From NCBI RefSeq assembly GCF_000718305.1, contig NZ_JOFQ01000001.1, positions 434,001 through 498,000 of the forward strand: a stretch of DNA of 64,000 nucleotides. Direction: 5' to 3'. The position numbers were made by a program, and so were the translations under genes. The stretch is from Streptomyces niger (lineage in GTDB: Bacteria; Actinomycetota; Actinomycetes; Streptomycetales; Streptomycetaceae). The notes under the pieces were generated by a model. That model did no database searches. It had not been told where the DNA came from and was given only the letters and a program-made list of their open reading frames with translations. Below are positions 1 through 64,000 of this stretch, in pieces (positions within the stretch are counted from its first letter, which is position 1; each line of letters starts with the position of its first letter).

Positions 1-201
1 TCCGGCACCTGCGGCAACGGCGGCTGCCTGGCCGAGTTGTGGGGCGTACGGGGCGAGCAGTCACCACCACCGCTCGCCCCGGGCGACACCGTCACCCTCA
101 CCGTCGAGGGCCTCGGCACCGTCGCCAACACCGTGGTCCCGGGCCCCGGGCCGGTGCGCCTGCCGGCTGCCCGGCGCCGGGGCCGGGGCATCACCGGCTG
201 A
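1..201 (+). CDS. Fumarylacetoacetate hydrolase family protein (3' end only)
   Basis: Only the last 66 codons are in the window; the gene begins upstream of base 1. The fragment starts with a Gly/Cys-rich SGTCGNGGCLAELWG segment and continues into PLAPGDTVTLTVEGLGTV, the closing part of the FAH catalytic fold, which carries the GD-x-V-x-L-x-x-x-G-L-G signature. Family members hydrolyse or decarboxylate beta-diketo acids in aromatic or sugar-acid catabolism using a divalent metal; the metal ligands would lie in the missing part. It converges on the permease gene, with 17 bases between the two stop codons. The substrate cannot be told from this end. Confidence 0.8.
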   Translation, partial: SGTCGNGGCLAELWGVRGEQSPPPLAPGDTVTLTVEGLGTVANTVVPGPGPVRLPAARRRGRGITG

Positions 202-218
202 CAGCCCGGCCCCCGGCT

Positions 219-1649
219 TCAGCGCGGCGATCCGGTGTTCGTCGCCGGGTCCGTCGCGGGCTGTGCGGGTGCGCCGCCGTTCCGGACCCACAGCGGCTTC
301 CGGCGGTACGTCAGGAGGTACAGGACGGCGGCGGCGCCGGCCGCGATGAACATGCTCAGGTCGCCCGTGTGCGGGAACGCCGCCGCGAACGGGCCGGTGA
401 AGAGGGTGGAGTGCCAGAACGGCACCGAGGCCAGTACGCCGCCCGCCCAGGCGACGACGCCCCAGTGGAGCACGCGGCCCTTGTCGTACAGCTCGGCGAT
501 CCGGCCGGGGTCGCGCCGGCCGCCCAGGTAGTAGTCGAGCAGCAGGACGGTGGCGAAGGGGGCGATGAAGTAGGCGGTGAGGTTGAGGAAGACGGCGAAC
601 TTCTCCTCGGTGCCGGCCTCGCCCCAGAGGCTGATCACGTAGGCCAGTGCGCAGATGATGACGACGGCCTGGGTCCGGCTGACCGGGATCTTGAGGGTCT
701 GGACGGAGATCGCGCCGCCGTAGACGTTGAGGAAGTTCTGCGCGAGCGCGGAGAGGGTGACCGCGATCAGTGCGGGCACGGCGAACGGCCCGGCCAGCTG
801 GTGCAGTGCGGTGATGGAGTCCGCGCTCGTGGCGTGGCCGCCCACCAGGACACCCAGGATGCCGAGCCAGCAGATGGTGACGAAGTTGCCGAGGCCGGTG
901 TAGAGGGTGGTGCGCTTCACGACGTGCGGGGTGTCGGGCAGGTAGCGCGAGTAGTCCGAGGCGAAGGGCGCCCAGGCGACGAGGAAGGAGAGGAAGCCGG
1001 CGGCGAAGGTGATCCAGCCGCCGGTGGCGCCGGCGTAGCCGGCGGCGTGCGTGTCGGCCTCGAAGGTGCCGGCGCCGCGCACCAGGGCCACGACCGTGAT
1101 CAGCAGGAACAGCGGGGTGAGGACGTAGGTCAGCATCCGCTGCAGGAAGTTGATCATGTTGTAGCCGTAGATGGCAACGACGACTTCGACCAGCGTCAGC
1201 AGGAGCCCGCAGGCCCAGAACGGCAGGTGGGTCAGTTCCGCGAACGCCTTGCCGCCGAGGATGACGGTGACGGCCGCCCAGCCGACGCCGGCGAAGACGT
1301 TGATGTAGGCGACGGGCAGGAAGTTGCCGAAGAAGCCGAGCGGGCCGCGCGCCTGGATCTGCTGCGGCACGCCCAGCCGTACGCCCATCCGGGACATCAC
1401 GGCCATCAGTACGGCGCCGGCCGCTGCCCCGGCCACGATGGCGAGGACCGCGGCACCGAAGCCGATCCCGAGGCCGGCCGCGCTGAAGCCCAGGAGGATG
1501 ATCGGGAAGTTCAGTCCGGCGGCGAACCAGACGAAGAACTGGGAACTGGCTTTGCCGTGCCGTTCACTCTCGGGAATGTGGTCCACCCCGAAGGGTTCGA
1601 CCTTGGCGACCGCGCTGCCGTATACCGGCGCCGAGGCGTCGTGGGTCAT
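219..1649 (-). CDS. NCS1-family permease (cytosine/purine/hydantoin type)
   Basis: A 476-residue integral membrane protein with about 12 hydrophobic segments. The N-terminal GVDHIPESERHGKASSQFFVWFA stretch, seen here in parts, and the SDYSRYLP motif after the sixth segment are typical of nucleobase:cation symporters of the NCS1 family (CodB/PurP/HyuP/CytX-like). The ATG at 1649 was chosen over a longer reading to 1775 because an AGGAG lies seven bases upstream and family members begin close to this point. The substrate is probably a nucleobase or hydantoin, but the neighbours (FAH-type hydrolase, phytase) do not settle it. A perfect 12-bp palindrome lies just upstream of the ribosome binding site. 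Confidence 0.85.
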   Translation of the reverse strand: MTHDASAPVYGSAVAKVEPFGVDHIPESERHGKASSQFFVWFAAGLNFPIILLGFSAAGLGIGFGAAVLAIVAGAAAGAVLMAVMSRMGVRLGVPQQIQARGPLGFFGNFLPVAYINVFAGVGWAAVTVILGGKAFAELTHLPFWACGLLLTLVEVVVAIYGYNMINFLQRMLTYVLTPLFLLITVVALVRGAGTFEADTHAAGYAGATGGWITFAAGFLSFLVAWAPFASDYSRYLPDTPHVVKRTTLYTGLGNFVTICWLGILGVLVGGHATSADSITALHQLAGPFAVPALIAVTLSALAQNFLNVYGGAISVQTLKIPVSRTQAVVIICALAYVISLWGEAGTEEKFAVFLNLTAYFIAPFATVLLLDYYLGGRRDPGRIAELYDKGRVLHWGVVAWAGGVLASVPFWHSTLFTGPFAAAFPHTGDLSMFIAAGAAAVLYLLTYRRKPLWVRNGGAPAQPATDPATNTGSPR

Positions 1650-1680
1650 GCCGATGCTCCTGGGAACGGACGAAGAGGGG

Positions 1681-1692
1681 TTCTTCGAAGAA
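1681..1692. promoter_or_regulatory. Perfect 12-bp palindrome in the permease leader
   Basis: TTCTTCGAAGAA reads the same on both strands and lies 32 bases before the permease ATG. A second copy of its half, GGTTCTTCGA in the minus-strand sense, occurs near 1753-1762. A palindrome plus a half-site in a leader suggests an operator, but no regulator gene sits next to it. Confidence 0.35.
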
Positions 1693-1887
1693 AGGTGGGA
1701 AACGGGTCCGAAGGTTTCACCAGGGCAACCAGGGCAAAGGTGCCGTCTGCGAGATGTCGAAGAACCCGCCGCCACTGTAGACCAGTGGGGCGTCGTCGTG
1801 GTAATGCGCCGGAACGCCCCCGGGCCGGCGAGACCCCACGAGGCCGGTCCGGGGCGCCGGCGGCGGGGCCGGCCGGCGCCCGGTCCG

Positions 1888-3195
1888 TCAGTCGTCGAGC
1901 GCCTCGGTGACGTCGGCGAGGTCGACGTACTTGAATCCGGTGGCGGCGCGGTCGCCGTCCGCCGGGGCGTCGTGCCCGTCCTGGACGACGAGCAGGCCGT
2001 GCGGATACCGGCGGCCGAGCGGCGCGTTCAGTACGGCGGCGCCGTCGCACTCCTCGGAGCCGTCGAGCTCCGGCGAGGCGGCCGTGACCCGGAAGCCGCC
2101 CTCGTACTCGTTGTCGTCGGCCTGCTCGCGGTCGTACCCGGCGAAGGTGTCGTCGCCCTGGCTGGAGGCGAGCAGGTGGCCGTCCCCGTCCGGCTCGGTG
2201 AGCAGCGTCAGCCCCTCGACGTCGGCGGAGAGCCGGGTGCCGCCGTACCCCGGGTCGGCGCCCGGGGTGCACTCGTCGGTCTCCGGGTCGTACCGGCCGG
2301 GCACCCCGTACTCGCGCACCTTGTCGACGAGGTGCGGTGTACCGGAGAGGTCGGCCGGCAACCGCCAGATCCCGACGTCCTCCTGACCGGCGTACAGCGT
2401 GCCCGCGCCGGCCGGGTCGACGACCATGCCCTCGATCTGGGGCAGTTCGCCGGGCTCGGCGCAGGGCGTCCACGAACTGCCGTTGGGCAGGCGGAAGGTG
2501 GCGGGCAGGTCCAGCGTGCGGACCGTGCGGTAACCGACCGTGCCGTGTGCTGTGGCGGTGAGCTCCAGCAGCGCGAGGGTGGTGGTGTTGCGCCGGCTGA
2601 CGAGGGCGTAGGAGCGGCCCGTCCCGGTGTCGGTCCAGGTGGCGAGGCCGTAGGCGGTCCGCTGCTCGTTGATCTCGTGCTGGCCGTCGGAGAACACCGG
2701 CGGCGCGGCGGGGTCGGTGACGTCGGTGAGCGGCCCGCCGGGCCGGTCCCGGTCGATGCGGTACACGCGCAGGGTGTCGTGGCCGCGGTCGGTGGTCACG
2801 GCCAGGTCGGCGCGGCCGGACGGCAGCCGCAGGCCGTGCACGAGGTCGACGTTGTTGAAGCGGCCGGGGGCGTCGTCCGGGCCCGGCGCCGGTGGCGCCG
2901 GAATCGACTGCACGGGCCGCGCTTCGAGGTCGTAGACCCGCAGGCCGCCCTCCTTCGCGGTGGCGATCACCAGGCTGCGGTCGGGCGCAGCGGTGTTGCG
3001 CCAGATCGCCGGGTCGTCGGCGTCGGCGTTGCCGCCCGCTGCGTCGTCGTACAGCGTCGGGGTCTCGGCCCGTGGCGGCACGGCGGGCAGGGCGGCACCG
3101 TCGCTGCCGGCCGCCGGGGGCGCCGCCGCGGCGAGGGCGACGAGGGTCGTGCCCAGTAACAGGGTGAGCGGTCGGGCCAGCGGGGATCTGCGCAT
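1888..3195 (-). CDS. Secreted beta-propeller phytase (3-phytase)
   Basis: A 435-residue exported enzyme that removes phosphate from phytate using calcium. Residues 1-30 form a signal peptide (MRR, hydrophobic LTLLLGTTLVALAAAA, then small residues before a likely cleavage near PAAG). The mature protein shows the DADDPAIW signature at 58-65, FNNVDL near 112, and SADVEGLTLL further on, where acidic residues bind calcium in this fold. The length is near that of other actinobacterial beta-propeller phytases. The ATG at 3195 has AGGAG nine bases upstream; a longer reading to 3288 has none. It appears to be a single gene, read away from the MarR gene. Confidence 0.88.
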   Translation of the reverse strand: MRRSPLARPLTLLLGTTLVALAAAAPPAAGSDGAALPAVPPRAETPTLYDDAAGGNADADDPAIWRNTAAPDRSLVIATAKEGGLRVYDLEARPVQSIPAPPAPGPDDAPGRFNNVDLVHGLRLPSGRADLAVTTDRGHDTLRVYRIDRDRPGGPLTDVTDPAAPPVFSDGQHEINEQRTAYGLATWTDTGTGRSYALVSRRNTTTLALLELTATAHGTVGYRTVRTLDLPATFRLPNGSSWTPCAEPGELPQIEGMVVDPAGAGTLYAGQEDVGIWRLPADLSGTPHLVDKVREYGVPGRYDPETDECTPGADPGYGGTRLSADVEGLTLLTEPDGDGHLLASSQGDDTFAGYDREQADDNEYEGGFRVTAASPELDGSEECDGAAVLNAPLGRRYPHGLLVVQDGHDAPADGDRAATGFKYVDLADVTEALDD

Positions 3196-3363
3196 ACGGG
3201 CGCTCCTCAGTGGGGGGCGGATGACCTGAAGAGCCTGTGGCGTGGCGGTGTCCGCGGCGTGGCGGGGCGCGGTACGCCGTCCGATCACCGGGTGAGCGCG
3301 CGGTGAACGGCCGGGCCGGCCCCCTCGTCAAGTGCCGATTCCGGGCGCCATTCTGACGTGATG

Positions 3364-3819
3364 TCAGGGGCGCGGCCAGGGGCGGCCGCCGATGCGCTCG
3401 ATGTCGGTGTTGAAGCGCCGCAGGTAGGCGGCGAAGGCCGCGATGTCCGCCTCCGGCCAGTCCACCATGATGTCGTCGAGTATGCGGACCAGGTCCTCGC
3501 GCTCCTCGTCGAGCATCAGCGCGCCCTTGTCCGTGAGCTGGAACTTGCGGGCCATGCCCCCGGCGGGGTCGGGGATGCGTTCGACGAGTCCGGCGCGCAT
3601 CGCGGCGGCGGTCTGCCGGTTGAGGGTGGAGGCGTCGAGGCCGAAGGCGTCGCTCAGCTCGCCGATCGACATGGGCCCCTGCATGCGGATGCGGCTGAGG
3701 AGGATGTAGGCGCTGCGCTCCAGCGCACCGTCCTTGTGCCGCCCGCCCCGCTTGTTCAAGAAGGTGTGGCGGCTGAGCAGCATCTGCTCGTACTCGACCT
3801 CGTGCGTCGGCCTGACCAT
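3364..3819 (-). CDS. MarR-family transcriptional regulator
   Basis: A 151-residue winged-helix protein. The centre reads SAYILLSRI, then MSIGELSDAFGLDASTLNR for the recognition helix region, then AMRAGLVERIPDPAGGMARKF for the wing, followed by a C-terminal helix used in dimerisation. The ATG at 3819 has AGGAGG eleven bases upstream; an ATG at 3867 would add 16 Arg-rich residues with poorer spacing. It is divergent from an MFS transporter pseudogene, so it probably once controlled that exporter and may still control the monooxygenase operon behind it (inference). Candidate operators lie in the gap between them. Confidence 0.85.
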   Translation of the reverse strand: MVRPTHEVEYEQMLLSRHTFLNKRGGRHKDGALERSAYILLSRIRMQGPMSIGELSDAFGLDASTLNRQTAAAMRAGLVERIPDPAGGMARKFQLTDKGALMLDEEREDLVRILDDIMVDWPEADIAAFAAYLRRFNTDIERIGGRPWPRP

Positions 3820-3917
3820 GCGTCCCGCCGCCTCCTGCTTCCTGCTCCTGCCGCGCCGCCGACGCATCGCGCCTGTAGGTGGCTCCTTGCCGCCATTCTC
3901 TCACGAGGGTGCATCAC

Positions 3918-3949
3918 GCACACAATGTGCCCCATACATGTGACGTGTA
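3918..3949. promoter_or_regulatory. Candidate MarR operators
   Basis: GCACA-CAA-TGTGC at 3918-3930 is a perfect 5-bp inverted repeat with a three-base spacer, and TACATG-TGA-CGTGTA at about 3935-3949 is a second, imperfect dyad. Both lie in the divergent gap between the MarR gene and the MFS pseudogene, where MarR proteins usually bind. No binding evidence exists in the sequence itself. Confidence 0.4.
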
Positions 3950-4008
3950 CGATGCACATCGCTGCGAGCACAGTCGTGGTGCCGCGAACACAGTCAGGAG
4001 TCCCCGCG

Positions 4009-4882
4009 ATGGACGCCCCTCGCTCGACACCCCGCCCGCACGGCGTGGTCGCCACGCTGGCGGTCGCCGGCATCACGGCGGCGACCACGCAGACCCTGGT
4101 CACCCCCCTCCTCGCCGAACTGCCGACGATCCTGCACACCAGCGCCTCCAACGCCGCCTGGGTGATCACCGCCACGCTGGTGGTGGGCGCCGTGTGCGTC
4201 CCGGTCTTCGGCCGTCTCGGGGATCTGGTGGGCAAGCGCCGCATGCTGCTCGTGTGCGCGGTGCCGCTGGTGGCCGGTTCGGTGGTGTGCGCGCTCGCCT
4301 CCTCCGGCCACCGGCCACGGCCTGGGGCAGTCGATGCTCGCGGCGGGCCTGTGGATGGCGCCCGGCGGCATCATGATGATGCTGGTCTCCCCGCTCGGCG
4401 GGAAACTCACCGACGCGCGCGGCCCGAAGACCACCCTGGTCTGCGGCGCCCTGGTGATCGCCGCCGGCTACGGGCTGTCCATGGCGCTGCTGGGCACCGC
4501 CTGGGGCATGATGCTCTTCGCCATCGTGATCAACAGCGGTGTGGGCCTCGCCTACGGCGCCATGCCGGCGCTCATCATGAGCGCGGTCCCGCAGTCCGAG
4601 ACCGCCGCGGCCAACGGCTTCAACACGCTGATGCGCTCGCTGGGCACCTCGATCGGCGCCGCCGTGATCGGGGTGATCCTCGCGCAGCTGTCCACCACGG
4701 CGGGCGGCCACACCTTCACCTCCGAGAGCGGTTTCCGCACCGCCCTGCTCGTCGGCTGCGGAATCGCGCTGGTCGCCGTCGCGATCGCGACCGCCATACC
4801 GGCCGGGCCGCGCGCCGCTGCCGCCGGCCCGGCCACCGGGACCGCGCCCGGGCACCTCGCCTCCGCACCGCGGCACGGCTGA
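4009..4882 (+). pseudogene. MFS drug exporter (DHA2 type), internally deleted and frameshifted
   Basis: The ATG at 4009 follows AGGAG and opens a normal DHA2 transporter N-terminus of about 100 residues with the first transmembrane helices and the GRLGDLVGKRRML loop. After CALASS (about 4305) the homology jumps to the segment LGQSMLAAGLWMAPGG in another frame and continues to the stop at 4880-4882. Roughly 150-200 residues of the usual length (near 470) are missing. The join carries a tandem CGGCCAC/CGGCCAC, a possible slippage or deletion scar. The protein cannot fold as a full transporter. It sits between an intact MarR gene and the monooxygenase operon, so loss of efflux may have left that operon's promoter in place. 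Confidence 0.85.
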
Positions 4883-4969
4883 CAGACCCGTACCGCAGCA
4901 CCGCTACGGCGCCGACATCCCGTACCGCGCCGTACCGCAGCACCGCTACAGAGAGGAACAGGACCGCCG

Positions 4970-6829
4970 ATGCCCTACCCCCACACCCCGTCCGAGCCCG
5001 CTTCCGCCGACGCCGGGGAACCGGAGCTCGACCTCGACGCCCTCAAGGCGCGCTACCGGGCCGAGCGGGAGCGCCGGATCCGGCCGGAGGGCGGCCGCCA
5101 GTACCAGCCCGTCACCGGCCGGTTCGGGTATTACGACGAGGACCCGTACGCCGAGCCGGCGCCGGACCGCGCACCGCTGCGCGACAGGGTCGAGGTGCTC
5201 GTCCTCGGCGGCGGGTTCGGCGGTCTCCTCGCGGGCGCGCGACTGCGCCAGGCGGGCGTGGAGTCGATCCGGGTGGTCGAGAAGGGCGGCGACTTCGGCG
5301 GCACCTGGTACTGGAACCGGTACCCCGGCATCCACTGCGACATCGAGTCGTACATCTACCTGCCGCTGCTGGAAGAGGTCGGCTACGTCCCGAAGTGGAA
5401 GTACGCGCCGGGCGAGGAGATACGGCAGCACGCGCGGGCCATCGGGCGGACCTTCGACCTCTACCGCGACGCGGTCTTCCAGACGCAGGTGACCGGGTTG
5501 CGGTGGGCCGACGAGGCGGCCGAGTGGCTGGTGAGCACCGACCGGGACGACCTGATCAGGGCCCGGTACGTGATCACGGCCAGCGGCACGCTGAGCGAGG
5601 CGAAGCTGCCGGGCATCCCCGGGATCGAGACCTTCCGGGGGCATACCTTCCACACCAGCCGCTGGGACTACAGCTACACCGGCGGCGACGCCGACGGCGG
5701 CCTGCACAAGCTCGCCGACAAGCGGGTCGCCCTGATCGGCACGGGCGCCACCGCCATCCAGTGCGTGCCCCACCTCGGCGCGGACGCGGAGCGGCTGTAC
5801 GTGTTCCAGCGGACGCCCTCCTCGGTGGACGTCCGCGGCAACCGCCCCACCGACCCCGAGTGGGCCGCCGCCCTCTCCCCCGGCTGGACGCGGCGGCGCA
5901 GGGACAACTTCCTCGCCCTCGTCACCGGCGGCCGGGTCGAGGAGGACCTGATCGACGACGGCTGGACCAGCAGCGCCCGTCTGCAGCAGAAACTCATCCC
6001 GAGCGACAGCTACCGGGACGTGCCGCCCGAGGAGCGGGAGCGCGCCTACGAACTCGCCGACCACCAGAAGATGAACGAGATCCGGGCGCGGGTCGACGAG
6101 GTCGTCACGGACCCGAGGACGGCCGAACTGCTCAAGCCGTGGTACCGCTACATGTGCAAGCGGCCCACGTTCAGCGACAGTTACCTGCAGACCTTCAACC
6201 GGCCCAACGTCACCCTGGTGGACACCGCCGACAGCCACGGCGTGGAGCGGATCACCGAGAATGCCGTCGTGGTCGGCGGGGTCTCGTACGAGGTCGACTG
6301 CATCATCTTCGGCACCGGCTTCCAGGTCGGCGTCTCCGGCATCACCTCCGGTCGGCTGCCGGTGCACGGCAGAGGGGGCATCGCCCTGCCCGAGGCGTGG
6401 CGGGAAGGGCCGCGCACGCTGCACGGCTTCTACAGCCACGGCTTCCCCAACCTCTTCCAGCTCGGCCCGCTGCAGAACGCCAGCTCCGTGAACTACGTGC
6501 ACATCCTCGACGAGCAGGCGACCCACGTCGCCGAGGTCGTCGCCGCGGCACGCGCACGGCGGGCCCGGTACGTGGAGCCCACCGTCGAGGCCGAGGCCGC
6601 GTGGGTCGCGACGATCCGCGCGAAGGCGCCCGACCTGTACGCGTTCCAGGCCGAGTGCACCCCCGGCTACTACAACAACGAAGGCATGCCAAGGAAGCGC
6701 AGCGAGTCCTACGGGGACGGGCCGGTCGCCTTCCACTCGCTGCTCAGGGAGTGGCGCGCCAACGGCGGCCTGGACGAGGTCCTCGTCGACGCCGGGCCGG
6801 ACGGAACCGCGGAGGGGACACGAGGATGA
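4970..6829 (+). CDS. Type I Baeyer-Villiger flavin monooxygenase
   Basis: A 619-residue FAD/NADPH enzyme that would insert oxygen next to a ketone to form an ester or lactone. Two Rossmann motifs are visible, GGGFGG at 80-85 for FAD and GTGATA at 257-262 for NADPH, flanking the BVMO fingerprint FRGHTFHTSRWD at 222-233 (F-x-G-x-x-x-H-x-x-x-W-D). The 60-70 residue N-terminal extension before the first Rossmann fold is like that of the cyclopentadecanone/steroid monooxygenase branch. It is followed by an ATGA overlap with the propeller gene, so translation is probably coupled. The substrate is unknown; a cyclic or terpenoid ketone is plausible. Confidence 0.88.
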   Translation: MPYPHTPSEPASADAGEPELDLDALKARYRAERERRIRPEGGRQYQPVTGRFGYYDEDPYAEPAPDRAPLRDRVEVLVLGGGFGGLLAGARLRQAGVESIRVVEKGGDFGGTWYWNRYPGIHCDIESYIYLPLLEEVGYVPKWKYAPGEEIRQHARAIGRTFDLYRDAVFQTQVTGLRWADEAAEWLVSTDRDDLIRARYVITASGTLSEAKLPGIPGIETFRGHTFHTSRWDYSYTGGDADGGLHKLADKRVALIGTGATAIQCVPHLGADAERLYVFQRTPSSVDVRGNRPTDPEWAAALSPGWTRRRRDNFLALVTGGRVEEDLIDDGWTSSARLQQKLIPSDSYRDVPPEERERAYELADHQKMNEIRARVDEVVTDPRTAELLKPWYRYMCKRPTFSDSYLQTFNRPNVTLVDTADSHGVERITENAVVVGGVSYEVDCIIFGTGFQVGVSGITSGRLPVHGRGGIALPEAWREGPRTLHGFYSHGFPNLFQLGPLQNASSVNYVHILDEQATHVAEVVAAARARRARYVEPTVEAEAAWVATIRAKAPDLYAFQAECTPGYYNNEGMPRKRSESYGDGPVAFHSLLREWRANGGLDEVLVDAGPDGTAEGTRG

Positions 6830-8523
6830 CGGCGCGTCAGCAGAGCCGGTACGGCGGGATCGCGTCCGCACCGGCCTCGGGCGGCACGCGGTGGGACGTC
6901 CGGCGGCTCAACCTGCCCAGCCCGCTGTGGGGTTCCAACGGTGTCGCGTTCGGCCCGGACGGACGGCTGTACGCCGCGCAGTTCCTGGCGGGGCAGATCA
7001 GCGCGGTGGACCCGGCCACCGGGGACGTCGAGACGATCGTGCCGATGGACGGCCCGGTGCAGTCACCGGACGATCTCGCCTTCGGTGCCGACGGCTCGAT
7101 GTACATCACCGACCTGGTACCGGGGCGGGTGTGGCGCCGCTCCCCGCTGGGGGACTACAGCCTCGTGTCCGACGAGGTGCAGGTGCCCAACGGCATCACC
7201 TGCATCGGCGACCGGCTCTTCGTGAACGAGATGCGGATGAACGGCCGGCTGCTGGAGCTCTTCCCGGAGAGCGGTGGCCCGCCGAAGGTGCTCACCGAGG
7301 GGCTGGCCCTGGGCAACGCGATGCAGCTGGGCCCCGACGGGCACCTGTACTACCCGCACATGGTGACCGGCCAGGTCTGGCGGATACCGCCCGACGGCGG
7401 CACTCCGGAGGTGGTCGCCGAGGACGTGCACGAGCCGGTCGCGGTCCGCTTCGACCTCGGCGGCGTGCTGATGGTCCTCTCCCGGGGCCGGGCCGGCATC
7501 GTGACCCGCATCGACCTGCACGGCACGGGCTCCCGGTCCGTCGTCACCAGCGGACTCGTGGGCCTCGACAACGCGGCGTTCGACACCGAGAACCGGATGT
7601 TCGTCTCCAGCTTCGCCACCGGCGGCATCACCGAACTGCACCCCGACGGCCGGACGCGGGAGATCGTGCCGCGTGGCCTCGACGGCCCCTTCGGGGTGGC
7701 CGTCGACCCGGTCGGCACGGTGTACGCGGCCGACCACTATCGCGTGGCCGGGCCCGAGCACCGCGCGGCGGACGGCACGGACGACGTGACCACACACGTC
7801 CTGCGGCCGTTCGCGCACGGCATCGCCGCCGACGGCGGGCTGCTGCACCTCACCTCGCAGTACGGCGAGGTCACCACGTACGACCCCGAGCGCGGCAGCA
7901 CCCGCGTCCGGGCGACCGGGCTGCGGCGGCCGACGGGCATCGCCGTGCTGCCCGGCGGAGGGCTCGCCGTCGCGGAGACGGACGCCGGCCGGGTCCTGGT
8001 TCTGGAGGGCGGCGGCGAGGGGGACGAGGGAAACCACGACACCGTCACCGTGCTCGCCGAGGGGCTCGACCACCCCGTGGACGTGGCGTACGACGCTGCC
8101 GGGCGTTGCTACGTGAGCGATGAGCGGCGCGGGGCCGTACTGCGGATCGAGGCCGGGCGTACGGTCACCGTCGCGGACGGGCTCGACGCGCCGCAGGGCT
8201 TGGCCGCTCTGGGGGACGACCTCTACGTCGTGGAGACCGGCGCGCGGCAGCTGCGGGCCGTGTCGCTCACCACCGGGGAGCACCGGATCGAGGCCGCGGA
8301 GCTGCCGGTCGGGCTGCCGCCGGGCACCGGCCCCCGCACCGATCCCGCGCTGTTCACGCACGGCATGCCCGGCGCGCCACGGCAGTTCGCCGGCCTCGCC
8401 GCGGCGCCCGACGGCTCGCTGCTGCTCTCGGCCAACGGCGAGGGAACCGTCCTGCGCCTCACTCCCCACGGGGGAGCCACCGTTCACCGTGCCGGAGCCC
8501 CCGGCGGAGAGGAAACCCCATGA
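6826..8523 (+). CDS. Large SMP-30/NHL-type beta-propeller, possible lactonase
   Basis: A 565-residue protein made of repeating propeller blades with signatures such as GVAFGPDGRLYAA, DDLAFGADGSMYITD, GNAMQLGPDGHLYYP, GVAVDPVGTVYAAD, GIAVLPGGGLAVAET and VDVAYDAAGRCYVSD. At about 40-50 residues per blade this gives ten or more blades, about twice the usual single SMP-30/gluconolactonase propeller, so it may be two propellers in tandem. There is no signal peptide. It overlaps the monooxygenase stop and the SDR start by four bases each, so one message makes all three. Inference: it could open the lactone made by the monooxygenase, as SMP-30 relatives are often lactonases. Confidence 0.75.
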   Translation: MTARQQSRYGGIASAPASGGTRWDVRRLNLPSPLWGSNGVAFGPDGRLYAAQFLAGQISAVDPATGDVETIVPMDGPVQSPDDLAFGADGSMYITDLVPGRVWRRSPLGDYSLVSDEVQVPNGITCIGDRLFVNEMRMNGRLLELFPESGGPPKVLTEGLALGNAMQLGPDGHLYYPHMVTGQVWRIPPDGGTPEVVAEDVHEPVAVRFDLGGVLMVLSRGRAGIVTRIDLHGTGSRSVVTSGLVGLDNAAFDTENRMFVSSFATGGITELHPDGRTREIVPRGLDGPFGVAVDPVGTVYAADHYRVAGPEHRAADGTDDVTTHVLRPFAHGIAADGGLLHLTSQYGEVTTYDPERGSTRVRATGLRRPTGIAVLPGGGLAVAETDAGRVLVLEGGGEGDEGNHDTVTVLAEGLDHPVDVAYDAAGRCYVSDERRGAVLRIEAGRTVTVADGLDAPQGLAALGDDLYVVETGARQLRAVSLTTGEHRIEAAELPVGLPPGTGPRTDPALFTHGMPGAPRQFAGLAAAPDGSLLLSANGEGTVLRLTPHGGATVHRAGAPGGEETP

Positions 8524-9287
8524 CGAGTACAGGACTGTCGGGACGTGGTGTCGTGGTCACCGGAGCCGCGTCCGGCATCGGCCGGGCCGCGGCCCTGAAG
8601 TTCGCGGCGGAGGGCGCCCGGGTGCTGGTCGCGGACCTGAACCGGGAGGGTGCCGAGGACGTCGTCCGCGAGATCGGGAAGGCCGGTGGTACGGCGCTGG
8701 CCGTCGCCGGCGACCTCAGCGACCAGCAGGTGGTGGACGCGGTCGTCGAGCGGGCCGTGGCGGCCTTCGGCGGCCTGGACGTCCTGGTGAACAACGCCGG
8801 GATCATGGACCGGATGTCCGCGCTGGGCGAGACCGACGACGCGGAGTGGGAGCGTGTCGTACGGATCAACCTGACCGCGCCGTTCCTGCTGACGCGGGCC
8901 GCCCTGCCGCACATGCTCGACGCGGGGCGCGGGTCGATCGTCTTCACCGCGTCCGAGGCCGGTCTGCGGGGTGGCGCGGCGGGCGCGGCCTACACCGCCT
9001 CCAAGCACGGCGTGATCGGCCTGGTGAAGAGCCTCGCCGTGATGTACCGGAAGCAGGGCATACGGGCCAACGCCATAGCCCCCGGCCCCACCGCCACGAA
9101 CATCAGCGTCGATGCGGCCCCCGACGCGCACGGCCCCGCCCTCATCGGGCAGCTGATCGGCGCGAACATCGGCCGGCTGGGCAGCGCGGAGGAGCAGGCG
9201 GACGCCCTCGTCTTCCTCGCGTCCGACGCGGCGGCGTTCATCAACGGCGCCGTCCTCCCGGTGGACGACGGTTGGTCGGCGGTCTGA
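8520..9287 (+). CDS. Short-chain dehydrogenase/reductase
   Basis: A 255-residue classical SDR. It has the cofactor motif TGAASGIG at 14-21, NNAG at 91-94, catalytic Ser145, and Tyr158-x-x-x-Lys162 (YTASK). Asp39 after the second beta strand suggests a preference for NAD over NADP. It is the last gene of a three-gene coupled operon, with its ATG overlapping the preceding stop. A role in oxidising an alcohol to the ketone used by the monooxygenase, or in handling a later hydroxy acid, fits the context. A strong stem-loop follows. Confidence 0.88.
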   Translation: MTSTGLSGRGVVVTGAASGIGRAAALKFAAEGARVLVADLNREGAEDVVREIGKAGGTALAVAGDLSDQQVVDAVVERAVAAFGGLDVLVNNAGIMDRMSALGETDDAEWERVVRINLTAPFLLTRAALPHMLDAGRGSIVFTASEAGLRGGAAGAAYTASKHGVIGLVKSLAVMYRKQGIRANAIAPGPTATNISVDAAPDAHGPALIGQLIGANIGRLGSAEEQADALVFLASDAAAFINGAVLPVDDGWSAV

Positions 9288-9332
9288 CGACGGAGCCTCT
9301 GACGGGAGGACACCGCTGGACCGGAACACGCT

Positions 9333-9372
9333 ACGGCCGTGCCGCGCGAACTCCTTCGCGCGGCGCGGCCGT
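9333..9372. terminator. Bidirectional stem-loop terminator
   Basis: An 18-bp stem (9333-9350 with 9355-9372, one G-U type mismatch) closes a four-base loop between the convergent SDR and alpha/beta hydrolase genes. There is no clear T-run, as is common in actinomycetes. Confidence 0.8.
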
Positions 9373-9388
9373 TGCGTCACCGTACGGG

Positions 9389-10375
9389 TCAGCCCGCCGC
9401 CGGCAGGTGGCCGAGGAAGTCCAGCAGCGCCGCGTTGACCTCGGCGGGGCGCTCCTGCTGGGTCCAGTGGCCGCAGCCGGGGAGCACCACCTTGTCGTGC
9501 AGCTTCGGCGCGACCTTGTCGAGGGAGGCGATGAGCCGGTCGATGCCGTGCAGGGAGGTGACCATGTCGCGGTCGCCGGTGACGTACAGCGCCGGCACGT
9601 CGATGCCGCGGCCGCGGAAGACCGCGAGGAGCTCGTTGTTGCGCTCGATGTTGCGGTACCAGTTGAGGGGCCCGGTGAAGGCGCGGTCACCGTGAAGCGC
9701 GTAGTCGCGGGCGAAGGTGTCGATGTCTTCCGGGGTGAGCCAGGACGGCAGCTCGGGGTCCGGGCCGGCGCCGAGCAGCGAGGCGCCCTCGGGGACGATC
9801 CAGGGGCGCGGCTTCTCGTTGGTGGGGTTGTCGCCCGAACCGTTGAACAGCATCCGGCGGAAGGTCGACGGCAGGTCGCGGGCCAGTTCGGCGTCCGCGA
9901 CGCCCGGCTGCTGGAAGTAGACCTGGTAGTACCGGTCGCCGTACTGCTGCCGCGTGACGGACGGCGGCGCCATCCCGGCGGGCAGGACCGGCGGCACGCT
10001 GAGCCCGGCGACGGCGCGTACGACGTCCGGGCGGAGCATGGCGGCCGTCCAGGCGACCGGCGCGCCCCAGTCGTGCCCGACGACCACGGCCCGCTCCTCG
10101 CCCAGCGCGTGGATCAGGGCGATCACGTCGCCGGTGAGGTGCAGCAGGCTGTACGCGTCGGCGTCGGCGGGCGACTCGCTGCGGGCGTACCCCCGCTGGT
10201 CGGGCGCGACGACCCGGTAGCCGGCCTCGACCAGCGGCCCGAACTGGTGGCGCCAGGAGTACCAGCTCTCCGGAAAGCCGTGCAGCAGGACGACCAGCGG
10301 CCCCTGCCCCTGCTCGGCGATGTGCAGCTTGACCCCGTTGACCTCGACGAAGCGGTGCTCGATCGCGGCAGTCAC
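9389..10375 (-). CDS. Alpha/beta hydrolase, epoxide-hydrolase type
   Basis: A 328-residue enzyme with the HGFP oxyanion motif at 32-35, the nucleophile elbow GHDWGA at 100-105 (Asp102, as in epoxide hydrolases and haloalkane dehalogenases rather than the Ser of esterases), and a late catalytic His in GCGHWTQQERP. The cap domain lies between about 135 and 235. The GTG at 10375 is preceded by AGGAGG at a short four-base spacing; an ATG two bases upstream is followed at once by TGA and cannot be the start. It converges on the monooxygenase operon and is divergent from the CGNR gene. Epoxide opening is the likely reaction, but dehalogenation is not excluded. Confidence 0.85.
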   Translation of the reverse strand: MTAAIEHRFVEVNGVKLHIAEQGQGPLVVLLHGFPESWYSWRHQFGPLVEAGYRVVAPDQRGYARSESPADADAYSLLHLTGDVIALIHALGEERAVVVGHDWGAPVAWTAAMLRPDVVRAVAGLSVPPVLPAGMAPPSVTRQQYGDRYYQVYFQQPGVADAELARDLPSTFRRMLFNGSGDNPTNEKPRPWIVPEGASLLGAGPDPELPSWLTPEDIDTFARDYALHGDRAFTGPLNWYRNIERNNELLAVFRGRGIDVPALYVTGDRDMVTSLHGIDRLIASLDKVAPKLHDKVVLPGCGHWTQQERPAEVNAALLDFLGHLPAAG

Positions 10376-10507
10376 ATGTCCTCCTGGACGTGGGCGTGGA
10401 CAGTGCGGTCCGGGCCTACCCCGGACGACATGAGCAAAAGCTTACGCTCCTGTCATGGCTGCGCGTCACCCCCATCCGGCCGAAGTTCGTGCGCGTACCA
10501 TGGGCGC

Positions 10508-11128
10508 ATGAAATGGCCGGCCACCGAGCGCTACTACCCCACCGCCGTGCCGGGCGGCCTCGGCCTGATCCAGGACCTGCTGAACACCGCGTCCGGCGGA
10601 CGGCCACGTCAGCCCGACCTGCTGGCGGAGGTCCCGGCGGCGCAGGAGTGGGCCGCGGCGGCACTGCGCTCCTGGGCGGAGGGCACCGGCCGAGGCCGGG
10701 TGCGGCTGACGCTGACGGAGGAGGACCTGCCGGAGCTGCGGCGGCTGCGCGAACAGCTGCGGCGGGCGCTGACCGCCCGGCAGGGCGCGGCGGACGCCGA
10801 CGCCGTGCGCTTCACCTCGTGCCCGCTCCGGGTCAGCCTGCACGGGGACGCGGCGCTGACCGCCGAGCCCGAGGGCGAGGGCTGGCGCTGGCTGACCTCC
10901 GCCGTGCTGGGCGAGGCGCTGCTGGCCCAGGCCACGGGGGTCTGGCAGCGACTGAAGATCTGCCGCAACGAGAAGTGCGGCGGTGCGTTCTACGACCGGT
11001 CCCGCAACAACAGCGGGGTCTGGCACTCCACGCGCGGCTGCGGCAACGCCGCCAATCTGCGCGCCTCCCGGCAGCGCCGCCGCGAGCGGGAACGCGCGCA
11101 GGAGAGTACGGACGCGCCGGGCGACTGA
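10508..11128 (+). CDS. CGNR zinc-finger / ABATE-domain regulator
   Basis: A 206-residue protein. Residues 10-140 form the helical ABATE domain that often starts with a D-L-L-N-T motif (here QDLLNT at 22-27). Residues 150-190 carry the CGNR zinc finger with Cys152, Cys157, Cys178 and the CGNAANLRASR signature. Such proteins are thought to be stress-responsive DNA-binding regulators with a ligand-sensing N-terminal half. It is divergent from the epoxide-hydrolase-like gene across about 130 bases, and may regulate it (inference). Confidence 0.85.
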   Translation: MKWPATERYYPTAVPGGLGLIQDLLNTASGGRPRQPDLLAEVPAAQEWAAAALRSWAEGTGRGRVRLTLTEEDLPELRRLREQLRRALTARQGAADADAVRFTSCPLRVSLHGDAALTAEPEGEGWRWLTSAVLGEALLAQATGVWQRLKICRNEKCGGAFYDRSRNNSGVWHSTRGCGNAANLRASRQRRRERERAQESTDAPGD

Positions 11129-11157
11129 GGCCGCCGCCGCACGTGCCCGGCGACGCG

Positions 11158-11295
11158 TCAGGCGAGGTGGAACACCTCGGTCAGCGGGCGCACGGCCTCG
11201 TCCGGCCGGGTGTCGTCGAGCGACTCGAAGAAGAGCATCTCCGGCCACACCTCGGCGTGGCGCCGACGGTATTCGTCGAGCCGCTTCCGGTGGTC
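11158..11295 (-). pseudogene. L-rhamnose mutarotase remnant
   Basis: On the minus strand this stretch reads RKRLDEYRRRHAEVWPEM, the N-terminal part of the RhaM fold, joined directly to LFFESLDDTRPDEAV and RPLTEVFHLA, its C-terminal end with a normal stop. About 50 residues between them, including the conserved YS/N and W-x-x-x-M region, are missing, and there is no start codon or first strand. This is a decayed gene for the enzyme that interconverts alpha and beta L-rhamnose. No other rhamnose genes are nearby. It is squeezed between the CGNR gene and the anti-sigma gene, whose stop it touches. Confidence 0.8.
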
Positions 11296-11668
11296 AGGCG
11301 CACAGGACGTTCTCGGCCGGCTGCCAGCGGGCGCGTACCGACTTGCCGCCCGGCCGGTTCTCGATCGCCACGTCGCCGGCCAGCCGCTGGACTATGTGCC
11401 AGCCGTGGCCGCCCGCTCCGCCCAGGTCACCCTGGCGGGCGACGGGCGCGGCCTCGCTGCCGTCGCGCAGCTCCACGACCAGGGAGCCCTCCTGCACCGA
11501 GACGCTCAGCCGCCACCAGCCCGAGGCGTGCTGTTCGGCATTGGCGATCAGTTCGGAGACCACGAGCACCACCGCGTCCCGGTCCACCCATGGGCAATTC
11601 TCCGCCAGGAAGGCGGCCGTGGCACGCCTGGCCTGAGAGACGTCGGCCTCCTGCGAACTCGTGATCAT
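11294..11668 (-). CDS. ATP-binding anti-sigma factor (RsbW/SpoIIAB-like serine kinase)
   Basis: A 124-residue HATPase-fold protein. SELIANAEQHA at about 39-49 is the N-box that binds magnesium and ATP; GGAGGHGWHIVQRLAG is the G2-type loop. Small Streptomyces proteins of this kind phosphorylate STAS antagonists or bind sigma factors of the SigB/SigF class. The ATG at 11668 has GGAGG ten bases upstream. It is divergent from the STAS gene at 12035, which may be its partner (inference). The G1 box D-x-G-x-G is poorly kept, so kinase activity is less certain than nucleotide binding. Confidence 0.8.
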   Translation of the reverse strand: MITSSQEADVSQARRATAAFLAENCPWVDRDAVVLVVSELIANAEQHASGWWRLSVSVQEGSLVVELRDGSEAAPVARQGDLGGAGGHGWHIVQRLAGDVAIENRPGGKSVRARWQPAENVLCA

Positions 11669-12034
11669 CCCGCTCGTTCCTCCGGTCTGCACCGGTCTCC
11701 CGCTGTGGGCGCGGCGAAAGCATGCGCACACTCGTTGCATGGTACGGGTCCGTCCCGCACTGTGCTGTTCCGCGTCGGAGGTGCTGGTGCCCACCGTGGC
11801 AGCTCTCACACCGGTCCGGCCGGAAGAGAGCCGGCGGTAGGTGCCTCGGTCCGGACCGCTCCGCAGGTCGTGCGACGGATGAGGCGCCGAAATCTTCTCG
11901 GTGTGACGAATGTTTAACTCCACCATTCGGGGCAGTACGTGAGAGGGAACCGTCAGCACACCCGTGCCCGCGTACCCGGCCGAGCCGACCGGCAGGCACC
12001 CGGGCCACCCATCCCCACAGGAGGTACCGCGCTC
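11669..12034. other. Divergent intergenic region, 366 bases
   Basis: No gene is seen. The region should hold the promoters of the anti-sigma and STAS genes. A GGGTAC at 11972-11977 (minus sense) has GCCTG 15 bases upstream, matching the loose SigB pattern GNNTN-N14-16-GGGTAY, but it lies about 300 bases from the anti-sigma start and may be chance. AGGAGG at 12020-12025 belongs to the STAS gene. Confidence 0.4.
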
Positions 12035-12424
12035 GTGTCCACCGACAACGAAGCACTGAACGTCGAGGTCGAGGTCGAGGTCCGGAGCGCCGACACCGCC
12101 GTCGTCACCGTCGGCGGTGAGCTGGACCTCGACTCGGCGACGCTGCTCCACCACCACCTGGTCAACCAGCTCCACCACGGCCGCAAGCACCTCGTACTGG
12201 ACCTGGCCGCCCTGCACTTCATGGACTCCATGGGGCTGAACGTCCTGCTGCGCGCGACCCGGGAGGCGCGGCAGGTGTCGGGCAACCTCTACGTCGCGGC
12301 CGTGACGCCCGCCGTGAGCCGGCTCCTGGAGCTGACGGGGCTGAGTGCCACCAGCCCGGTGTACGAGACGGTGGCGGACGCCCTGGCCGCCATCGACAGC
12401 GCCCCGGCCGCCCCGCAGGGCTAG
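12035..12424 (+). CDS. STAS-domain anti-sigma factor antagonist
   Basis: A 129-residue single STAS domain. VGGELDLDSA near 28-37 is the first conserved strand and turn, and LHFMDSMGLNVLLRA carries the phosphorylatable Ser in the D-S-x-G-L motif. The GTG at 12035 has AGGAGG at ten-base spacing; the longer reading upstream has no homology. When unphosphorylated such proteins sequester anti-sigma kinases and free the sigma factor. The likely kinase is the divergent 124-residue protein or one of the stressosome kinases downstream. Confidence 0.87.
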   Translation: MSTDNEALNVEVEVEVRSADTAVVTVGGELDLDSATLLHHHLVNQLHHGRKHLVLDLAALHFMDSMGLNVLLRATREARQVSGNLYVAAVTPAVSRLLELTGLSATSPVYETVADALAAIDSAPAAPQG

Positions 12425-12428
12425 CGGA

Positions 12429-12465
12429 ACGGCGAAGCCCCCGGTGGCCCCGGGGGCTTCGCCGT
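12429..12465. terminator. Bidirectional stem-loop terminator
   Basis: A perfect 16-bp stem (12429-12444 with 12450-12465) with a five-base loop separates the convergent STAS gene and the end of the stressosome operon. Confidence 0.9.
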
Positions 12466-12481
12466 GCTGCGCCGGGCCCGC

Positions 12482-13819
12482 TCAGTTCGGCCGCACCACC
12501 CGTACGGCCAGCGCAAGCGTGTCGTCGGAGTGCAGTATGACGCGGTGCATGTCCTCGGCTACGGCCCCGGGGATCTCGTCGATCGGCAGGTGCCGGTGGT
12601 TGCGGGCGCTCTCGATGAGCCGGCGTTCGCCCTCCAGCGGGTCGCGCCGGCTCTCGGTCAGACCGTCGGTGTAGAGCATGAGGAGGTCGCCTGCCTCAAG
12701 GCGGGTGTCCAGCACCGTGTCGCTGCCGGGCGCGGGGAAACCGATGCCGCGTCCGCGCGCCTCCTGGTACTCCCCCGTGCCGTCCGCGCGCAGCACCAGG
12801 GCCGGCGGGTGGCTGCCGTTGGCCAGCTGCAGCCGGCCGGTGGCCGGCTCGATCCGGGCCAGCAGCACCGTCGCCATCAGGTCGGGGTCGAAGGGTGCCA
12901 GGACTTCGTTGACGCGTTCCACGATGAAGTGCAGTGGGTGGCCTTCGAGGGCCAGCGTGCGGACGGCGTGGGTGACGTTGAGGGCGCTTTTGGTACTGCG
13001 TACGCCGTGCCCGAGGGCGTCCACGACGGTGATGTGCACGGTTCCGTCGGGCAGCACGAACCAGTCGTAGAAGTCGCCGCCGGTCGGCGCGGCCGCCTCG
13101 GCCGGTGCGTAGTGCACCGCCAGCTCCAGGCCGTCGACGGCGATGGGCGACGGCCGCAGGGCGTCCTCCAGCTCGCGCAGGATCTCGCCGTGCGCGTTCC
13201 GCAGCTGCTCGTCGCGCTCTTCGAGCTGGACGTAGAGCGCGAGCACGCCGCTGTTGGTCTCGGCGAGCTCATGCTTCAGGCGCTGGTGCTCGGCGTTGAC
13301 GGCGTCCAGGTGGGCGAGCGCGGCACGCAGCTCCTCCTCCAGCGCGGCGACCTCGGCCGAGGGGGCCGGCGGCTGCCCCGTGCCGTCCTGGCGCGCGGGC
13401 CGGTGCCCGTCCGCCTTCGCGGCCTGCTGCCCGTCGTCGGCGCCCGCCGGCGGCGCGCCGCAGCCGTGGGCGAGCCCCTCGGTGGGTACGTCGGTGGATC
13501 CACCGGTGCCGGGGGTGACGCGCCAGACCGCGGCACCGTCGGGGGTGGCCTGCGCGGGGAGCGGCAGCCCCGAGGTGGGCAGCAGGCAGCGCTTGAGCGG
13601 GGCCCGCAGGATGACGGTCAGCGGGCTCGGCTCGCTGCTCTGCCGTGCGGGCAGCGTCTCCAGAACGGTGTAGCCGCCCGCCTGGAACTCCTGCTGCGCG
13701 ACCGCCGATATGGCGAGCACCAGCCGGGCCCGGGTCTCGATGGGCAGCCGGTGGGCGTCGCCGAGCCGGCGCACCGCACCACGGAGCGCCGGCAACGTGT
13801 GGAAGGTCTGCGGGGTCAC
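12482..13819 (-). CDS. PP2C/SpoIIE-type serine phosphatase
   Basis: A 445-residue phosphatase. The first 60 residues resemble the start of an anti-sigma ATPase fold without its nucleotide-binding boxes; a Gly/Pro/Ala-rich linker and a coiled coil (AALEEELRAALAHLDAVNAE onward, about 185-245) follow; the last 220 residues are the SpoIIE/RsbU PP2C domain with GGDFYDWF, VDALGHGVRS, and LYTDGLTESR holding the metal-binding Asp residues. It would dephosphorylate a STAS antagonist and so switch a SigB-type factor on. The GTG at 13819 is eight bases after the previous stop, so it is probably translated by coupling; its own ribosome binding site is weak. Confidence 0.85.
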   Translation of the reverse strand: MTPQTFHTLPALRGAVRRLGDAHRLPIETRARLVLAISAVAQQEFQAGGYTVLETLPARQSSEPSPLTVILRAPLKRCLLPTSGLPLPAQATPDGAAVWRVTPGTGGSTDVPTEGLAHGCGAPPAGADDGQQAAKADGHRPARQDGTGQPPAPSAEVAALEEELRAALAHLDAVNAEHQRLKHELAETNSGVLALYVQLEERDEQLRNAHGEILRELEDALRPSPIAVDGLELAVHYAPAEAAAPTGGDFYDWFVLPDGTVHITVVDALGHGVRSTKSALNVTHAVRTLALEGHPLHFIVERVNEVLAPFDPDLMATVLLARIEPATGRLQLANGSHPPALVLRADGTGEYQEARGRGIGFPAPGSDTVLDTRLEAGDLLMLYTDGLTESRRDPLEGERRLIESARNHRHLPIDEIPGAVAEDMHRVILHSDDTLALAVRVVRPN

Positions 13820-13827
13820 GGCATTCT

Positions 13828-14841
13828 CTATCGGGGAGTGGCGGCCAGTACGGTCGCGTCGTCTCGGGTGATCCGGTGTCCGTGCGCGAGGGAGGCGGCC
13901 AGCAGCGGGGGCGGCAGCCGGCGGGTGAAGCGCGGGAGCGCCTGACTCCAGCGGTGGTCGATGCCGTCCGTGTGCAGGACCACCACGCCGACGGGGCCCA
14001 GCACGAGGTCGCTGACCCGGCCGCCGGCCGGCAGTTGCAGGCCCGCGATGCCGGGGCGGCCGGTGAGCCGGTGGTGGACGCCCTCCGGGCCGAGCGTCAG
14101 GACGCGGATGTTGCCGACGCCACAGTATTCGCCGCGCCCCTCGTACAGGCGCAGCAGACCCACCGCGGCCCCGCGGGTGCGCCGCAGGGCGCGGTGGACG
14201 GTGGTCAGGACGTCCGGCAGCGGCGCGTCCGGTACCCGGCGGAAGGCGCGCAGCGCGGTCTGTGCGGCTTCGGCGGCGGCCGGCCCGTGGCCGAGGCCGT
14301 CGACGACCATGGCAGTGCGGCAGTCGTCGGTGTCGATGACGGTGCAGGCGTCGCCGCTCTCCTGCTCGCCGTCGGCGGGCAGGCACACCGCGCCCACCTC
14401 CTCGTCGCACGCGGCGAGTTGGTCCGGCGCGCGGAGCCGGGCGCAAGCCAGCGTGCCGTCGGCGGCCCCGCTGCGGATGCTGAAGTGGGACGCCATCCGC
14501 CGCACCGCGCCCAGCCCGGCGCCGAGCGTGCCGGTGGTGCTGAAGCCGTCCGCGAGGCACCGTTCCAGTTCGGGCATGCCGGGTCCGCGGTCGGCGGCCA
14601 GCACCTCCAGGCCGCCGCCGGTGGGCAGTTGCTGGAGATAGAGGACGCCGTCCGTGGCGTGTTTGGCGAGGTTGCTGCCCAGTTCGGACGCGATGACCGC
14701 GGCCTGGTCGGGCAGCGCGCCCGGCAGGCCCGACCGCTCGGCGAGTTGCCGGGCGGTCCGGGCCGCGACGTACACCGCGCTGTAGTGGTCGATGCGGACG
14801 GCGAGGGTGGGTGGTACGGGGTCGGTCAACGGCTCGCCCAC
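13828..14841 (-). CDS. RsbT-RsbX fusion: ATPase domain plus PP2C phosphatase
   Basis: A 337-residue two-domain protein. Residues 10-135 form an RsbT-like HATPase with SELGSNLAKHA (N box), DRGPGMPEL (G1) and TGTLGAGLGAVRR (G2). Residues 145-335 form a small PP2C domain with VVDGLGHGPAAAEAA and HTDGIDHRW. In Bacillus RsbT and RsbX are separate; RsbX resets the stressosome by dephosphorylating RsbR and RsbS. The GTG at 14841 lies 16 bases inside the preceding gene and lacks a clear Shine-Dalgarno, implying coupled translation. Confidence 0.87.
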   Translation of the reverse strand: MGEPLTDPVPPTLAVRIDHYSAVYVAARTARQLAERSGLPGALPDQAAVIASELGSNLAKHATDGVLYLQQLPTGGGLEVLAADRGPGMPELERCLADGFSTTGTLGAGLGAVRRMASHFSIRSGAADGTLACARLRAPDQLAACDEEVGAVCLPADGEQESGDACTVIDTDDCRTAMVVDGLGHGPAAAEAAQTALRAFRRVPDAPLPDVLTTVHRALRRTRGAAVGLLRLYEGRGEYCGVGNIRVLTLGPEGVHHRLTGRPGIAGLQLPAGGRVSDLVLGPVGVVVLHTDGIDHRWSQALPRFTRRLPPPLLAASLAHGHRITRDDATVLAATPR

Positions 14842-15335
14842 CGCGTGGCCACGACGGTCGTGCCACGCCCTTCCGTGGTGTCCACCTCGAACTCGTCCAT
14901 CAGCCGGCGTGCGCCGCCCAGGCCGTGTCCCAGCCCGGCGCCCGTGGTGTAGCCGTCGGTGAGGGCGGTCTCCAGGTCGGCGATGCCGGGCCCCTTGTCC
15001 CGTACAACCAGGCGCAGTCCCGTTCTGTCGGGACCGGCCGGGTGCTCGATGGTGAGGGTGCCGCCCCCGCCGTGGATGTAGGCGTTGCGGGCCAGTTCGC
15101 TGGCGGCCGTGACCACCCGCGTCTGGTCCACGATGCCGAAACCGGCGCGGATGGTGGCCGCCCGCACGGCGTGCCGTACGGTCAGCAGGTCCTCCTCGCT
15201 CTCGACGGGGTACATCGACGGCGCCTCCCTGCCGCCGGTGACCCCCGCTTCCGACTTTTCCCGCTTTTCCGGCTTTTCCGGTCCGTCACCGGTCAAGTCG
15301 GCCATGGCCGCGTGCAGTTCACCTATGGGCGTCAC
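14826..15335 (-). CDS. rsbT: RsbT-like stressosome serine kinase
   Basis: A 169-residue HATPase. ASELARNAYIHGGGG is the N box, RDKGPGIADLE the G1 box and GAGLGHGLGGARRLMDEF the G2 box; all three are intact, so ATP binding and kinase activity are expected. The first 40 residues are a charged, non-conserved extension. The GTG at 15335 has GGGAG at six-base spacing and overlaps the RsbS gene by 17 bases. In the known system this kinase phosphorylates RsbS and RsbR on stress, leaves the complex and activates a PP2C phosphatase, here probably the gene at 12482-13819. Confidence 0.88.
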   Translation of the reverse strand: MTPIGELHAAMADLTGDGPEKPEKREKSEAGVTGGREAPSMYPVESEEDLLTVRHAVRAATIRAGFGIVDQTRVVTAASELARNAYIHGGGGTLTIEHPAGPDRTGLRLVVRDKGPGIADLETALTDGYTTGAGLGHGLGGARRLMDEFEVDTTEGRGTTVVATRWASR

Positions 15336-15729
15336 GCAAGACTCCCTCGGGTGCCTGGGGACTTCGGTGCCAGCCCAGGGCGGTCAGGCCCTGTTCGGCG
15401 TTGAGCGCGGTCTCCACGCCGGTCAGCTGGAGGCCGAGCTCGACCAGGGTGATGGCGACGGGGGGCTGCATGCCGGCCACTATGACCCGCGCGCCGAGCA
15501 GGCGGGACATCGTGGTCAGTTCCATGAGCATCCGCGCCACGTAGGAGTCGATGATCTCCAGACGGGAGATGTCGATCAGCACGCCGCGTGCGCCGTCGGA
15601 CGAGATCCGTTCGGTGAGCTCGTCGGCGAAGGCGACGGCCGTCTTGTCGTCGAGCTCGTTGAGCAGCCCTGTCACCAGGACGTCGCCGAGGCGGAGGATC
15701 GGCACTCCGGTCGATGCGGGCACGGTCAT
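15319..15729 (-). CDS. rsbS: RsbS-like STAS scaffold protein
   Basis: A 136-residue STAS protein. VPILRLGDVLVTGL begins the domain and LEIIDSYVARML carries the phosphorylatable Ser (IDS). RsbS packs with RsbR into the stressosome shell and holds RsbT until it is phosphorylated. The ATG overlaps the RsbR stop as ATGA. The last 25 residues after the STAS fold are not conserved. Confidence 0.88.
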   Translation of the reverse strand: MTVPASTGVPILRLGDVLVTGLLNELDDKTAVAFADELTERISSDGARGVLIDISRLEIIDSYVARMLMELTTMSRLLGARVIVAGMQPPVAITLVELGLQLTGVETALNAEQGLTALGWHRSPQAPEGVLRDAHR

Positions 15730-16604
15730 CGCTCCGCCAGGGCCGCCTGGGCGGGCGAGTCCCTGAGTTCGATCGCCGCGGAGAGCGCGTCCGCGAGGGT
15801 GGCGCGGGTGAGGATGGTCGACAGGTCGATGCCCAGCTGGGCGATGGTCTGCGCGATGGGCGGCCGGATACCGCTGATCACGCAGTCGGCGCCCATCAGC
15901 CGTACGGCGTTGACCGTGTGCATGAGGTGCTGTGCGACCGCGGTGTCCACGGTGGGGACGCCGGTGATGTCGATGATCGCGACCCGTGCCTCGTGCTCCT
16001 GGATGGCCTGGAGGAGGTTCTCCATGACCACTTGGGTGCGCGCGGTGTCCAAGGTGCCGATCAGCGGGACGGCGAGCACTTGGCGCCAGAGGCGCACCAC
16101 GGGCGTGGAGACCTCCAGCAGCTGCCGGCTCTGCCGCCGGATGATCTCCTCGCGGCCCTCGACGTACGTGTCGAAGCAGAGCGCCCCGGCACCGTCCAGC
16201 AGCTGGTTGATCAGCAGGGCGGCGGCGTACAGCTCGTCGCCGTCGTGCGTCCGTCGCTGGACGGCCGCCAGCAGCGCTTCCTTGAGGGTGAGCACCGCCA
16301 TGGACGTCGCGGTCGGCGCCGCGCCCTTGCGAGCCCTGCGCATGGAGAACTCGGACACCGCGCGGCGCAGGTCGTGGTGGGTGGCGACCAGCCGGTCCAC
16401 GGGTACGTCGCTGCGCAGGCCGGCGGTGACGGCGCCGACGAGTCCGTCGGCCTCCTCCCGCAGGACGCCCTCGTTCGACTCGGCGCCCTGCTCGGTCCGC
16501 GCCAGCTGCAACTGCACCCAGCGGTCGGCGATGTCGTCGGCCTCTGCCTCCAACGCACCGGCGACGAGCTCCCGCACGCCGGTCTCGGTGGAACTCAAAA
16601 CCAC
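15726..16604 (-). CDS. rsbR: RsbR-like stressosome sensor
   Basis: A 292-residue protein with a helical N-terminal domain (about 1-160, RsbR-N type, all-alpha) and a C-terminal STAS domain from about 165. The two phosphorylation regions of RsbR proteins are visible as GTLDTARTQVVMENLL (Thr) and GVPTVDTAVAQHL (Thr/Asp). The N-terminal half would project from the stressosome and sense the signal; it has no haem or PAS motif that I can name. The GTG at 16604 is close behind GGAAGG; a TTG two codons later has better spacing and is possible. First gene of the rsbR-S-T-(T/X)-PP2C operon. Confidence 0.85.
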   Translation of the reverse strand: MVLSSTETGVRELVAGALEAEADDIADRWVQLQLARTEQGAESNEGVLREEADGLVGAVTAGLRSDVPVDRLVATHHDLRRAVSEFSMRRARKGAAPTATSMAVLTLKEALLAAVQRRTHDGDELYAAALLINQLLDGAGALCFDTYVEGREEIIRRQSRQLLEVSTPVVRLWRQVLAVPLIGTLDTARTQVVMENLLQAIQEHEARVAIIDITGVPTVDTAVAQHLMHTVNAVRLMGADCVISGIRPPIAQTIAQLGIDLSTILTRATLADALSAAIELRDSPAQAALAER

Positions 16605-17062
16605 GGTCCTTCCAGGTCAACGGCGATTCCGGGTGGCCCCGGCTATGGTCTGCTGCGACCGGAAGCCACCTTTCCCGAGCTTCTTCGGCCCGGCAAATAT
16701 TACCGAGCGCAGTCAACCACGCAAAGATCCACCAACGCTGCCCCGCCGTCGGCCAAGTCCGGGCAGCCGCACCCCAGTACCCCGAAAAACAACTTTCGCA
16801 CCTCTGATTTCCGGCACATTTTCGGTGCCGTCGAGCGGGTTCCCGGAGCGGCCCGTATGACGGCGATCACTTGGCCCCGGGGCGCCGGCCTTCACCGTTC
16901 CCACCGGCCCAGGTGATCGCTCGCCTCTCAGTACGGTCAGCGCGGCGGCCTTTCCGTCCGGCGCCGTGGGCCGACCCGCCGCCGGTTCATTTCAGTCGTT
17001 TGACTCAGACCGACCGGACGCGTTCACTCAGACCGGATGTCGGGAACCGGAAGGGATACGTG
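16605..17062. other. Divergent intergenic region, 458 bases
   Basis: No gene is seen. It should contain the stressosome operon promoter (minus strand) and the TetR promoter (plus strand). The stretch 16680-16830 is richer in A and T than its surroundings, as promoters in this kind of genome are. A GGGTAC in the minus sense at 16778-16783 lacks a matching -35 at 14-16 bases, so it is not called. Confidence 0.4.
17003..17035. promoter_or_regulatory. Paired direct repeats upstream of TetR
   Basis: ACTCAGACCG occurs at 17003-17012 and again at 17026-17035, 23 bases apart (about two helical turns), 28-60 bases before the TetR start. It is a candidate binding site for that regulator or part of its promoter. 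Confidence 0.35.
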
Positions 17063-17725
17063 ATGGCCGGCAGGACGACCCGGTCCGGGCGGGCCGAGGG
17101 GACGAGGGAGACGATCCTCACCGTCGCCGAGCGGATGTTCGCGGAGCACGGTGTGTTCGCCGTCTCCAACCGCCAGGTCAGCGAGGCCGCCGGGCAGGGC
17201 AACAACGCCGCCGTCGGCTACCACTTCGGTACCAAGAACGACCTGCTGCGGGCGATCGTCGGCAAGCACGCCCGGCGGATCGAGGAGCTGCGGCAGGCGA
17301 TGCTGGCGGAGACCGGCGACTCGGCGGACGTACGCGACTGGGTGGCCTGCCTCGTCCGCCCGAACACCGACCACCTGGCCGAGCTGGGCAGCCCTACGTG
17401 GTTCGCGCGGTTCGCCGCCCAGGTGATGACCGACCCGGTGCTGCGCGAGATGATGATCGACGAGACGTTCGGGCCGACGATCCAGCAGACGCTCGACGGA
17501 CTCAACCGGTGCCTGCCGGACCTGCCGCTGCCCGTACGGATCGAGCGCGGCGAGATGGCCCGGCACCTGCTGATGCACATGCTCGCCGAGCGGGAACGCG
17601 CCCTCGCCGGCAACACGCAGGCCACCGCCTCCACTTGGCCCGAGTACGCGAGCGGGCTCATCGACGCGATCACCGGCATCTGGCTGGCGCCCGTCACCCC
17701 GAGCACCTCACACAGCCGCTCCTGA
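17063..17725 (+). CDS. TetR-family transcriptional regulator
   Basis: A 220-residue regulator. Residues 15-60 hold the helix-turn-helix (TILTVAERMFAEHGVFAVSNRQ is the first part, then VSEAAGQGNNAAVGYHFGTKNDLL), and the rest is a helical ligand-binding domain containing the TetR_C-type LGSPTWFARFAAQVM segment. The ATG at 17063 and a GTG just before it both follow GGAAGGG; the ATG has better spacing. No intact target gene is adjacent; downstream are only degraded fragments, so it may act on itself or elsewhere. Confidence 0.85.
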   Translation: MAGRTTRSGRAEGTRETILTVAERMFAEHGVFAVSNRQVSEAAGQGNNAAVGYHFGTKNDLLRAIVGKHARRIEELRQAMLAETGDSADVRDWVACLVRPNTDHLAELGSPTWFARFAAQVMTDPVLREMMIDETFGPTIQQTLDGLNRCLPDLPLPVRIERGEMARHLLMHMLAERERALAGNTQATASTWPEYASGLIDAITGIWLAPVTPSTSHSRS

Positions 17726-17815
17726 GCGGGCCCGCGGGACCACGACCGGCGAGCCGTCCCCGGGCGCCGGCAGGATGTCCGCTTCGAGACCGTAGACCTC
17801 CTTGATCAGTGGGCC
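17708..17815 (-). pseudogene. C-terminal fragment of a siderophore-type ABC ATPase
   Basis: The minus strand reads GPLIKEVYGLEADILPAPGD then GSPVVVPRARSG and a stop. This is the closing segment of FecE/FepC-type ATPases (usually L-x-x-E-V-F-G-V-x-A-x-V-x-x-D-P-x-x-G-x-P-x-V-V-P). No Walker or signature motif is present, and the frame breaks upstream. It overlaps the end of the TetR gene by 18 bases. It is a leftover of an iron-uptake operon. Confidence 0.6.
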
Positions 17816-17938
17816 CGTACTTCGAGGCCCGGCGCGGTGCCGGGCGGGGTGGCGGTCATCCGGGTGTTCATGCTGAAGGCGACCAGGCACCACTTGCGCT
17901 CGAACCGGTCGGTGACCAGGGATGCCAGATGCAGGTCA
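17806..17938 (-). pseudogene. C-terminal fragment of an SgcJ/EcaC-like (SnoaL-fold) protein
   Basis: The minus-strand reading LASLVTDRFERKWCLVAFSM followed by NTRMTATPPG resembles the last two strands of SgcJ/EcaC-type NTF2-fold proteins (x-x-R-x-G-R-W-x-V-A-A-F-x-N-T-R). Only about 40 residues remain and there is no start. It lies head-to-tail with the ABC fragment and abuts the methyltransferase stop. The assignment rests on one short motif and is tentative. Confidence 0.45.
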
Positions 17939-18592
17939 GGGGCGCTTGCGCGCGCGGAGCACGGAGTCCTGCAGAGTGCCGCCGTGGCCGCCATGACCGT
18001 CGTGGTCACCGTGACCACCGTGGCCGTGGGCCGGCCGGGTCCGCGCCTCGGCGACGAGGACGTCCCAGCGGTCGGGGTCCAGATCGGCCGCGACTTCTTC
18101 CGCGGTGAAGTGCACCTCGCCCGGCGCGTCGTGCGTCCCGTCGGTGCCGTGGCCCGAGGGGTCGTGGCCGACGACGAGCAGCGTGCCGCCCGGCGCGACC
18201 GCGGCGGCCAGCCGCCGGAACAGCTCCTGCGGCGACCCCGCCGGGTGCACGTAGTGGGTGGAGACCAGGTCGAAGTGGCCCTCGGGCGGCACCCAGGCGG
18301 TCAAGTCGGCCTCCCGCCACTCGATCCGGTCCGCCACGTCGGCACCGGCCGCCGCCGCCTGCTGCCGGGCCCGGTCCAGCGCGCCGGCCGCGATGTCCAC
18401 CGCCGTCACCCGCCAGCCGCGCGCGGCGAGCCAGCGCGCGTCGGCCCCCTCGCCGCAACCCGCGTCCAGCGCCCTGCCGGGTGCCAACTCCGCGGCCTCC
18501 GCCACCAGCTGGGGATTGGGCCGCGGTACGCGCGCGCCGTGCTGCCCGCGGTAGCGCTCCTCCCAGAACGCCTTGTCGAAAGCCTCGTTCAC
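17936..18592 (-). CDS. Class I SAM-dependent methyltransferase with His-rich tail
   Basis: A 218-residue methyltransferase. Motif I is ALDAGCGEGA at 41-50, VTAVDIAAGAL (62-72) is the acidic strand, and FDLVSTHYVH (107-116) motif IV. Near the C-terminus residues 189-204 are HGHGGHGDHDGHGGHG, eight His in 16 residues, which could bind nickel, zinc or copper; similar loops are not part of the core fold. The GTG overlaps the stop of the upstream reductase gene (GTGA), so the two are co-translated. Context suggests metal, metalloid (tellurite/arsenic-like) or thiol detoxification, but this is inference. Confidence 0.82.
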   Translation of the reverse strand: MNEAFDKAFWEERYRGQHGARVPRPNPQLVAEAAELAPGRALDAGCGEGADARWLAARGWRVTAVDIAAGALDRARQQAAAAGADVADRIEWREADLTAWVPPEGHFDLVSTHYVHPAGSPQELFRRLAAAVAPGGTLLVVGHDPSGHGTDGTHDAPGEVHFTAEEVAADLDPDRWDVLVAEARTRPAHGHGGHGDHDGHGGHGGTLQDSVLRARKRP

Positions 18593-19635
18593 GATGCCCG
18601 GTTCCTCTCCATGTCGTACAGGCCGTGACGGCGGTCGCCCGCCACCAGTTCACAGACGCGCGCTTCGACCTCGGGCGAGAACGGGGCGCGGTACGCGGCG
18701 ACCGCCCGCCGCGTCTCCTCGGCGATCAGGTCTCCATTGATGTGAGCCGCCGCCGCGGCGCCCGCGGCGGCCGCGGCGCCCACCTGGGACGCCGGCTCGG
18801 TGACATTGCCCGCCGCCCACACTCCCGGCGCCTCGGTGCGGCCGGCCGCGTCCACGGGGAGGTACTCCCCGGCTCCCGAGGGGTGTGCCACCGGCCGCAG
18901 CCCGAGCCCGGCCAGGAATCCGGCGCGCACCGCCATCCGCGGCGCGACCGCCAGCGCCTCCCGCGCGACCACCGTGCCGTCGCTCAGCCGCACCCCGGCC
19001 AGCCGGTCACCGGCCGTCTCCAGGGCCGCCACCTCGCCGTCCACCACCCGGATCCCGCGCGCCGCCAGCTGCTCGGCCTCCTCGTCGGTCGGCCGTGCGG
19101 CGGTGTGGGTGAAGAACGTGATGTCGTCGCTCCACTGCCGGAACATCAGCGCCTGGTGCACCGAGAGCGGCCCGACGGCCAGGACGCCGACGGGCCGGTC
19201 GCGGACCTCCCAGCCGTGGCAGTACGGGCAGTGCAGCACGTCCCGGCCCCACCGCTCCGCGAGCCCCGGCACGTCCGGCAGCTCGTCCACCACCCCGGCG
19301 GTCACCAGCAGCCGGCGCGCGCGGACCGTACGCCCGTCTGCCAGCGTCACGGTGAACCCCGCCGCGTCCCGGGCCGCCGCCGCGACCTCGCCGGTCACCA
19401 CCTGCCCGCCGTACGCGCGGACCTCCGCCCGGCCGCGCTCCAGCAGCTCGGCCGGCGCCATCCCCTCCCTGCCCAGCAGGCCGTGCACGCCGTCCGCCGG
19501 CGCGTTGCGCGGCGCGCCCGCGTCGATCACCACCACCGACCGGCGCGCCCTGGCCAGCATCAGCGCCCCGTTCAGCCCCGCGGCGCCACCGCCGACCACC
19601 ACCACGTCGCAGTCGTTCCTCAGTTCCTCGGCCAC
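18589..19635 (-). CDS. Thioredoxin-reductase-like FAD oxidoreductase
   Basis: A 348-residue flavoprotein of the TrxB/AhpF fold. GGGAAG at 15-20 binds FAD; the redox pair is Cys136-Pro-Tyr-Cys139 followed by His-Gly, as in TrxB-like enzymes of natural product and detoxification clusters. The expected second nucleotide-binding motif is altered: GVLAVGPLSVHQAL has no G-x-G-x-x-A/G, so NADPH may bind poorly or another donor is used. A GTG at 19635 with AAGGAGG eight bases upstream decides the start over an ATG at 19662 whose 5' part contains that very ribosome site. It is divergent from an XRE-cupin regulator. Confidence 0.85.
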   Translation of the reverse strand: MAEELRNDCDVVVVGGGAAGLNGALMLARARRSVVVIDAGAPRNAPADGVHGLLGREGMAPAELLERGRAEVRAYGGQVVTGEVAAAARDAAGFTVTLADGRTVRARRLLVTAGVVDELPDVPGLAERWGRDVLHCPYCHGWEVRDRPVGVLAVGPLSVHQALMFRQWSDDITFFTHTAARPTDEEAEQLAARGIRVVDGEVAALETAGDRLAGVRLSDGTVVAREALAVAPRMAVRAGFLAGLGLRPVAHPSGAGEYLPVDAAGRTEAPGVWAAGNVTEPASQVGAAAAAGAAAAAHINGDLIAEETRRAVAAYRAPFSPEVEARVCELVAGDRRHGLYDMERNRAS

Positions 19636-19681
19636 CGTGACCACCTCCTTCACGACGACCATGCGGATTCATGGGCCATAA

Positions 19682-19716
19682 CCGCAAACTTCTTTGCCGG
19701 TATGGCAAGCTTGCGG
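19682..19716. promoter_or_regulatory. Operator-like inverted repeats before the XRE-cupin gene
   Basis: CCGCAA at 19682-19687 and TTGCGG at 19711-19716 are exact inverted arms. Between and within them are GCAAACTTCTTTGC (19684-19697, imperfect) and GCAAGCTTGC (19705-19714, perfect palindrome). The shared GCAA/TTGC half-sites and the position between the reductase and the XRE gene make a shared autoregulatory operator likely. Confidence 0.5.
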
Positions 19717-19718
19717 AT

Positions 19719-20348
19719 ATGGACAACGACCTCGACCAAGCGCTGGAGGCGGTCGGCCCCCGGCTCCGTGCGCTCCGCACCCAGCGCGAGATCACGCTGG
19801 CCGAGCTGTCGGCGGCGACCGGCATCTCGGTGAGCACCCTCTCCCGGCTGGAGTCCGGTGACCGCCGCCCCAACCTGGAGTTGCTGCTCCCCCTGGCCAA
19901 GGCACACGGCGTCACGCTCGACGAGCTCGTGGACGCGCCGCCCACCGGCGATCCGCGCGTCCACCTCCGCCCGGTCACCCGGCACGGCATGACCATGCTG
20001 CCGCTGACCCGCCGCGCCGGCGGCATCCAGGCGTACAAGCTCGTCATCCCGGCCGACGGCACGCGCCGGGAGCCCGACCCGCAGACCCACGAGGGCTACG
20101 AGTGGCTCTACGTCCTCAACGGCCGGCTGCGGGTCGTCCTCGGCGAACACGACCTGGTGATGGCGCCCGGCGAGGCGGCCGAGTTCGATACCCGCGTCCC
20201 GCACTGGTTCGGTGCCGCCGACGACGAACCCGTCGAGATCCTCAGCCTGTTCGGGAAACAGGGCGAGCGCGCCCACCTCCGCGCCCGCCCGAAGACCAAG
20301 GACTCCCGCGACGGCAACCGCCTCCGGGTGGGCACACCGACGGACTGA
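19719..20348 (+). CDS. XRE-family regulator with C-terminal cupin
   Basis: A 209-residue protein with an N-terminal helix-turn-helix (about 10-66, including ITLAELSAATGISVSTLSRL) and a C-terminal cupin barrel (about 95-185) with HEGYEWLYVLNGRLRVVLGE and the second cupin motif at DTRVPHWFGA. Such regulators sense small molecules in the cupin pocket. It is divergent from the reductase-methyltransferase operon, its probable target. The ATG at 19719 is preferred over an ATG at 19671 because it starts where the fold does and leaves the operator repeats untranslated. Confidence 0.87.
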   Translation: MDNDLDQALEAVGPRLRALRTQREITLAELSAATGISVSTLSRLESGDRRPNLELLLPLAKAHGVTLDELVDAPPTGDPRVHLRPVTRHGMTMLPLTRRAGGIQAYKLVIPADGTRREPDPQTHEGYEWLYVLNGRLRVVLGEHDLVMAPGEAAEFDTRVPHWFGAADDEPVEILSLFGKQGERAHLRARPKTKDSRDGNRLRVGTPTD

Positions 20349-20377
20349 ACCCACCGCCGCCCGCGTCCCGCCCGCCG

Positions 20378-20421
20378 TCAGCCGGCCCGCCCGGCGAAGT
20401 CCTCAGCCGGCCCGCCCGGCG
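20378..20421. repeat. Short direct duplication
   Basis: A 19-base unit beginning TCAGCCGGCCCG is present at 20378-20396 and 20403-20421. Each copy can form a small GC hairpin. It lies between the convergent XRE and thioesterase genes and may act as a terminator. Confidence 0.5.
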
Positions 20422-20490
20422 GAAGCGGCGTCCGCGACGTGCGGGGGCGGGACGGCTTCCGCGCCGATGCGCTCGTTCATGCGGTCGTCG

Positions 20491-21318
20491 CTACGGTCGT
20501 CCATCCGGTCGGTCGGCCGTGGGCTGCGGCCGGACGGTGAGGATCTGCTGCGCGTGTCCGACGGGGCCTGCCGTGTCGTGCAGCACGGTGCTGGTGATGC
20601 CCTGGCCGGTGGGTCCGAAGACGACGGTGGTGTCCAGGCCGGTCCAGCGGCCCCGGGGCTGCCGGTGCAGGTGGATGGTCAGGTCGACGTTGGGGAACAT
20701 CCACTCGGCGGGCGACTGCCGGACGGCGATGCCGTTGGCGGTGTCGACCAGCGTGACGAACGACGCCAGCGGACCGGCCTGCTCACCGGCGACGAGGTCC
20801 ACGCCGGTGCCGATCCAGGCGGTCGTACGGCCGGGTTGCGGCGGGGCGACCGGCCGTACGTCCAGGGTGCCGATGTAGCCGCCGGGCCACACGTCGGCCA
20901 TGTGCCAGGACTCCAGCTCCTCGGGCGGGGTGAGCCGGTCGGCGCCACCGCCCGCGACGGCGTCGGTGTCCAGGGAGGTCAGCAGCCAGGCGCGGGCGCG
21001 GACCACCGGGCGGCCGGCTATCAGGACGGTGGCCTCGACCAGTTCGATGGTGCGGCCGGGCCGGACGGTCTCCACCCGGATCTCGCACTCGTCGGTGGCG
21101 AGCCGCCCGAGGATGTCGAAGCTGATCCGGCCGAGCACCATGCCCGTGTCGGGGCGCCCGGCCAGGTACCGGTCGATGGCGTGCACGACCAGGCCGCCGA
21201 GCGGGCTGAAGTGCTGCTCGTCCGGGTCCCATGCGCCGCCGACGTGCGGGGTGGGCTTGTAGCGGTGCTCGTCGATGCGCTCGAAGTAGCTGTCCGGGGC
21301 CGGTGCGCTGGGGTTCAA
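20491..21318 (-). CDS. Acyl-CoA thioesterase family protein (double hotdog, TesB-like)
   Basis: A 275-residue protein with two hotdog halves. The first has GGLVVHAIDRYLAG and RISFDILGRL, the second NGIAVRQSPAEWMFPNVDLT and RGRWTGLDTTVVFG with the closing HDTAGPVGHAQQIL, the pattern of actinobacterial thioesterase-superfamily proteins that act on acyl-CoA. The TTG at 21318 is well supported by AGGAG at six-base spacing. It appears monocistronic and converges on the XRE gene. Confidence 0.82.
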   Translation of the reverse strand: MNPSAPAPDSYFERIDEHRYKPTPHVGGAWDPDEQHFSPLGGLVVHAIDRYLAGRPDTGMVLGRISFDILGRLATDECEIRVETVRPGRTIELVEATVLIAGRPVVRARAWLLTSLDTDAVAGGGADRLTPPEELESWHMADVWPGGYIGTLDVRPVAPPQPGRTTAWIGTGVDLVAGEQAGPLASFVTLVDTANGIAVRQSPAEWMFPNVDLTIHLHRQPRGRWTGLDTTVVFGPTGQGITSTVLHDTAGPVGHAQQILTVRPQPTADRPDGRP

Positions 21319-21440
21319 CGGGTACTCCTCGGCGGGCTTGCGAAGATCGAATGCGGTGCCGAGGCCAATGTAATCGGCGGGGCGGGGAGCGTGGCCCGCC
21401 GCCTCGACGGGCGGCGGGGCAGCGGGCGGCGGGCGGCGGC

Positions 21441-23918
21441 TCAGCTTTCGGCCGGTACACGGCTCCGCAGGCGGATGTCGGCGAGGGAGCGGCCGGACTC
21501 GGCGGTGTACGTGCCGGGGACCAGCCGCCAGCCGGGCGCCTGCTCGTCCCAGATCTCGGCCGCCCGGCGGGGCAGGGCGACGACGGCCTCGGCGGTCTCC
21601 CCGGGCGCCGCCGAGACGGTGGCGAAGCCCGCGAGGCGGCGGGCCGGCCGCTCGACGGCGTCACCGTCCGGGACGGCGAGGTAGACCTGCACCACCTCGC
21701 GGCCCGCACGGTCGCCGGTGTTGCGCACCCGCACGGTGACCGTGCCCAGCGCGTCGCCGTCGTCGGCGGGGGTGTACGTGGCCGTTTCGTACTCCCAGTC
21801 GGTGTACCCCAGGCCGTGCCCGAAGCAGTACGCGGGCTCGGCGCCCGCCCGCTGCCACGCCCGGTAACCGATGAACACGCCCTCCTCATAAGGGAGTTCA
21901 CCGCTGTCGGGGGTCACGCGGGTGACCGGCGCGTCGGCGAGGCGGGCCGGCCAGGTGGTGGGCAGCCGCCCGCCGGGCTCCACCGCGCCGAGGAGGACGT
22001 CCGCGAGGGCCGCGCCGGCCTCCTGACCGGGGAACCAACTGAGCAGTACGGCGGCCACGTCGTTCCGCCAGGGCAGCTCCACCGGCGAGCCGGAGTTGAC
22101 CACCACGACGGTACGGGGGTTGGCGGCGGCCACCCGCTCGACCAGCTCGTCCTGGCGGCCGGGCAGTCGGAGGTCGGTGCGGTCGAAGCCCTCGCTCTCC
22201 ACCCGCTCGGTGGTGGCGACCACCACGACCGCGGTGTCGGCGGCGCGCGCCGCGGCCACCGCCTCCTCGATGAGCTCCTCGGCAGCGCGCCGGGGCTCGC
22301 GGTGGGCGAGCGCGAACCCGACGGCCTGGATCGGCGCGTCCGGCAGGTCGGGCACGGTGTGCAGGAGGGCGACCTCGACCTGCTCGCCTGCGGTGAGCTC
22401 CACCTGGCCGCGTACCACGGGCGCGCCGAAGAACGCCTCGAACGGGTCCGCGTGGTCGGGGGCCTCGGTGCCGTCGTGCAGCACGCGGTCGCCGACGGTG
22501 AGCCGGAAGCCGCCCAGCCCCTTGGTGCCGAAGAGGTGCGTGCCGCTCTCACGCGGGGTGAAGGTGCCGGTGATCTCGACGGTGTGCAGCGCTTCGTGGG
22601 TGACGCCGGCCGGCAGGTCGTCGCCGTGCCACTGGACCGCGCCGTTGGGCAGCGTGGTCTCCCCCAGCACCTGCCCGGACCGGTCGCGGCACACGGCGCG
22701 CAGGGTGAAGCCCTGCCCGGCGGCGGCCAGTTCGTCGCTGGGGTGGGCACCGACGGAGTAGGTGAGGCTTCCCTCGGGGAGCGCGGCGCGCAACCCGTCG
22801 AGCGGGGAGACGATGTGGTCGGGGAAGACCTGCGCCGAGCCGCCGCCGAGCACGCGGGCGTCGCGGGCCGCCGCGCCGATGAGGGCGACGGTGCCGGGCC
22901 GCGCGTGCCTGAGGGGCAGGGTGTGGTGCGCGTTGCGTACGAGGACGAACGCGCGGCGGGCGATCTCGCGGGCCAGCGCCGCGCCGTCGACCGGGGCCGG
23001 GAGCGCGGCGGGGGCGACGGCGGGCGGTGCGCCGTCCAGGACGCCGACCCGCGCGGCGAGCCGCAGCACGCGGCGTACGGCGTCGTCGACCAGCGCCTCG
23101 TCGACCTCGCCCGCGCGGACGGCGGCGGCCAGCGCGGCGCCGTAGACGGTGCGCGGTCCGGGCATGGCGACGTCCAGGCCGCCTTCGATCGCGCCCTTGG
23201 TGGAGCGGGCTGCCATCCAGTCGGAGACGAGGAAGCCGTCGAAGCCCCACTCGCCGCGCAGCACCTCGTTCTGGAGGTGGTGGTGCTCGGTCATGGTGGG
23301 GCCGTTGACCGAGTTGTAGGCGGCCATGATGCCCCAGGGGTGGGCGTTCTTGACGATGGTCTCGAACGGCGCGAGGTAGAGCTCGCGCAGCGGCCGCGGC
23401 GCGACGGTGTTGTTCACGGTGAAGCGCTCGGTCTCGGCGTCGTTGGCGACGAAGTGTTTGACGGTGGTGCCGACGCCGCCTTCCTGCACGCCGGTGACGT
23501 AGCCGGTGCCGATCTCGCCGGTGAGGTACGGGTCCTCGGAGTAGCACTCGAAGTGGCGGCCGCCGAGCGGGGAACGGTGCAGGTTGACGGTGGGCGCGAG
23601 GAGCACGTGCACGCCCTTGCGGCGGGCCTCCTGCGCGAGCAGGTGCCCGGCCCGGCGGGCCAGCTCCGGGTCCCAGGTCGCGGCCAGCGCGGTGGGGCTG
23701 GGCAGCGCTACGGAGGGGTCGTCGGCGGTCCAGCGGACGCCGCGCACCCCGATCGGGCCGTCGGACATGACCAGCGACCGCAGGCCGATCTCGGGCAGTA
23801 CGGGCAATGCCCACATGTTCCGGCCGGCCAGCAGCCTCGTCTTGGCGTCGAGGTCGAGCTTGCCGAGCGCGTCCTCGACGAGGGCGTCGTACGCGGTGGT
23901 GTCGTGCGCGGGCGTCAT
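21441..23918 (-). CDS. Glycoside hydrolase family 3 beta-glycosidase
   Basis: An 825-residue GH3 enzyme: (beta/alpha)8 domain (1-300) with KHF at 154-156 and the nucleophile Asp233 in GFLVSDWMA; the alpha/beta sandwich is split by an inserted PA14 domain (about 400-520, FTPRESGTHLFGTKGLGGF region), and an FnIII-like domain closes the protein (from about 735). This layout is that of BglX/KmBglI-type beta-glucosidases, in which PA14 shapes oligosaccharide choice. There is no signal peptide, so it would hydrolyse imported sugars inside the cell. AAGGAG lies six bases before the ATG. It is divergent from a TetR gene, a likely regulator. Confidence 0.92.
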   Translation of the reverse strand: MTPAHDTTAYDALVEDALGKLDLDAKTRLLAGRNMWALPVLPEIGLRSLVMSDGPIGVRGVRWTADDPSVALPSPTALAATWDPELARRAGHLLAQEARRKGVHVLLAPTVNLHRSPLGGRHFECYSEDPYLTGEIGTGYVTGVQEGGVGTTVKHFVANDAETERFTVNNTVAPRPLRELYLAPFETIVKNAHPWGIMAAYNSVNGPTMTEHHHLQNEVLRGEWGFDGFLVSDWMAARSTKGAIEGGLDVAMPGPRTVYGAALAAAVRAGEVDEALVDDAVRRVLRLAARVGVLDGAPPAVAPAALPAPVDGAALAREIARRAFVLVRNAHHTLPLRHARPGTVALIGAAARDARVLGGGSAQVFPDHIVSPLDGLRAALPEGSLTYSVGAHPSDELAAAGQGFTLRAVCRDRSGQVLGETTLPNGAVQWHGDDLPAGVTHEALHTVEITGTFTPRESGTHLFGTKGLGGFRLTVGDRVLHDGTEAPDHADPFEAFFGAPVVRGQVELTAGEQVEVALLHTVPDLPDAPIQAVGFALAHREPRRAAEELIEEAVAAARAADTAVVVVATTERVESEGFDRTDLRLPGRQDELVERVAAANPRTVVVVNSGSPVELPWRNDVAAVLLSWFPGQEAGAALADVLLGAVEPGGRLPTTWPARLADAPVTRVTPDSGELPYEEGVFIGYRAWQRAGAEPAYCFGHGLGYTDWEYETATYTPADDGDALGTVTVRVRNTGDRAGREVVQVYLAVPDGDAVERPARRLAGFATVSAAPGETAEAVVALPRRAAEIWDEQAPGWRLVPGTYTAESGRSLADIRLRSRVPAES

Positions 23919-24049
23919 GCGGGACTCCTTGCCGAGGCGCTGCGTGCGGTCCGCAGCATCGTGGCGCAGCCACCTGTGAGCCGGTAGGCGTTGTCACCTT
24001 CTCGTTACTTTTCCGGGTTCCCGGCGGCTCCGTCGATTACGCTCGGCCC

Positions 24050-24688
24050 GTGTCAGCGAATGAACGCCCTGCCGTGCACCCGCGCCCCCCGGCGAGCGGG
24101 CCGGCGGCGCGCCGGGGCCGGGCCGTGCGCGGTGAGGACCGGCGTGCCGAGATCCTGCGGGCCGCGCTGGAGGTGATCGCCGAGCGCGGTTACCGGGGCG
24201 CCTCGCTGAGCGCCGTCGCCGAACGGGTCGGGATCACCCAGCAAGGGCTGCTGCACCACTTCCCGACGAAGGAGGCGCTGCTCATCGCCGTACTGGAGGC
24301 CCGGGACGCCTGGGACACCGGCGGCGGCACCCGGGAGCGCGGGGAGCCCTGGCCGCTGGAGCTGTACGCCTCGCTCGTCGACTACAACGCGACGCGGCCC
24401 GGCGTCGTCCAGACGTTCTCGGCCCTGCTCGGCGAGAGCGTCACCGAGGACCATCCGGCGCGCGAGTTCTTCACCCACCGCTACACGTCGGTGCGCGAGG
24501 CCGCCACCGCCTCGCTCCGCGCGGAGTTCGGCGACCGCCTCCCCGGCGGCCTCACCCCCGAGGAAGCGGCCCCGCTGCTCATCGCCGCCATGGACGGCCT
24601 CCAGTACCAATGGCTGCTGGACCCCGGAGCCGTCGACATGCCGGCGGCCTTCCGCGCCTTCCTGCGCCTGCTCAGCCGCGCGGACTAG
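24050..24688 (+). CDS. TetR-family transcriptional regulator
   Basis: A 212-residue regulator with an N-terminal HTH (about 30-75: RRAEILRAALEVIAERGYRG, then SLSAVAERVGITQQGLLHHF) and a helical TetR_C-type effector domain. The GTG at 24050 has no strong ribosome site, so it may be leaderless or read from a nearby start. It is divergent from the GH3 gene over about 130 bases and its stop overlaps the stop of the convergent MFS gene by a shared CTAG. Control of the GH3 gene is inferred from position. Confidence 0.82.
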   Translation: MSANERPAVHPRPPASGPAARRGRAVRGEDRRAEILRAALEVIAERGYRGASLSAVAERVGITQQGLLHHFPTKEALLIAVLEARDAWDTGGGTRERGEPWPLELYASLVDYNATRPGVVQTFSALLGESVTEDHPAREFFTHRYTSVREAATASLRAEFGDRLPGGLTPEEAAPLLIAAMDGLQYQWLLDPGAVDMPAAFRAFLRLLSRAD

Positions 24689-25962
24689 GCGGGCGGACCA
24701 GGCGGGCGGCGGGGCAGCAGAAGGACGGCCAGGGCCGGTACCGCGGCGAGGGCGAGCCAGGGCACGACCGGCGGCAGCGCCGTGTTGAGGAGGGAGCCGG
24801 TGGCGGAGCTGCCGGCCAGCACCAGGAGGCCGGAGACGGAGGACATCGCGCCGGTGTAGAGGCCGAGGCGGCCGTCCTCGGCGAGGTCGGGGACCCAGGC
24901 GCGGGCGGCGGGGGCGACCAGCATCTGGCCGAGGGTGAGCAGGACGACGAACACGGCGGCGGGCAGCAGGCCCGTCACGCCCGTCCGGCCGGCCGGACGG
25001 GCCAGCGCCACGGCACCGAACCCGGCCGCGATGAGCAACAGACCGACCGTCATGGAGCGGCGCAGGTCCAGGCGGTCGGCCGCCCACCGGGTGACCGGCA
25101 GCTGGGCCGTCACGACCAGCAGCGAGGACAGCGCGAACAGCCAGGCGAGCGGGGCCTGCGAGCCGGTGGCGCGGGCCACCTCCTCGGGCAGCGCCAGGTA
25201 GAGCTGGTTGTAGGCGAGCAGGTAGGCGCCGTAGGCCACGCAGAGCGCGAGGAAACGGCCGTTGCGCAGGGCCTTGCGTACACCTCCCCTGCCGCGCGCC
25301 CGGACCCGGCCGGGGATGTGCTGGGGCAGCAGCCGGGCGTGGCCGGCCAGTACCAGGACGAAGACGCCGGCTCCGGCGAGGCAGGCCGTACGGAAGTCCA
25401 CGGCCAGCAGGAGGGAGCCGAGGAGCGGACCGAGGAACGCACCGGCCTGGCCGGCCACGGTGAGCAGCGCCAGGACGCGGGTGCGGGGCCCGTTGCCCGC
25501 GTCCTCCCAGGCCACGGCCTGCCGGGCGACCTCGGACTCCACGGCGGGCGAGAACAGCGCGGCGGCGAAGCCGATGAGCAGCACGGCGCCGATGACGGCC
25601 CAGGGGCGTTCGGCGTACCCCAGCCACGCGAAGCCCGCGATGCGCAGCACGCAGCCGGCCAGGACGACGGGGCGTACGCCGTACCGGTCGGCCAGCGCCC
25701 CGCCCACGACGAACAGCCCCTGCTGGCTGAAGGTCCGCAGGCCCAGCACCAGTCCCACCAGCCAGCCGGCCAGGCCGATGCCCGTACCGAGGTGTTCGGC
25801 GAGGAACGGCAGGACGGCGAAGAAGCCGATGTTGAACGCGAGCTGGGTGAGGATCAGCAGGCGGAGGAGCGGCGAGAGGGCCCGCCAGGTGTGGTGGAGG
25901 GAGCCGGGCGCCCGGAGTCGCGTCCGGCGCGGGAGCCGGACCCCGGGGCGGACGTCGTTCAC
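24685..25962 (-). CDS. MFS exporter with 12 predicted helices
   Basis: A 425-residue transporter. GGALADRYGVRPVVL is the loop 2-3 motif A, ESEVARQAV and GPLLGSLLLAV fit drug/metabolite exporters. The GTG overlaps the preceding permease stop (GTGA) with GGGAG just ahead, so it is in one operon with the peptide/nickel-type ABC genes. Binding protein, permease and MFS exporter together resemble metallophore systems such as staphylopine, in which the MFS protein (CntE) exports the chelator and the ABC system imports the metal complex; no chelator synthase is present here, so that remains a hypothesis. Confidence 0.8.
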   Translation of the reverse strand: MNDVRPGVRLPRRTRLRAPGSLHHTWRALSPLLRLLILTQLAFNIGFFAVLPFLAEHLGTGIGLAGWLVGLVLGLRTFSQQGLFVVGGALADRYGVRPVVLAGCVLRIAGFAWLGYAERPWAVIGAVLLIGFAAALFSPAVESEVARQAVAWEDAGNGPRTRVLALLTVAGQAGAFLGPLLGSLLLAVDFRTACLAGAGVFVLVLAGHARLLPQHIPGRVRARGRGGVRKALRNGRFLALCVAYGAYLLAYNQLYLALPEEVARATGSQAPLAWLFALSSLLVVTAQLPVTRWAADRLDLRRSMTVGLLLIAAGFGAVALARPAGRTGVTGLLPAAVFVVLLTLGQMLVAPAARAWVPDLAEDGRLGLYTGAMSSVSGLLVLAGSSATGSLLNTALPPVVPWLALAAVPALAVLLLPRRPPGPPA

Positions 25963-27896
25963 ACCAACTCCCGTACGCTATGCGCCTGTTGAACGTCCGG
26001 GCTGGTATCCGGAAGCGGGTTCCGCGGGCCGGCGCCGCCGTCCGGGCCGCCGGGTGCGGGCGCGCCCTTGCGACGGCGGCCCCGGAACGCGCCCGCCGCC
26101 GTCACCGCGAGGGCGCCGAGCACGGCGAGGACGGCGGCGGGCGCGAGCACCGTCCAGGGAGCGCGTTCCACATACGGCTGGTTCTCGGCGAGCAGCAGCC
26201 CCCACTCGGGCGACGGCGGCTGGGCGCCCAGGCCCAGGAAGCCGAGCGCGGCGAGGGCGAGGGCGATCCCGGGCAGCCGGACGAGCGCGTGCCGGGTGAC
26301 CGGCGGCAGTACGGCCGGCAGCAGCTGGTGCCGGAGCAGGTACCAGCGGCCCGCGCCCAGCGCGCGGGTCGAGGCGAGATGGGTGGTGGCCCGTTCCTGC
26401 TGGAGCAGTGCGGTGGTGTGCGCGGCCAGCGGCGCCCACGCGACGGCGGCCACGGCGAGCGCGGGCGTCGCCGGGCCGCTGCCCGCGACGCCCGCGACGA
26501 GCAGGCCGGCGAGGACGGGCGGTACGGCGTTGACGGTGTCGACCAGCGGGCCGGAGAACCGCGGCAGCAGGCCCAGCAGGACGCCGAGCACGAGGGCCGC
26601 GGCGCTCAGCGCGAGGGCGAGCGTCAGGGTGTCGAGCGCACCGTGGGCGACCCGCGCCAGCATGTCCCGGCCGAGCGAGTCGGTGCCGAAGGGGTGGGTT
26701 CCGGAGGGCGCCTGGAGCTTGGCGGTGGTGTCCAGCGCGAGCGGGTCGCGGGGCAGCCCGGCCGCGACCACGCCCAGCAGCACCACTCCGTAGAGGACCG
26801 GCAGGGTCCGGCGGGCGGGCGCGACGGGCCGGTGGAGCGTCGGCAGCGCGCCGTCGCGCAGCGCGGGGCCGAGCAGCAGCCGGGCGGCCCCGCGCGTGAC
26901 CACTCCCGAGACCGCCGCGAGCAGGACGAGGGCCAGCGTGCCGGCCTGGAGGACGGGCAGGTCCTGGGCCGTGGCGGCCTGGAGGGTGAGCCGGCCGAGC
27001 CCGGGAATGTCGAAGATCTGCTCCACCGCGACCGCACCGCCGGTCAGCCCGACCACGAACAGCCCGAGGTTCGGCAGCAGACCGGGGACGCAGCGGCGCA
27101 GGGCCTGCCGGGCGATCCGCCGGGCGGGCAGACCGCGTGCGGTGGCGGCCAGCGCCCAGGGCTCGGCGAACGCGCCGGGCAGCAGGTCGTCCAGCACCCG
27201 GCCGAGCAGGCCGCCTGCCGGCAGCCCCAGCGCGAGCGCGGGCAGCACCATCCACCGCGGCCCGTACCAGCCGAGCGCGGGCAGCCAACCGAGCTGTACG
27301 CCGACCACCGTGGCCAGCATCGACCCGGTCAGGAACTCCGGCAGCGCGGCCAGCATCGCCGTTCCACCGCCCCTGGACCGGCGACCGCCCAGCCGGCGCG
27401 CCGCGCCGAGCCGGAGGGTACGGGCGCACACCGCCCCCGCCGTGAGCAGGGCGACCACGAGAGCCCCGGCCATGAGCAGCAGGGAGGCGCCGAGCGCCTG
27501 GGCGACGGACGGGGTGACCTCGGCGCCGGAGATCCAGGAGTGCCCCGCGTCGCCGTGCAGGACCAGCCGGCCGAGCCACCGGCCGAGGAGGTGCAGCGAC
27601 CCGGCGTCGAGTCCCAGCTCGTCCCGGATGGCGCGCAGCACGTCGGGGGTGGGGTCGCGGTCGGCCGAGCGCGCCTTGAGCACGGTCAGCGCCGGGTCGG
27701 TGCGGGACAGCCACGGCAGCAGCCCGATGCCGCAGAGCAGGACCGCGGCGAGGACGAGTCGCCAGAGCAGCGCCGGGCCACGCCCGCTGCCGAGCGCCCC
27801 GGCGGCCGTACGGATGCGCGCCACCGGACCGGTACGGTCACCGCCGCCGGTCACCCCGGTCGCGTCGCCGGTCACTTCGGTCCCGCCGTCCCGCAT
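25959..27896 (-). CDS. Fused DppB-DppC type ABC permease
   Basis: A 645-residue protein joining two permeases that are normally separate. Residues 1-320 match DppB/NikB (DPTPDVLRAIRDELGLDAGS near the start and FDIPGLGRLTLQAA at its end); residues 335-610 match DppC/NikC (GTHPFGTDSLGRDMLARV, then LVDTVNAVPP and GFLGLGAQPPSPEWGLLLAE). Each half should supply about six helices and an EAA loop (ALAATARGLPARRIARQALR in the first; THLASTRALGAGRWYLLRH in the second). The ATG at 27896 is 20 bases after the binding-protein stop. No ATPase gene follows; the operon continues with an MFS exporter. Confidence 0.87.
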   Translation of the reverse strand: MRDGGTEVTGDATGVTGGGDRTGPVARIRTAAGALGSGRGPALLWRLVLAAVLLCGIGLLPWLSRTDPALTVLKARSADRDPTPDVLRAIRDELGLDAGSLHLLGRWLGRLVLHGDAGHSWISGAEVTPSVAQALGASLLLMAGALVVALLTAGAVCARTLRLGAARRLGGRRSRGGGTAMLAALPEFLTGSMLATVVGVQLGWLPALGWYGPRWMVLPALALGLPAGGLLGRVLDDLLPGAFAEPWALAATARGLPARRIARQALRRCVPGLLPNLGLFVVGLTGGAVAVEQIFDIPGLGRLTLQAATAQDLPVLQAGTLALVLLAAVSGVVTRGAARLLLGPALRDGALPTLHRPVAPARRTLPVLYGVVLLGVVAAGLPRDPLALDTTAKLQAPSGTHPFGTDSLGRDMLARVAHGALDTLTLALALSAAALVLGVLLGLLPRFSGPLVDTVNAVPPVLAGLLVAGVAGSGPATPALAVAAVAWAPLAAHTTALLQQERATTHLASTRALGAGRWYLLRHQLLPAVLPPVTRHALVRLPGIALALAALGFLGLGAQPPSPEWGLLLAENQPYVERAPWTVLAPAAVLAVLGALAVTAAGAFRGRRRKGAPAPGGPDGGAGPRNPLPDTSPDVQQAHSVRELV

Positions 27897-27916
27897 GCCG
27901 CTGTCCTGCCCGCCGC

Positions 27917-29440
27917 TCAGCGTCGCGTTCCGGTGCCGAGGAGGGCGCGCTCGTACGGGTCGTAGGTGACGCCCTGCACGGAGGTGCCGACCCCGGTGAT
28001 GATCCGCTGGTGGACCAGCGGCACCACCGCGTCCGTACCGAGGACCGCGGCCTCCGCCGCCATCGTGGTGTCCTGCCGCTCGGCGGTGTCGGCCTGCCCG
28101 GCCGCCTCGGTCACGGCCGCATCGACCTTCTTGTCGCAGAGCTGCGCCAGGTTGTAGCTGCCCTTGCAGGTGTAGTCGCTGGCGAGGATCGACACGGGGT
28201 CGCCGGTGTCGAGCATGGTGTTGCGGGCCGAGACGATCGCGTCGAACTTGCCGTCCAGGGCGTCGCTCTCCAGCCGCGCGTAGTCGCGCACCGTCAGCTC
28301 GACCGTGAAGCCCGCCTTCTCCAGCTGCTGCTGGAGCACCTGCGCGACCTCGGGCAGCTCGGGGCGGTTGTCGTACGTGGCGAGGGTGAGGGTGCGGCCG
28401 TTCGGTGCCGCCGCCTCCGCCCGGCCGGCCGGCTTCTCGCGCTTGTCCTCCGCCCAGGTCAGGGCGGGCCCGAAGATGCCCTTGCCGGGGTCGGCGTGGC
28501 CCTCGTACACGCCCTTGGCGAGTGCGGAGGTGTCGATCGCCTTGCGCGCTGCGGCGCGCAGCCCGGCGTCGGCGAAGGCGCCCTTGCGGGTGTTGAGCAG
28601 CAGGCTCGTGGTGCGTGCGGTGCCCGTCTCGTGGACGGTCTTCTCGTCCAGGGAGGCCGCCTGGGAGACCGGCACGGCCTCGGCGATGTCGACCTCTCCG
28701 GTGCGCAGCGCGTTGGTGCGGGCCGCGCCGTCGGCGATGAACCGCGCGTCCACGCCGGACGCCTGGGCGCGGCCGCCCCAGTAGTCGTCGAAGCGGTCCA
28801 GGGACGCCCGGGTGGTGCCGGTGACCTCGGTGAGCTCGAAGGGGCCGGTGGCGGTGCCGACGGGGTCGACGGTGTCCTTCGTGCCCGCACCCGCCTTCTT
28901 GCCGCCCTCGTACGCCTTGCCGGAGAGGACCGCGAGGCCGGGGCTGGACATCCGGAGGGGCAGCGCCGGGTCGGGGTCCGCGGTGCTGATCCGGACCTTC
29001 CGGTCCCCCGCCGCCTCGGCGGTCAGCCGCACACCGGACAGCGCGGCGGGCACGGGCTTCGCCGCGGCGGCGTGGGTGAGGGACGCCGCGACGGCCTTCG
29101 GGGTGACCTCGGTACCGTCCTGGAACGTGGCGTCGCGCAGCGTGAAGAGCCAGCTGTGGCCGTTCTCGCGGGTCCAGGACTCGGCGAGCGCGGGTACCGC
29201 GGTGCCGTTGGCGTCGAGCCGGGTCAGGCCCTCGGTGACGCCGAGCCGGCTGAGGAGGGTGGCGTCGGCGCCGTACGGGGAGAAGTGCTCGGCGGGCGGG
29301 AAGGCCATCGCGACGCGGAGCCGGCCACCGCCGGCGGCGTCCGGCGACGACGATCCGCCGTCGTGGCCGGCGAAGCAGCCGGAGAGCAGGGGGGCGAGCA
29401 GCACGGCGGCGGCGAACCGACGGCGACGGAGAGGGCTCAT
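27917..29440 (-). CDS. Peptide/nickel-type ABC substrate-binding lipoprotein
   Basis: A 507-residue SBP_bac_5 family protein. The signal MSPLRRRRFAAAVLLAPLLSGC ends in an LSGC lipobox, with Cys22 the probable lipid site. The mature part has FSPYGADATLLSRLGVTEGL, LAESWTRENGHSWLFTLRD and DGTEVTPKAVAASL, typical of DppA/OppA/NikA. It feeds the fused permease encoded next. The ligand may be a peptide, nickel or a metal-chelate; no diagnostic residue can be read. Confidence 0.87.
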   Translation of the reverse strand: MSPLRRRRFAAAVLLAPLLSGCFAGHDGGSSSPDAAGGGRLRVAMAFPPAEHFSPYGADATLLSRLGVTEGLTRLDANGTAVPALAESWTRENGHSWLFTLRDATFQDGTEVTPKAVAASLTHAAAAKPVPAALSGVRLTAEAAGDRKVRISTADPDPALPLRMSSPGLAVLSGKAYEGGKKAGAGTKDTVDPVGTATGPFELTEVTGTTRASLDRFDDYWGGRAQASGVDARFIADGAARTNALRTGEVDIAEAVPVSQAASLDEKTVHETGTARTTSLLLNTRKGAFADAGLRAAARKAIDTSALAKGVYEGHADPGKGIFGPALTWAEDKREKPAGRAEAAAPNGRTLTLATYDNRPELPEVAQVLQQQLEKAGFTVELTVRDYARLESDALDGKFDAIVSARNTMLDTGDPVSILASDYTCKGSYNLAQLCDKKVDAAVTEAAGQADTAERQDTTMAAEAAVLGTDAVVPLVHQRIITGVGTSVQGVTYDPYERALLGTGTRR

Positions 29441-29489
29441 GTCCTCGTTCTCTGCGTTGCGGGGGCGAGGGGTACGTGGCGGGCGGCCC

Positions 29490-29624
29490 GGTCAGGGCGC
29501 GGGGCGCGGGGGTCAGGAGGCGGGGGGCGCCGGGGTCAGGAGTCGCGACGCGCCGGGGGCAGGAGGCGCGGGGCGCCCGGGTCAAGAGGCGCGGGGCGCC
29601 CCGGCCAGGACGCGGGGCGCGGGG
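29490..29624. repeat. 23-bp GC-rich tandem repeat, about six copies
   Basis: Units begin GGTCAGGAG(G/T)CGC and recur at 29511, 29534, 29557, 29580 and 29603, exactly 23 bases apart, with a 21-base first copy at 29490. Sequence drift between copies is modest. The array fills the space between the binding-protein start and the GNAT gene, and the last two copies encode the GNAT C-terminus and its stop. Confidence 0.85.
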
Positions 29625-30163
29625 ACGGGCACCGGCAGCTCCACCTCGAAGTGGATGATCCCCTGGCCGCCGTCCGGCAGCTCCCGCTCGTCGCAGACGA
29701 CGGTGGAGAGCGACCGCCAGAACGGCTCGGCGCCGGTCACCGCCGGGTCGGTGTGCAGGTACACCGCGTCGTAGCCGCCGTCGGCCGCGGCGAAGTCCAG
29801 CAGTTCGTGGACCAGCAGCCGGGCCAGTCCGCGCCGGCGGTGCTCGGGCCGTACGTAGGTGCGGCGCAGCTGCGCGGTCTTCCCCGAGGGGAAGCGCTCG
29901 GCGATCTCGCGGGGGTTCGGCGGGTGCGCCGGGCCCCGGGAGTCCAGCGCGCCGGTCGCGACGACCGTGCCGTCCGCCTCGTCGACCGCCACCAGCAGCG
30001 TGTGCCGGTCGGGTGCGACGTAGGCTCCTTCGAGGTCGATGATGTCGCGGTGCCAGCGCGGCACGTACCCCGTACCGAAGTCCCGGTAGACCGTGTCGAG
30101 CATGACGCCACGGGCGCCGTCGAGATCGTCGGGGGTCGCCGTCCTGATGCTGTAGCCACGCAT
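29582..30163 (-). CDS. GNAT-family N-acetyltransferase
   Basis: A 193-residue acetyltransferase. The acetyl-CoA loop is RRTYVRPEHRRRGLARLLVH (R-x-x-G-x-G/A pattern), preceded by TLLVAVDEADGTVVATGAL. The ATG at 30163 was chosen because the fold begins at YSIRTATPDD; upstream codons in a longer reading have no homology. The Shine-Dalgarno is weak. The C-terminus is encoded by tandem repeats, so its length may vary between strains. A TGCACATCATATGCA near-palindrome (30165-30180 region) just upstream could be an operator. Substrate unknown. Confidence 0.83.
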   Translation of the reverse strand: MRGYSIRTATPDDLDGARGVMLDTVYRDFGTGYVPRWHRDIIDLEGAYVAPDRHTLLVAVDEADGTVVATGALDSRGPAHPPNPREIAERFPSGKTAQLRRTYVRPEHRRRGLARLLVHELLDFAAADGGYDAVYLHTDPAVTGAEPFWRSLSTVVCDERELPDGGQGIIHFEVELPVPVPAPRVLAGAPRAS

Positions 30164-30340
30164 TTGCACATCATATGCATGAGGTAAATCGGCACAGAAA
30201 CCCCCTTCGCCCGGCTCTTCACGCAGGTCACGCGGGGGTGCGTCTGCACAGCTCACTCAAAGGTCCGGCCAAGCCTCCCCACATCGAAGGAGCGCAGGGT
30301 GTGAGGGCACTTGCACTTCTCCGTCCCCGTGAGGTCTTCC

Positions 30341-31315
30341 ATGCCCGTACGCACCTCCCTGCCTGTCCGCACCTCCGTGCGCAAGGCCGTCGTCCCGGCC
30401 GCCGGTCTCGGCACCCGCTTCCTGCCCGCGACGAAGGCCACGCCCAAGGAAATGCTGCCGGTCGTCGACAAGCCGGCGATCCAGTACGTCGTGGAGGAGG
30501 CGGCCGACGCGGGTCTGGACGACGTGCTGATGATCACCGGCCGCAACAAGCGCGCCGTCGAGGACCACTTCGACCGCGCCCAGGAACTGGAAGAAGTACT
30601 GGCCGCCAAGGGGGACGCGGACCGGCTGGAGACCGTACGCGGCCTCGCCCGGCTGGCCCGTATGCACCACGTCCGCCAGGGCGCTCCGCTCGGCCTGGGC
30701 CACGCCGTGCGCTGCGCGCGCGACCACGTCGGCGACGAGCCGTTCGCCGTGCTGCTCGGGGACGACCTGATCGACCCGCGGGACACCCTGCTGACCGAGA
30801 TGCTGAAGGTGCACGCGCGGACCGGCGGCAGCGTCGTGGCGCTCACCGAGGTCGACCCCTCGGAAACGCATCTGTACGGCTGCGCCGCGGTGGAGCCGGC
30901 CGAGGACGGCGTGCTCCGGGTGACCGGGCTGGTCGAGAAGCCGGCGCCCGGCGAGGCCCCCAGCAACTACGCGGTGATCGGGCGGTACGTGCTCGACCCG
31001 GCCGTCTTCGAGGTCCTGGAACGCACGGCTCCCGGGCGCGGCGGCGAGATCCAGCTCACCGACGCGATCCAGGAGCTGGCCGGACGGGACGGCCGGCAGG
31101 GCGGCCCCGTGCACGCCGTGCTCTTCCGCGGGCGCCGTTACGACACCGGGGACCGCGCTTCCTACCTGCGCACCGTCGTGCAGCTGGCCTGCGCCAGGCC
31201 CGACCTCGGCCCCGGCTTCCGCACCTGGCTGCGCGGCTTCGTCGACACCCTGCCGGGCGCGGAGCTGCCCGCCGTTCGTGCGGGCGCACCGGCCGAAGCC
31301 GCCGCCACCCACTGA
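30341..31315 (+). CDS. galU: UTP-glucose-1-phosphate uridylyltransferase
   Basis: A 324-residue nucleotidyltransferase that makes UDP-glucose from UTP and glucose-1-phosphate. It has the N-terminal AAGLGTRFLPATKATPKEML signature, DKPAIQYVVEEA, and GLGHAVRCA with LLGDDLIDPR for the metal site. This is the standard bacterial GalU fold; Streptomyces members are about 300-320 residues. The ATG at 30341 is six bases after GAGG. Its stop lies inside a 29-bp tandem duplication shared with the leader of the glycosyltransferase gene downstream, so the two are probably one operon. Confidence 0.9.
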   Translation: MPVRTSLPVRTSVRKAVVPAAGLGTRFLPATKATPKEMLPVVDKPAIQYVVEEAADAGLDDVLMITGRNKRAVEDHFDRAQELEEVLAAKGDADRLETVRGLARLARMHHVRQGAPLGLGHAVRCARDHVGDEPFAVLLGDDLIDPRDTLLTEMLKVHARTGGSVVALTEVDPSETHLYGCAAVEPAEDGVLRVTGLVEKPAPGEAPSNYAVIGRYVLDPAVFEVLERTAPGRGGEIQLTDAIQELAGRDGRQGGPVHAVLFRGRRYDTGDRASYLRTVVQLACARPDLGPGFRTWLRGFVDTLPGAELPAVRAGAPAEAAATH

Positions 31316-31358
31316 CCGTCCCTTTCGAGGCCGCCACCAACTGACCGTCCCTTTCGAG
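31301..31358. repeat. 29-bp tandem duplication at the galU end
   Basis: Bases 31301-31329 are repeated at 31330-31358 with one mismatch (C to A). The first copy carries the galU stop, and the second copy ends in CGAGG, just before the GAGGAAGAG that serves the next gene. Confidence 0.9.
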
Positions 31359-31373
31359 GAAGAGCCCGTCGCC

Positions 31374-33569
31374 ATGACCGCCCCGCCCGCTCCCACCGTC
31401 CCCCCGCCCTCCTCACCGGCCCCGCCGCGGTCCCGGCCCGCGGCGTTGCTGCTCGGCCGCCGGGACGAACCGCGCTGGTCACGCCCGGTCCTGTGGGCCG
31501 CGCTCGCCGTCGCCGCACTCCTGTACCTCTGGGGCATCTCCGCCGGCGACCTCAACAGCTTCTACTCCGCCGCCGTCTACAGCGGCACCCGGAGCTGGCA
31601 GGCGTGGTTCTTCGGCTCCCTCGACGCCGGGAACTTCCTGACCGTCGACAAGCCGCCGTTCGCCCTGATGGTCATGGGCCTGTCCTGCCGGGTCCTCGGC
31701 TTCGGCACCTGGCAGATGCTGCTGCCGATGGTCGGCGCTGCGCTCGGCTCGATCGCCGTCCTGCACACCGCGGTCAAGCGGGTCTTCGGGCACGGCGCGG
31801 CGGCGGTCGCCGCCTTCGTGCTGGCCCTCACGCCGATCACCGTGGCCATCACCCGGGACAACAACCCCGACCCGCTGCTGGTGTTCCTCATGGTCACCGG
31901 CACGGCGCTGGCGCTGCGCGCGATCCGGACCGGCCGGCTCCTGCCGCTGCTGGGCACGGCGCTCGCGCTGGGCCTGGCCTTCCACACCAAGATGCTGCAG
32001 GCGTACATCGTCCTGCCCGCCATCGCCGCGGTGTACCTGTACGCCACGAACCTCGGCCTCGCGAAGCGGATGCGCAACCTGCTGCTCGCCGGCGTCGCCC
32101 TGGTGGCCGCCAGCGGCTGGTGGGCACTTGCCGTACAGCTCTGGCCCGCGGACAGCCGGCCCTACATCGGCGGTTCGACGGACGGCACCGCCTGGGACCT
32201 GATCCTCGGCTACAACGGCCTGGGCCGGGTCCTCGGCGGCGAGGGCAACGGCGGGGGCGGTGGCGGAGGCGGCGGCAGCTTCGCGGGAACCGCCGGCTGG
32301 GGCCGGATGTTCAACGAGACGCTGGGCGGCCAGATCTCCTGGCTGCTGCCCTTCGCCGGCATCGCGCTGGTCGCCGGGCTGGTGCTGCGCGGCCGGGCGC
32401 CGCGCAGCGACGCGGTGCGCGCCTCGCTGCTGATGTGGGGCGGCTGGACCGTCCTGCACCTCCTGGTGTTCAGCCTGTCCGAGGGCACCGTGCACCCGTA
32501 CTACACGACGGCGCTGGCGCCCGGCATCGCGGCGCTGTGCGGCGGTGGCGGCGCGCTGCTCTTCCGGGCGTTCCGCGACCGCCGCCGCTGGATCTGGGTG
32601 CTGCCCGCCGCGCTGGCCGTGACGGCGGCGTGGGCCGTGGTCCTGCTGCGCCGCGCCGCGGACTGGAACGCCTGGCTCGTGCCGGTCGTCGTGGTCCTGA
32701 CGCTCGCCGCGCTGGTGGGTCTCCTGGTCTTCCGCACGCCGGGCGGCGCGCGGGCGGCACGCCGTACGAAGCTGCTCGTGGTGTCGCTCGTCGTGGCCGT
32801 GGTGGCGGGACTGGCCGGACCGGCGGCGTACGCGGTCTCGGTGCCGACCTCCTCCGGTGGCGGCGGCATGGGCGGGGTCAACCCGACCGCCGGCCCGTCG
32901 ACCGGCGGCATGGGCGGCGGACCGGGTGGCCGTGGTGGTCCCCCCTCGGGCATGAAGGGCCGGCTGCCCGGTGGCGCGGAGGGCGGCATGCCCGGGGGCG
33001 CCCAGGGCCGTATGCCCGGTGGCTCCGAGGACGGGGCCATGACGCCGCCGACCGGTGGCCAGGGTTCGTCCCGATCCGACGGCAAGTCCCTGGAACAGGG
33101 CGGTACTTCGGGTGATTCCGCGCGCCGCGGCGGCATGCGCGGCGGCCCCGGCGGCATGGGCGGCGCGGACCGCGAGATGCTCTCCTACCTGGAGCGGCAC
33201 CGGGACGGCGCCACCTGGCTGGCGGCCGTCTCCAACTCCCAGAGCGCCGCGTCGATGATCCTCAGCAGCAAGCAGCCCGTGCTCTCCATGTGGGGCTTCA
33301 CCGGCTCGGACCGGGCGATGACCGTGGCCACGCTGAAGTCCCTCGTCAAGGCCGGCAAGCTGCACTACGTGCTGGTCGGCGGCGGTACGGGCGGCGGCCC
33401 CGGCGGCGGCAACAGCCTCTCCACCGAGGTCAACGCGTGGGTCGAGAAGCACGGCACGGCGGTGAAGGCGTCGGCGTACGGCGGCAAGAGCTCCGGCAGC
33501 AGCGAAAGCGCCAACAACAACAGCAACAGCCAGACGCTGTACCGGCTCGACGCGGCCGACGTCTCCTGA
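31374..33569 (+). CDS. GT39/ArnT-like membrane glycosyltransferase (YkcB-like)
   Basis: A 731-residue polytopic protein. Residues 45-510 carry 11-12 hydrophobic segments of the GT-C fold; FYSAAVYSGTRSWQAWFFGS and GNFLTVDKPPFA give the early D/E-rich loop, and AITRDNNPDP the second. A Gly run follows LGRVLGGEGN, in an outer loop. A long Gly/Met/Pro-rich linker (about 500-600) leads to a C-terminal globular domain (about 600-731). The architecture matches YkcB-type mannosyl/glycosyltransferases that use polyprenyl-phosphate sugars at the outer membrane face. Coupling with galU suggests a glucose-derived donor. Confidence 0.83.
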   Translation: MTAPPAPTVPPPSSPAPPRSRPAALLLGRRDEPRWSRPVLWAALAVAALLYLWGISAGDLNSFYSAAVYSGTRSWQAWFFGSLDAGNFLTVDKPPFALMVMGLSCRVLGFGTWQMLLPMVGAALGSIAVLHTAVKRVFGHGAAAVAAFVLALTPITVAITRDNNPDPLLVFLMVTGTALALRAIRTGRLLPLLGTALALGLAFHTKMLQAYIVLPAIAAVYLYATNLGLAKRMRNLLLAGVALVAASGWWALAVQLWPADSRPYIGGSTDGTAWDLILGYNGLGRVLGGEGNGGGGGGGGGSFAGTAGWGRMFNETLGGQISWLLPFAGIALVAGLVLRGRAPRSDAVRASLLMWGGWTVLHLLVFSLSEGTVHPYYTTALAPGIAALCGGGGALLFRAFRDRRRWIWVLPAALAVTAAWAVVLLRRAADWNAWLVPVVVVLTLAALVGLLVFRTPGGARAARRTKLLVVSLVVAVVAGLAGPAAYAVSVPTSSGGGGMGGVNPTAGPSTGGMGGGPGGRGGPPSGMKGRLPGGAEGGMPGGAQGRMPGGSEDGAMTPPTGGQGSSRSDGKSLEQGGTSGDSARRGGMRGGPGGMGGADREMLSYLERHRDGATWLAAVSNSQSAASMILSSKQPVLSMWGFTGSDRAMTVATLKSLVKAGKLHYVLVGGGTGGGPGGGNSLSTEVNAWVEKHGTAVKASAYGGKSSGSSESANNNSNSQTLYRLDAADVS

Positions 33570-33574
33570 CGCAC

Positions 33575-33626
33575 CCGGCCCCCTCCGGCCTCTGCTGACG
33601 CAACGTCAGGAGCCGGCGGGGGCCGG
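33575..33626. terminator. Long nested stem-loop terminator
   Basis: Outer arms CCGGCCCCC (33575 onward) and GGGGGCCGG (to 33626) enclose a CCGG/CCGG stretch and the inner stem CTGACG-CAA-CGTCAG. It lies between convergent glycosyltransferase and beta-lactamase genes and should stop both. Confidence 0.8.
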
Positions 33627-33639
33627 CGCAGGGCGGGCC

Positions 33640-34560
33640 TCAGGCGAGCCGCGCCGCCACCAGCTCCGCGACCTTGGCGACCAGCGGGTTCTTCGCCGGG
33701 CCCGCGGGGTCGTACGTGGTGGAGAGCACGGACAGGGCGAGCGGTGCGCCGTGCGGAGGCCACACGACACCCACGTCGTTGGCGACGCCGTAGTCCGAGC
33801 CGCCGCCGGTCTTGTCCGCCAGGACCCAGTCGGCCGGGAGGCCCGCGCGGAAGCGCTCGGTGTTGGTCGTGTTGGCGACCAGCCAGCCGGTGAGCCGCTC
33901 GCGGTCCGGCGCGGTGAGCACGCGCCCGAGGAGGAGGCGGGCGTAGGTCGTCCCGACGGCCTGCGGGCTGGTGGTGTCGGTCCGCCGCCAGGGCTCGGCG
34001 GAGTTCAGCTCGGGCTCCCACCGGTCCAGCCGGGTGGTGCCGTCCCCGACCGAGCGGCAGAACCGGGTGATGGCCGTCGGGCCGCCCAGCTCGCGCAGGA
34101 GCAGGTTCGCGGCGGCGTTGTCGCTCTCGCCGACCGTGGCGGCGCACAGCGCCTCGACCGTCATGCCGTGCGCGAGGTTCTCGGGCTTGCCGGTGACGGG
34201 CGTGTGCCCCGCCTTCTCGACATCGGCCCGCGTGTAGTGGATGCGCCGGGCGAGGAACTCGCCGTCGCGGTCGAGGTCCCGCAGGACGGCGGCCGCGGCG
34301 AGTCCCTTGAAGACCGAACACATCGGGAAGCGTTCCGCCGCGCGGTACCGCACCGTCCGGCCGGTGGCCATGTTGCGGGCGAACACCCCGAGCCGGGCCT
34401 CGTACTGCCTCTCCAGCGCCCGAAACTGCTCGGTGACGCCGTCGGCGCGAGGGACGGTGGCGTACGCCGTGCCGCCGGCGGGCAGGGCGGCGGCCAGGGC
34501 CGTGCCGGCGCCGAGGGCCAGCACCGTACGACGGGACGGATGCGCTCTGGTGGTTTCCAC
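33640..34560 (-). CDS. blaL: Class A beta-lactamase (BlaL-like)
   Basis: A 306-residue serine beta-lactamase. The Tat-like signal has SRRTVLALG followed by AGTALAAALPAGG. Active-site motifs are Ser82-Val-Phe-Lys85, SDN at 146-148, EPELN at 182-186 with the general base Glu182, and KTG at 250-252. All are intact, so it should hydrolyse penicillins in the cell envelope. It is downstream of a penicillin-binding protein gene on the same strand, with a 79-base gap, and divergent from the LysR/BlaB-like pair that would regulate it. The GTG at 34560 follows AAGGA closely. Confidence 0.92.
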   Translation of the reverse strand: METTRAHPSRRTVLALGAGTALAAALPAGGTAYATVPRADGVTEQFRALERQYEARLGVFARNMATGRTVRYRAAERFPMCSVFKGLAAAAVLRDLDRDGEFLARRIHYTRADVEKAGHTPVTGKPENLAHGMTVEALCAATVGESDNAAANLLLRELGGPTAITRFCRSVGDGTTRLDRWEPELNSAEPWRRTDTTSPQAVGTTYARLLLGRVLTAPDRERLTGWLVANTTNTERFRAGLPADWVLADKTGGGSDYGVANDVGVVWPPHGAPLALSVLSTTYDPAGPAKNPLVAKVAELVAARLA

Positions 34561-34639
34561 GTTCCTTCTCTCTTCTGTGGACAGCCCCCTGCGGGCAGCC
34601 TCCTGTGGGCAGCCCTCTGCGGGCAGCGGGGTGTGCGAA

Positions 34640-36289
34640 TCAGTCGATGTTCTTCAGGAAGCGCGCCGCGACCGGGCCGGCGTCCGCACCGCCGGAACCG
34701 CCGTCCTCCAGGAAGACCGCCCAGGCCAGGTCGGAGCCGCCCTGGTAGCCGATCATCCAGGCGTGGGTGTGCGGCGGGTCGGCCGTACCGAACTCCGCGG
34801 TGCCGGTCTTGGCGTGCGGTTCGCCCGGCAGGTCTTTCAGTGCGTGTCCCGAGCCGGCGGTGACCGTGGCGCGCATCATCTTGCGGAGGTCGCCGACCAC
34901 TTCCGCTTCGAGCTTCTCCGGCGCCCGGTACTTCTTCTTCACCGCGTCCGGCACCAGCACCGGCTGTTCGAAGGACCCGTTCTTGACAGTGGCCGCGATG
35001 GACGCCATGACCAGCGGTGACGCCTGGACGCGGGCCTGGCCGATGGCCGCGGCGGCCTTGTCGTTGTCACTCGTATCGGCGGGGACGCTGCCGTCGTACG
35101 TCGTCACGCCCGCGTCCCAGCTGCCGCCGATGCCGAACGCCCGCGCGGTGTCGCGGAGCGATGTGGCGGAGAGCTTGTCGCGGGAGTCGACGAAGAAGGT
35201 GTTGCAGGACCGGGCGAAGGCGTCCTGGAACGTGGCGCCGTCGGGGAGCGTGAACAGGTCCTGGTTCTCGAAGCGTTGGCCGTCGACGCGGGCGTACTTG
35301 GGGCAGTCCGCGGGATCCGAGGGACGCATGCCCGACCTCAGCAGCGCCGCCGCCGTGACGACCTTGAAGGTGGAACCGGGCGGATAGCGTCCCGCCAGCG
35401 CGCGGTTCAGCCCGCCGGGCTTGTTGGCGGCGGCCAGGATGTGGCCGTTGCGCGGGTCGACGGCGACGATCGCCGCCTTCTTCCGCACCCCCGACAGCGC
35501 CTCGGCGGCCGCCCGCTGCACGCGGGGGTCGACGGTGGTCCGCACGGGCCGGCCCTTGGCGGGCTTCACGGCGGTGAGGCTCAGCACCGCCCGGCCGCTC
35601 TCGCGGTCCACGATCACCAGGGACTTCTTCGGCCCCTTGCCGCCGGAGAGGCGCGCGTCGTAACGGGCTTCGAGGCCGGAGGTGCCCTTTCCGGTGGCCT
35701 CGTCGACGGTGCCGACGAGGGAGGCGGCCTCCAACGGGTCGCCGTTCCTGTCGAGGACCTTCGCCCGGGTGGCGCGGCTCTTGAGGGCGAGCGTCTGGCC
35801 GGACTTCATCTTCGGGTGCACCGTCGGCGTCGTGAACTCCACCGTCCACCTGCCGGCCGTCTGCCGCAGCCGGGCCTGCGTGTTCCACCGGACGGGGCCG
35901 GCGCCCGGTACCTCCATCGCCACGGTGAACGGCAGCCGCACTTCTCCGTCGCGCTCCTTCTCGCCCTCGCCGGGGGTGATCTCGGTGGCGGACGGGGCGA
36001 GGTTCGTCATCACGGAGGTGAGGAGCGACCGTGCGGCGTCCGGACTGTCGGTGTACGCGGCGGCCTTGCGGGCCGCGCCGTCCTCCCAGGCCCCGGCGAA
36101 CCGCTCGAAACGCGCGGTGGCGGCGGCCACCTGCGGGTCCCGCGCACCGCGGTCCGCCAGCAGGAAGTGGTAGCCGGCCCCCGCCGCGCCGCCCAGGAGC
36201 AGCAGGGCGGCGACGCTTCCGTACCGCCGCCGACGGCTCCGCCGCTGATCGTGCGGGCCCGGCCCCCCGGGGAAATGCGGGTACGTCAT
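34640..36289 (-). CDS. Penicillin-binding protein with MecA-N-like domain
   Basis: A 549-residue class B PBP. One membrane anchor (about 23-45), an NTF2-like MecA_N domain (50-160), a dimerisation/linker part (165-260) and a transpeptidase domain with Ser306-Thr-Phe-Lys309, SCN at 361-363 and HAKTGTAEF. The MecA-N domain marks the PBP2a-like group of low-affinity transpeptidases, so this may be a beta-lactam-tolerant target. The ATG at 36289 has AAGGGAG just upstream. It shares an operon direction with the beta-lactamase and a divergent control region with LysR. The two together would give target and enzyme resistance. Confidence 0.88.
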   Translation of the reverse strand: MTYPHFPGGPGPHDQRRSRRRRYGSVAALLLLGGAAGAGYHFLLADRGARDPQVAAATARFERFAGAWEDGAARKAAAYTDSPDAARSLLTSVMTNLAPSATEITPGEGEKERDGEVRLPFTVAMEVPGAGPVRWNTQARLRQTAGRWTVEFTTPTVHPKMKSGQTLALKSRATRAKVLDRNGDPLEAASLVGTVDEATGKGTSGLEARYDARLSGGKGPKKSLVIVDRESGRAVLSLTAVKPAKGRPVRTTVDPRVQRAAAEALSGVRKKAAIVAVDPRNGHILAAANKPGGLNRALAGRYPPGSTFKVVTAAALLRSGMRPSDPADCPKYARVDGQRFENQDLFTLPDGATFQDAFARSCNTFFVDSRDKLSATSLRDTARAFGIGGSWDAGVTTYDGSVPADTSDNDKAAAAIGQARVQASPLVMASIAATVKNGSFEQPVLVPDAVKKKYRAPEKLEAEVVGDLRKMMRATVTAGSGHALKDLPGEPHAKTGTAEFGTADPPHTHAWMIGYQGGSDLAWAVFLEDGGSGGADAGPVAARFLKNID

Positions 36290-36444
36290 GTGGCTCCCTT
36301 CGCTGTGCCGGGGCACCCGCGACGAGCGCGGCCCTCCCCCTGGCGTCACGCCTCGGAGTCAACCCGCGCCCCCGACCCATGTCGAATATGCTTTTGCGCC
36401 AGAGGCGATTCGCACGTGATATCGCCGCACGCCACGAGGGCAGG
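36290..36444. promoter_or_regulatory. Divergent control region, LysR-type dyad
   Basis: The gap between the PBP and LysR genes contains CGCC-AGA-GGCG at 36397-36407, nested in TTGCGCC-AGA-GGCGATTCGCA. Its A+T-richer stretch 36380-36420 resembles promoter DNA. In the S. cacaoi system the LysR protein BlaA binds the blaL-blaA gap at T-N11-A type sites; this dyad is a candidate but its spacing is not exact. Confidence 0.45.
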
Positions 36445-37320
36445 ATGCTGACAGAACGCCACTTGGAAATCTTCGTCGCGCTGGCCGAAGAGGAGCACTT
36501 CGGTGCCGCGGCGCAGCGGGTGGGAATCACCCAGCCGCCGCTGTCGCAGGGCCTGCGCCGGCTGGAGGCCCTGCTCGGCGTCCGCCTCTTCGACCGCACC
36601 CGCGGCGTCGCCCTGACCGACGAGGGTTCCCTGCTGCTGCCGCACGCGCGCCGGGCGCTCGCCGCGCTCTCCGAGCTGCGCGAGATCGGCGCCCGGGAGC
36701 ACGCGGACGGCCGGCGACTCCGGCTCGGGCTGGCGCCCGAGGTGCCCGCGCGGCTCACCGCCGCCGTGGCCGCCGCACCGGTACGGGCCGGGGAGCAGTC
36801 CCGCATCGGGGTGCTGACCGCGCCGACCGCCACCCTGCTGTCCGACGTCGCGGCCGGCCGGCTCGACCTCGCCGTGATCCGGCATCCGGCGGTACTGGGC
36901 GGGTTGGCCGCCGGCCGGGTGGTGCTCTTCCCGACCTGGCGCCTCTCCCCCGAGGGTCACGACGACGGGGCTGCCGGCGGTACGCCTCGGCGGCTGCCCG
37001 TGGCCGTACGGCCGCGTGAGGAGGCGCCCGCGGCGCACGACCTTTTCGTCGACACGCTGGCCAGCCGCGGGCGGCGGGTGGAGACCGTGGTGGTGTCCGA
37101 CGAGCGCGCCGGTCTCGCGCTCGTGGCGGCCGGGCAGGCGGTGCTGGTCACCGCGGACGAGACGCTGACCGCCGAGGGCATCGAGCGGCGCCCGGCCACG
37201 GATCCGGCCCTGCCGCTGCGGCTCCGGGTGGTGTGGGACCCCCGGCGGCCGGACGCCGCGGAGACGGCGGACACGGCGCAGCTGCTGGTGGACACGCTCG
37301 CCCGGCAGGCCGCGAAGTGA
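36445..37320 (+). CDS. blaA: LysR-type regulator (BlaA-like)
   Basis: A 291-residue LysR protein. The N-terminal HTH is LTERHLEIFVALAEEEHFGAAA then RVGITQPPLSQGLRRLEALLG; the rest is the two-lobe effector domain. The ATG at 36445 is ten bases after GAGGG. It is divergent from the PBP/beta-lactamase operon and overlaps the next gene as GTGA. That is the arrangement of blaA-blaB beside blaL in Streptomyces cacaoi, in which BlaA activates blaL transcription. The symbol is given by that analogy of position and family. Confidence 0.8.
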   Translation: MLTERHLEIFVALAEEEHFGAAAQRVGITQPPLSQGLRRLEALLGVRLFDRTRGVALTDEGSLLLPHARRALAALSELREIGAREHADGRRLRLGLAPEVPARLTAAVAAAPVRAGEQSRIGVLTAPTATLLSDVAAGRLDLAVIRHPAVLGGLAAGRVVLFPTWRLSPEGHDDGAAGGTPRRLPVAVRPREEAPAAHDLFVDTLASRGRRVETVVVSDERAGLALVAAGQAVLVTADETLTAEGIERRPATDPALPLRLRVVWDPRRPDAAETADTAQLLVDTLARQAAK

Positions 37321-38231
37321 GCGCGGCGCGGCGGAGCGGCGGCGCGGCCCGCACGATCCGCGAGATGTTCGCCGACGCCGGGGTGCGCGGCTGGCTGCAC
37401 GTGGCGGAGCTGCACCGGCCCGAGGCGCGGGTGACCGTCGACCCCGACGAGCCGGTGCCGATGGGCTCCGTCTACAAGGTGCCGCTGATGGTGGCGTTCT
37501 GCCGGCTGGCGGACGCCGGGGAGCTGGATCCGGCCCTGCGGGTCACCCTGGAGCCGTCGCACCGGGTCGCCGGCCCCACCGGCATCTCGATCCTGCAGGA
37601 CGCCGTCTCGATGTCGCTGCGCGACCTGGTCGTCCTCATGATGACCATCTCGGACAACACGGCGGCCGACGCGGTGCTTCGCGCCGTCGGCTCCACGGTG
37701 GTCGACGGGGTCTGCCGCGAGCTGGGCCTGCCGGACACCCGCATCCTCGGCGGTGTCGCGGGCACGTGGGCCCAGTTGGTCACCGAGACCGGCACCGAGT
37801 CGCTGGCGGCCGCCATGGAGCGCATCACCAGTAACGACGCGACCGTCCCGGCCGGCGTCTACGACCCGGTGTCCAAGGCCTCCACCACGCCGTCGGACAT
37901 GGCGCGGCTGCTGCGCGCGATCTGGACCGGCGCGGCGGCCTCCGCCGAACGCTGCGCGTTCATGCGGGACGTCATGGGCCGGCAGCCGTGGCGGCACCGG
38001 CTCGCCTCCGGTTTCCCGTACGACGACGTGACCGTGTCGGGGAAGACGGGCACGTTCGGCTCGATGCGGCACGAGGCCGGGGTCGTGGAGCTGGCGGACG
38101 GCAGTGCGTACACCGCCGTCGTCTTCACCCAGGCAGCCCGCGCCGACAGCACCCTGCCCCGCGCCGACGCGGTCATCGGTGCCGCGGCCCGCACGGCGGT
38201 GGAGGAGCTGCGCGGCAACGAGGGCACGTGA
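37317..38231 (+). CDS. blaB: Cytoplasmic serine beta-lactamase-like protein (BlaB-like)
   Basis: A 304-residue beta-lactamase-fold protein with Ser51-Val-Tyr-Lys54, SDN at 112-114 and KTG at 243-245. The E-x-x-L-N omega-loop motif with the deacylating Glu is not recognisable, and there is no signal peptide. This suits a penicilloyl sensor that stays acylated rather than a hydrolase, as proposed for BlaB of S. cacaoi. The GTG overlaps the LysR stop, so the pair is co-translated. The role of relaying the beta-lactam signal to BlaA is inference from that system. Confidence 0.82.
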   Translation: MSAARRSGGAARTIREMFADAGVRGWLHVAELHRPEARVTVDPDEPVPMGSVYKVPLMVAFCRLADAGELDPALRVTLEPSHRVAGPTGISILQDAVSMSLRDLVVLMMTISDNTAADAVLRAVGSTVVDGVCRELGLPDTRILGGVAGTWAQLVTETGTESLAAAMERITSNDATVPAGVYDPVSKASTTPSDMARLLRAIWTGAAASAERCAFMRDVMGRQPWRHRLASGFPYDDVTVSGKTGTFGSMRHEAGVVELADGSAYTAVVFTQAARADSTLPRADAVIGAAARTAVEELRGNEGT

Positions 38232-38247
38232 CCGGGCGGCCCCCGGG

Positions 38248-38520
38248 TCAGTCCCGGAGCGGGCCCGGGGCGTCGCGGCGGAAGAGGGCCGTCCACAGGA
38301 ACGGCTCGCCGAAGTGGGGGGAGTCGTCCGGCTCGTCGTGCATGCGGCGCGATTCCACCTCGGTGAGGCCGCCGAAGATCCGGCGCAGCGATTCCGGCGT
38401 GTAGGCGAGCCCGCCGTGCAGGCGGGAGCTGCGGTACAGCTCCCTGTCGGAGAGTTCGGACCCCATCGCGCCGCCGGCGAAGCAGGCGAGGGCGAAGTGG
38501 CCGCCGGGGGCGAGGGATCG
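38248..38520 (-). pseudogene. C-terminal remnant of a SAM-dependent methyltransferase
   Basis: The minus strand reads APGGHFALACFAGGAMGSEL, SDRELYRSSRL, HGGLAYTPESLRRIF and HFGEPFLWTALFRR, then a stop. This is the last 90 residues of a common actinobacterial class I methyltransferase. The SAM-binding half is gone: upstream sequence (38521-38615) has no homology and no start. It lies between the blaB-like gene and a LysR gene. Confidence 0.8.
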
Positions 38521-38615
38521 CTCCCCTCCACGCCTGCCGACAAGGTACGGCCGGGAGCCGTGGAAGGCCAGGCCCGTCCGGCCGGTCCGGGCGTCCGGGC
38601 GTCCGGCAGGTACCG

Positions 38616-39551
38616 CTATCCCTCCGGCAACGGCCGTTCCCCCGGCAGGTGTTCCAGCGTCGCCGCCATGTCCGTGCGGCGGGCGACGTCGGTCAGCGCG
38701 CGGGCCAGGACCGAGCCGGGCTCGCGGGCGGTGAGGACCAGGCCGATGGGCGCGGTGCGGACCGGGTCCACCAGCGGTACGGCCCGCATGCCGGGCGGCA
38801 TGTCGAAGACGCGGAGCCAGGCGCGCGGCACGATGCCGGCCCACCGGCCGGTGCGGACGTGCGCGTACACCGAGGCGATGGAGTCGGTCTCCACCTGGGG
38901 CGCGGCCCGGACCCCGGCCTCGGCGAACACCTCGTCGAGCACCCGGCGCCCCTGCATGCCGGTGCTGAGCAGGCAGAGCGGCAGGCCGGCGGCGGCCGCC
39001 CAGGACACCGTGACCGAGGCCGCCGCCGGATGCGCGGCGCCGGTCAGCAGGACGTACCGCTCCCGGTAGAGCGGCACGGTGCGGAACTGGTCCGTGATGT
39101 CCTCGCCGAGGTACGTGACGCCGGCGTCGAGCTCGAAGTTCTCCAGCCGGTCGAGGATGTCCCGGGACCGTAGGTCCGAGGCGATGCGCGCGTCGACCAG
39201 CGGGTGCGCCGCGCAGAACGGCTCGACGAGGAGCGCCACGGCGGCCGAGGCGGTGGGGACGCAGCCGATGCGCAGCTCCCCGCTCAGCCCGGTGCGCAGC
39301 GCCTGCACCTCGGAGGTGAGCGCGTCGCGGTCGGCGAGGATGCGCTGCGCCCACAGAACGACGCGCTCGCCTTCAGGGGTGAGCCCCTCGTACTTGCGGC
39401 CGCGGCGGATCAGTGGGACGTCGAGCTCCCCCTCCAGTTTGCGGATCGCCTCCGACAGTGCGGGCTGGGAGACGTAGCAGGACTGCGCGGCACGGGCGAA
39501 GTGGCGTTCGCGCGAGAGCGCGACCAGGTATTCGAGCTGGCGGAAGAGCAC
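38616..39551 (-). CDS. LysR-type regulator next to FdhF/YdeP oxidoreductase
   Basis: A 311-residue LysR protein with HTH RQLEYLVALSRERHFARAAQ then SCYVSQPALSEAIRKLEGEL and an effector domain. The GTG at 39551 lies 54 bases after the molybdopterin oxidoreductase stop, in the same direction, so the two are probably co-transcribed. LysR genes commonly accompany this family of formate-dehydrogenase-like enzymes in actinomycetes, and are thought to control them (inference). Confidence 0.85.
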   Translation of the reverse strand: MLFRQLEYLVALSRERHFARAAQSCYVSQPALSEAIRKLEGELDVPLIRRGRKYEGLTPEGERVVLWAQRILADRDALTSEVQALRTGLSGELRIGCVPTASAAVALLVEPFCAAHPLVDARIASDLRSRDILDRLENFELDAGVTYLGEDITDQFRTVPLYRERYVLLTGAAHPAAASVTVSWAAAAGLPLCLLSTGMQGRRVLDEVFAEAGVRAAPQVETDSIASVYAHVRTGRWAGIVPRAWLRVFDMPPGMRAVPLVDPVRTAPIGLVLTAREPGSVLARALTDVARRTDMAATLEHLPGERPLPEG

Positions 39552-39605
39552 CGCACCGGTCTACACCGGCCGGGGCCGAATCACCAACACGGGCCGCATC
39601 GCCCG

Positions 39606-41894
39606 TCAGGCCCCGGTGGGTTCCAGGCGTACCAGCACGCTCTTCGACGTCGGTGTGTTGCTGATGTCGGCGACGCTGTCCAGCGGCACCAGGACGTTGG
39701 TCTCCGGGTAGTACGCGGCGGCGGACCCCGGCGTGGTCGGGTACGGGATGACCCGGAACGCGGGCGCGCGCCGTTCGGCACCGTCCCGCCAGACGCTGAC
39801 CAGGTCCACCTCGTCGCGGTCGGCCAGGCCGAGCGCCGCCAGGTCGGCGGGGTTGACGAGGACGACGCGGCGGGCGTGGTGAATGCCCCGGTAGCGGTCG
39901 TTCATGGCGTACGGGATGGTGTTCCACTGGTCGTGGGAGCGGAGCGTCTGGAGCAGGAGGTGGCCCTCCGGTACCTGCGGCGCTTCGAAGGCGTTGCGGG
40001 TGAAGACGGCCTTGCCGCTGGGGGTGGGGAAGACGCCCTCGTTGACCGGGTTGGGCAGCCGGAAGCCGCCGGGCCGGGCCACGCGGGCGTTGAAGTCCTC
40101 GAAGCCGGGGATCACGCGGGAGATCCGGTCGCGGATGAGGCCGTAGTCCCGCTCGAACTCCTCCCAGGGGATGTCCGGGCTGTCGCCGAGCGTGCGCCGG
40201 GCCAGCCGGCCGATGATGGCGACCTCGCTGAGCAGGTGCTCCGACGCCGGGGCGAGCCGGCCGCGGGAGGCGTGCACCTCGCTCATGGAGTCCTCGACCG
40301 TGATGAACTGCTCGACGCCGTCCTGGATGTCGCGGTCGCTGCGGCCGAGGGTGGGCAGGATGAGCGCCGTCTCGCCGCACACGGCGTGCGAGCGGTTGAG
40401 CTTGGTGGAGATGTGCGCGGTGAGGGAGCAACGGCGCATCGCCCGCTCGGTGACGTCGCTGTCGGGCGTGGCCCGGACGAAGTTGCCGGCGACGCCGAGG
40501 AAGAACTTCGCGCGGCCGTCCCGCATGGCCCGGATCGCGTCCACCGAGTCCAGCCCGTGCTTGGTGGGCGGGGTGAAGCCGAACTCGCGCTCCAGGGCGT
40601 CCAGGAACCGCTGCGGCATCTTCTCCCAGATGCCCATGGTGCGGTCGCCCTGCACGTTGCTGTGGCCGCGTACCGGGCAGACGCCCGCTCCGGGACGGCC
40701 GATGTTGCCGCGGAGCAGCAGGAAGTCGACCACCTCGCGGATGGTGGGCACGCCGTGCTTGTGCTGGGTCAGCCCCATCGCCCAGCAGACGATGACCTTC
40801 TTGCTCGCCAGGACCATCTCGTGGACCTGGTCGATCTCCTCGCGGGACAGTCCGGTGGCGGCCAGGACGTCGTCCCAGGAGACCTTCCGCGCGTGTTCGG
40901 CGAACTCGGCGAAGCCGGTGGTGTGCTGCTGGATGAAGTCGTGGTCGAGCACGGTGCCGGGCGCGGCGTCCTCGGCCTCCAGGAGCAGCCGGTTGAGGCC
41001 CTGGAAGAGGGCGAGGTCGCCGCCGGGCCGGATCTGCAGGAAGCGGTCGGCGATCTCGGTGCCCCGGCCGATCACGCCGCGCGCCTTCTGGGGGTGCTTG
41101 AAGCGCAGCAGGCCGGCTTCGGGCAGCGGGTTCACGGCGATGACGCGGCCGCCGTTGCGCTTGGTCTCCTCCAGCGCGGAGAGCATCCGGGGGTGGTTGG
41201 TGCCGGGGTTCTGGCCGACGACGAAGACCAGGTCGGCTTCGTAGAGGTCCTGGAGGCTGACGCTGCCCTTGCCGATGCCCAGCGTCTCGTTCAGCGCGCT
41301 GCCGCTGGACTCGTGGCACATGTTGGAGCAGTCGGGCAGGTTGTTGGTCCCGAAGGCCCGGACGAACAGCTGGAGCAGGAAGGCGGCCTCGTTGTTGAGC
41401 CGGCCCGAGGTGTAGAAGAGCGCCTCGTCGGGCGAGTCCAGGGCGCGCAGTTCCGTGGCGAGGAGGTCGAAGGCCTCGTCCCAGCCGATCGGTTCGTAGT
41501 GCTCGGCGCCGGGTCGCTTGACCATGGGCTCGGTGAGGCGGCCCTGCTGGTTGAGCCAGTAGTCCGACTTGGTGGCCAGCTCGGAGATCGGGTGCTGCCG
41601 GAAGAAGTCGGCGGTGATCCGGCGGCTGGTGGCCTCGTCGGCGATGTGCTTGGCGCCGTTCTCGCAGTACTCGTTCTTGTGGCGCTCCTTCGCCCCGGGC
41701 TCCGGCCAGGCGCAGCCGGGGCAGTCGAACCCCTTGGCCTGGTTGATGTTGAGCAGGGTCAGCGCGGTGCGCCGGGGGGAGGTCTGCCCGAGGGCGTACT
41801 TCAGCGCGTGCGCCACGGCCGGCGCGCCGGTCGCCCATGTCTTCGGCGGGGTGACCGCCAGTCCCTCGTCCGTCGGGTCCTCGTCGGCACGCAT
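39606..41894 (-). CDS. FdhF/YdeP-family molybdopterin oxidoreductase
   Basis: A 762-residue bis-MGD enzyme of the formate-dehydrogenase-H-like YdeP branch. It has one short Cys motif FDCPGCAWPEPG near 60-71, the molybdopterin segments LFYTSGRLNNEAAFL, FGTNNLPDCSNMCHESSGSA (with a Cys near the metal site), VFVVGQNPGTNHPR and the C-terminal molybdopterin dinucleotide domain (from about 640). YdeP-type enzymes lack the four Cys for the FeS cluster typical of FdhF, so electron transfer must differ. The ATG at 41894 has GAGG seven bases ahead. The true substrate of this family is not established; it is linked to acid or stress tolerance in enterobacteria. Confidence 0.88.
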   Translation of the reverse strand: MRADEDPTDEGLAVTPPKTWATGAPAVAHALKYALGQTSPRRTALTLLNINQAKGFDCPGCAWPEPGAKERHKNEYCENGAKHIADEATSRRITADFFRQHPISELATKSDYWLNQQGRLTEPMVKRPGAEHYEPIGWDEAFDLLATELRALDSPDEALFYTSGRLNNEAAFLLQLFVRAFGTNNLPDCSNMCHESSGSALNETLGIGKGSVSLQDLYEADLVFVVGQNPGTNHPRMLSALEETKRNGGRVIAVNPLPEAGLLRFKHPQKARGVIGRGTEIADRFLQIRPGGDLALFQGLNRLLLEAEDAAPGTVLDHDFIQQHTTGFAEFAEHARKVSWDDVLAATGLSREEIDQVHEMVLASKKVIVCWAMGLTQHKHGVPTIREVVDFLLLRGNIGRPGAGVCPVRGHSNVQGDRTMGIWEKMPQRFLDALEREFGFTPPTKHGLDSVDAIRAMRDGRAKFFLGVAGNFVRATPDSDVTERAMRRCSLTAHISTKLNRSHAVCGETALILPTLGRSDRDIQDGVEQFITVEDSMSEVHASRGRLAPASEHLLSEVAIIGRLARRTLGDSPDIPWEEFERDYGLIRDRISRVIPGFEDFNARVARPGGFRLPNPVNEGVFPTPSGKAVFTRNAFEAPQVPEGHLLLQTLRSHDQWNTIPYAMNDRYRGIHHARRVVLVNPADLAALGLADRDEVDLVSVWRDGAERRAPAFRVIPYPTTPGSAAAYYPETNVLVPLDSVADISNTPTSKSVLVRLEPTGA

Positions 41895-42089
41895 CGCCTG
41901 ACCTCGCCTTCCCCTGCCCGGGCACGCCCGCGCCACCGCTTCGTCACCGGCCCACGCCGTGCCCGTACGGGCACGGCTCCCCGGCCTGATCAGCTTCCGC
42001 CGGTCCGGGCGAGGCGTCAAAGACGGGCTGATTATTGATCAATAGGCCGCGTTTATCGAACGGTGGGGAGCGTCCCGGGATCGGGGCGC

Positions 42090-43607
42090 TCAGCTCCGCA
42101 GATGTCCCAGCACCGAGCGGACCGCATGGCGGACGGCGGCTCGGGTCTGATCGGTGTGGTCGATCGTCTCGAAGCCGTGGCGGGCGTCCGGTACGTCCAC
42201 CACTTCGACCGCGGCCGCGCACTCCGCCGCGGCGGCCAGGAACTCCTCGACGGTGGCGGCGATCTCGGGGATCTCCTGCCCGACCCGGGTCAGGACGAAC
42301 GGCAGCCGGCCCGCCGAGCGGAGCGCGTCCGCGGGGCGGAACCGGGATCCGGTGAGTCCCCAGCTCGGCGGCGGCTGGAGAACCGGATAGGTGGCTGCGA
42401 CGCACCGCAGCCACGGCGGGGGCGCCGCGAGCCGGTCCGCCGACAGCAGGCCGCCGCCGGAGAAGTACCACAGCGCCACCCGGTCCCCGTCGACCCGCGG
42501 GTCGGCGCGTACGAGCTCGACGGCCTCGGCGATGTCCTCGGCCGCGCGCGGGTAATCGGCGAGGCCGTGCAGCCGGTGGTCCACCGTCACCCCGACCGCG
42601 CCCTGGTCCGCCACGTACCGGCCGTAGCCGATCAGCGCGGGCCAGTCCCGGGGCGTCGGCCGCGCACCTTCGGGGACCGGGCCGCCGTGCACGAACACCA
42701 CCGCGGGCCGCGGCCCGTCCGCGTCCGGCAGGTACAGGTCGACCCGTCCCACCCGCTCGCGCGGCCGCTCCGTTGCGTCCAGCAGGAAGGGCCGGAGGTG
42801 CGCCGGCTGCTCGGGAGCGGGCGCCGACAGCCGGTGCCCCTCGCCGGTGGCGGCGCGGCGGAGGACCTCGGCCAGTTCGGCGGGCGCCGAGAGCATCGGC
42901 CAGTGGCCGGTGGCCAGTTCGAAGAAGGTCACCCGGGGATCGACGAGTGCCAGGAGTCGCGGGTCGCCCATCCGCAGCACCTGCTCGACCATCGCGATGC
43001 TCGACCCGTTGGCGGTGCACAGGATGCCGGTGGTCGGCAGTGCGGCGGCGGCCTCGGTCAGCCGGAGCGGCTGGGTGAGGGTGCCGAGCGGCTGGGGCGC
43101 CGCGCGGTCGGCCAGGCGGGCGAGCGCGGCGTCGGGGACGCCCGCGGTGCTGCCCCAGCGGTGCCACTCGCCGGGCGCGGGCGGTGGCACGAGCCAGTCG
43201 TCCCCGGTCCGTGCGTCCGGCCCGGTCGCCCGCGCCAGCCGGTCGCGCACCGCCTGGTCGGGGATCAGCGTGAGCGCCGGGTCGCCGTCCTGCGGCTGAC
43301 CGACGTCGAGGTACACGATGCGGGCGATCCGTTCCGGGCGGCGGCCGGCGGCGCCCAGTACCGGGTGGATGCCGTAGCAGTGGCCGACGAGCACCACGTC
43401 CGGCGCCCCCACCCGGTCGATCAGTGCCACCACGTCCTCGACCTGCGTCTCCAGGCCGGTGTCCGGTCCGGCCTCGTGGCGGCGGTCGCCCATGCCGGTG
43501 AGCGTCACCGGGTGGGCCTCGGCGCCCGCCTCGCGCAGCCGGGCGGCCGTCTCCTGCCACACCCAGTCGCCGGTGTGGGCGCCCGACACCAGGATGAATG
43601 CCGTCAT
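42090..43607 (-). CDS. Tandem alpha/beta hydrolase fusion
   Basis: A 505-residue protein with two hydrolase folds. The first (1-250) starts AFILVSGAHTGDWVW and has GHCYG at 75-79, so Cys77 sits where Ser is usual; the closing His is in LATGHWPML. The second (285-505) has FVHGGPV at 305-311, WYFSGGG at 380-386 with Ser383, and the DARHGFETID His region, as in dienelactone-hydrolase relatives. The two parts are normally separate genes. The ATG has GGAGG-like bases upstream (AGGAGACC). It is divergent from a MerR gene with a palindromic promoter, so it is likely induced by that regulator. Confidence 0.83.
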   Translation of the reverse strand: MTAFILVSGAHTGDWVWQETAARLREAGAEAHPVTLTGMGDRRHEAGPDTGLETQVEDVVALIDRVGAPDVVLVGHCYGIHPVLGAAGRRPERIARIVYLDVGQPQDGDPALTLIPDQAVRDRLARATGPDARTGDDWLVPPPAPGEWHRWGSTAGVPDAALARLADRAAPQPLGTLTQPLRLTEAAAALPTTGILCTANGSSIAMVEQVLRMGDPRLLALVDPRVTFFELATGHWPMLSAPAELAEVLRRAATGEGHRLSAPAPEQPAHLRPFLLDATERPRERVGRVDLYLPDADGPRPAVVFVHGGPVPEGARPTPRDWPALIGYGRYVADQGAVGVTVDHRLHGLADYPRAAEDIAEAVELVRADPRVDGDRVALWYFSGGGLLSADRLAAPPPWLRCVAATYPVLQPPPSWGLTGSRFRPADALRSAGRLPFVLTRVGQEIPEIAATVEEFLAAAAECAAAVEVVDVPDARHGFETIDHTDQTRAAVRHAVRSVLGHLRS

Positions 43608-43677
43608 GGTGGTCTCCTCGCATGCCGTGGGTCCGCGTGCCGGCCTCGTACGCCGTCCGCGTTCGCCGGTACGGTAG

Positions 43678-43699
43678 GAACTCCCCCTGAGGGAGGTTC
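43678..43699. promoter_or_regulatory. MerR-type palindromic promoter element
   Basis: GAACTCCCCCTGAGGGAGGTTC is a 22-bp near-palindrome ending five bases before the MerR GTG and overlapping its ribosome site. MerR regulators bind such elements between promoter boxes. It probably controls the MerR gene and the divergent hydrolase fusion. Confidence 0.6.
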
Positions 43700-43703
43700 A
43701 AGC

Positions 43704-44699
43704 GTGCGTCCCGAGTCGTCCGAGTTCTCCGAGACCTCCGAGTTCTCCGCGCGGCCCGAGGGGCCCGTGTCCCCGGTGTCGGCCGACGGGCTGTGGAGCA
43801 TCGGCGAGCTGGCCGAGCGTGCCGGCGTCACCGTCAAGACCGTCCGCTTCTACTCCGACCGCGGGCTGCTGCCCGAGGCGCGGCGCAGCTCCGGGGGCCA
43901 CCGCCGGTACGGCCCGGAGGCGCTGGACCGACTCCGCACGATCCGCTCCCTGCGCGCGCTCGACCTGCCCGTCCCGGACGTGGCCCGGGCGCTCGATCGG
44001 GAGGACGCGCTGGAGAACGTCATCGCGGGGCAACTGCGGGAGGTGGGTGCGCGGTTGGCCGCGCTGCGCTGGCGCGAGGCCGCGCTTCACCTGTTGCGGG
44101 ACTGCGCTCCGGGGGAACGGGCCGAGCGGCTGCGCCTGATCGGCTCCGTCACCGCCCCGCCCGACACGGCGGCGCTGGCCCACTTCTGGAAGCGCTGGCT
44201 ACCGCCGCGGCTGCCGGCCCGGCTGACCTCCGCGATCCTCGACCACGCGGTGCCGCAGCCGCCCGCGGACCCGACCCCGGACCAGGTGCTGACCTTCACC
44301 CGGCTGCACGCCTTCGTCTCCGGTCCCTGCCCCCGCGCCGGCACGGCCCACTGGCAACCCGCCGCGCACCGCCCCGACGAGGGCTACCGCCCGGCCGTCC
44401 TCTACGAGGGGCTCATCGAGGCGTACGCGCTGGCCGCGGTGGACGTCCGGGCGGCGCGTGCGCCGTACGCGGGCGAGGCGTTGGACTGTTTCGTCGCCGC
44501 CTACGCCCGCTCCCGCGCCACCCGTGACACGCCTGCCTTCCGGCGACTGCTCGGCGGTCAGCTCGCCGCCGATCCCCGGGTCGACCGCTACTGGCAGCTC
44601 GCCGCGGAACTGGCCGGCCCCGCGGAGCCGACTCCGGGCGCCCTCCACGACTGGCTGCGGGCCGCCCTGGAGGCCGGGAGCGCCCGGCCGGTCTCCTGA
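43704..44699 (+). CDS. MerR-family regulator with large C-terminal domain
   Basis: A 331-residue MerR protein. The winged HTH is LWSIGELAERAGVTVKTVRF, followed by YSDRGLLPEARRSSGGHRRY at about 30-70, then the dimerisation helix. About 190 further residues form a helical domain without a metal-binding Cys signature, so the effector is probably organic. A Ser/Glu-rich 28-residue head precedes the HTH. The GTG has GGGAGG at seven-base spacing. Confidence 0.85.
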   Translation: MRPESSEFSETSEFSARPEGPVSPVSADGLWSIGELAERAGVTVKTVRFYSDRGLLPEARRSSGGHRRYGPEALDRLRTIRSLRALDLPVPDVARALDREDALENVIAGQLREVGARLAALRWREAALHLLRDCAPGERAERLRLIGSVTAPPDTAALAHFWKRWLPPRLPARLTSAILDHAVPQPPADPTPDQVLTFTRLHAFVSGPCPRAGTAHWQPAAHRPDEGYRPAVLYEGLIEAYALAAVDVRAARAPYAGEALDCFVAAYARSRATRDTPAFRRLLGGQLAADPRVDRYWQLAAELAGPAEPTPGALHDWLRAALEAGSARPVS

Positions 44700-44744
44700 C
44701 CGGCCGGGCGCCGACCGGCGGCCGGCGGGCGGCGCGGCCCGGAC

Positions 44745-44930
44745 TCCTCGCCGTCCACGTCCGCCCGGCTCAGCAGGGTCCGCAGCTCGGCCGGGGCGGC
44801 TTCGGTGTCCGCCCGGTCCCCCAGGGTCGGTTGGTGCAGGACGAGCCCGTCCAGCGCGGCGAAGACCAGGCGGGCCGGTGCCGGGCCCGGCTCGTACGGC
44901 AGCATCCGGGACAGTTCGCGTTCGGACGCC
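44745..44930 (-). pseudogene. TetR C-terminal remnant
   Basis: The minus strand reads SERELSRMLPYEPGPAPARL, VFAALDGLVLHQPTLGD and APAELRTLLS, the last three helices of a TetR-family regulator. The DNA-binding half is missing and the frame runs on without a proper stop into the MerR 3' end. It is a decayed regulator fragment. Confidence 0.65.
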
Positions 44931-44938
44931 TCGAAGTG

Positions 44939-45082
44939 GGGCTGATCCCGCGCCTCGCCGACATCCGCGTGGCCGGCGAAGTGCCCCGCGTACGCTCCGA
45001 CTTCGTCAACGGCAGCAAGCAGCTGCCGGTCGAGGTCGCCCTCGCCCGAACGGCGGGCGGCCGCGGCAGGGCGCACCGCTAG
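44939..45082 (+). pseudogene. Cytochrome P450 C-terminal remnant
   Basis: The plus strand reads GLIPRLADIRVAGEVPRVRS followed by DFVNGSKQLPVEVALA and a stop at 45080-45082. This matches the last 35-40 residues of actinobacterial P450s (L-P-D-L-R-x-x-G-x-x-x-R-x-x-S-x-F-V-N-G-x-K-x-L-P-V). The haem-Cys loop is absent. It faces the TetR remnant, suggesting that a TetR-P450 pair was lost here. Confidence 0.65.
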
Positions 45083-45477
45083 TGCGTCGTCACGGGCGGC
45101 CAGGTGGGGCGGGCCTCACCGGGAAGGGCGGCGAGGGCCTTGCTGACCGTGGGGTGCTGCGGGAACAGCTTCTCGCTGCCCGTGTGGGCGAGGAGGTCGG
45201 ACAGCCGGCGGCCGGCGCACGCGAGCAGCAGGGTGCCCTCCCTGCGGCGCAGGATCCAGTGCAGTGCGAGCAGGCAGTTCAGGCCGCGGGAGTCGCAGAA
45301 CGTGAGCGCTGCCACGTCCAGCACGAGGTAGCGGTAGCCGTCGGCCAGCACCACGCCGGTGGAGGAGAGGAACGAGGCTTCGGAGGCATGGTCGAGCTCG
45401 CCGCTGACGCGCAGCACGGCGCACTCGGCGGACTGGGTGAGAACAGTGACGGCCAGCCGTCCTGTACCCGTGGACAT
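45079..45477 (-). CDS. STAS-domain anti-sigma factor antagonist
   Basis: A 132-residue STAS protein. CAVLRVSGELDHASEASFLS is the first part and LTFCDSRGLNCLLAL carries the phosphorylatable Ser in D-S-x-G-L. The ATG at 45477 has GGAGG at four to five bases. It is distinct in sequence from the STAS protein at 12035 and probably acts with a different anti-sigma factor elsewhere. Its 3' end overlaps the P450 remnant. Confidence 0.87.
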   Translation of the reverse strand: MSTGTGRLAVTVLTQSAECAVLRVSGELDHASEASFLSSTGVVLADGYRYLVLDVAALTFCDSRGLNCLLALHWILRRREGTLLLACAGRRLSDLLAHTGSEKLFPQHPTVSKALAALPGEARPTWPPVTTH

Positions 45478-45548
45478 CGCACCTCCGGTCACCTGTCGCA
45501 CGGACTTGCCAGGCTTACCAGGCGGTAGCCGCTATGCGACCCCGGACC

Positions 45549-45576
45549 GTGAACTACAGGCAGTGAACTACGGGCA
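45549..45576. repeat. 14-bp tandem repeat
   Basis: GTGAACTACAGGCA is followed directly by GTGAACTACGGGCA, one base different, 72 bases upstream of the STAS start. Could be a paired activator site. Confidence 0.6.
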
Positions 45577-45856
45577 TGTGGTACAAGCCGAGTGTCCCAC
45601 ATGGAGAGACACATGTCGGAAATGTCCATATTGCCGGTACCGTCAGCCCACGAGCCCCCGACGCCCGTTCGAATGAACCCCGAGGCGATGAGGTGATTCG
45701 GCCGAACTACGCCTCGTCCACCAGGCCCGCCTGTCCCCCGCCGCTCCTCCGACCCCGGCAGCGGCCACCGGCAGCCCGTCCCGTCACGGCGGGCGTATCG
45801 CGGCGGGTGGGTCACTGGCCGACAGCGAGCCGGTACGGGCGGACGGCCGCCGTCCG

Positions 45857-45883
45857 GCGTTCCCCCCTCCGGTGCCCGGGTAC
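45857..45883 (+). promoter_or_regulatory. SigB-like promoter
   Basis: GCGTT at 45857-45861, 16 bases, then GGGTAC at 45878-45883 fit the Streptomyces SigB pattern GNNTN-N14-16-GGGTAY. It lies about 55 bases before the small membrane protein start, a natural place for a promoter. The pattern is loose enough to arise by chance, so the call is moderate. Confidence 0.45.
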
Positions 45884-45938
45884 GCGTGAACCGCATCCGG
45901 CGACTGCCGGGTGACCCTCGTGAGAAGGCAGGCGCATC

Positions 45939-46244
45939 ATGACCGCAGCCTCATCCCCCGGGTACTCGGAATCCGGCATGCCGAGGAGTACCTACACCAC
46001 CGCGCGACCGACCAGTACGGAGACCAAGCCGTCCTTCAAGACCACCGAGTTCTTCGTCTTCGTGGCCGCGGTGGTGGCCGTCCTCATCGCCTCAGCGGTG
46101 GTGGGCCGCGGCGACGGCATGGTGGACCGTTTCCCCGCCGATCAGGCATGGCTGTACGTCACGCTGCTCAGCATCGGTTACCTGATCAGCCGGGGTCTGG
46201 CGAAGAGCGGCAGCCGGGAGCCCGCCGGCCGCACGCGCGACTGA
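45939..46244 (+). CDS. Small two-helix membrane protein
   Basis: A 101-residue protein of the kind widely conserved in Streptomyces. The first 35 residues are Ser/Thr/Pro-rich; FFVFVAAVVAVLIASAVVG and AWLYVTLLSIGYLISRGLA are two membrane helices joined by a short acidic loop (GRGDGMVDRFPADQ). AAGGCAGG lies upstream of the ATG. No function is known to me. The SigB-like promoter suggests osmotic or general stress induction. Confidence 0.75.
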   Translation: MTAASSPGYSESGMPRSTYTTARPTSTETKPSFKTTEFFVFVAAVVAVLIASAVVGRGDGMVDRFPADQAWLYVTLLSIGYLISRGLAKSGSREPAGRTRD

Positions 46245-46314
46245 CCGCCCCCTCGCGACGGTTTCCGCGCGGCCGTGGCCGGCGGCCGTCGCGTCGGGGG
46301 CTGAATGAGTGACG

Positions 46315-46352
46315 GGCGGAGCCCCGGGGCGACACCGGCCCGGGGCTCCGCC
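46315..46352. terminator. Bidirectional stem-loop terminator
   Basis: A 13-bp stem GGCGGAGCCCCGG (46315-46327) with its complement at 46340-46352 around a 12-base loop, between the convergent membrane-protein and carbonic anhydrase genes. Confidence 0.85.
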
Positions 46353-46451
46353 GTTGCCCGCACCGCACGGGTGCAGGTGAGTGGTGCCTCGTCCGCGGAC
46401 GGGCCGGAAGGTCTCGGACCGCCTGACAGGCGTCCGACGGACCGGAAAGCG

Positions 46452-47051
46452 TCAGACGGGCAGGAAGGCGTCCACCTTCGGGTCGTGCGCCGTCACCAGG
46501 CCGGTGTGCACCTCGTAGAACCAGCCGTGCAGCGCCACCTCGCCGGCGTCCAGGCGCTCCTGGACGCAGGGATAGGCGCGCAGCCGCTCGATCTGCTCGC
46601 ACACGTGGCGCTGGACGGCACCGGCGACCGTGGGGTTGTCGTCCCGGGGCAGCTCGGCGGAGAACTCCTGGGCGAGCCAGTCGCGCACGGCGGGCGCGTC
46701 GTTCAGGTCCTCCGCGCGTGCCCGCGCGCCCACCGCGCCGCAGTGGGAGTGGCCGCACACCACGATGTCGGACACCTTCAGCACCCGCATCGCGTACTCG
46801 ATGGTCGCGGCCTCCGAGCAGGCCATCCCGTCGTGGTAGGCGGGGACGGCGTTACCGGCGGTCCGCAGCTCGAACAGCTCGCCGGGGCGTGCGTCGGTGA
46901 TCAGGGAGGGGATGACCCTGGAGTCGGAGCAGGTGATGAACAGGGCCTGCGGCGACTGGCCTTCCGCGAGGCGACCGAAGACCTCCCGTTCCTCGGGGTG
47001 CTCGGCAATGCGGGCGTTCAGCTTCCGGGCGTGCTGGATGAAGGACTCCAC
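46452..47051 (-). CDS. Beta-class carbonic anhydrase
   Basis: A 199-residue zinc enzyme interconverting CO2 and bicarbonate. Zinc ligands Cys41 (CSDSR with Asp43 and Arg45), His101 and Cys104 (GHSHCGAV) are all present. The closing GWFYEVHTGLV is typical of the bacterial CynT/Can subgroup. The GTG at 47051 has AGGAG at nine-base spacing. It appears monocistronic; the bicarbonate would serve carboxylases of fatty acid or polyketide supply. Confidence 0.93.
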   Translation of the reverse strand: MESFIQHARKLNARIAEHPEEREVFGRLAEGQSPQALFITCSDSRVIPSLITDARPGELFELRTAGNAVPAYHDGMACSEAATIEYAMRVLKVSDIVVCGHSHCGAVGARARAEDLNDAPAVRDWLAQEFSAELPRDDNPTVAGAVQRHVCEQIERLRAYPCVQERLDAGEVALHGWFYEVHTGLVTAHDPKVDAFLPV

Positions 47052-47227
47052 GGGAGGTGTCTCCTGTTGGTGAGGGTGCCACGGAGAGGCGTGGCGGTTG
47101 CGGATGGCTGGCGGAACAACGGCGGAACACTGATCGTCGGTACGGCGCCCGCGCGGCTCGGCGGGGTGCCCGGACGGTGCCGCGCGGGGGCGACCGCGCG
47201 CCCCGGATGACCGGCCCGGTCGGTGTG

Positions 47228-47280
47228 GCCGGTGCGGTCGCCCCGACGGGTGCGGTCGGGCCGACGGGTGCGGTCGATCC
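47228..47280. repeat. 18-bp tandem repeat
   Basis: Two full units starting GACGGGTGCGGTCG (47245-47262, 47263-47280) follow a degenerate third (47228-47244). The 258-base gap between the carbonic anhydrase and MFS genes is otherwise without recognisable signals. Confidence 0.7.
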
Positions 47281-47309
47281 CGTCGGATCGGCGGGGGTAC
47301 GGGGCAGGG

Positions 47310-48704
47310 TCACGCCGAGGGCTCCTCCTGTGCGCGCCGGGGTGCGGCCATCGCACCGGAGCGCCGCCGTGCGGTGAGCGCCAGGACCGGGACGATCGCC
47401 AGCGCGAGGACCCCGCCCGCGAGGGCCAGCGCCGGGAAGCCGCCCGCCACCACGACCAGCCCTGAGGACATGCCGCCGGTGGCCCCGGCCACGGCGATGC
47501 CCACGTCCAGCACTCCCTGCGTACGGGCCCGGGTGGCTGCCGGGAGTGCGTCCGTGACCAGGGCGGTGCCGCTGATCAGTCCGAAGTTCCAGCCGATGCC
47601 GAGCAGGACGAGGGCGGCGGCCAGCGCCGGTACGGAGTGGGCCGGCGCCAGGGCGGCGACGGCACCGGCGGCGAACAGCGTCATCCCGGACGCCACCGCG
47701 ACCGGCAGCCGGCCGACCCGGTCGACGAGCTGCCCGGTCAGCGGCGAGGGCAGGAACATCGCCCCGACGTGAAGGGCTATGACCAGTCCGGCATCGCCCG
47801 TGCCGTGTCCGTGCGCCCGCATGTGGACCGGCGTCATGGTCATGATCGCGATCATGGCGAGCTGGCCGAGCACCATGACGCACGTACCACCGAGGAGCCG
47901 GCGCCGGTCGGGACGGCCGTCGCCCGCCCGGCCCCGAGGCGTGCCGGCCTGAGCCGCGGATTCGGCTTCCGCTGCCGCCTCCCTCCTCGCCTCCGCCGCC
48001 GTCTCCGCGTCCGCCAGCGTGCGGGCCAGGCGCAGGGGGTCGGGACGCAGCAGCGCGGCCAGGAGGAGGGCGGCAGCCGTGAAGGCGACGGCGGCGAGCG
48101 CGAACGGGCCGGCGAGGCGCGGGATGCCCCAGGCGTGCGCCGCCTCGCCCGTTGCGGTCACCAGCAGCGGCCCGGCCACCGCGCCGAGCGTGGTGGCCAG
48201 CAGTACCGTGCTCACCGCGCGGCCGCGCCGCTCGGGCGTCGCCAGGTCGGCGCCCGCGTACCGCGCCATCAGGTTGGTGGCCGTACCCGCGCCGTAGACC
48301 GTGAGCGCGAGGAACAACAGCGGTACGTCGCCGGTCGCGGCGGCCACGACGATGCCGAGGCTGCCGACCGCGCCGCCGGCGTATCCCAGCGCGAGGCCGG
48401 GGCGTCGGCCCCACCGCTGGGACAACCGTCCGATGCCGACCGCGCCCAGCGCCGCACCGGCGGTGAACAGGGCGCTGGGCAGCCCGGCGAGGCCCGTCGA
48501 GCCGAGCATCTCCTCGGCGAGCAGCGCGCCGACGGTGATGCCGGCGGCCAGGCCCGCACCGCTGAGGACCTGCGAGACCACCAGGACGGTCAGTACGCGC
48601 CGCTGCGCGGCGGCGACGGACACGGCAGGGTCTGCCTCGGCGGCCGGCGCGTCCGGATGCGGTGGGTCGTGGGCGGCGGGCACCGCACCGGCCCGGCCGG
48701 TCAC
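47310..48704 (-). CDS. MFS exporter in the peptide operon
   Basis: A 464-residue, 12-helix transporter. Motif A-like loop GRLSQRWGRRPGLALG follows the second helix; the halves are joined by a charged Ala/Glu-rich loop (AETAAEARREAAAEAESAAQ). PGFA-type antiporters of this group export small molecules. The GTG overlaps the stop of the preceding gene (GTGA), and the whole run 50767 to 47310 is on one strand with small gaps. As the last gene of the putative peptide cluster it is the natural candidate for exporting the product. Confidence 0.82.
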   Translation of the reverse strand: MTGRAGAVPAAHDPPHPDAPAAEADPAVSVAAAQRRVLTVLVVSQVLSGAGLAAGITVGALLAEEMLGSTGLAGLPSALFTAGAALGAVGIGRLSQRWGRRPGLALGYAGGAVGSLGIVVAAATGDVPLLFLALTVYGAGTATNLMARYAGADLATPERRGRAVSTVLLATTLGAVAGPLLVTATGEAAHAWGIPRLAGPFALAAVAFTAAALLLAALLRPDPLRLARTLADAETAAEARREAAAEAESAAQAGTPRGRAGDGRPDRRRLLGGTCVMVLGQLAMIAIMTMTPVHMRAHGHGTGDAGLVIALHVGAMFLPSPLTGQLVDRVGRLPVAVASGMTLFAAGAVAALAPAHSVPALAAALVLLGIGWNFGLISGTALVTDALPAATRARTQGVLDVGIAVAGATGGMSSGLVVVAGGFPALALAGGVLALAIVPVLALTARRRSGAMAAPRRAQEEPSA

Positions 48705-49255
48705 GTGCCCGTCCCCGTCCCCGTCGCCGTCGCCGTCGCCGTGCCCGTCTTCGGCATCGGTTCCAGCGCGGAGATCTCCCGCAGCTCCATGTCCAACTGC
48801 TCGTGCAGGAAGCGGACGACGGTCCAGTGCGGCAGCGCGCCCTCGTCGAAGGGGCCGAACTCCCGGCAGTACAGCGGTATCCAGCGCAGCGCCTCTTCGG
48901 CGGCCTGCTCGCGGCCGGGCTCCCTCTGGTACTCCTCGTACGGAATGCTGCGGTGCTCGATGAAGAACCTCCCCGGCAGGCGCTCCTCGCAGAGGTGGCG
49001 GTACTCGCGCGTCTGCAGGATGAGGTAGTGCCAGAACTCGTCGATCTCCTGCTCCACGGGGAGGAACAGCCCGCTCAGCTCCTCGGGGTACTTGGAGATC
49101 AGGTAGAGGTAGCGCAGGCATTCCAGGGCCTGCCGCTCGGTGTACTCCCGCGGTGCGTCGCCGGCGGCGGCGAAGTGGTCGACCAGCTCCGTGTACAGGG
49201 CGGGGCCGAGCAGCGCCGTGAGGTCGTCCGCGGTGACGAGCGTCTTCGTGGTCAT
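48701..49255 (-). CDS. His-containing protein of unknown function in the peptide operon
   Basis: A 184-residue soluble protein. The central IDEFWHYLILQTREYRHLCE (71-90) and FFIEHRSIPYEEY (97-109) contain His76, His87 and His101 with nearby Asp72, Glu73 and Glu100, a spacing that could bind a metal; the D/E-x-x-W-H-x-x-x-L/I-x-T-x-x-Y pattern is also seen in glycine-rich-domain (DUF1399-like) proteins. I do not recognise a defined enzyme. The tail after Pro168 is pure Thr-Gly/Thr-Ala from a 6-bp repeat. It starts eight bases after the adenylating enzyme, so the two are coupled. A modifying role on the peptide is a hypothesis. Confidence 0.7.
   Translation of the reverse strand: MTTKTLVTADDLTALLGPALYTELVDHFAAAGDAPREYTERQALECLRYLYLISKYPEELSGLFLPVEQEIDEFWHYLILQTREYRHLCEERLPGRFFIEHRSIPYEEYQREPGREQAAEEALRWIPLYCREFGPFDEGALPHWTVVRFLHEQLDMELREISALEPMPKTGTATATATGTGTGT
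48707..48748. repeat. 6-bp microsatellite, seven units
   Basis: Units GCCCGT, CCCCGT and CGCCGT repeat seven times (42 bases). On the minus strand they encode the Thr-Gly/Thr-Ala tail of the 184-residue protein and lie immediately before the MFS start. Unit gain or loss keeps the frame. Confidence 0.9.
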
Positions 49256-49263
49256 GGTGGCTC

Positions 49264-50517
49264 TCACTTTCCGTCCCGGGCGAGCCAGGCGTACTTCCCC
49301 GACTTTCCGATGGCGATGTGGTCGCGGTGGTCGAGTACGCAGCGGCGGCCGGTCAGTTCGCGGACGCCGTGCCCCAGGGCGGCCACCTGCCGCGGTGCGA
49401 GGGGCCGGCCGTCGAAGGTGGTGTACGCGAGTACGGCCTCGGCGGGGCTGAGGACGCGGAGTTGGTGGACGAAGACGTGGGGCGAGACGGAGCCGACGAG
49501 GGCGTCGAGGTCCCCTTGCGCCACCGGTCCCGAGGGGGACTCCAGCAGCTCCTTCTCCCGGCCGCTGAACTGCTTGATCTTGGCCGGGTCGGGGGTGCCG
49601 TCGAGGGTGCGGGCGCAGTCGCCGGAGCGGTAGCGCACCAGTGGCATGTGCGGGTTGCGCACGCTGGTGACGATGAGGTGGAACAGCCCGCTGCCCTCGG
49701 TCACCGGCGCCAGCTCGACGCTCATGTCCTCGAGGTAGGGGTGGTAGCGGCCGCGGCGGTCGCTGTAGAAGAGGTAGCCCAGTTCCGTGCTGCCGAACAG
49801 GTCGATGATCGGGCACGCGAAGTGCTGTTGGAGATACCGCCGCACGTTGACCGGCGTGAATTCGTAGGCGTGGATGATGCTCGCCGGCGGTGAGAAGGCG
49901 TCCCACAGCCCCCACTTGTTGATCTTCTGCAGCAGGTGCGCGAGGTGGTAGCCGGAGCAGTCCAGGTGGTACCACCCCTGCGGATGCGCCTGCCGGGCCT
50001 CCGCCATCTCGGCGAGCATCCGCTCGACGTCGGCGCGCTCCCAGAGCGCGGGGTCGAGGCGGGTGTTGAGGTAGAAGGTGCGGGCGTCGATGCGGCGGTC
50101 CGCAGGCCGCGGGTCGGGCCGCGGCTCCTCGCCGCGCTTCTTAGCGTTCACCCGGGCCACGTGCTCCGTGGCGAGCACCGTCGTCAGCGAGACGCGCCGG
50201 CAGCCGGCCTCCCAGGTCTCCTTGATGTCCGGATGCGTACTCCACAGCCGGTAGTAGGACTTCAGGAGGAAGTACGGGGGCCGGATGAGCTGCATGCGGG
50301 CGTGGTTGGTGCCGGTGGAGAGCACGAACTCCGCCTCGCCGGCATCGAGGGCGGCCGCGAGCGCCGGCGTCATCCAGTTGTCCGGGAAGCCGCGCGCGAT
50401 CTCGGCCTTCTCCAGTACGGGGAAGTGGCCGCGCGCCACCGCCTCGCGGTAGAGGGGGATGTCCTTGACGCGCGCGATGACGTCGGCCGTCGGCTGACCG
50501 TCCGGGGAAACCTTCAA
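49264..50517 (-). CDS. PaaK / coenzyme F390 synthetase-like adenylating enzyme
   Basis: A 417-residue ANL-superfamily protein related to phenylacetate-CoA ligase and F390 synthetase. The ATP loop is STGTNHARMQ at 67-76, the A5 motif DLFGSTELG near 239-247, the A7-type YRSGD at 296-300 and the hinge FSGREKE. The typical C-terminal Lys may be in AIGKSGKY. It should activate a carboxylate as an acyl-AMP; no CoA-binding signature can be seen. A TTG at 50517 has GAGG six bases ahead; a TTG at 50529 has none. It lies 97 bases after the Cys-rich peptide gene, so its likely substrate is the peptide or an acid to be joined to it (inference). Confidence 0.8.
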   Translation of the reverse strand: MKVSPDGQPTADVIARVKDIPLYREAVARGHFPVLEKAEIARGFPDNWMTPALAAALDAGEAEFVLSTGTNHARMQLIRPPYFLLKSYYRLWSTHPDIKETWEAGCRRVSLTTVLATEHVARVNAKKRGEEPRPDPRPADRRIDARTFYLNTRLDPALWERADVERMLAEMAEARQAHPQGWYHLDCSGYHLAHLLQKINKWGLWDAFSPPASIIHAYEFTPVNVRRYLQQHFACPIIDLFGSTELGYLFYSDRRGRYHPYLEDMSVELAPVTEGSGLFHLIVTSVRNPHMPLVRYRSGDCARTLDGTPDPAKIKQFSGREKELLESPSGPVAQGDLDALVGSVSPHVFVHQLRVLSPAEAVLAYTTFDGRPLAPRQVAALGHGVRELTGRRCVLDHRDHIAIGKSGKYAWLARDGK

Positions 50518-50614
50518 GGGAAACCTCAACAGTGCTCATGGACCGGTGCCGGGGCCGGCCGGCGGCGCGGGTGCACCACCGCCGGCCGACCCCGGAACGC
50601 CGGGCGGCGACGGG

Positions 50615-50767
50615 TCAGGAGATACAGCCGGTCTTCGTCGCGCTGATGCAGCCGGACTTAGGGGACGCACTGATGCAGCCGTCCTTGTCCCCCTTTTGCG
50701 CCGAGTTGGCGGCTACCCAGCCCTGCCAGACGTCGTCCTGGGCCATCTTCTTGACGAGCTGTTCCAT
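50615..50767 (-). CDS. Candidate RiPP precursor peptide with three GCIS repeats
   Basis: A 50-codon gene with GGAGG five bases before its ATG at 50767. The leader (1-29) begins MEQLVKKMAQDDVWQGWVAA, helical and with two Trp, then a charged QKGDKD. The rest is repetitive: GCIS at 30-33, ASPKS, GCIS at 39-42, ATKT, GCIS at 47-50 and stop. The three Cys (31, 40, 48), and Ser/Thr at fixed positions, look like a core for cyclisation, acylation or export rather than a structural protein. The first gene of an operon with an adenylating enzyme, an unknown His protein and an MFS exporter. No LanM, YcaO, radical SAM or DUF692 gene is adjacent, so it fits no named RiPP class I know. Confidence 0.75.
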   Translation of the reverse strand: MEQLVKKMAQDDVWQGWVAANSAQKGDKDGCISASPKSGCISATKTGCIS

Positions 50768-50818
50768 GCGAACCTCCGTGAGGTGGAACGTGAGCTGGAC
50801 GTGCGGCGCTGACGTGCG

Positions 50819-50846
50819 CTTTTACCGCACCGCTCGAAGGTAAAAG
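50819..50846. promoter_or_regulatory. Perfect inverted repeat overlapping the peptide promoter
   Basis: CTTTTACC (50819-50826) and GGTAAAAG (50839-50846) are exact inverted arms with a 12-base spacer. The right arm overlaps the -10 box, so a bound protein would block transcription. Confidence 0.6.
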
Positions 50847-50866
50847 ATTCGCCAAGCAAGTGTCAA
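50837..50866 (-). promoter_or_regulatory. Vegetative-type promoter of the peptide operon
   Basis: On the minus strand a perfect TTGACA (plus strand 50861-50866) is followed after 18 bases by TACCTT (50842-50837). It predicts a transcript start near 50830 and a leader of about 60 bases. The region is much richer in A and T than the rest of the window. Confidence 0.65.
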
Positions 50867-51011
50867 TGAATGGCAATACCTGTGGATGACGAAGCGGGCG
50901 GGGCGCGCCAACTTTTGGCGGGATCACGTCGTGACAGCCCTTCCGCGAGCCCGGCACGCCGAGCGGCCCCGCCCGGAGGCGTGGCCCGGTCCCGCGAGGC
51001 ACCATGTCCGT

Positions 51012-52556
51012 ATGCTGCTGGCCCACCTTGCCCGCGTGTCCCAAGAAGTCGCCTCGACCTCCGCGCGCTCCAAGAAGGTCGCGCTGCTGGCCGAGCTGTT
51101 CCGGGAGGCCGCGCCCGAGGACGTACCGGTCGTCATCCCGTACCTCGCCGGGCGGCTGCCCCAGGGACGCATCGGCATCGGGTGGAGTGCGCTGCGCGAT
51201 CCGGCTCCCCCGGCGGCCGACGCCACGCTCACCGTGCGCGGCGTCGACACGGCCCTGACCGAGTTGTCGAAGGTCACCGGGTCCGGGTCGCAGGGCGAAC
51301 GCCGGCGGCGGGTACAGGAACTGCTGGCCGCCGCCACCGAGCCGGAACAACGCCTCCTGACCGGCCTGCTCACGGGCGAGGTGCGCCAGGGCGCGCTGGA
51401 CGCGCTCGCCGTCGAGGCGCTCGCCGCGGCCACGGACGCACCGGCCGCCGATGTCCGCCGGGCCGTGATGCTGGGCGGCCTCCAGGAAGTGGCCCGGGAC
51501 CTGCTGGCCTACGGGCCGCCCGCGCTGGCCCGGTTCCGGCTGACCGTCGGGCGGCCGGTCGGCCCGATGCTCGCGCAGAGCGCGAAGTCACCGGCCGAGG
51601 CGGTCGCCAAGCTGGGCCCCTGCGCCGTGGAGGAGAAGCTCGACGGCATCCGCGTACAGGTGCACCGCGACGGCGGCGACGTACGCGTCCACACCCGCAC
51701 CCTGGACGACGTCACGGACCGGCTCCCCGAGGTCGTCGAGGCCGCGCTGACCCTCCCGGCCGACCGTTTCGTGCTCGACGGCGAGGTGATCGCACTGGAC
51801 GCGGGCGGCCGGCCACTCCCCTTCCAGCGCACCGCCGGGCGCTTCGGCTCGCGCGTGGACGTGGCCGCAGCACAGGCCGCGCTGCCCCTGTCGCCGGTCT
51901 TCTTCGACGTCCTGTACGCCGACGATCGGGACCTGATGGACCTGCCCTTCGAGGAGCGTCACGCGGAGCTGGCCCGCCTCGTGCCGGAGCCGATGCGCGT
52001 CCGCCGGGTCGTCGTCCAGGAGTCCGGCGGTGCGGCGGCCCTGGAGGCGGTGGAGGATTTCTGGGCGGCGACGCTGCGCCGCGGCCACGAAGGCGTCGTC
52101 GTGAAGGGGCTCGCCGCGCCCTACAGTGCGGGGCGGCGCGGCGCCTCGTGGCTCAAGGTGAAGCCGGTGCACACCCTCGACCTCGTCGTCCTGGCTGCCG
52201 AGTGGGGCCACGGCCGCCGCTCCGGGAAGCTGTCCAACCTCCACCTCGGGGCCCGCGCGGAGGACGGCTCGTTCGTCATGCTCGGCAAGACCTTCAAGGG
52301 CCTCACGGACGCCGTGCTGGCCTGGCAGACCGAGCGGCTGCGCGAACTTGCCGTGGACGAGAGCGGGTACGTGGTGACCGTCCGCCCGGAACTGGTCGTG
52401 GAGATCGCCTACGACGGCCTCCAGACCTCCTCCCGCTACCCGGCCGGGGTGACCCTGCGGTTCGCCCGGGTCGTGCGGTACCGCGAGGACAAGACCCCCG
52501 AGGAGGCCGACACGGTGAAGAGCGTCCTCGCGGCCCATGGCGTGCCGGAATCATGA
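51012..52556 (+). CDS. ligB: ATP-dependent DNA ligase (LigB type)
   Basis: A 514-residue nick-sealing enzyme. An N-terminal DNA-binding domain (1-185) precedes the nucleotidyltransferase domain with the adenylated Lys209 in KLDG (209-212) and motifs FVLDGEVIA, EGVVVK and WLKVKP, then an OB-fold. The length matches Mycobacterium LigB (about 507), a non-essential repair ligase of actinobacteria. The ATG at 51012 was chosen because the fold starts there; a reading from 50886 adds unrelated residues. Its stop overlaps the Nudix gene start, so the two are one operon. Confidence 0.9.
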   Translation: MLLAHLARVSQEVASTSARSKKVALLAELFREAAPEDVPVVIPYLAGRLPQGRIGIGWSALRDPAPPAADATLTVRGVDTALTELSKVTGSGSQGERRRRVQELLAAATEPEQRLLTGLLTGEVRQGALDALAVEALAAATDAPAADVRRAVMLGGLQEVARDLLAYGPPALARFRLTVGRPVGPMLAQSAKSPAEAVAKLGPCAVEEKLDGIRVQVHRDGGDVRVHTRTLDDVTDRLPEVVEAALTLPADRFVLDGEVIALDAGGRPLPFQRTAGRFGSRVDVAAAQAALPLSPVFFDVLYADDRDLMDLPFEERHAELARLVPEPMRVRRVVVQESGGAAALEAVEDFWAATLRRGHEGVVVKGLAAPYSAGRRGASWLKVKPVHTLDLVVLAAEWGHGRRSGKLSNLHLGARAEDGSFVMLGKTFKGLTDAVLAWQTERLRELAVDESGYVVTVRPELVVEIAYDGLQTSSRYPAGVTLRFARVVRYREDKTPEEADTVKSVLAAHGVPES

Positions 52557-53035
52557 CCGGCAAACGGAGCGCCGGGCTGCTGCTGTACCGCCGCGCCGGC
52601 ACGGATGTCGAGCTGCTGCTGGCCCACATGGGCGGGCCCCTGTGGGCACGCCGTACGGCCGGCGCGTGGACGGTCCCCAAGGGTGAGTACGTACCGCCGG
52701 AGGAACCGCTCGCGGCCGCCCTGCGGGAGTTCGAGGAGGAACTGGGCCTGCCGCCGCCGGACGGGCCGTACGTCCCGCTGGGCGAGGTCCGCCAGTCGGG
52801 CGGCAAGACGGTCACCGCCTGGGCCGCCGAGTCCGACCTCGACCCCGGGGCGATCGTCCCGGGCACCTTCGAGACGGAGTGGCCCAAAGGCTCCGGCGTC
52901 GTCCGCTCCTTCCCGGAGATCGACCGGGTGGCCTGGTACGGGCCGGACCCCGCCAAGGAAGTGCTCGTCACCGCCCAGCGCGCCTTCGTGGACCGCCTCC
53001 TCGCCCACCTGAAGGACGACCCCTCGCCCCTGTGA
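52553..53035 (+). CDS. Nudix hydrolase
   Basis: A 160-residue Nudix protein. The box runs from Gly44 with GEYVPPEEPLAAALREFEEE then LGL, fitting G-x5-E-x7-R-E-x-x-E-E-x-G with REFEEELG at 58-65. The ATG overlaps the ligase stop. ATP-pyrophosphohydrolases of this kind clean the nucleotide pool or act on Ap4A-like products; pairing with a DNA ligase is common in actinobacteria. Confidence 0.88.
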   Translation: MTGKRSAGLLLYRRAGTDVELLLAHMGGPLWARRTAGAWTVPKGEYVPPEEPLAAALREFEEELGLPPPDGPYVPLGEVRQSGGKTVTAWAAESDLDPGAIVPGTFETEWPKGSGVVRSFPEIDRVAWYGPDPAKEVLVTAQRAFVDRLLAHLKDDPSPL

Positions 53036-53069
53036 AGGAGAGAGCCCCCGATTGAAGGAGAGAGCCCCC
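53033..53069. repeat. 20-bp tandem duplication after the Nudix gene
   Basis: TGAAGGAGAGAGCCCCC at 53033-53049 recurs at 53053-53069. The first copy contains the Nudix stop codon. Confidence 0.8.
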
Positions 53070-53097
53070 CGACGGTCGGCCCTCAGACGGTCGCCCC

Positions 53098-53856
53098 TCA
53101 CACCGCGGTGTCGAACAGCGCCTCCGCCTCGGTGAGCGCCTCCATGAGGCGCTGCGGGTCCGGCCGCAGGCCGGCGATGATCGCGTCGAGGCCGCGCAGC
53201 CCCGCCTGCTCCAGGAGCCGCTTCTCGTTGGTGGTCCACTCCCCGCGCGCCGCGAGGACCGCGTGCGCCGTGTCCATGGCGGCCGTGGCGAGGGCGCCGG
53301 CCACCTCGGTGGCCCGGCCGCGCGCGGCGTACGCACTCCTGGCGTACCCGAGCGTGAGCTCCGCCCGGCCGCGCCACACCGGCGGGGCCGCGGCGCGCAG
53401 CGCTTCGGGGTAGGCGGGGCGGGGCAGTTCGCCGCGCAGCACTTCATTGATGGCGAGCTCGGCGACCACGAGGTAGCTGGGGACGCCCGCCAGGTGGAAC
53501 ATCAGCGGCTCCCAGTGGAAGCGGCCCTCCCGCGCCTCGGCGAGCTCGTGCTCGACCACGTCGAGGTCCCGGTAGTGGACGTCGGCGCGCCGCCCGTCGA
53601 CGGTGAGCCAGGCGCCGCCGTTGAAGACGCCGCCGCCCCAGTCACCGAGCTCGGACACCTCGCCCTCCCAGCCGACGGCCCGCAGGTCGGCGGGGTCGAA
53701 GGCGCCGCGGTAGTAGAGCGCGAAGTCCCAGTCGCTGTCCGGGGTGTGGGTGCCCTGGGCGCGTGAGCCGCCGAGGGTGACGGCCTGCACGGTGGGCAGG
53801 GCGGCGAGCCGGTCGGCGACGTGGCCGGGGAAGTCCTGATCGGTGAGAGCAGCCAT
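53098..53856 (-). CDS. Nucleotidyltransferase-domain protein (aminoglycoside-NTase-like fold)
   Basis: A 252-residue protein with an N-terminal Pol-beta nucleotidyltransferase core: GGS at 29-31 and the metal pair Asp42-x-Asp44 in DSDWDFALYY, with a third acid in RRADVHYRD. The C-terminal half is helical. Streptomyces carry many such proteins of unknown substrate; some resemble kanamycin nucleotidyltransferases or toxin-antitoxin MNT enzymes, but no HEPN partner is adjacent. It converges on the Nudix gene. Confidence 0.8.
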   Translation of the reverse strand: MAALTDQDFPGHVADRLAALPTVQAVTLGGSRAQGTHTPDSDWDFALYYRGAFDPADLRAVGWEGEVSELGDWGGGVFNGGAWLTVDGRRADVHYRDLDVVEHELAEAREGRFHWEPLMFHLAGVPSYLVVAELAINEVLRGELPRPAYPEALRAAAPPVWRGRAELTLGYARSAYAARGRATEVAGALATAAMDTAHAVLAARGEWTTNEKRLLEQAGLRGLDAIIAGLRPDPQRLMEALTEAEALFDTAV

Positions 53857-54005
53857 GCGGGTGCCGTTCCTTCGCGGGTGTCCGAAGACGGGTGACGGGC
53901 GGGTGGCGGGCGGAGGCCGGGCGTTCGGGTGACGGCGGCCCCCGAAGGCGGCTTCCGGCGCCGGGACCGAGGATATGCGCCGTGGCTGCGGGTACCCGTG
54001 GGCGC

Positions 54006-54539
54006 ATGACGAAGCGCACCGTGACCCGTTCCGTTCCGCGCGGCCCGCGAGGCGACCGGCTCGCGCTGCTCGGCGTCTATCTCAACGACCACCTGGCCGG
54101 GGCGACCTTCGGTACGCAGCTGGCGCGCCGGCTGGCGAAGAACCCGGTGGACGCCGCGTCCGGCGACACGCTCAGGACGCTGGCCACCGAGATCACGGCC
54201 GACCGGGCGGCCCTGTTGCGCCTCATGAAGGACCTCGGCATCCGGGCCCGGGGCTACAAGGCCGGGGCGGGCTGGGCCGCCGAGAAGATCGGCCGGTTGA
54301 AGCGCAACCGCCGGCTGCTGTCCCGCTCGCCGCTGAGCCCGCTCCTGGAGCTGGAGGCGCTGCGGCTCGGCGTGGCCGGCAAGGCGGCGGGCTGGCGGAC
54401 GCTGCGCGAGCTGGCGGAGACCGACGCCCGCCTGGACGCCGCCCGCCTCGACGACCTCCTGGAGCGCGCCGACCGCCAGGCCGAGACCCTGGAACAGCTC
54501 CGCGTCCGGCAGGCCGCCGAGAGCTTCCGTACCGCCTGA
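54006..54539 (+). CDS. Conserved helical protein, ferritin-like
   Basis: A 177-residue, all-helical protein. RLALLGVYLNDHLAGATFGT and LRTLATEITADRAALLRLMK look like the first two helices of a four-helix ferritin-like bundle; ELEALRLGVAGKAAGWRTL and the closing helix complete it. Few carboxylates line up as E-x-x-H pairs, so iron binding is uncertain. The ATG at 54006 precedes the conserved part. It lies immediately upstream of two iron/oxygen-type proteins, in the same direction. Confidence 0.65.
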   Translation: MTKRTVTRSVPRGPRGDRLALLGVYLNDHLAGATFGTQLARRLAKNPVDAASGDTLRTLATEITADRAALLRLMKDLGIRARGYKAGAGWAAEKIGRLKRNRRLLSRSPLSPLLELEALRLGVAGKAAGWRTLRELAETDARLDAARLDDLLERADRQAETLEQLRVRQAAESFRTA

Positions 54540-54661
54540 CCTCGCGCGTACGCCTCGCCCCTCGCCCAGGGCCCGACAGCGGCGAGCCGAGGAGGCTTCG
54601 CCGCCGGGAGCGGGGGTACTCCGGCGTCCTCGGATCCACTCCGACCGCCCGGGAGGCCGTC

Positions 54662-55864
54662 GTGCCGTTCAATCCCTTGGAGCAGCGGGGCATTCCGCTG
54701 GACCGCCAGCTGCGCAACTGGCGGGAGCTGAACGTGACCCCGATCGACCCCGACCACTGCGACCCGTACACCCGGTGCCGGATCATCACGATGAACGGCA
54801 TCGAGGTGGAGGCGATCCTCTTCAGCCACCAGTTCGCCCGGCACTGCAAGGACCCGGAGGTCAAGCGGCAGCTGGCGCGTACCCGGTACATCGAGTCGCA
54901 GCAGCAGAAGGCGGTGAACTGGCTGCTGCCGGGGGTGTCGTCGGTGCTGGAGACGACCCTCGCCTATGAGCAGGTGGCGGTGGACCTGACCGCGTGGGTG
55001 GCGCGCAGCGAGCCGGACCCGTACCTGAAGCAGGCGTACCAGTTCGGCGTCCTGGAGGACTTCGACCACCTGTACCGGTACGCGAACCTCTACGAGATGA
55101 TCGAGCACCGCAAGGCGGAGTCGGTCGTGGACGGGCTCACCGAGGTCATGCCGGGGCGACCGACCCGTATGCACCACCGCAACCCCGTCGACAACGTGCG
55201 CGAGCCCTACGACAAGGCCCGTACCGATCCGCTGTCGAAGCTGCACGCGCTGACGGTGATGTCGGCCGAGCAGCAGACGATGAACTTCTACATGAACGTC
55301 GGCCCGACGTACATGGAGCCGATCGCCCGCCGGCTGTACCAGGAGATCGGGCTCATCGAGGAGGAGCACGTCACACACTACGAGTCCCTGGTGGACCCGG
55401 GCGAGACCTGGTGGGAGCAGCTGGTCGATCACGAGTACAACGAGTGCTACCTCTACCACTCCTTCATGGAGCAGGAGAGCGACCCGAAGGTGAAGGCCAT
55501 CTGGGAGCTGCACCTGAACATGGAGCTGGAACACCTCCACCGCGCGTGCGACCTGATGCGCCGCCACGACGAGCGGGACCCTGCCGAGGTGCTGGCGCCC
55601 GAGCTGCCGAACGTGCTGACGTTCGAACCCAACAAGACGTACCTGCGCGAACTGATCGCCGACCAGCTCGACCTCACCACGCTGGGCACCGGGTACGTGC
55701 GCGAGGCGCACGAGCGCTTCCAGGCGATGCAGGAGGCGCTGCACGGTGACGAGGCGCCGCCGAGCGACCGTGTCATCGCGGAGCACCACCAGACCTTCGG
55801 CCGCGAGTACCGGGTGCAGACCGAGGGCGACCACCCCGTGCCCGCGCTGCGCGAGAACAGCTGA
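54662..55864 (+). CDS. Large ferritin-like di-iron family protein
   Basis: A 400-residue helical protein. E-x-x-H type pairs are plentiful: GIEVEAILFSHQFARH, EDFDHLYRYAN, LYQEIGLIEEEHVTHYESL and LNMELEHLHRA; together they suggest one or two diiron sites in a double bundle. The GTG at 54662 has GGGAGG at five-base spacing. It is followed 30 bases later by a hemerythrin-like gene in the same direction, suggesting a shared role in oxygen, peroxide or iron handling. Enzymatic function is unknown. Confidence 0.72.
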   Translation: MPFNPLEQRGIPLDRQLRNWRELNVTPIDPDHCDPYTRCRIITMNGIEVEAILFSHQFARHCKDPEVKRQLARTRYIESQQQKAVNWLLPGVSSVLETTLAYEQVAVDLTAWVARSEPDPYLKQAYQFGVLEDFDHLYRYANLYEMIEHRKAESVVDGLTEVMPGRPTRMHHRNPVDNVREPYDKARTDPLSKLHALTVMSAEQQTMNFYMNVGPTYMEPIARRLYQEIGLIEEEHVTHYESLVDPGETWWEQLVDHEYNECYLYHSFMEQESDPKVKAIWELHLNMELEHLHRACDLMRRHDERDPAEVLAPELPNVLTFEPNKTYLRELIADQLDLTTLGTGYVREAHERFQAMQEALHGDEAPPSDRVIAEHHQTFGREYRVQTEGDHPVPALRENS

Positions 55865-55893
55865 GACCACCGCATCGACGCCTGGAGGACACG

Positions 55894-56481
55894 GTGAGCC
55901 CGACGACGGCACCCACCCCCGCACCCGCACCCGAACAGGACGTGGTCGCTCTGCTCATGGCGCAGCACGGGGAGATCCGCAATCTCTTCGACGAGGTCGA
56001 GCAGTCCGTCGGCGACGCCCGCCGGGACGCCTTCCGACGCCTGGTGCGGACGCTGGCCGTGCACGAGACCGCCGAGGAGGAGGTCGTCCATCCGTACGTG
56101 AAGCGCACCGTCGACGGGGGCGCGGACCTCGTGGCGGAGCGGCTGGCCGAGGAGAATGCCGCCAAGGAGGCACTGAGCGAGCTGGACGGGATGGCCCCGG
56201 AGCACTCCGCCTTCCTGCCCCGGCTGCTGGAGCTGCGTACCGCGGTGATGCAGCACGCCCGCGCCGAGGAGCGGTACGAGTTCGCCCAGTTGCGGCGGCT
56301 GCACGACGCCGGCCGGCTGGCCGCGATGGCCAAGGCCGTGCGGGCGGCCGAGGCCATCGCCCCCACCCACCCGCACCCCGGCACCGAGAGCGCCGCGAAG
56401 AACCTCGCCGTCGGCCCCGTGGCGGCGGTCATGGACCGGGCCCGGGACGCCATCCGCAAGGTCATGGGCAAGGACGGCTGA
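55894..56481 (+). CDS. Hemerythrin-like HHE-domain protein
   Basis: A 195-residue protein. His and Glu ligands of the diiron site are in QHGEIRNLFDEVE (first helix), HETAEEEVVHPYV (second) and QHARAEERYEFAQL (fourth), as in bacterial hemerythrins that bind oxygen or sense redox state. The first 15 residues are Thr/Pro-rich. GTG at 55894 with GGAGG. It completes a tandem with the ferritin-like gene. Confidence 0.85.
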   Translation: MSPTTAPTPAPAPEQDVVALLMAQHGEIRNLFDEVEQSVGDARRDAFRRLVRTLAVHETAEEEVVHPYVKRTVDGGADLVAERLAEENAAKEALSELDGMAPEHSAFLPRLLELRTAVMQHARAEERYEFAQLRRLHDAGRLAAMAKAVRAAEAIAPTHPHPGTESAAKNLAVGPVAAVMDRARDAIRKVMGKDG

Positions 56482-56509
56482 CCGCGGCGCCTTCGGCACC
56501 CGGGCCTCA

Positions 56510-57691
56510 TCAAGGCGTCAGTGAGGCCCGGGAGTTGAGTACGGCCACGTCGCTGCCCGTGGCATGCCGGTAGGTGCCGGTGATGCGGGCCAGCTCCTGC
56601 GGGGTCCGGCCGGCGGCCCGGTGCATCGCGCGGTTGGCCCGCACCACGGCGGCGGTCGCGGCGCGGCGTGCGGACTCGTAGCGGGCCAGTCCCTCCGGTA
56701 CGTCGGGGGCGGAGGCGAGGGCGTGGGCGAGTACGCGGGCGTCGACGATCGCCTGGGACCCGCCGTTGGCGCCGACGGGGTACATCGGGTGCGCGGCGTC
56801 ACCGAGCAGGGTGACCCGGCCGCGCCCCCAGGTGGGCAGCGGGTCGCGGTCGACCATGGGGTACTGCAGGAGGACGTCGCTGCGCGCCACCAGGCCCGGT
56901 ACGTCGAGCCAGCCGAGCTCCCAGTCCGCGACGTGCGGCAGGACGTCCGCCGGGCGGCCGGCGCGGTTCCAGCCGGCGTCCTCGGCGAGCGGTTGCGCCT
57001 CGGCCTCCCGGACCAGGAGGACCCAGTTGATGCGGCCGCGGCCGATCGGGTACGCGACCAGTTCCGCGTCCTCCCCGGTCACGATGGTCATCGAGGAGCC
57101 GGTGAGGAACGGCGGGGCCTGGGTCACCCCGCGCCACATGCGGATGCCCGACCACCGCGGTGGGCCGTCCTGCGGGTGCAGCCGGGCCCTGACCACCGAG
57201 TGCAGGCCGTCGGCGCCGACGAGCGCGGTGGCGTCGTACTCCCGCTCCTCCCCCGTCGCCCGGTCGAGGAGCCGGGCCCGGACGCCGTCCGTCCGCTCCT
57301 CGAAGCCCACCAGGCGGGTCCCGGTGCGGACGGCGTCGGCGCCCAGCCGCTCGCGGACCGCGGCGAGGAGCAGCAGCTGCAGTTCGCCGCGGTGGACGGA
57401 GTACTGGGGCCAGTGGTAGCCCTGCGCCCGGCCGCACAGGTCGGTGAAGATCCGCCGGCCGGTCCGGTCGGTGTAGACGTTCTCGGCGGTGGCCACGCCG
57501 AGCGCCGCGAGGCCGTCGGCGAGGCCCAGTTCGGTCAGCTCGCGTACCGCGTGCGGCAGCAGGTTGATCCCGACGCCGAGCGGCCGGACGTCGCGGGCGC
57601 TCTCCACCACGGTCGCGTCGGTCCCGGCGGCGTGCAGGCTCAGCGCCGCGGTCAGCCCGCCGATGCCGGCGCCTGCGACGAGGACGGTCAT
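56510..57691 (-). CDS. FAD-dependent aromatic monooxygenase (salicylate-hydroxylase-like)
   Basis: A 393-residue class A flavoprotein hydroxylase. GAGIGGL (near 6-12) is the first FAD motif, ALVGADGLHSVVR (DG region) and GRVTLLGDAAHPMYPVGANG (GD motif) the other two. The ATG overlaps the stop of the SnoaL-like gene (ATGA). A divergent LysR gene probably controls both. The substrate is likely a phenolic or polycyclic aromatic, not identifiable from sequence. Confidence 0.88.
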   Translation of the reverse strand: MTVLVAGAGIGGLTAALSLHAAGTDATVVESARDVRPLGVGINLLPHAVRELTELGLADGLAALGVATAENVYTDRTGRRIFTDLCGRAQGYHWPQYSVHRGELQLLLLAAVRERLGADAVRTGTRLVGFEERTDGVRARLLDRATGEEREYDATALVGADGLHSVVRARLHPQDGPPRWSGIRMWRGVTQAPPFLTGSSMTIVTGEDAELVAYPIGRGRINWVLLVREAEAQPLAEDAGWNRAGRPADVLPHVADWELGWLDVPGLVARSDVLLQYPMVDRDPLPTWGRGRVTLLGDAAHPMYPVGANGGSQAIVDARVLAHALASAPDVPEGLARYESARRAATAAVVRANRAMHRAAGRTPQELARITGTYRHATGSDVAVLNSRASLTP

Positions 57692-58083
57692 CGTCCGGCC
57701 TCTGCTGCGGGAGCCGCGGGGGCCGCAGGGACCTCCGGGCGGTCCATGATGCGCAGCCAGGTGCCGTCGGGCCGGCGGCGCGCGACCTGGACCCGGCCCC
57801 CCGCGCCGTCGGCGGGCCGGGTGGCGGTCAGGGCGAGGTCGCCGTACCGGACCGTCGGCAGCGGCTCCTCCTCGGCGAACGGCAGTGGCGCGTGGGCCAC
57901 CAGCCGCTCGCACACGGCGCGGATCGCGTCGCGGCCCACGGTGACGGAGCCCGGCGGGTAGGCGAGGACGGCGTCGGGTGCGTACAGCTCGGCCAGCCCT
58001 TCGGCGTCCCGGGCGTTGGCGCGGGCCACGAAGAGCCGGGCCAGGTCCTCGGGGGTGGTGGCGCGTGCACGGGTCTCGGTCAT
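57688..58083 (-). CDS. SnoaL-like (NTF2-fold) protein
   Basis: A 131-residue protein with PEDLARLFVARANARDAEGL then YAPDAVLAYPPG, the start of a SnoaL/ketosteroid-isomerase-like cone, and GTWLRIMDRPEV near the end. GGAGGAACCGCC precedes the ATG. It is co-translated with the FAD monooxygenase and may handle its product or substrate, as in aromatic polyketide or catabolic clusters. Confidence 0.83.
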   Translation of the reverse strand: MTETRARATTPEDLARLFVARANARDAEGLAELYAPDAVLAYPPGSVTVGRDAIRAVCERLVAHAPLPFAEEEPLPTVRYGDLALTATRPADGAGGRVQVARRRPDGTWLRIMDRPEVPAAPAAPAAEAGR

Positions 58084-58163
58084 GGCGGTTCCTCCCTCGT
58101 CTCCGCGGCCGGTCGGTCCGCGTGTCTCCACTCTCGTCCGACGTCGGTGAGAAGTCCAAGAGA

Positions 58164-58181
58164 TGATGAGTCTGCGTATCA
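58164..58181. promoter_or_regulatory. LysR-type operator candidate
   Basis: TGAT-N10-ATCA (58164-58167, 58178-58181) lies in the divergent gap between the SnoaL/monooxygenase operon and the LysR gene, one base short of the classic T-N11-A spacing. Confidence 0.4.
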
Positions 58182-58214
58182 GAAGCAATGGTTATGACGG
58201 GCTAGACTCCGGTC

Positions 58215-59102
58215 ATGGAGCTTCATCAGTTGCAGTACTTCGTCGCCGTGGCCGAGGAGCGGAACTTCACCCGGGCCGCGGAGCGGCTGCACGTCGCCCA
58301 GCCCGGGGTGAGCGCGCAGATCCGGCGGCTGGAGCGGGAGCTGGGGCAGGAGCTGCTGGACCGCTCGGGGCGCGCGGTGCGGCTGACCGAGGTGGGGGCT
58401 GCCGTCCTGCCGTACGCGCGGGCGGCGCTGGCCGCGGTGGACGGGGCCCGGGCGGCCGTCGACGAGCTGACCGGGCTGCTGCACGGGCACGTCGCCGTGG
58501 GGACGGTGACCTCGCACCACGTCGACCTGCCGGGCCTGCTGGCGGAGTTCCACGACGCCCACCCCGCGGTCGACATCACGCTGTCCGAAGCCACGTCGGA
58601 CGCGCTCATGGAGGACCTGCGGACGGGCCGGCTGGACGCGGCGATCGTCAGCGTGGGGGCCGGCGCCCCGCCCGGTCTGGAGTTCATCGTGGTGGACGAC
58701 CAGCCGGTCGTCGCGGCGGTCGGCCCGGACCACGAACTGGCCGTCCACGAGGCCGTCTCGCTCGACACCCTGCGCGGCCGCCCGCTGATCAGCCTCCCGC
58801 ACGGTACGGGCCTGCGCGCCCGGCTCGACGAGGCGTGTGCGGCGGCGGGGTTCACGCCGCAGATCGCCTTCGAGGCGAGCAAGCCGGAGGTCCTCGCCCA
58901 GCTCGCCGCCCGCGGGCTGGGGGCCGCGATCCTGCCGGGCGCCTACGCCGAGTCACTGGCGGGACAGCTGCGGACGGTCCGCATCGATCCACCCGCACTG
59001 CGTGGGCGCCTGGTGTTCGCCTGGCGGGCCGACGGGCCGCGCAGCCCTGCGTCCCGTGCGCTGCTCGACCGGGCCCGCGCCATGCTGCACGCCGCGCCGT
59101 AG
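58215..59102 (+). CDS. LysR-type regulator
   Basis: A 295-residue LysR protein: HTH MELHQLQYFVAVAEERNFTR then AERLHVAQPGVSAQIRRLEREL, and a PBP-like effector domain. It is divergent from the monooxygenase operon, a common arrangement in which LysR activates the aromatic-degradation genes next to it (inference). Confidence 0.88.
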   Translation: MELHQLQYFVAVAEERNFTRAAERLHVAQPGVSAQIRRLERELGQELLDRSGRAVRLTEVGAAVLPYARAALAAVDGARAAVDELTGLLHGHVAVGTVTSHHVDLPGLLAEFHDAHPAVDITLSEATSDALMEDLRTGRLDAAIVSVGAGAPPGLEFIVVDDQPVVAAVGPDHELAVHEAVSLDTLRGRPLISLPHGTGLRARLDEACAAAGFTPQIAFEASKPEVLAQLAARGLGAAILPGAYAESLAGQLRTVRIDPPALRGRLVFAWRADGPRSPASRALLDRARAMLHAAP

Positions 59103-59117
59103 CCGGCCGCGGGCCCG

Positions 59118-60296
59118 TCAGCGCTGCCCGCCGGCTCCCGGCCGGCCCTCGACCGGGAGTGCCAGGTGCAGCCGGTAGCCGCCCTCGTCCGTGGGGCCGG
59201 CGGTGACGGTGCCGCCGAGGAGCCCGGCCCGTTGGCGCAGGCCGACCAGGCCGTGGGACGCGCTGGGCAGCGGGAGCGCCGGCCGGGTGGGGGCCGTGTT
59301 GGTGACGACGGCGTGCAGGGTGCCGTCCTCGGAGTGGATGCGGACCGTCGCGGTGGCGCCCGGGGCGTGCTTGCGCACGTTGGTCAGAGCCTCCTGGACG
59401 GTGCGGTAGACGGCGCGCTGGACGGTCGGCGGGAGCCCTTCGGGCAGGTCGGTCTTGAGCTCCGCCTCGATGCCGCTGCAGCTCACCAGGCGCTGGATGT
59501 CGGCGAGGGAGGGCTGCGGGGTCAGCTCGGTCGGCCGGCTGCCCGAGGCGCGCAACACGCTGACCATGTGCCGCAGCTCTTCCAGGGTCTGCACGCTGAG
59601 CCGCCGGATGGTGGCCGCCGCCTCCTTCACCGCCGGGTCGCGGGTGCCGACCTGGAGCGCCCCGGCCCGTACGGCGATCAGGCTGACCTGGTGGGAGACC
59701 ACGTCGTGCATCTCCCGTGCGAGCTGGGCGCGTTCCTTGGCGAGGACGGTCTGCGCGAGCAGCATCCGCTCGTGGTCGCGGGCCTCGGAGATCTCGGCGA
59801 GCCGCACCGACAGGTCCCGGCGGGCCTGGACGAGCTGGCCGAGGAAGACGGGCGCCGCCGCCATCGCCAGCTTGTACCCGACGTGGATCAGGGTCGAGGT
59901 GTCCTGGTAGTCGTCGTACTCCGGGTACGGCCAGGGCACGACGTGGCCCGCCACGACCGTCAGGGCGCAGATGGCCAGCACCACGCGGCGGTGGGTCAGC
60001 GAGGCGAAGGTGTACAGCGCGGCCAGCGAGGCGTACTTGGCGTCCGCGATGACGAGCGCGGGGAGCGTGAGCACGAAGGTGGTCAGCGGCAGGCGGCGGC
60101 GCAGCGCGAGGGAGAAGGCGGCGACCAGGGAGGAGGCGGTGCCCCACGGGTCGTCCGGCTCGTAGTGGGCCCAGGCGTCCAGCAGGACGGCGACGATGAG
60201 GGCGGCATCGAGCAACAGCACCGGTGGCCGCCGGGACTTCAGCAGGCCGAGCGGGCGACCGGGTCTGAGCAGTGGCCGCGTCTCCCGGGTGGTCAT
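59118..60296 (-). CDS. NarL/DesK-type sensor histidine kinase
   Basis: A 392-residue kinase. Four to five membrane helices (about 25-160) without a large outer loop are followed by HisKA_3 with REMHDVVSHQVSLIAVRAGA (phosphorylated His in M-H-D-V-V-S-H) and an HATPase with EALTNVRKHA and SHGLVGLRQR. The ATG overlaps the response regulator stop (ATGA). The signal is unknown; the membrane part may sense lipid or envelope state. Confidence 0.9.
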   Translation of the reverse strand: MTTRETRPLLRPGRPLGLLKSRRPPVLLLDAALIVAVLLDAWAHYEPDDPWGTASSLVAAFSLALRRRLPLTTFVLTLPALVIADAKYASLAALYTFASLTHRRVVLAICALTVVAGHVVPWPYPEYDDYQDTSTLIHVGYKLAMAAAPVFLGQLVQARRDLSVRLAEISEARDHERMLLAQTVLAKERAQLAREMHDVVSHQVSLIAVRAGALQVGTRDPAVKEAAATIRRLSVQTLEELRHMVSVLRASGSRPTELTPQPSLADIQRLVSCSGIEAELKTDLPEGLPPTVQRAVYRTVQEALTNVRKHAPGATATVRIHSEDGTLHAVVTNTAPTRPALPLPSASHGLVGLRQRAGLLGGTVTAGPTDEGGYRLHLALPVEGRPGAGGQR

Positions 60297-60958
60297 GTGG
60301 CCTTCCCCTCCCGCGGGACTCTGAGGAGGCCCGCGCGTTCGGCGAGCAGCGCGGCCTGGACCCGGCTGCCCACCTCCAGCTTGGTGAGGATGGTGCTCAC
60401 GTGGTCCTTGACCGTGCCGGTGCTCAGGTGCATCCGTGTCCCGATGTCGGCGTTGGACAGTCCGTCGGCGATGAGCCGGAGCACGGCGCGTTCGCGGTCG
60501 GTCAGCCGGGCCACGCCGCGCACGGCGGGCTCGTCGGGGCCGCTGTCCAGGAAGCCGTTGACGACCGTGCGGGTGACCGTGGCGGACAGGACGACGCCGC
60601 CGGCCGCCAACGTGCGGATCAGATGCGGCAGTTGTTCGGGGTCGGTGTCCTTGAGGAGGAAGCCGTCGGCGCCGGAGCGCAGCGCGGTGGCCACGTACTC
60701 GTCGGTGTCGAAGGTGGTGAGCATCGCGACCACCGGCGGCTGCCGCATCCGGCGGACGTTGGCCAGGACGGTGAGCCCGTCCACGTCCGGCATCCGGATG
60801 TCGAGCAGCACGACGTCCGGCCGCAACTCCCGTACGGACCGGACCGCCTGGCCCCCCGGGACCGCCGCCACGACCTCGATGTCGTCGGCCGCGCCGAGGA
60901 TGTGCTGGAAGCCCGTACGGATCAGGGCCTCGTCGTCGACCACCAGTACCCGGATCAC
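60293..60958 (-). CDS. NarL-family response regulator
   Basis: A 221-residue LuxR-type regulator. Receiver domain with VVDDEALIRTG, phospho-Asp in VVLLDIRMPDVDG and the conserved Lys in FLLKDTDPEQL; GerE HTH LTDRERAVLRLIADGLSNAD then IGTRMHLSTGTVKDHV. The GTG at 60958 has GGAG ahead. It is the first gene of the two-component operon and is divergent from the PCP membrane protein gene across 459 bases. Confidence 0.9.
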   Translation of the reverse strand: MIRVLVVDDEALIRTGFQHILGAADDIEVVAAVPGGQAVRSVRELRPDVVLLDIRMPDVDGLTVLANVRRMRQPPVVAMLTTFDTDEYVATALRSGADGFLLKDTDPEQLPHLIRTLAAGGVVLSATVTRTVVNGFLDSGPDEPAVRGVARLTDRERAVLRLIADGLSNADIGTRMHLSTGTVKDHVSTILTKLEVGSRVQAALLAERAGLLRVPREGKAT

Positions 60959-61417
60959 GCGTGCTCCACTCGCCTCGGGACACCGCCCGATGTGTACCAC
61001 GCCGAATGCCGCATTCCGGGTGCCCGCGGTGGGTTCCCGCCATGCGGCGGGGCGGTTCCCGCCGGTAGGTGGGCCGGGACCGGCCGGTCGGCGGAAGGGC
61101 TCCGGCCGCCCGGCGGGGCGGCTCCGGAAACCTGGCGGATCGGTTGAATTCCGTTCGTTCTCAAGACTGTGGGCCGTGACGACGCACAGCGCACTGCCGC
61201 AGGTGCCACCGGTCCCGTACCCGGCCGGGCGGGCCCCGAGACCCGCACCACCGCCGATGGCGGTCCGGTGACCGCCCCCGGTCCCTTTCCTCCGGCCCCG
61301 GGGGCTTCCCCCACCGCACCCCCTGGTCCCCGAGGGCCCGTCCCCCACTCGCGGGCGCCCGGGCGCCTCCACTCCGCCCTCGCCCGCCCGCTCGACCATT
61401 ACTCTCAAGGAGTTCAT
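60959..61417. other. Divergent intergenic region, 459 bases
   Basis: No gene is called. A 31-codon GTG reading at 61176-61271 lacks a ribosome site. The right 60 bases hold AAGGAG for the PCP membrane protein. Promoters for both flanking operons must lie here; an A+T-richer stretch at 61140-61175 is the most likely core for rightward transcription. Confidence 0.4.
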
Positions 61418-63928
61418 GTGGTGGGAAACAACGCCCAGGTCACGACGGCCGACCTGGCGGAACCGTCGACCGTCCCACGCGCGCACACCGTCCCGGCGAC
61501 AACCGGCACCGAGAGCCTCCTCGCCGAGGTGCTGGCTTCCGTGGTGCACGTCGAGCACATACCGCTCGACAGCCACTTCTTCGACGACCTCAGCGCCGAC
61601 TCGATGCTCATGGCGCGATTCTGTGCCCGGGTCAGGAAGCGCGACGACCTGCCGACGGTGTCCATGAAGGACATCTACCGGTACCCGACCATCCGCAGCC
61701 TCGCCGCGGCCTTCGACGCCCCGGCGCCCGCACCCGCCGTGCCGGACGTGGTGGTGCCCGCGGAATCGGCCCCGCCGGAACCGGCGGCCGAGGGGAGCAC
61801 CGCGCGTTACGTCCTGTGCGGCGCCCTGCAGTTGCTGCTCTTCCTGGGCTACGCCTACGTCACCGCCCTCGTCCTCGCCCTCGGCTACGGCTGGATCGCG
61901 GCCGGCTCGGGGCTGCTCGACGGTTACGTGCGCACCGTCCTGTTCGGCGGCGCCGTCTTCGTCGGCATGTGCGTCCTGCCGATTCTGGCCAAGTGGCTGC
62001 TCATCGGCCGGTGGAAGCCGCAGAAGATCCGCATCTGGAGCCTGGCGTACGTCCGGTTCTGGCTGGTCAGGACGTTGATCCAACTCAATCCGCTGGTGTT
62101 GTTCGCCGGTTCACCGCTGTACGTGCTCTACCTCAAGGCACTGGGCGCGCACATCGGACGCCGGGTCGCGTTCCTCTCCAAGCACGTGCCCGTCTGCACC
62201 GACCTGTTGACCGTCGGCGACGCCACGGTCATCCGCAAGGACGCCTTCCTCACCTGCTACCGGGCCGAGGGCGGCTGGATCCACACCGGCCCGGTCACCC
62301 TCGGCAAGGACGTGTACCTCAGCGAGAACACGGTGCTGGACATCGATGTCTCCATGGGCGACGGGGCGCAGCTCGGCCACGCCTCTTCGCTGTACGCCGG
62401 GCAGTCCGTGCCCGCGGGTGAGCGTTGGCACGGGACGCCCGCGCAGCCGACGGACACGGACTACCGGAGGGTCGGCCCCGCCCGGTGCTCCACGGCGAGC
62501 CGGGTCTCCTACAGCCTGGTCCAGCTGCTGACCGCGCTGCTCGTGTACGTGCCGCTGGCGTTGAGCGGCGCGGACCTCCTGGTCACACAGGTGCCGCAGC
62601 TCGACTCGCTGCTGACCGCCGAGCCGCTGACCTTCACGAGCTGGGTGTTCTACCGTGACGCGCTGGCCGCGTCCTTCGTGCTGTTCTTCGGTTCGCTGAT
62701 CCTCGGGCTCCTCTTCGTGACCACCGTGCCCCGGCTGCTGAACCTCTTCCTGCGGCCGGACAAGGTCTATGCGCTGTACGGGTTCCACTACTCGGTGCAC
62801 CGGGCGATCGCGCGCCTGACCAACAGCAAGTTCTTCATGCGGCTCGCCGGCGACAGCTCCCTCGTCGTGCACTACCTGCGCGCCATCGGGTACGACCTGG
62901 CGGGGGTCGAGCAGACCGGATCGAACTTCGGCACGGACGTCAAGCACGAGAACCCGTACCTGAGCACCGTCGGGACCGGGACGATGGTCGCCGACGGGCT
63001 GTCGGTGATCAACGCGGACTACTCCAGTACGTCCTTCCGCGTCACACGGGTGACGATCGGCCCGCACAACTTCCTCGGGAACCAGGTCGCGTACCCCGCC
63101 GGGGGCCGGACGGGCGACAACTGCCTGCTCGCGACGAAGGTCATGGTCCCGGTCGACGGCGAGGTACGGGAGGGCGTCGGGCTCCTGGGGTCGCCCAGCT
63201 TCGAGATCCCGCGTTCGGTCGAGCGCGACGCGACCTTCGACCACCTGCGCAACGGTGCGGAGCTGCGCAGGCAGCTCGCCCGCAAGAACCGGCACAACGC
63301 CGTCACGCTCGCCTCGTTCCTGTTCGCGCGGTGGATCCACCTCTTCGGCGTGCTGCTGCTCGCGGCCGCGGCCGCCGGTCTCTACGCGTCCGTGGGCGCG
63401 CTGGCGTTCGCGGCGGCCACCGTCCTGACCCTCGCGTTCACCCTCGGCTTCACCGCGGTCGCCGAGCGCGCCGCGATCCGGTTCCGGCCGCAGAGCCCGC
63501 GCTTCTGCTCCATCTACCACCCGCACTTCTGGCAGCACGAACGCTTCTGGAAGCACCAGGCGATGGAGCTGCGCCTGCTGAACGGCACGCCGTTCAAGGG
63601 CCTGTTCTGGCGGCTGCTCGGGGTGCGGCTCGGGCGGCGGCTCTTCGACGACGGGGCCCGGCTGCCGGAGCGGACGCTCGTCACCATCGGCGACGACTGC
63701 ACGCTCAACATCAACAGCGTCATCCAGTGCCACTCCCAGGAGGACGGCACGTTCAAGTCCGACCGCAGCACGCTCGGCAACGGCTGCACCCTCGGCACCG
63801 GCACGCTCGTCCACTACGGCGTGACCGTGGGCGACGGCGCGGTGCTCGGGCCCGACTCCTTCCTCATGAAGGGCGAGGAGGTACCGCCGCACGCCCGCTG
63901 GGGCGGTAACCCGGCACACGAAATGTAA
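61418..63928 (+). CDS. Membrane NRPS-terminal-like protein with carrier domain and LbH repeats (Pls/PosA-like, no A domain)
   Basis: An 836-residue protein. Residues 30-105 form a peptidyl/acyl carrier domain with Ser62 in DDLSADSM for phosphopantetheine. About six membrane helices (130-180, 205-225, 385-440, 455-480, 645-680) alternate with two left-handed beta-helix regions (225-330 and 490-620, continuing at the end) rich in hexapeptide repeats such as GDATVIRKDAFL, GDGAQLGHA, GNGCTLGTGTLVHYGVTVGD. This is the C-terminal layout of Pls/PosA-type synthetases (epsilon-poly-lysine family), but here the carrier is first and no adenylation domain precedes it. It would need a separate adenylating enzyme. 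GTG at 61418 follows AAGGAG. Confidence 0.75.
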   Translation: MVGNNAQVTTADLAEPSTVPRAHTVPATTGTESLLAEVLASVVHVEHIPLDSHFFDDLSADSMLMARFCARVRKRDDLPTVSMKDIYRYPTIRSLAAAFDAPAPAPAVPDVVVPAESAPPEPAAEGSTARYVLCGALQLLLFLGYAYVTALVLALGYGWIAAGSGLLDGYVRTVLFGGAVFVGMCVLPILAKWLLIGRWKPQKIRIWSLAYVRFWLVRTLIQLNPLVLFAGSPLYVLYLKALGAHIGRRVAFLSKHVPVCTDLLTVGDATVIRKDAFLTCYRAEGGWIHTGPVTLGKDVYLSENTVLDIDVSMGDGAQLGHASSLYAGQSVPAGERWHGTPAQPTDTDYRRVGPARCSTASRVSYSLVQLLTALLVYVPLALSGADLLVTQVPQLDSLLTAEPLTFTSWVFYRDALAASFVLFFGSLILGLLFVTTVPRLLNLFLRPDKVYALYGFHYSVHRAIARLTNSKFFMRLAGDSSLVVHYLRAIGYDLAGVEQTGSNFGTDVKHENPYLSTVGTGTMVADGLSVINADYSSTSFRVTRVTIGPHNFLGNQVAYPAGGRTGDNCLLATKVMVPVDGEVREGVGLLGSPSFEIPRSVERDATFDHLRNGAELRRQLARKNRHNAVTLASFLFARWIHLFGVLLLAAAAAGLYASVGALAFAAATVLTLAFTLGFTAVAERAAIRFRPQSPRFCSIYHPHFWQHERFWKHQAMELRLLNGTPFKGLFWRLLGVRLGRRLFDDGARLPERTLVTIGDDCTLNINSVIQCHSQEDGTFKSDRSTLGNGCTLGTGTLVHYGVTVGDGAVLGPDSFLMKGEEVPPHARWGGNPAHEM

Positions 63929-63933
63929 CCACC

Positions 63934-63959
63934 GGGCGGGGCGGTACGCCGCCCCGCCC
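63934..63959. terminator. Stem-loop terminator with TACG tetraloop
   Basis: A perfect 11-bp GC stem (63934-63944 with 63949-63959) closes a TACG loop just after the membrane PCP gene stop. Confidence 0.9.
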
Positions 63960-64000
63960 AGGATCGACCGCCGCCCGGTAGCGGTACGCGCCACACCAGG

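Follow-up and report, generated by a model that had tools for sequence, protein, structure and literature searches.

A repeat peptide, a PaaK-fold adenylating enzyme and a histidine-motif protein form a three-gene module in Streptomyces: a candidate RiPP-like system

In Streptomyces niger, genes for a short peptide with a repeated cysteine unit, a PaaK-fold adenylating enzyme, and a helical protein with conserved histidines (the His protein) are grouped as a three-gene module. We read the trio, with a probability of about 0.45, as a RiPP-like peptide-modification module; judged from its sequences, it is likely a new RiPP-like class. The window, meaning the whole stretch of 64,000 nucleotides analysed, contains the following features.

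50861..50866, minus strand: -35 element TTGACA of a promoter-like region (consensus of 99 upstream regions)
50837..50842, minus strand: -10 element TACCTT, after an 18-nt spacer (upstream alignment and direct reading)
50773..50777, minus strand: ribosome binding site GGAGG (sequence; also in the 99-region upstream consensus)
50615..50767, minus strand: precursor-like peptide gene, 50 aa (ORF reading, homologues, repeat alignment)
49264..50517, with the ORF open to 50529, minus strand: PaaK-fold ANL adenylating enzyme (profile searches, fold, motifs)
48701..49255, minus strand: His protein, 184 aa, helical model, relatives labelled PF27765 (alignment, predicted structure)
47310..48704, minus strand: predicted MFS exporter, accessory to the module (Pfam MFS_1, E 4.6e-31)
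46452..47051, minus strand: beta-carbonic anhydrase, a loose neighbour outside the core (Pro_CA, E 8.6e-42)

A preliminary description of this DNA had proposed a 50-codon gene with a good ribosome binding site and three GCIS units in the last 21 residues of its product, at the head of a same-strand run with genes for a PaaK-like enzyme, a His protein, and an MFS protein. The sequence bears out every part of the claim for the gene, and the ORF coordinates, all on the minus strand, confirm the run. The GGAGG lies 5 nt before the ATG of the peptide gene. The promoter-like region, which by motif alone is sigma-70-like, has the consensus TTGACa...cTtG...TTTAC.tTC in an alignment of 99 upstream regions; the consensus is not evident in the Paraburkholderia rows of that alignment. 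For the enzyme, a TTG at 50517, preceded by GAGG, is a likelier start than the ORF limit at 50529. The MFS and carbonic anhydrase genes are 258 bp apart, and GC-rich near-repeats CGGGTGCGGTCG were read by eye in the gap at 47197-47290.

Co-occurrence and distribution of the three genes

Loci were fetched from public species genomes with a profile of the enzyme alone, and the best 80 of 129 matches were compared. The peptide gene lies upstream of the enzyme gene, on the same strand, at all 80, and the order peptide, enzyme, His protein is found at 79; the exception to the full trio, L066, is cut at a contig edge and has no His protein visible. These best 80 of 129 comprise 77 loci from Streptomyces or Kitasatospora, one from Kutzneria viridogrisea, and two from Paraburkholderia. 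Peptide, enzyme (counted at a threshold of E 1e-50), and His protein were also searched separately in 199 Streptomyces genomes, S. niger included. Of these, 29 have the peptide, 28 the enzyme, and 28 a full-score His protein, all in the same genomes; the 29th peptide (G661, L136) is about 27 bases from a contig end, and its partner genes may lie beyond it. Five further genomes have weak His-protein matches alone (E 8e-10 to 6e-7). The preliminary description had raised the prospect of relatives that keep the enzyme and His protein and lose the peptide, and we saw none among the best 80 of 129 loci or the 199 genomes. As is expected of a RiPP precursor, the peptide is accompanied by a modifying-type enzyme, in 28 of 29 peptide-bearing genomes and at 80 of the best 80 of 129 loci.

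A family-wide sample has the full-length enzyme in 14 of 200 genomes (S. niger included), a phylum-wide sample has matches to the His-protein profile in 5 of 396 (full length in S. niger only), and in a Paraburkholderia sample 4 of 117 genomes have the enzyme, each with an adjoining four-unit peptide. The window enzyme nests among Streptomyces in the enzyme tree. With midpoint rooting, the four Paraburkholderia rows group with Kutzneria (support 98/86), a placement that would accord with lateral transfer. Distances among leaders and among enzymes are correlated (r 0.62; 0 of 2000 permutations), a relationship that shared descent alone can explain.

The MFS gene is a frequent accessory and not part of the core. 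It is present at 56 of the best 80 of 129 loci, and an orthologous MFS (at least 58% identity) follows the trio at 54 of the 77 Streptomyces/Kitasatospora loci among them. Carbonic anhydrase and/or SulP genes occur within the fetched flanks of 51 of the best 80 of 129 loci: 27 downstream on the same strand, 14 upstream on the opposite strand, 9 upstream on the same strand, and 1 downstream on the opposite strand. Contrary to the earlier description, carbonic anhydrase does not mark a fixed end of the operon. In the whole S. niger genome, carbonic anhydrase is matched four times. When ORFs of at least 60 aa within the flanks of 95 loci were clustered, with minor families left without annotation, no family other than the module ORFs, MFS, SulP, and carbonic anhydrase recurred in more than 14 of the 95, and so an acid-making gene, a carrier, or a peptidase is not evident. 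When peptide, enzyme, His protein, MFS, and carbonic anhydrase were scanned against NCBIfam and Pfam, none of LanB/M/C, YcaO, radical SAM, DUF692, and ATP-grasp was found among them, in agreement with the earlier statement, and neither was a GNAT or a lanthipeptide synthetase. The trio would be set apart from known systems by having a PaaK-fold ligase and a new protein as the only regular partners of the peptide. Within open-licence full texts, we found no published account of it.

The peptide and its repeated unit

The product of the peptide gene (50615-50767, minus strand; 50 aa) is MEQLVKKMAQDDVWQGWVAANSAQKGDKDGCISASPKSGCISATKTGCIS, in which a leader of approximately residues 1-23 precedes a core of three K-x-G-C-I-S units. 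Two or more GC[IV]S arose in one of 200,000 residue shuffles of the window peptide, and leader and units are common to 19 further database peptides. The peptide set has 129 locus rows, among which the window occurs more than once; all 129 gave a peptide under a search pattern that needed at least two GC[IV], and 99 of the peptides are distinct. Around the 300 Cys positions of these 99, Gly comes before 299, Ile or Val after 299, Ser occupies +2 in 298, and Lys -3 in 293. Because all of these are near-constant, we define the unit as K-x-G-C-[IV]-S; the GCIS core first described stands, within a wider unit whose Lys (293/300) had been missed.

Among the 99 distinct peptides, 82 have three units, nine have four, and eight have two. 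Units are usually separated by 4 or 5 residues (range 3 to 10); a single 13-residue spacer spans a degenerate unit, and in three peptides (L004, L017, L142) a unit has its Cys replaced. The C-terminal end is exactly GC[IV]S in 94/99, GCISR in 3/99, and a degenerate unit in 2/99. For the GCIS codons of the 99 distinct peptides, pN is 0.04 and pS is 0.42, and the unit Ser codons include 194 AGY and 104 TCN. We regard GCIS as being under strong protein-level constraint and the peptide as a real gene of a real family. The four Paraburkholderia peptides have a first unit without Lys that retains GCIS, which shows that a unit can do without Lys. Graspetide-like peptides, with their intramolecular esters or amides, have conserved Asp/Glu acids in the core; here the core has no conserved Asp/Glu, with acids in no more than 71 of 300 at any unit position, and a graspetide-like identity was rejected.

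The architecture expected of a RiPP, a short ORF with a conserved leader and a separate core, is found in the set of 99 distinct peptides, with two to four units each. Most RiPP families are expected to vary more in the core than this one, whose constancy leads us to consider either a product of conserved function or a role as carrier. The product is probably a conserved-function molecule (a metallophore, signal, or cofactor) and not a fast-diversifying antibiotic.

The adenylating enzyme and the His protein

The enzyme shows the complete PaaK fold, and the elements that we take to be the P-loop, FGSTE, RYRxGD, and C-terminal Lys of ANL enzymes are invariant in 30/30 aligned enzymes, all of which confirms the ANL-type, PaaK-like assignment first made for it. 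Its FGSTE and RYRxGD regions were aligned to PDB relatives. Against NCBIfam TIGR02155, the equivalog model for PaaK phenylacetate-CoA ligase, it scores 13.8 bits, compared with a cut-off of 646.3. Those solved relatives whose titles name ligands (PaaK1, NatL2, ClxA, HCL) bind small acids.

The His protein carries the motif W-H-x-L-I-L-x-T-x-x-Y-x-x-x-C...H. Five residues, D72, H76, C89, H101, and H143, are invariant in 48/48 aligned proteins, window included, and the three His that had looked conserved from one sequence are thus confirmed. Its predicted structure is largely helical (pLDDT 82), and a structure search with the model gave no usable fold match, for which reason any role we assign to it is a guess. 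A precomputed PF27765 label is attached to most of its listed database relatives, among which glycine-rich domain-containing also occurs as a label; our own Pfam scan gave no such PF27765 match. The window protein ends in a simple-sequence tail TATATATGTGTGT (48701-48760), derived from a CCGTCG-type repeat. A near-identical database entry, P0121, has 177 aa versus 184 aa in the window, and tail length or gene call may therefore vary. In Streptomyces filamentosus, a second, partial His-protein-like ORF (L047:3514-3903), possibly a decayed copy, lies about 6 kb from the module.

Ten distant paralogues (L160-L166 and L114-L116; 8/10 from Streptomyces) share with the His protein the motif D-x-x-[WL]-H...T-x-x-[YW]-x-x-x-C...G...H. 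As read from the alignment, they have gaps at H143; D72, H76, C89, and H101 would belong to an older motif, unlike H143. The 3-6 kb surrounding these ten showed no PaaK-like ORF. Several differ from the His protein in ending in Cys/Gly-rich tails: L160, L161, L162, L164, L165, and L114 have the W-H...C...H motif followed by tails such as CNPPACCGDGGGCGG, and have the appearance of a domain joined to a peptide-like tail. A similar ORF of 125-157 aa adjoins four of the tail-bearing paralogues.

Enzyme and His protein share a single unbroken ORF of 601 aa (L073:9902-11704) in the complete chromosome of Streptomyces sp. WAC 01529. This fusion, the sole case among the loci checked, supports a physical complex of the two, which probably act as a pair. 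At the other loci, the His-protein match starts between -9 and 291 bases from the enzyme stop, with a median of 36.

Candidate chemistry and alternative readings

In the proposed modification pathway, the enzyme/His-protein pair would bind the leader, and the enzyme would form an acyl-adenylate from a small carboxylic acid that the cell itself supplies through its metabolism. The acid is most likely external to the core, since the core has no conserved Asp/Glu and one C-terminus cannot explain repeated units. The enzyme, with the His protein, would then move the acyl group to each unit in turn. The acceptor would most likely be the Cys thiol, giving a thioester that may shift to the neighbouring Ser or Lys or be closed by the His protein; we prefer Cys, then Ser, then Lys, because Cys and Ser are kept where the Paraburkholderia first unit loses Lys. 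A general protease might release the modified core, perhaps at the Lys preceding each unit, and at loci with the MFS pump the core would be exported through it.

The main rival, which we consider improbable, makes the peptide a carrier: its Cys would be acyl-loaded by the enzyme in the manner of a phosphopantetheine arm, and the His protein would process and release a small molecule. ANL enzymes normally pass acyl groups to thiols. The constancy of GCIS (pN 0.04), retained in Paraburkholderia, and the lack of an evident recurring peptidase among the clustered neighbours favour such a role, as does variation in unit number (two in 8, three in 82, four in 9 of 99), expected if the unit is a loading site. 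The orthologous MFS at 54 of the 77 Streptomyces/Kitasatospora loci argues against it, however, and a further tailoring enzyme is not evident. Similarly doubtful is the idea of a ribosomal multi-site acyl carrier or scaffold, its units charged directly by a PaaK-type enzyme complexed with the WH-motif protein, without phosphopantetheine carrier or classical RiPP enzyme.

The exact GC[IV]S ending of 94/99 peptides could instead reflect activation of the peptide's own C-terminal carboxylate, with closure on Cys, Ser, or Lys to a thiolactone, lactone, or lactam; in other RiPPs, according to PMC12150305, thiolactones are made by ThiF-like enzymes. A single C-terminal event, however, leaves the repeated units unexplained, and the solved relatives PaaK1, NatL2, ClxA, and HCL take small acids. 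Because units repeat inside the peptide and 3/99 peptides end in GCISR (with a degenerate last unit in 2/99), attachment at the C-terminus, one of the options first put forward, becomes less likely, and we judge this closure quite unlikely.

Regularly spaced Cys, the possibly metal-like D/H/C/H residues of the His protein, and the carbonic anhydrase and/or SulP genes near 51 of the best 80 of 129 loci would suit a metal-binding or redox peptide with unmodified thiols, the enzyme and His protein serving another substrate of the pathway. Metal binding alone, however, needs neither the Ile/Val nor the Ser of the unit, whose constancy almost equals that of Gly and Cys, and no Fur- or Zur-like box is evident by eye in the upstream alignment; we think this reading very unlikely.

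Acyl transfer of the nostolysamide and selidamide type is the work of GNAT enzymes. If here Lys were N-acylated instead of Cys, the product would be a lipo- or aryl-peptide that resembles acylated lanthipeptides, the GNAT being replaced by an ANL enzyme. This would fit the Lys three residues before Cys in 293/300 units and the Lys acylation of nostolysamides described in PMC13060382; the four Paraburkholderia first units that keep GCIS without Lys speak against it, and we think it very improbable. Nostolysamides and selidamides do resemble the proposed module in bearing acyl groups on side chains of a ribosomal peptide.

The preliminary description had suggested that a PaaK-like enzyme acting on a ribosomal peptide would be a new logic. 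An adenylating enzyme in such service is not wholly new, because, in PMC5585349, NosI activates an indolic acid for the thiopeptide nosiheptide, though through a carrier protein. The NosI/NosJ/NosK side-ring pathway is alike in having an adenylating enzyme that activates an aromatic acid for use on a ribosomal peptide, and differs in its reliance on a carrier protein with phosphopantetheine and on an enzyme that resembles hydrolases. No recurring nosiheptide-type carrier or transferase family was evident among ORFs of at least 60 aa in the flanks of the 95 loci, minor families being unannotated.

NatL2 and NatAM of the nataxazole pathway reportedly join small aromatic acids, with no peptide involved. 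Structures of NatL2 are among the solved relatives of the enzyme; the nataxazole pair is the subject of PMC7204872. A search of PDB sequences with the His-protein profile gave no match up to E 5, and so nothing that would relate the His protein to the nataxazole zinc enzyme.

If the modification reading is true, Streptomyces has a RiPP-like class whose conserved partners match no classical RiPP enzyme model scanned, present in roughly one of every seven genomes sampled from the genus (29/199, S. niger included) and in some Paraburkholderia (4/117). It would offer a small system of three genes for which an assay is obvious, and a way into a protein family that is uncharacterised. The acyl-carrier or scaffold reading, if true, would place a new branch of chemistry on peptides between RiPPs and the assembly of molecules on carrier proteins.
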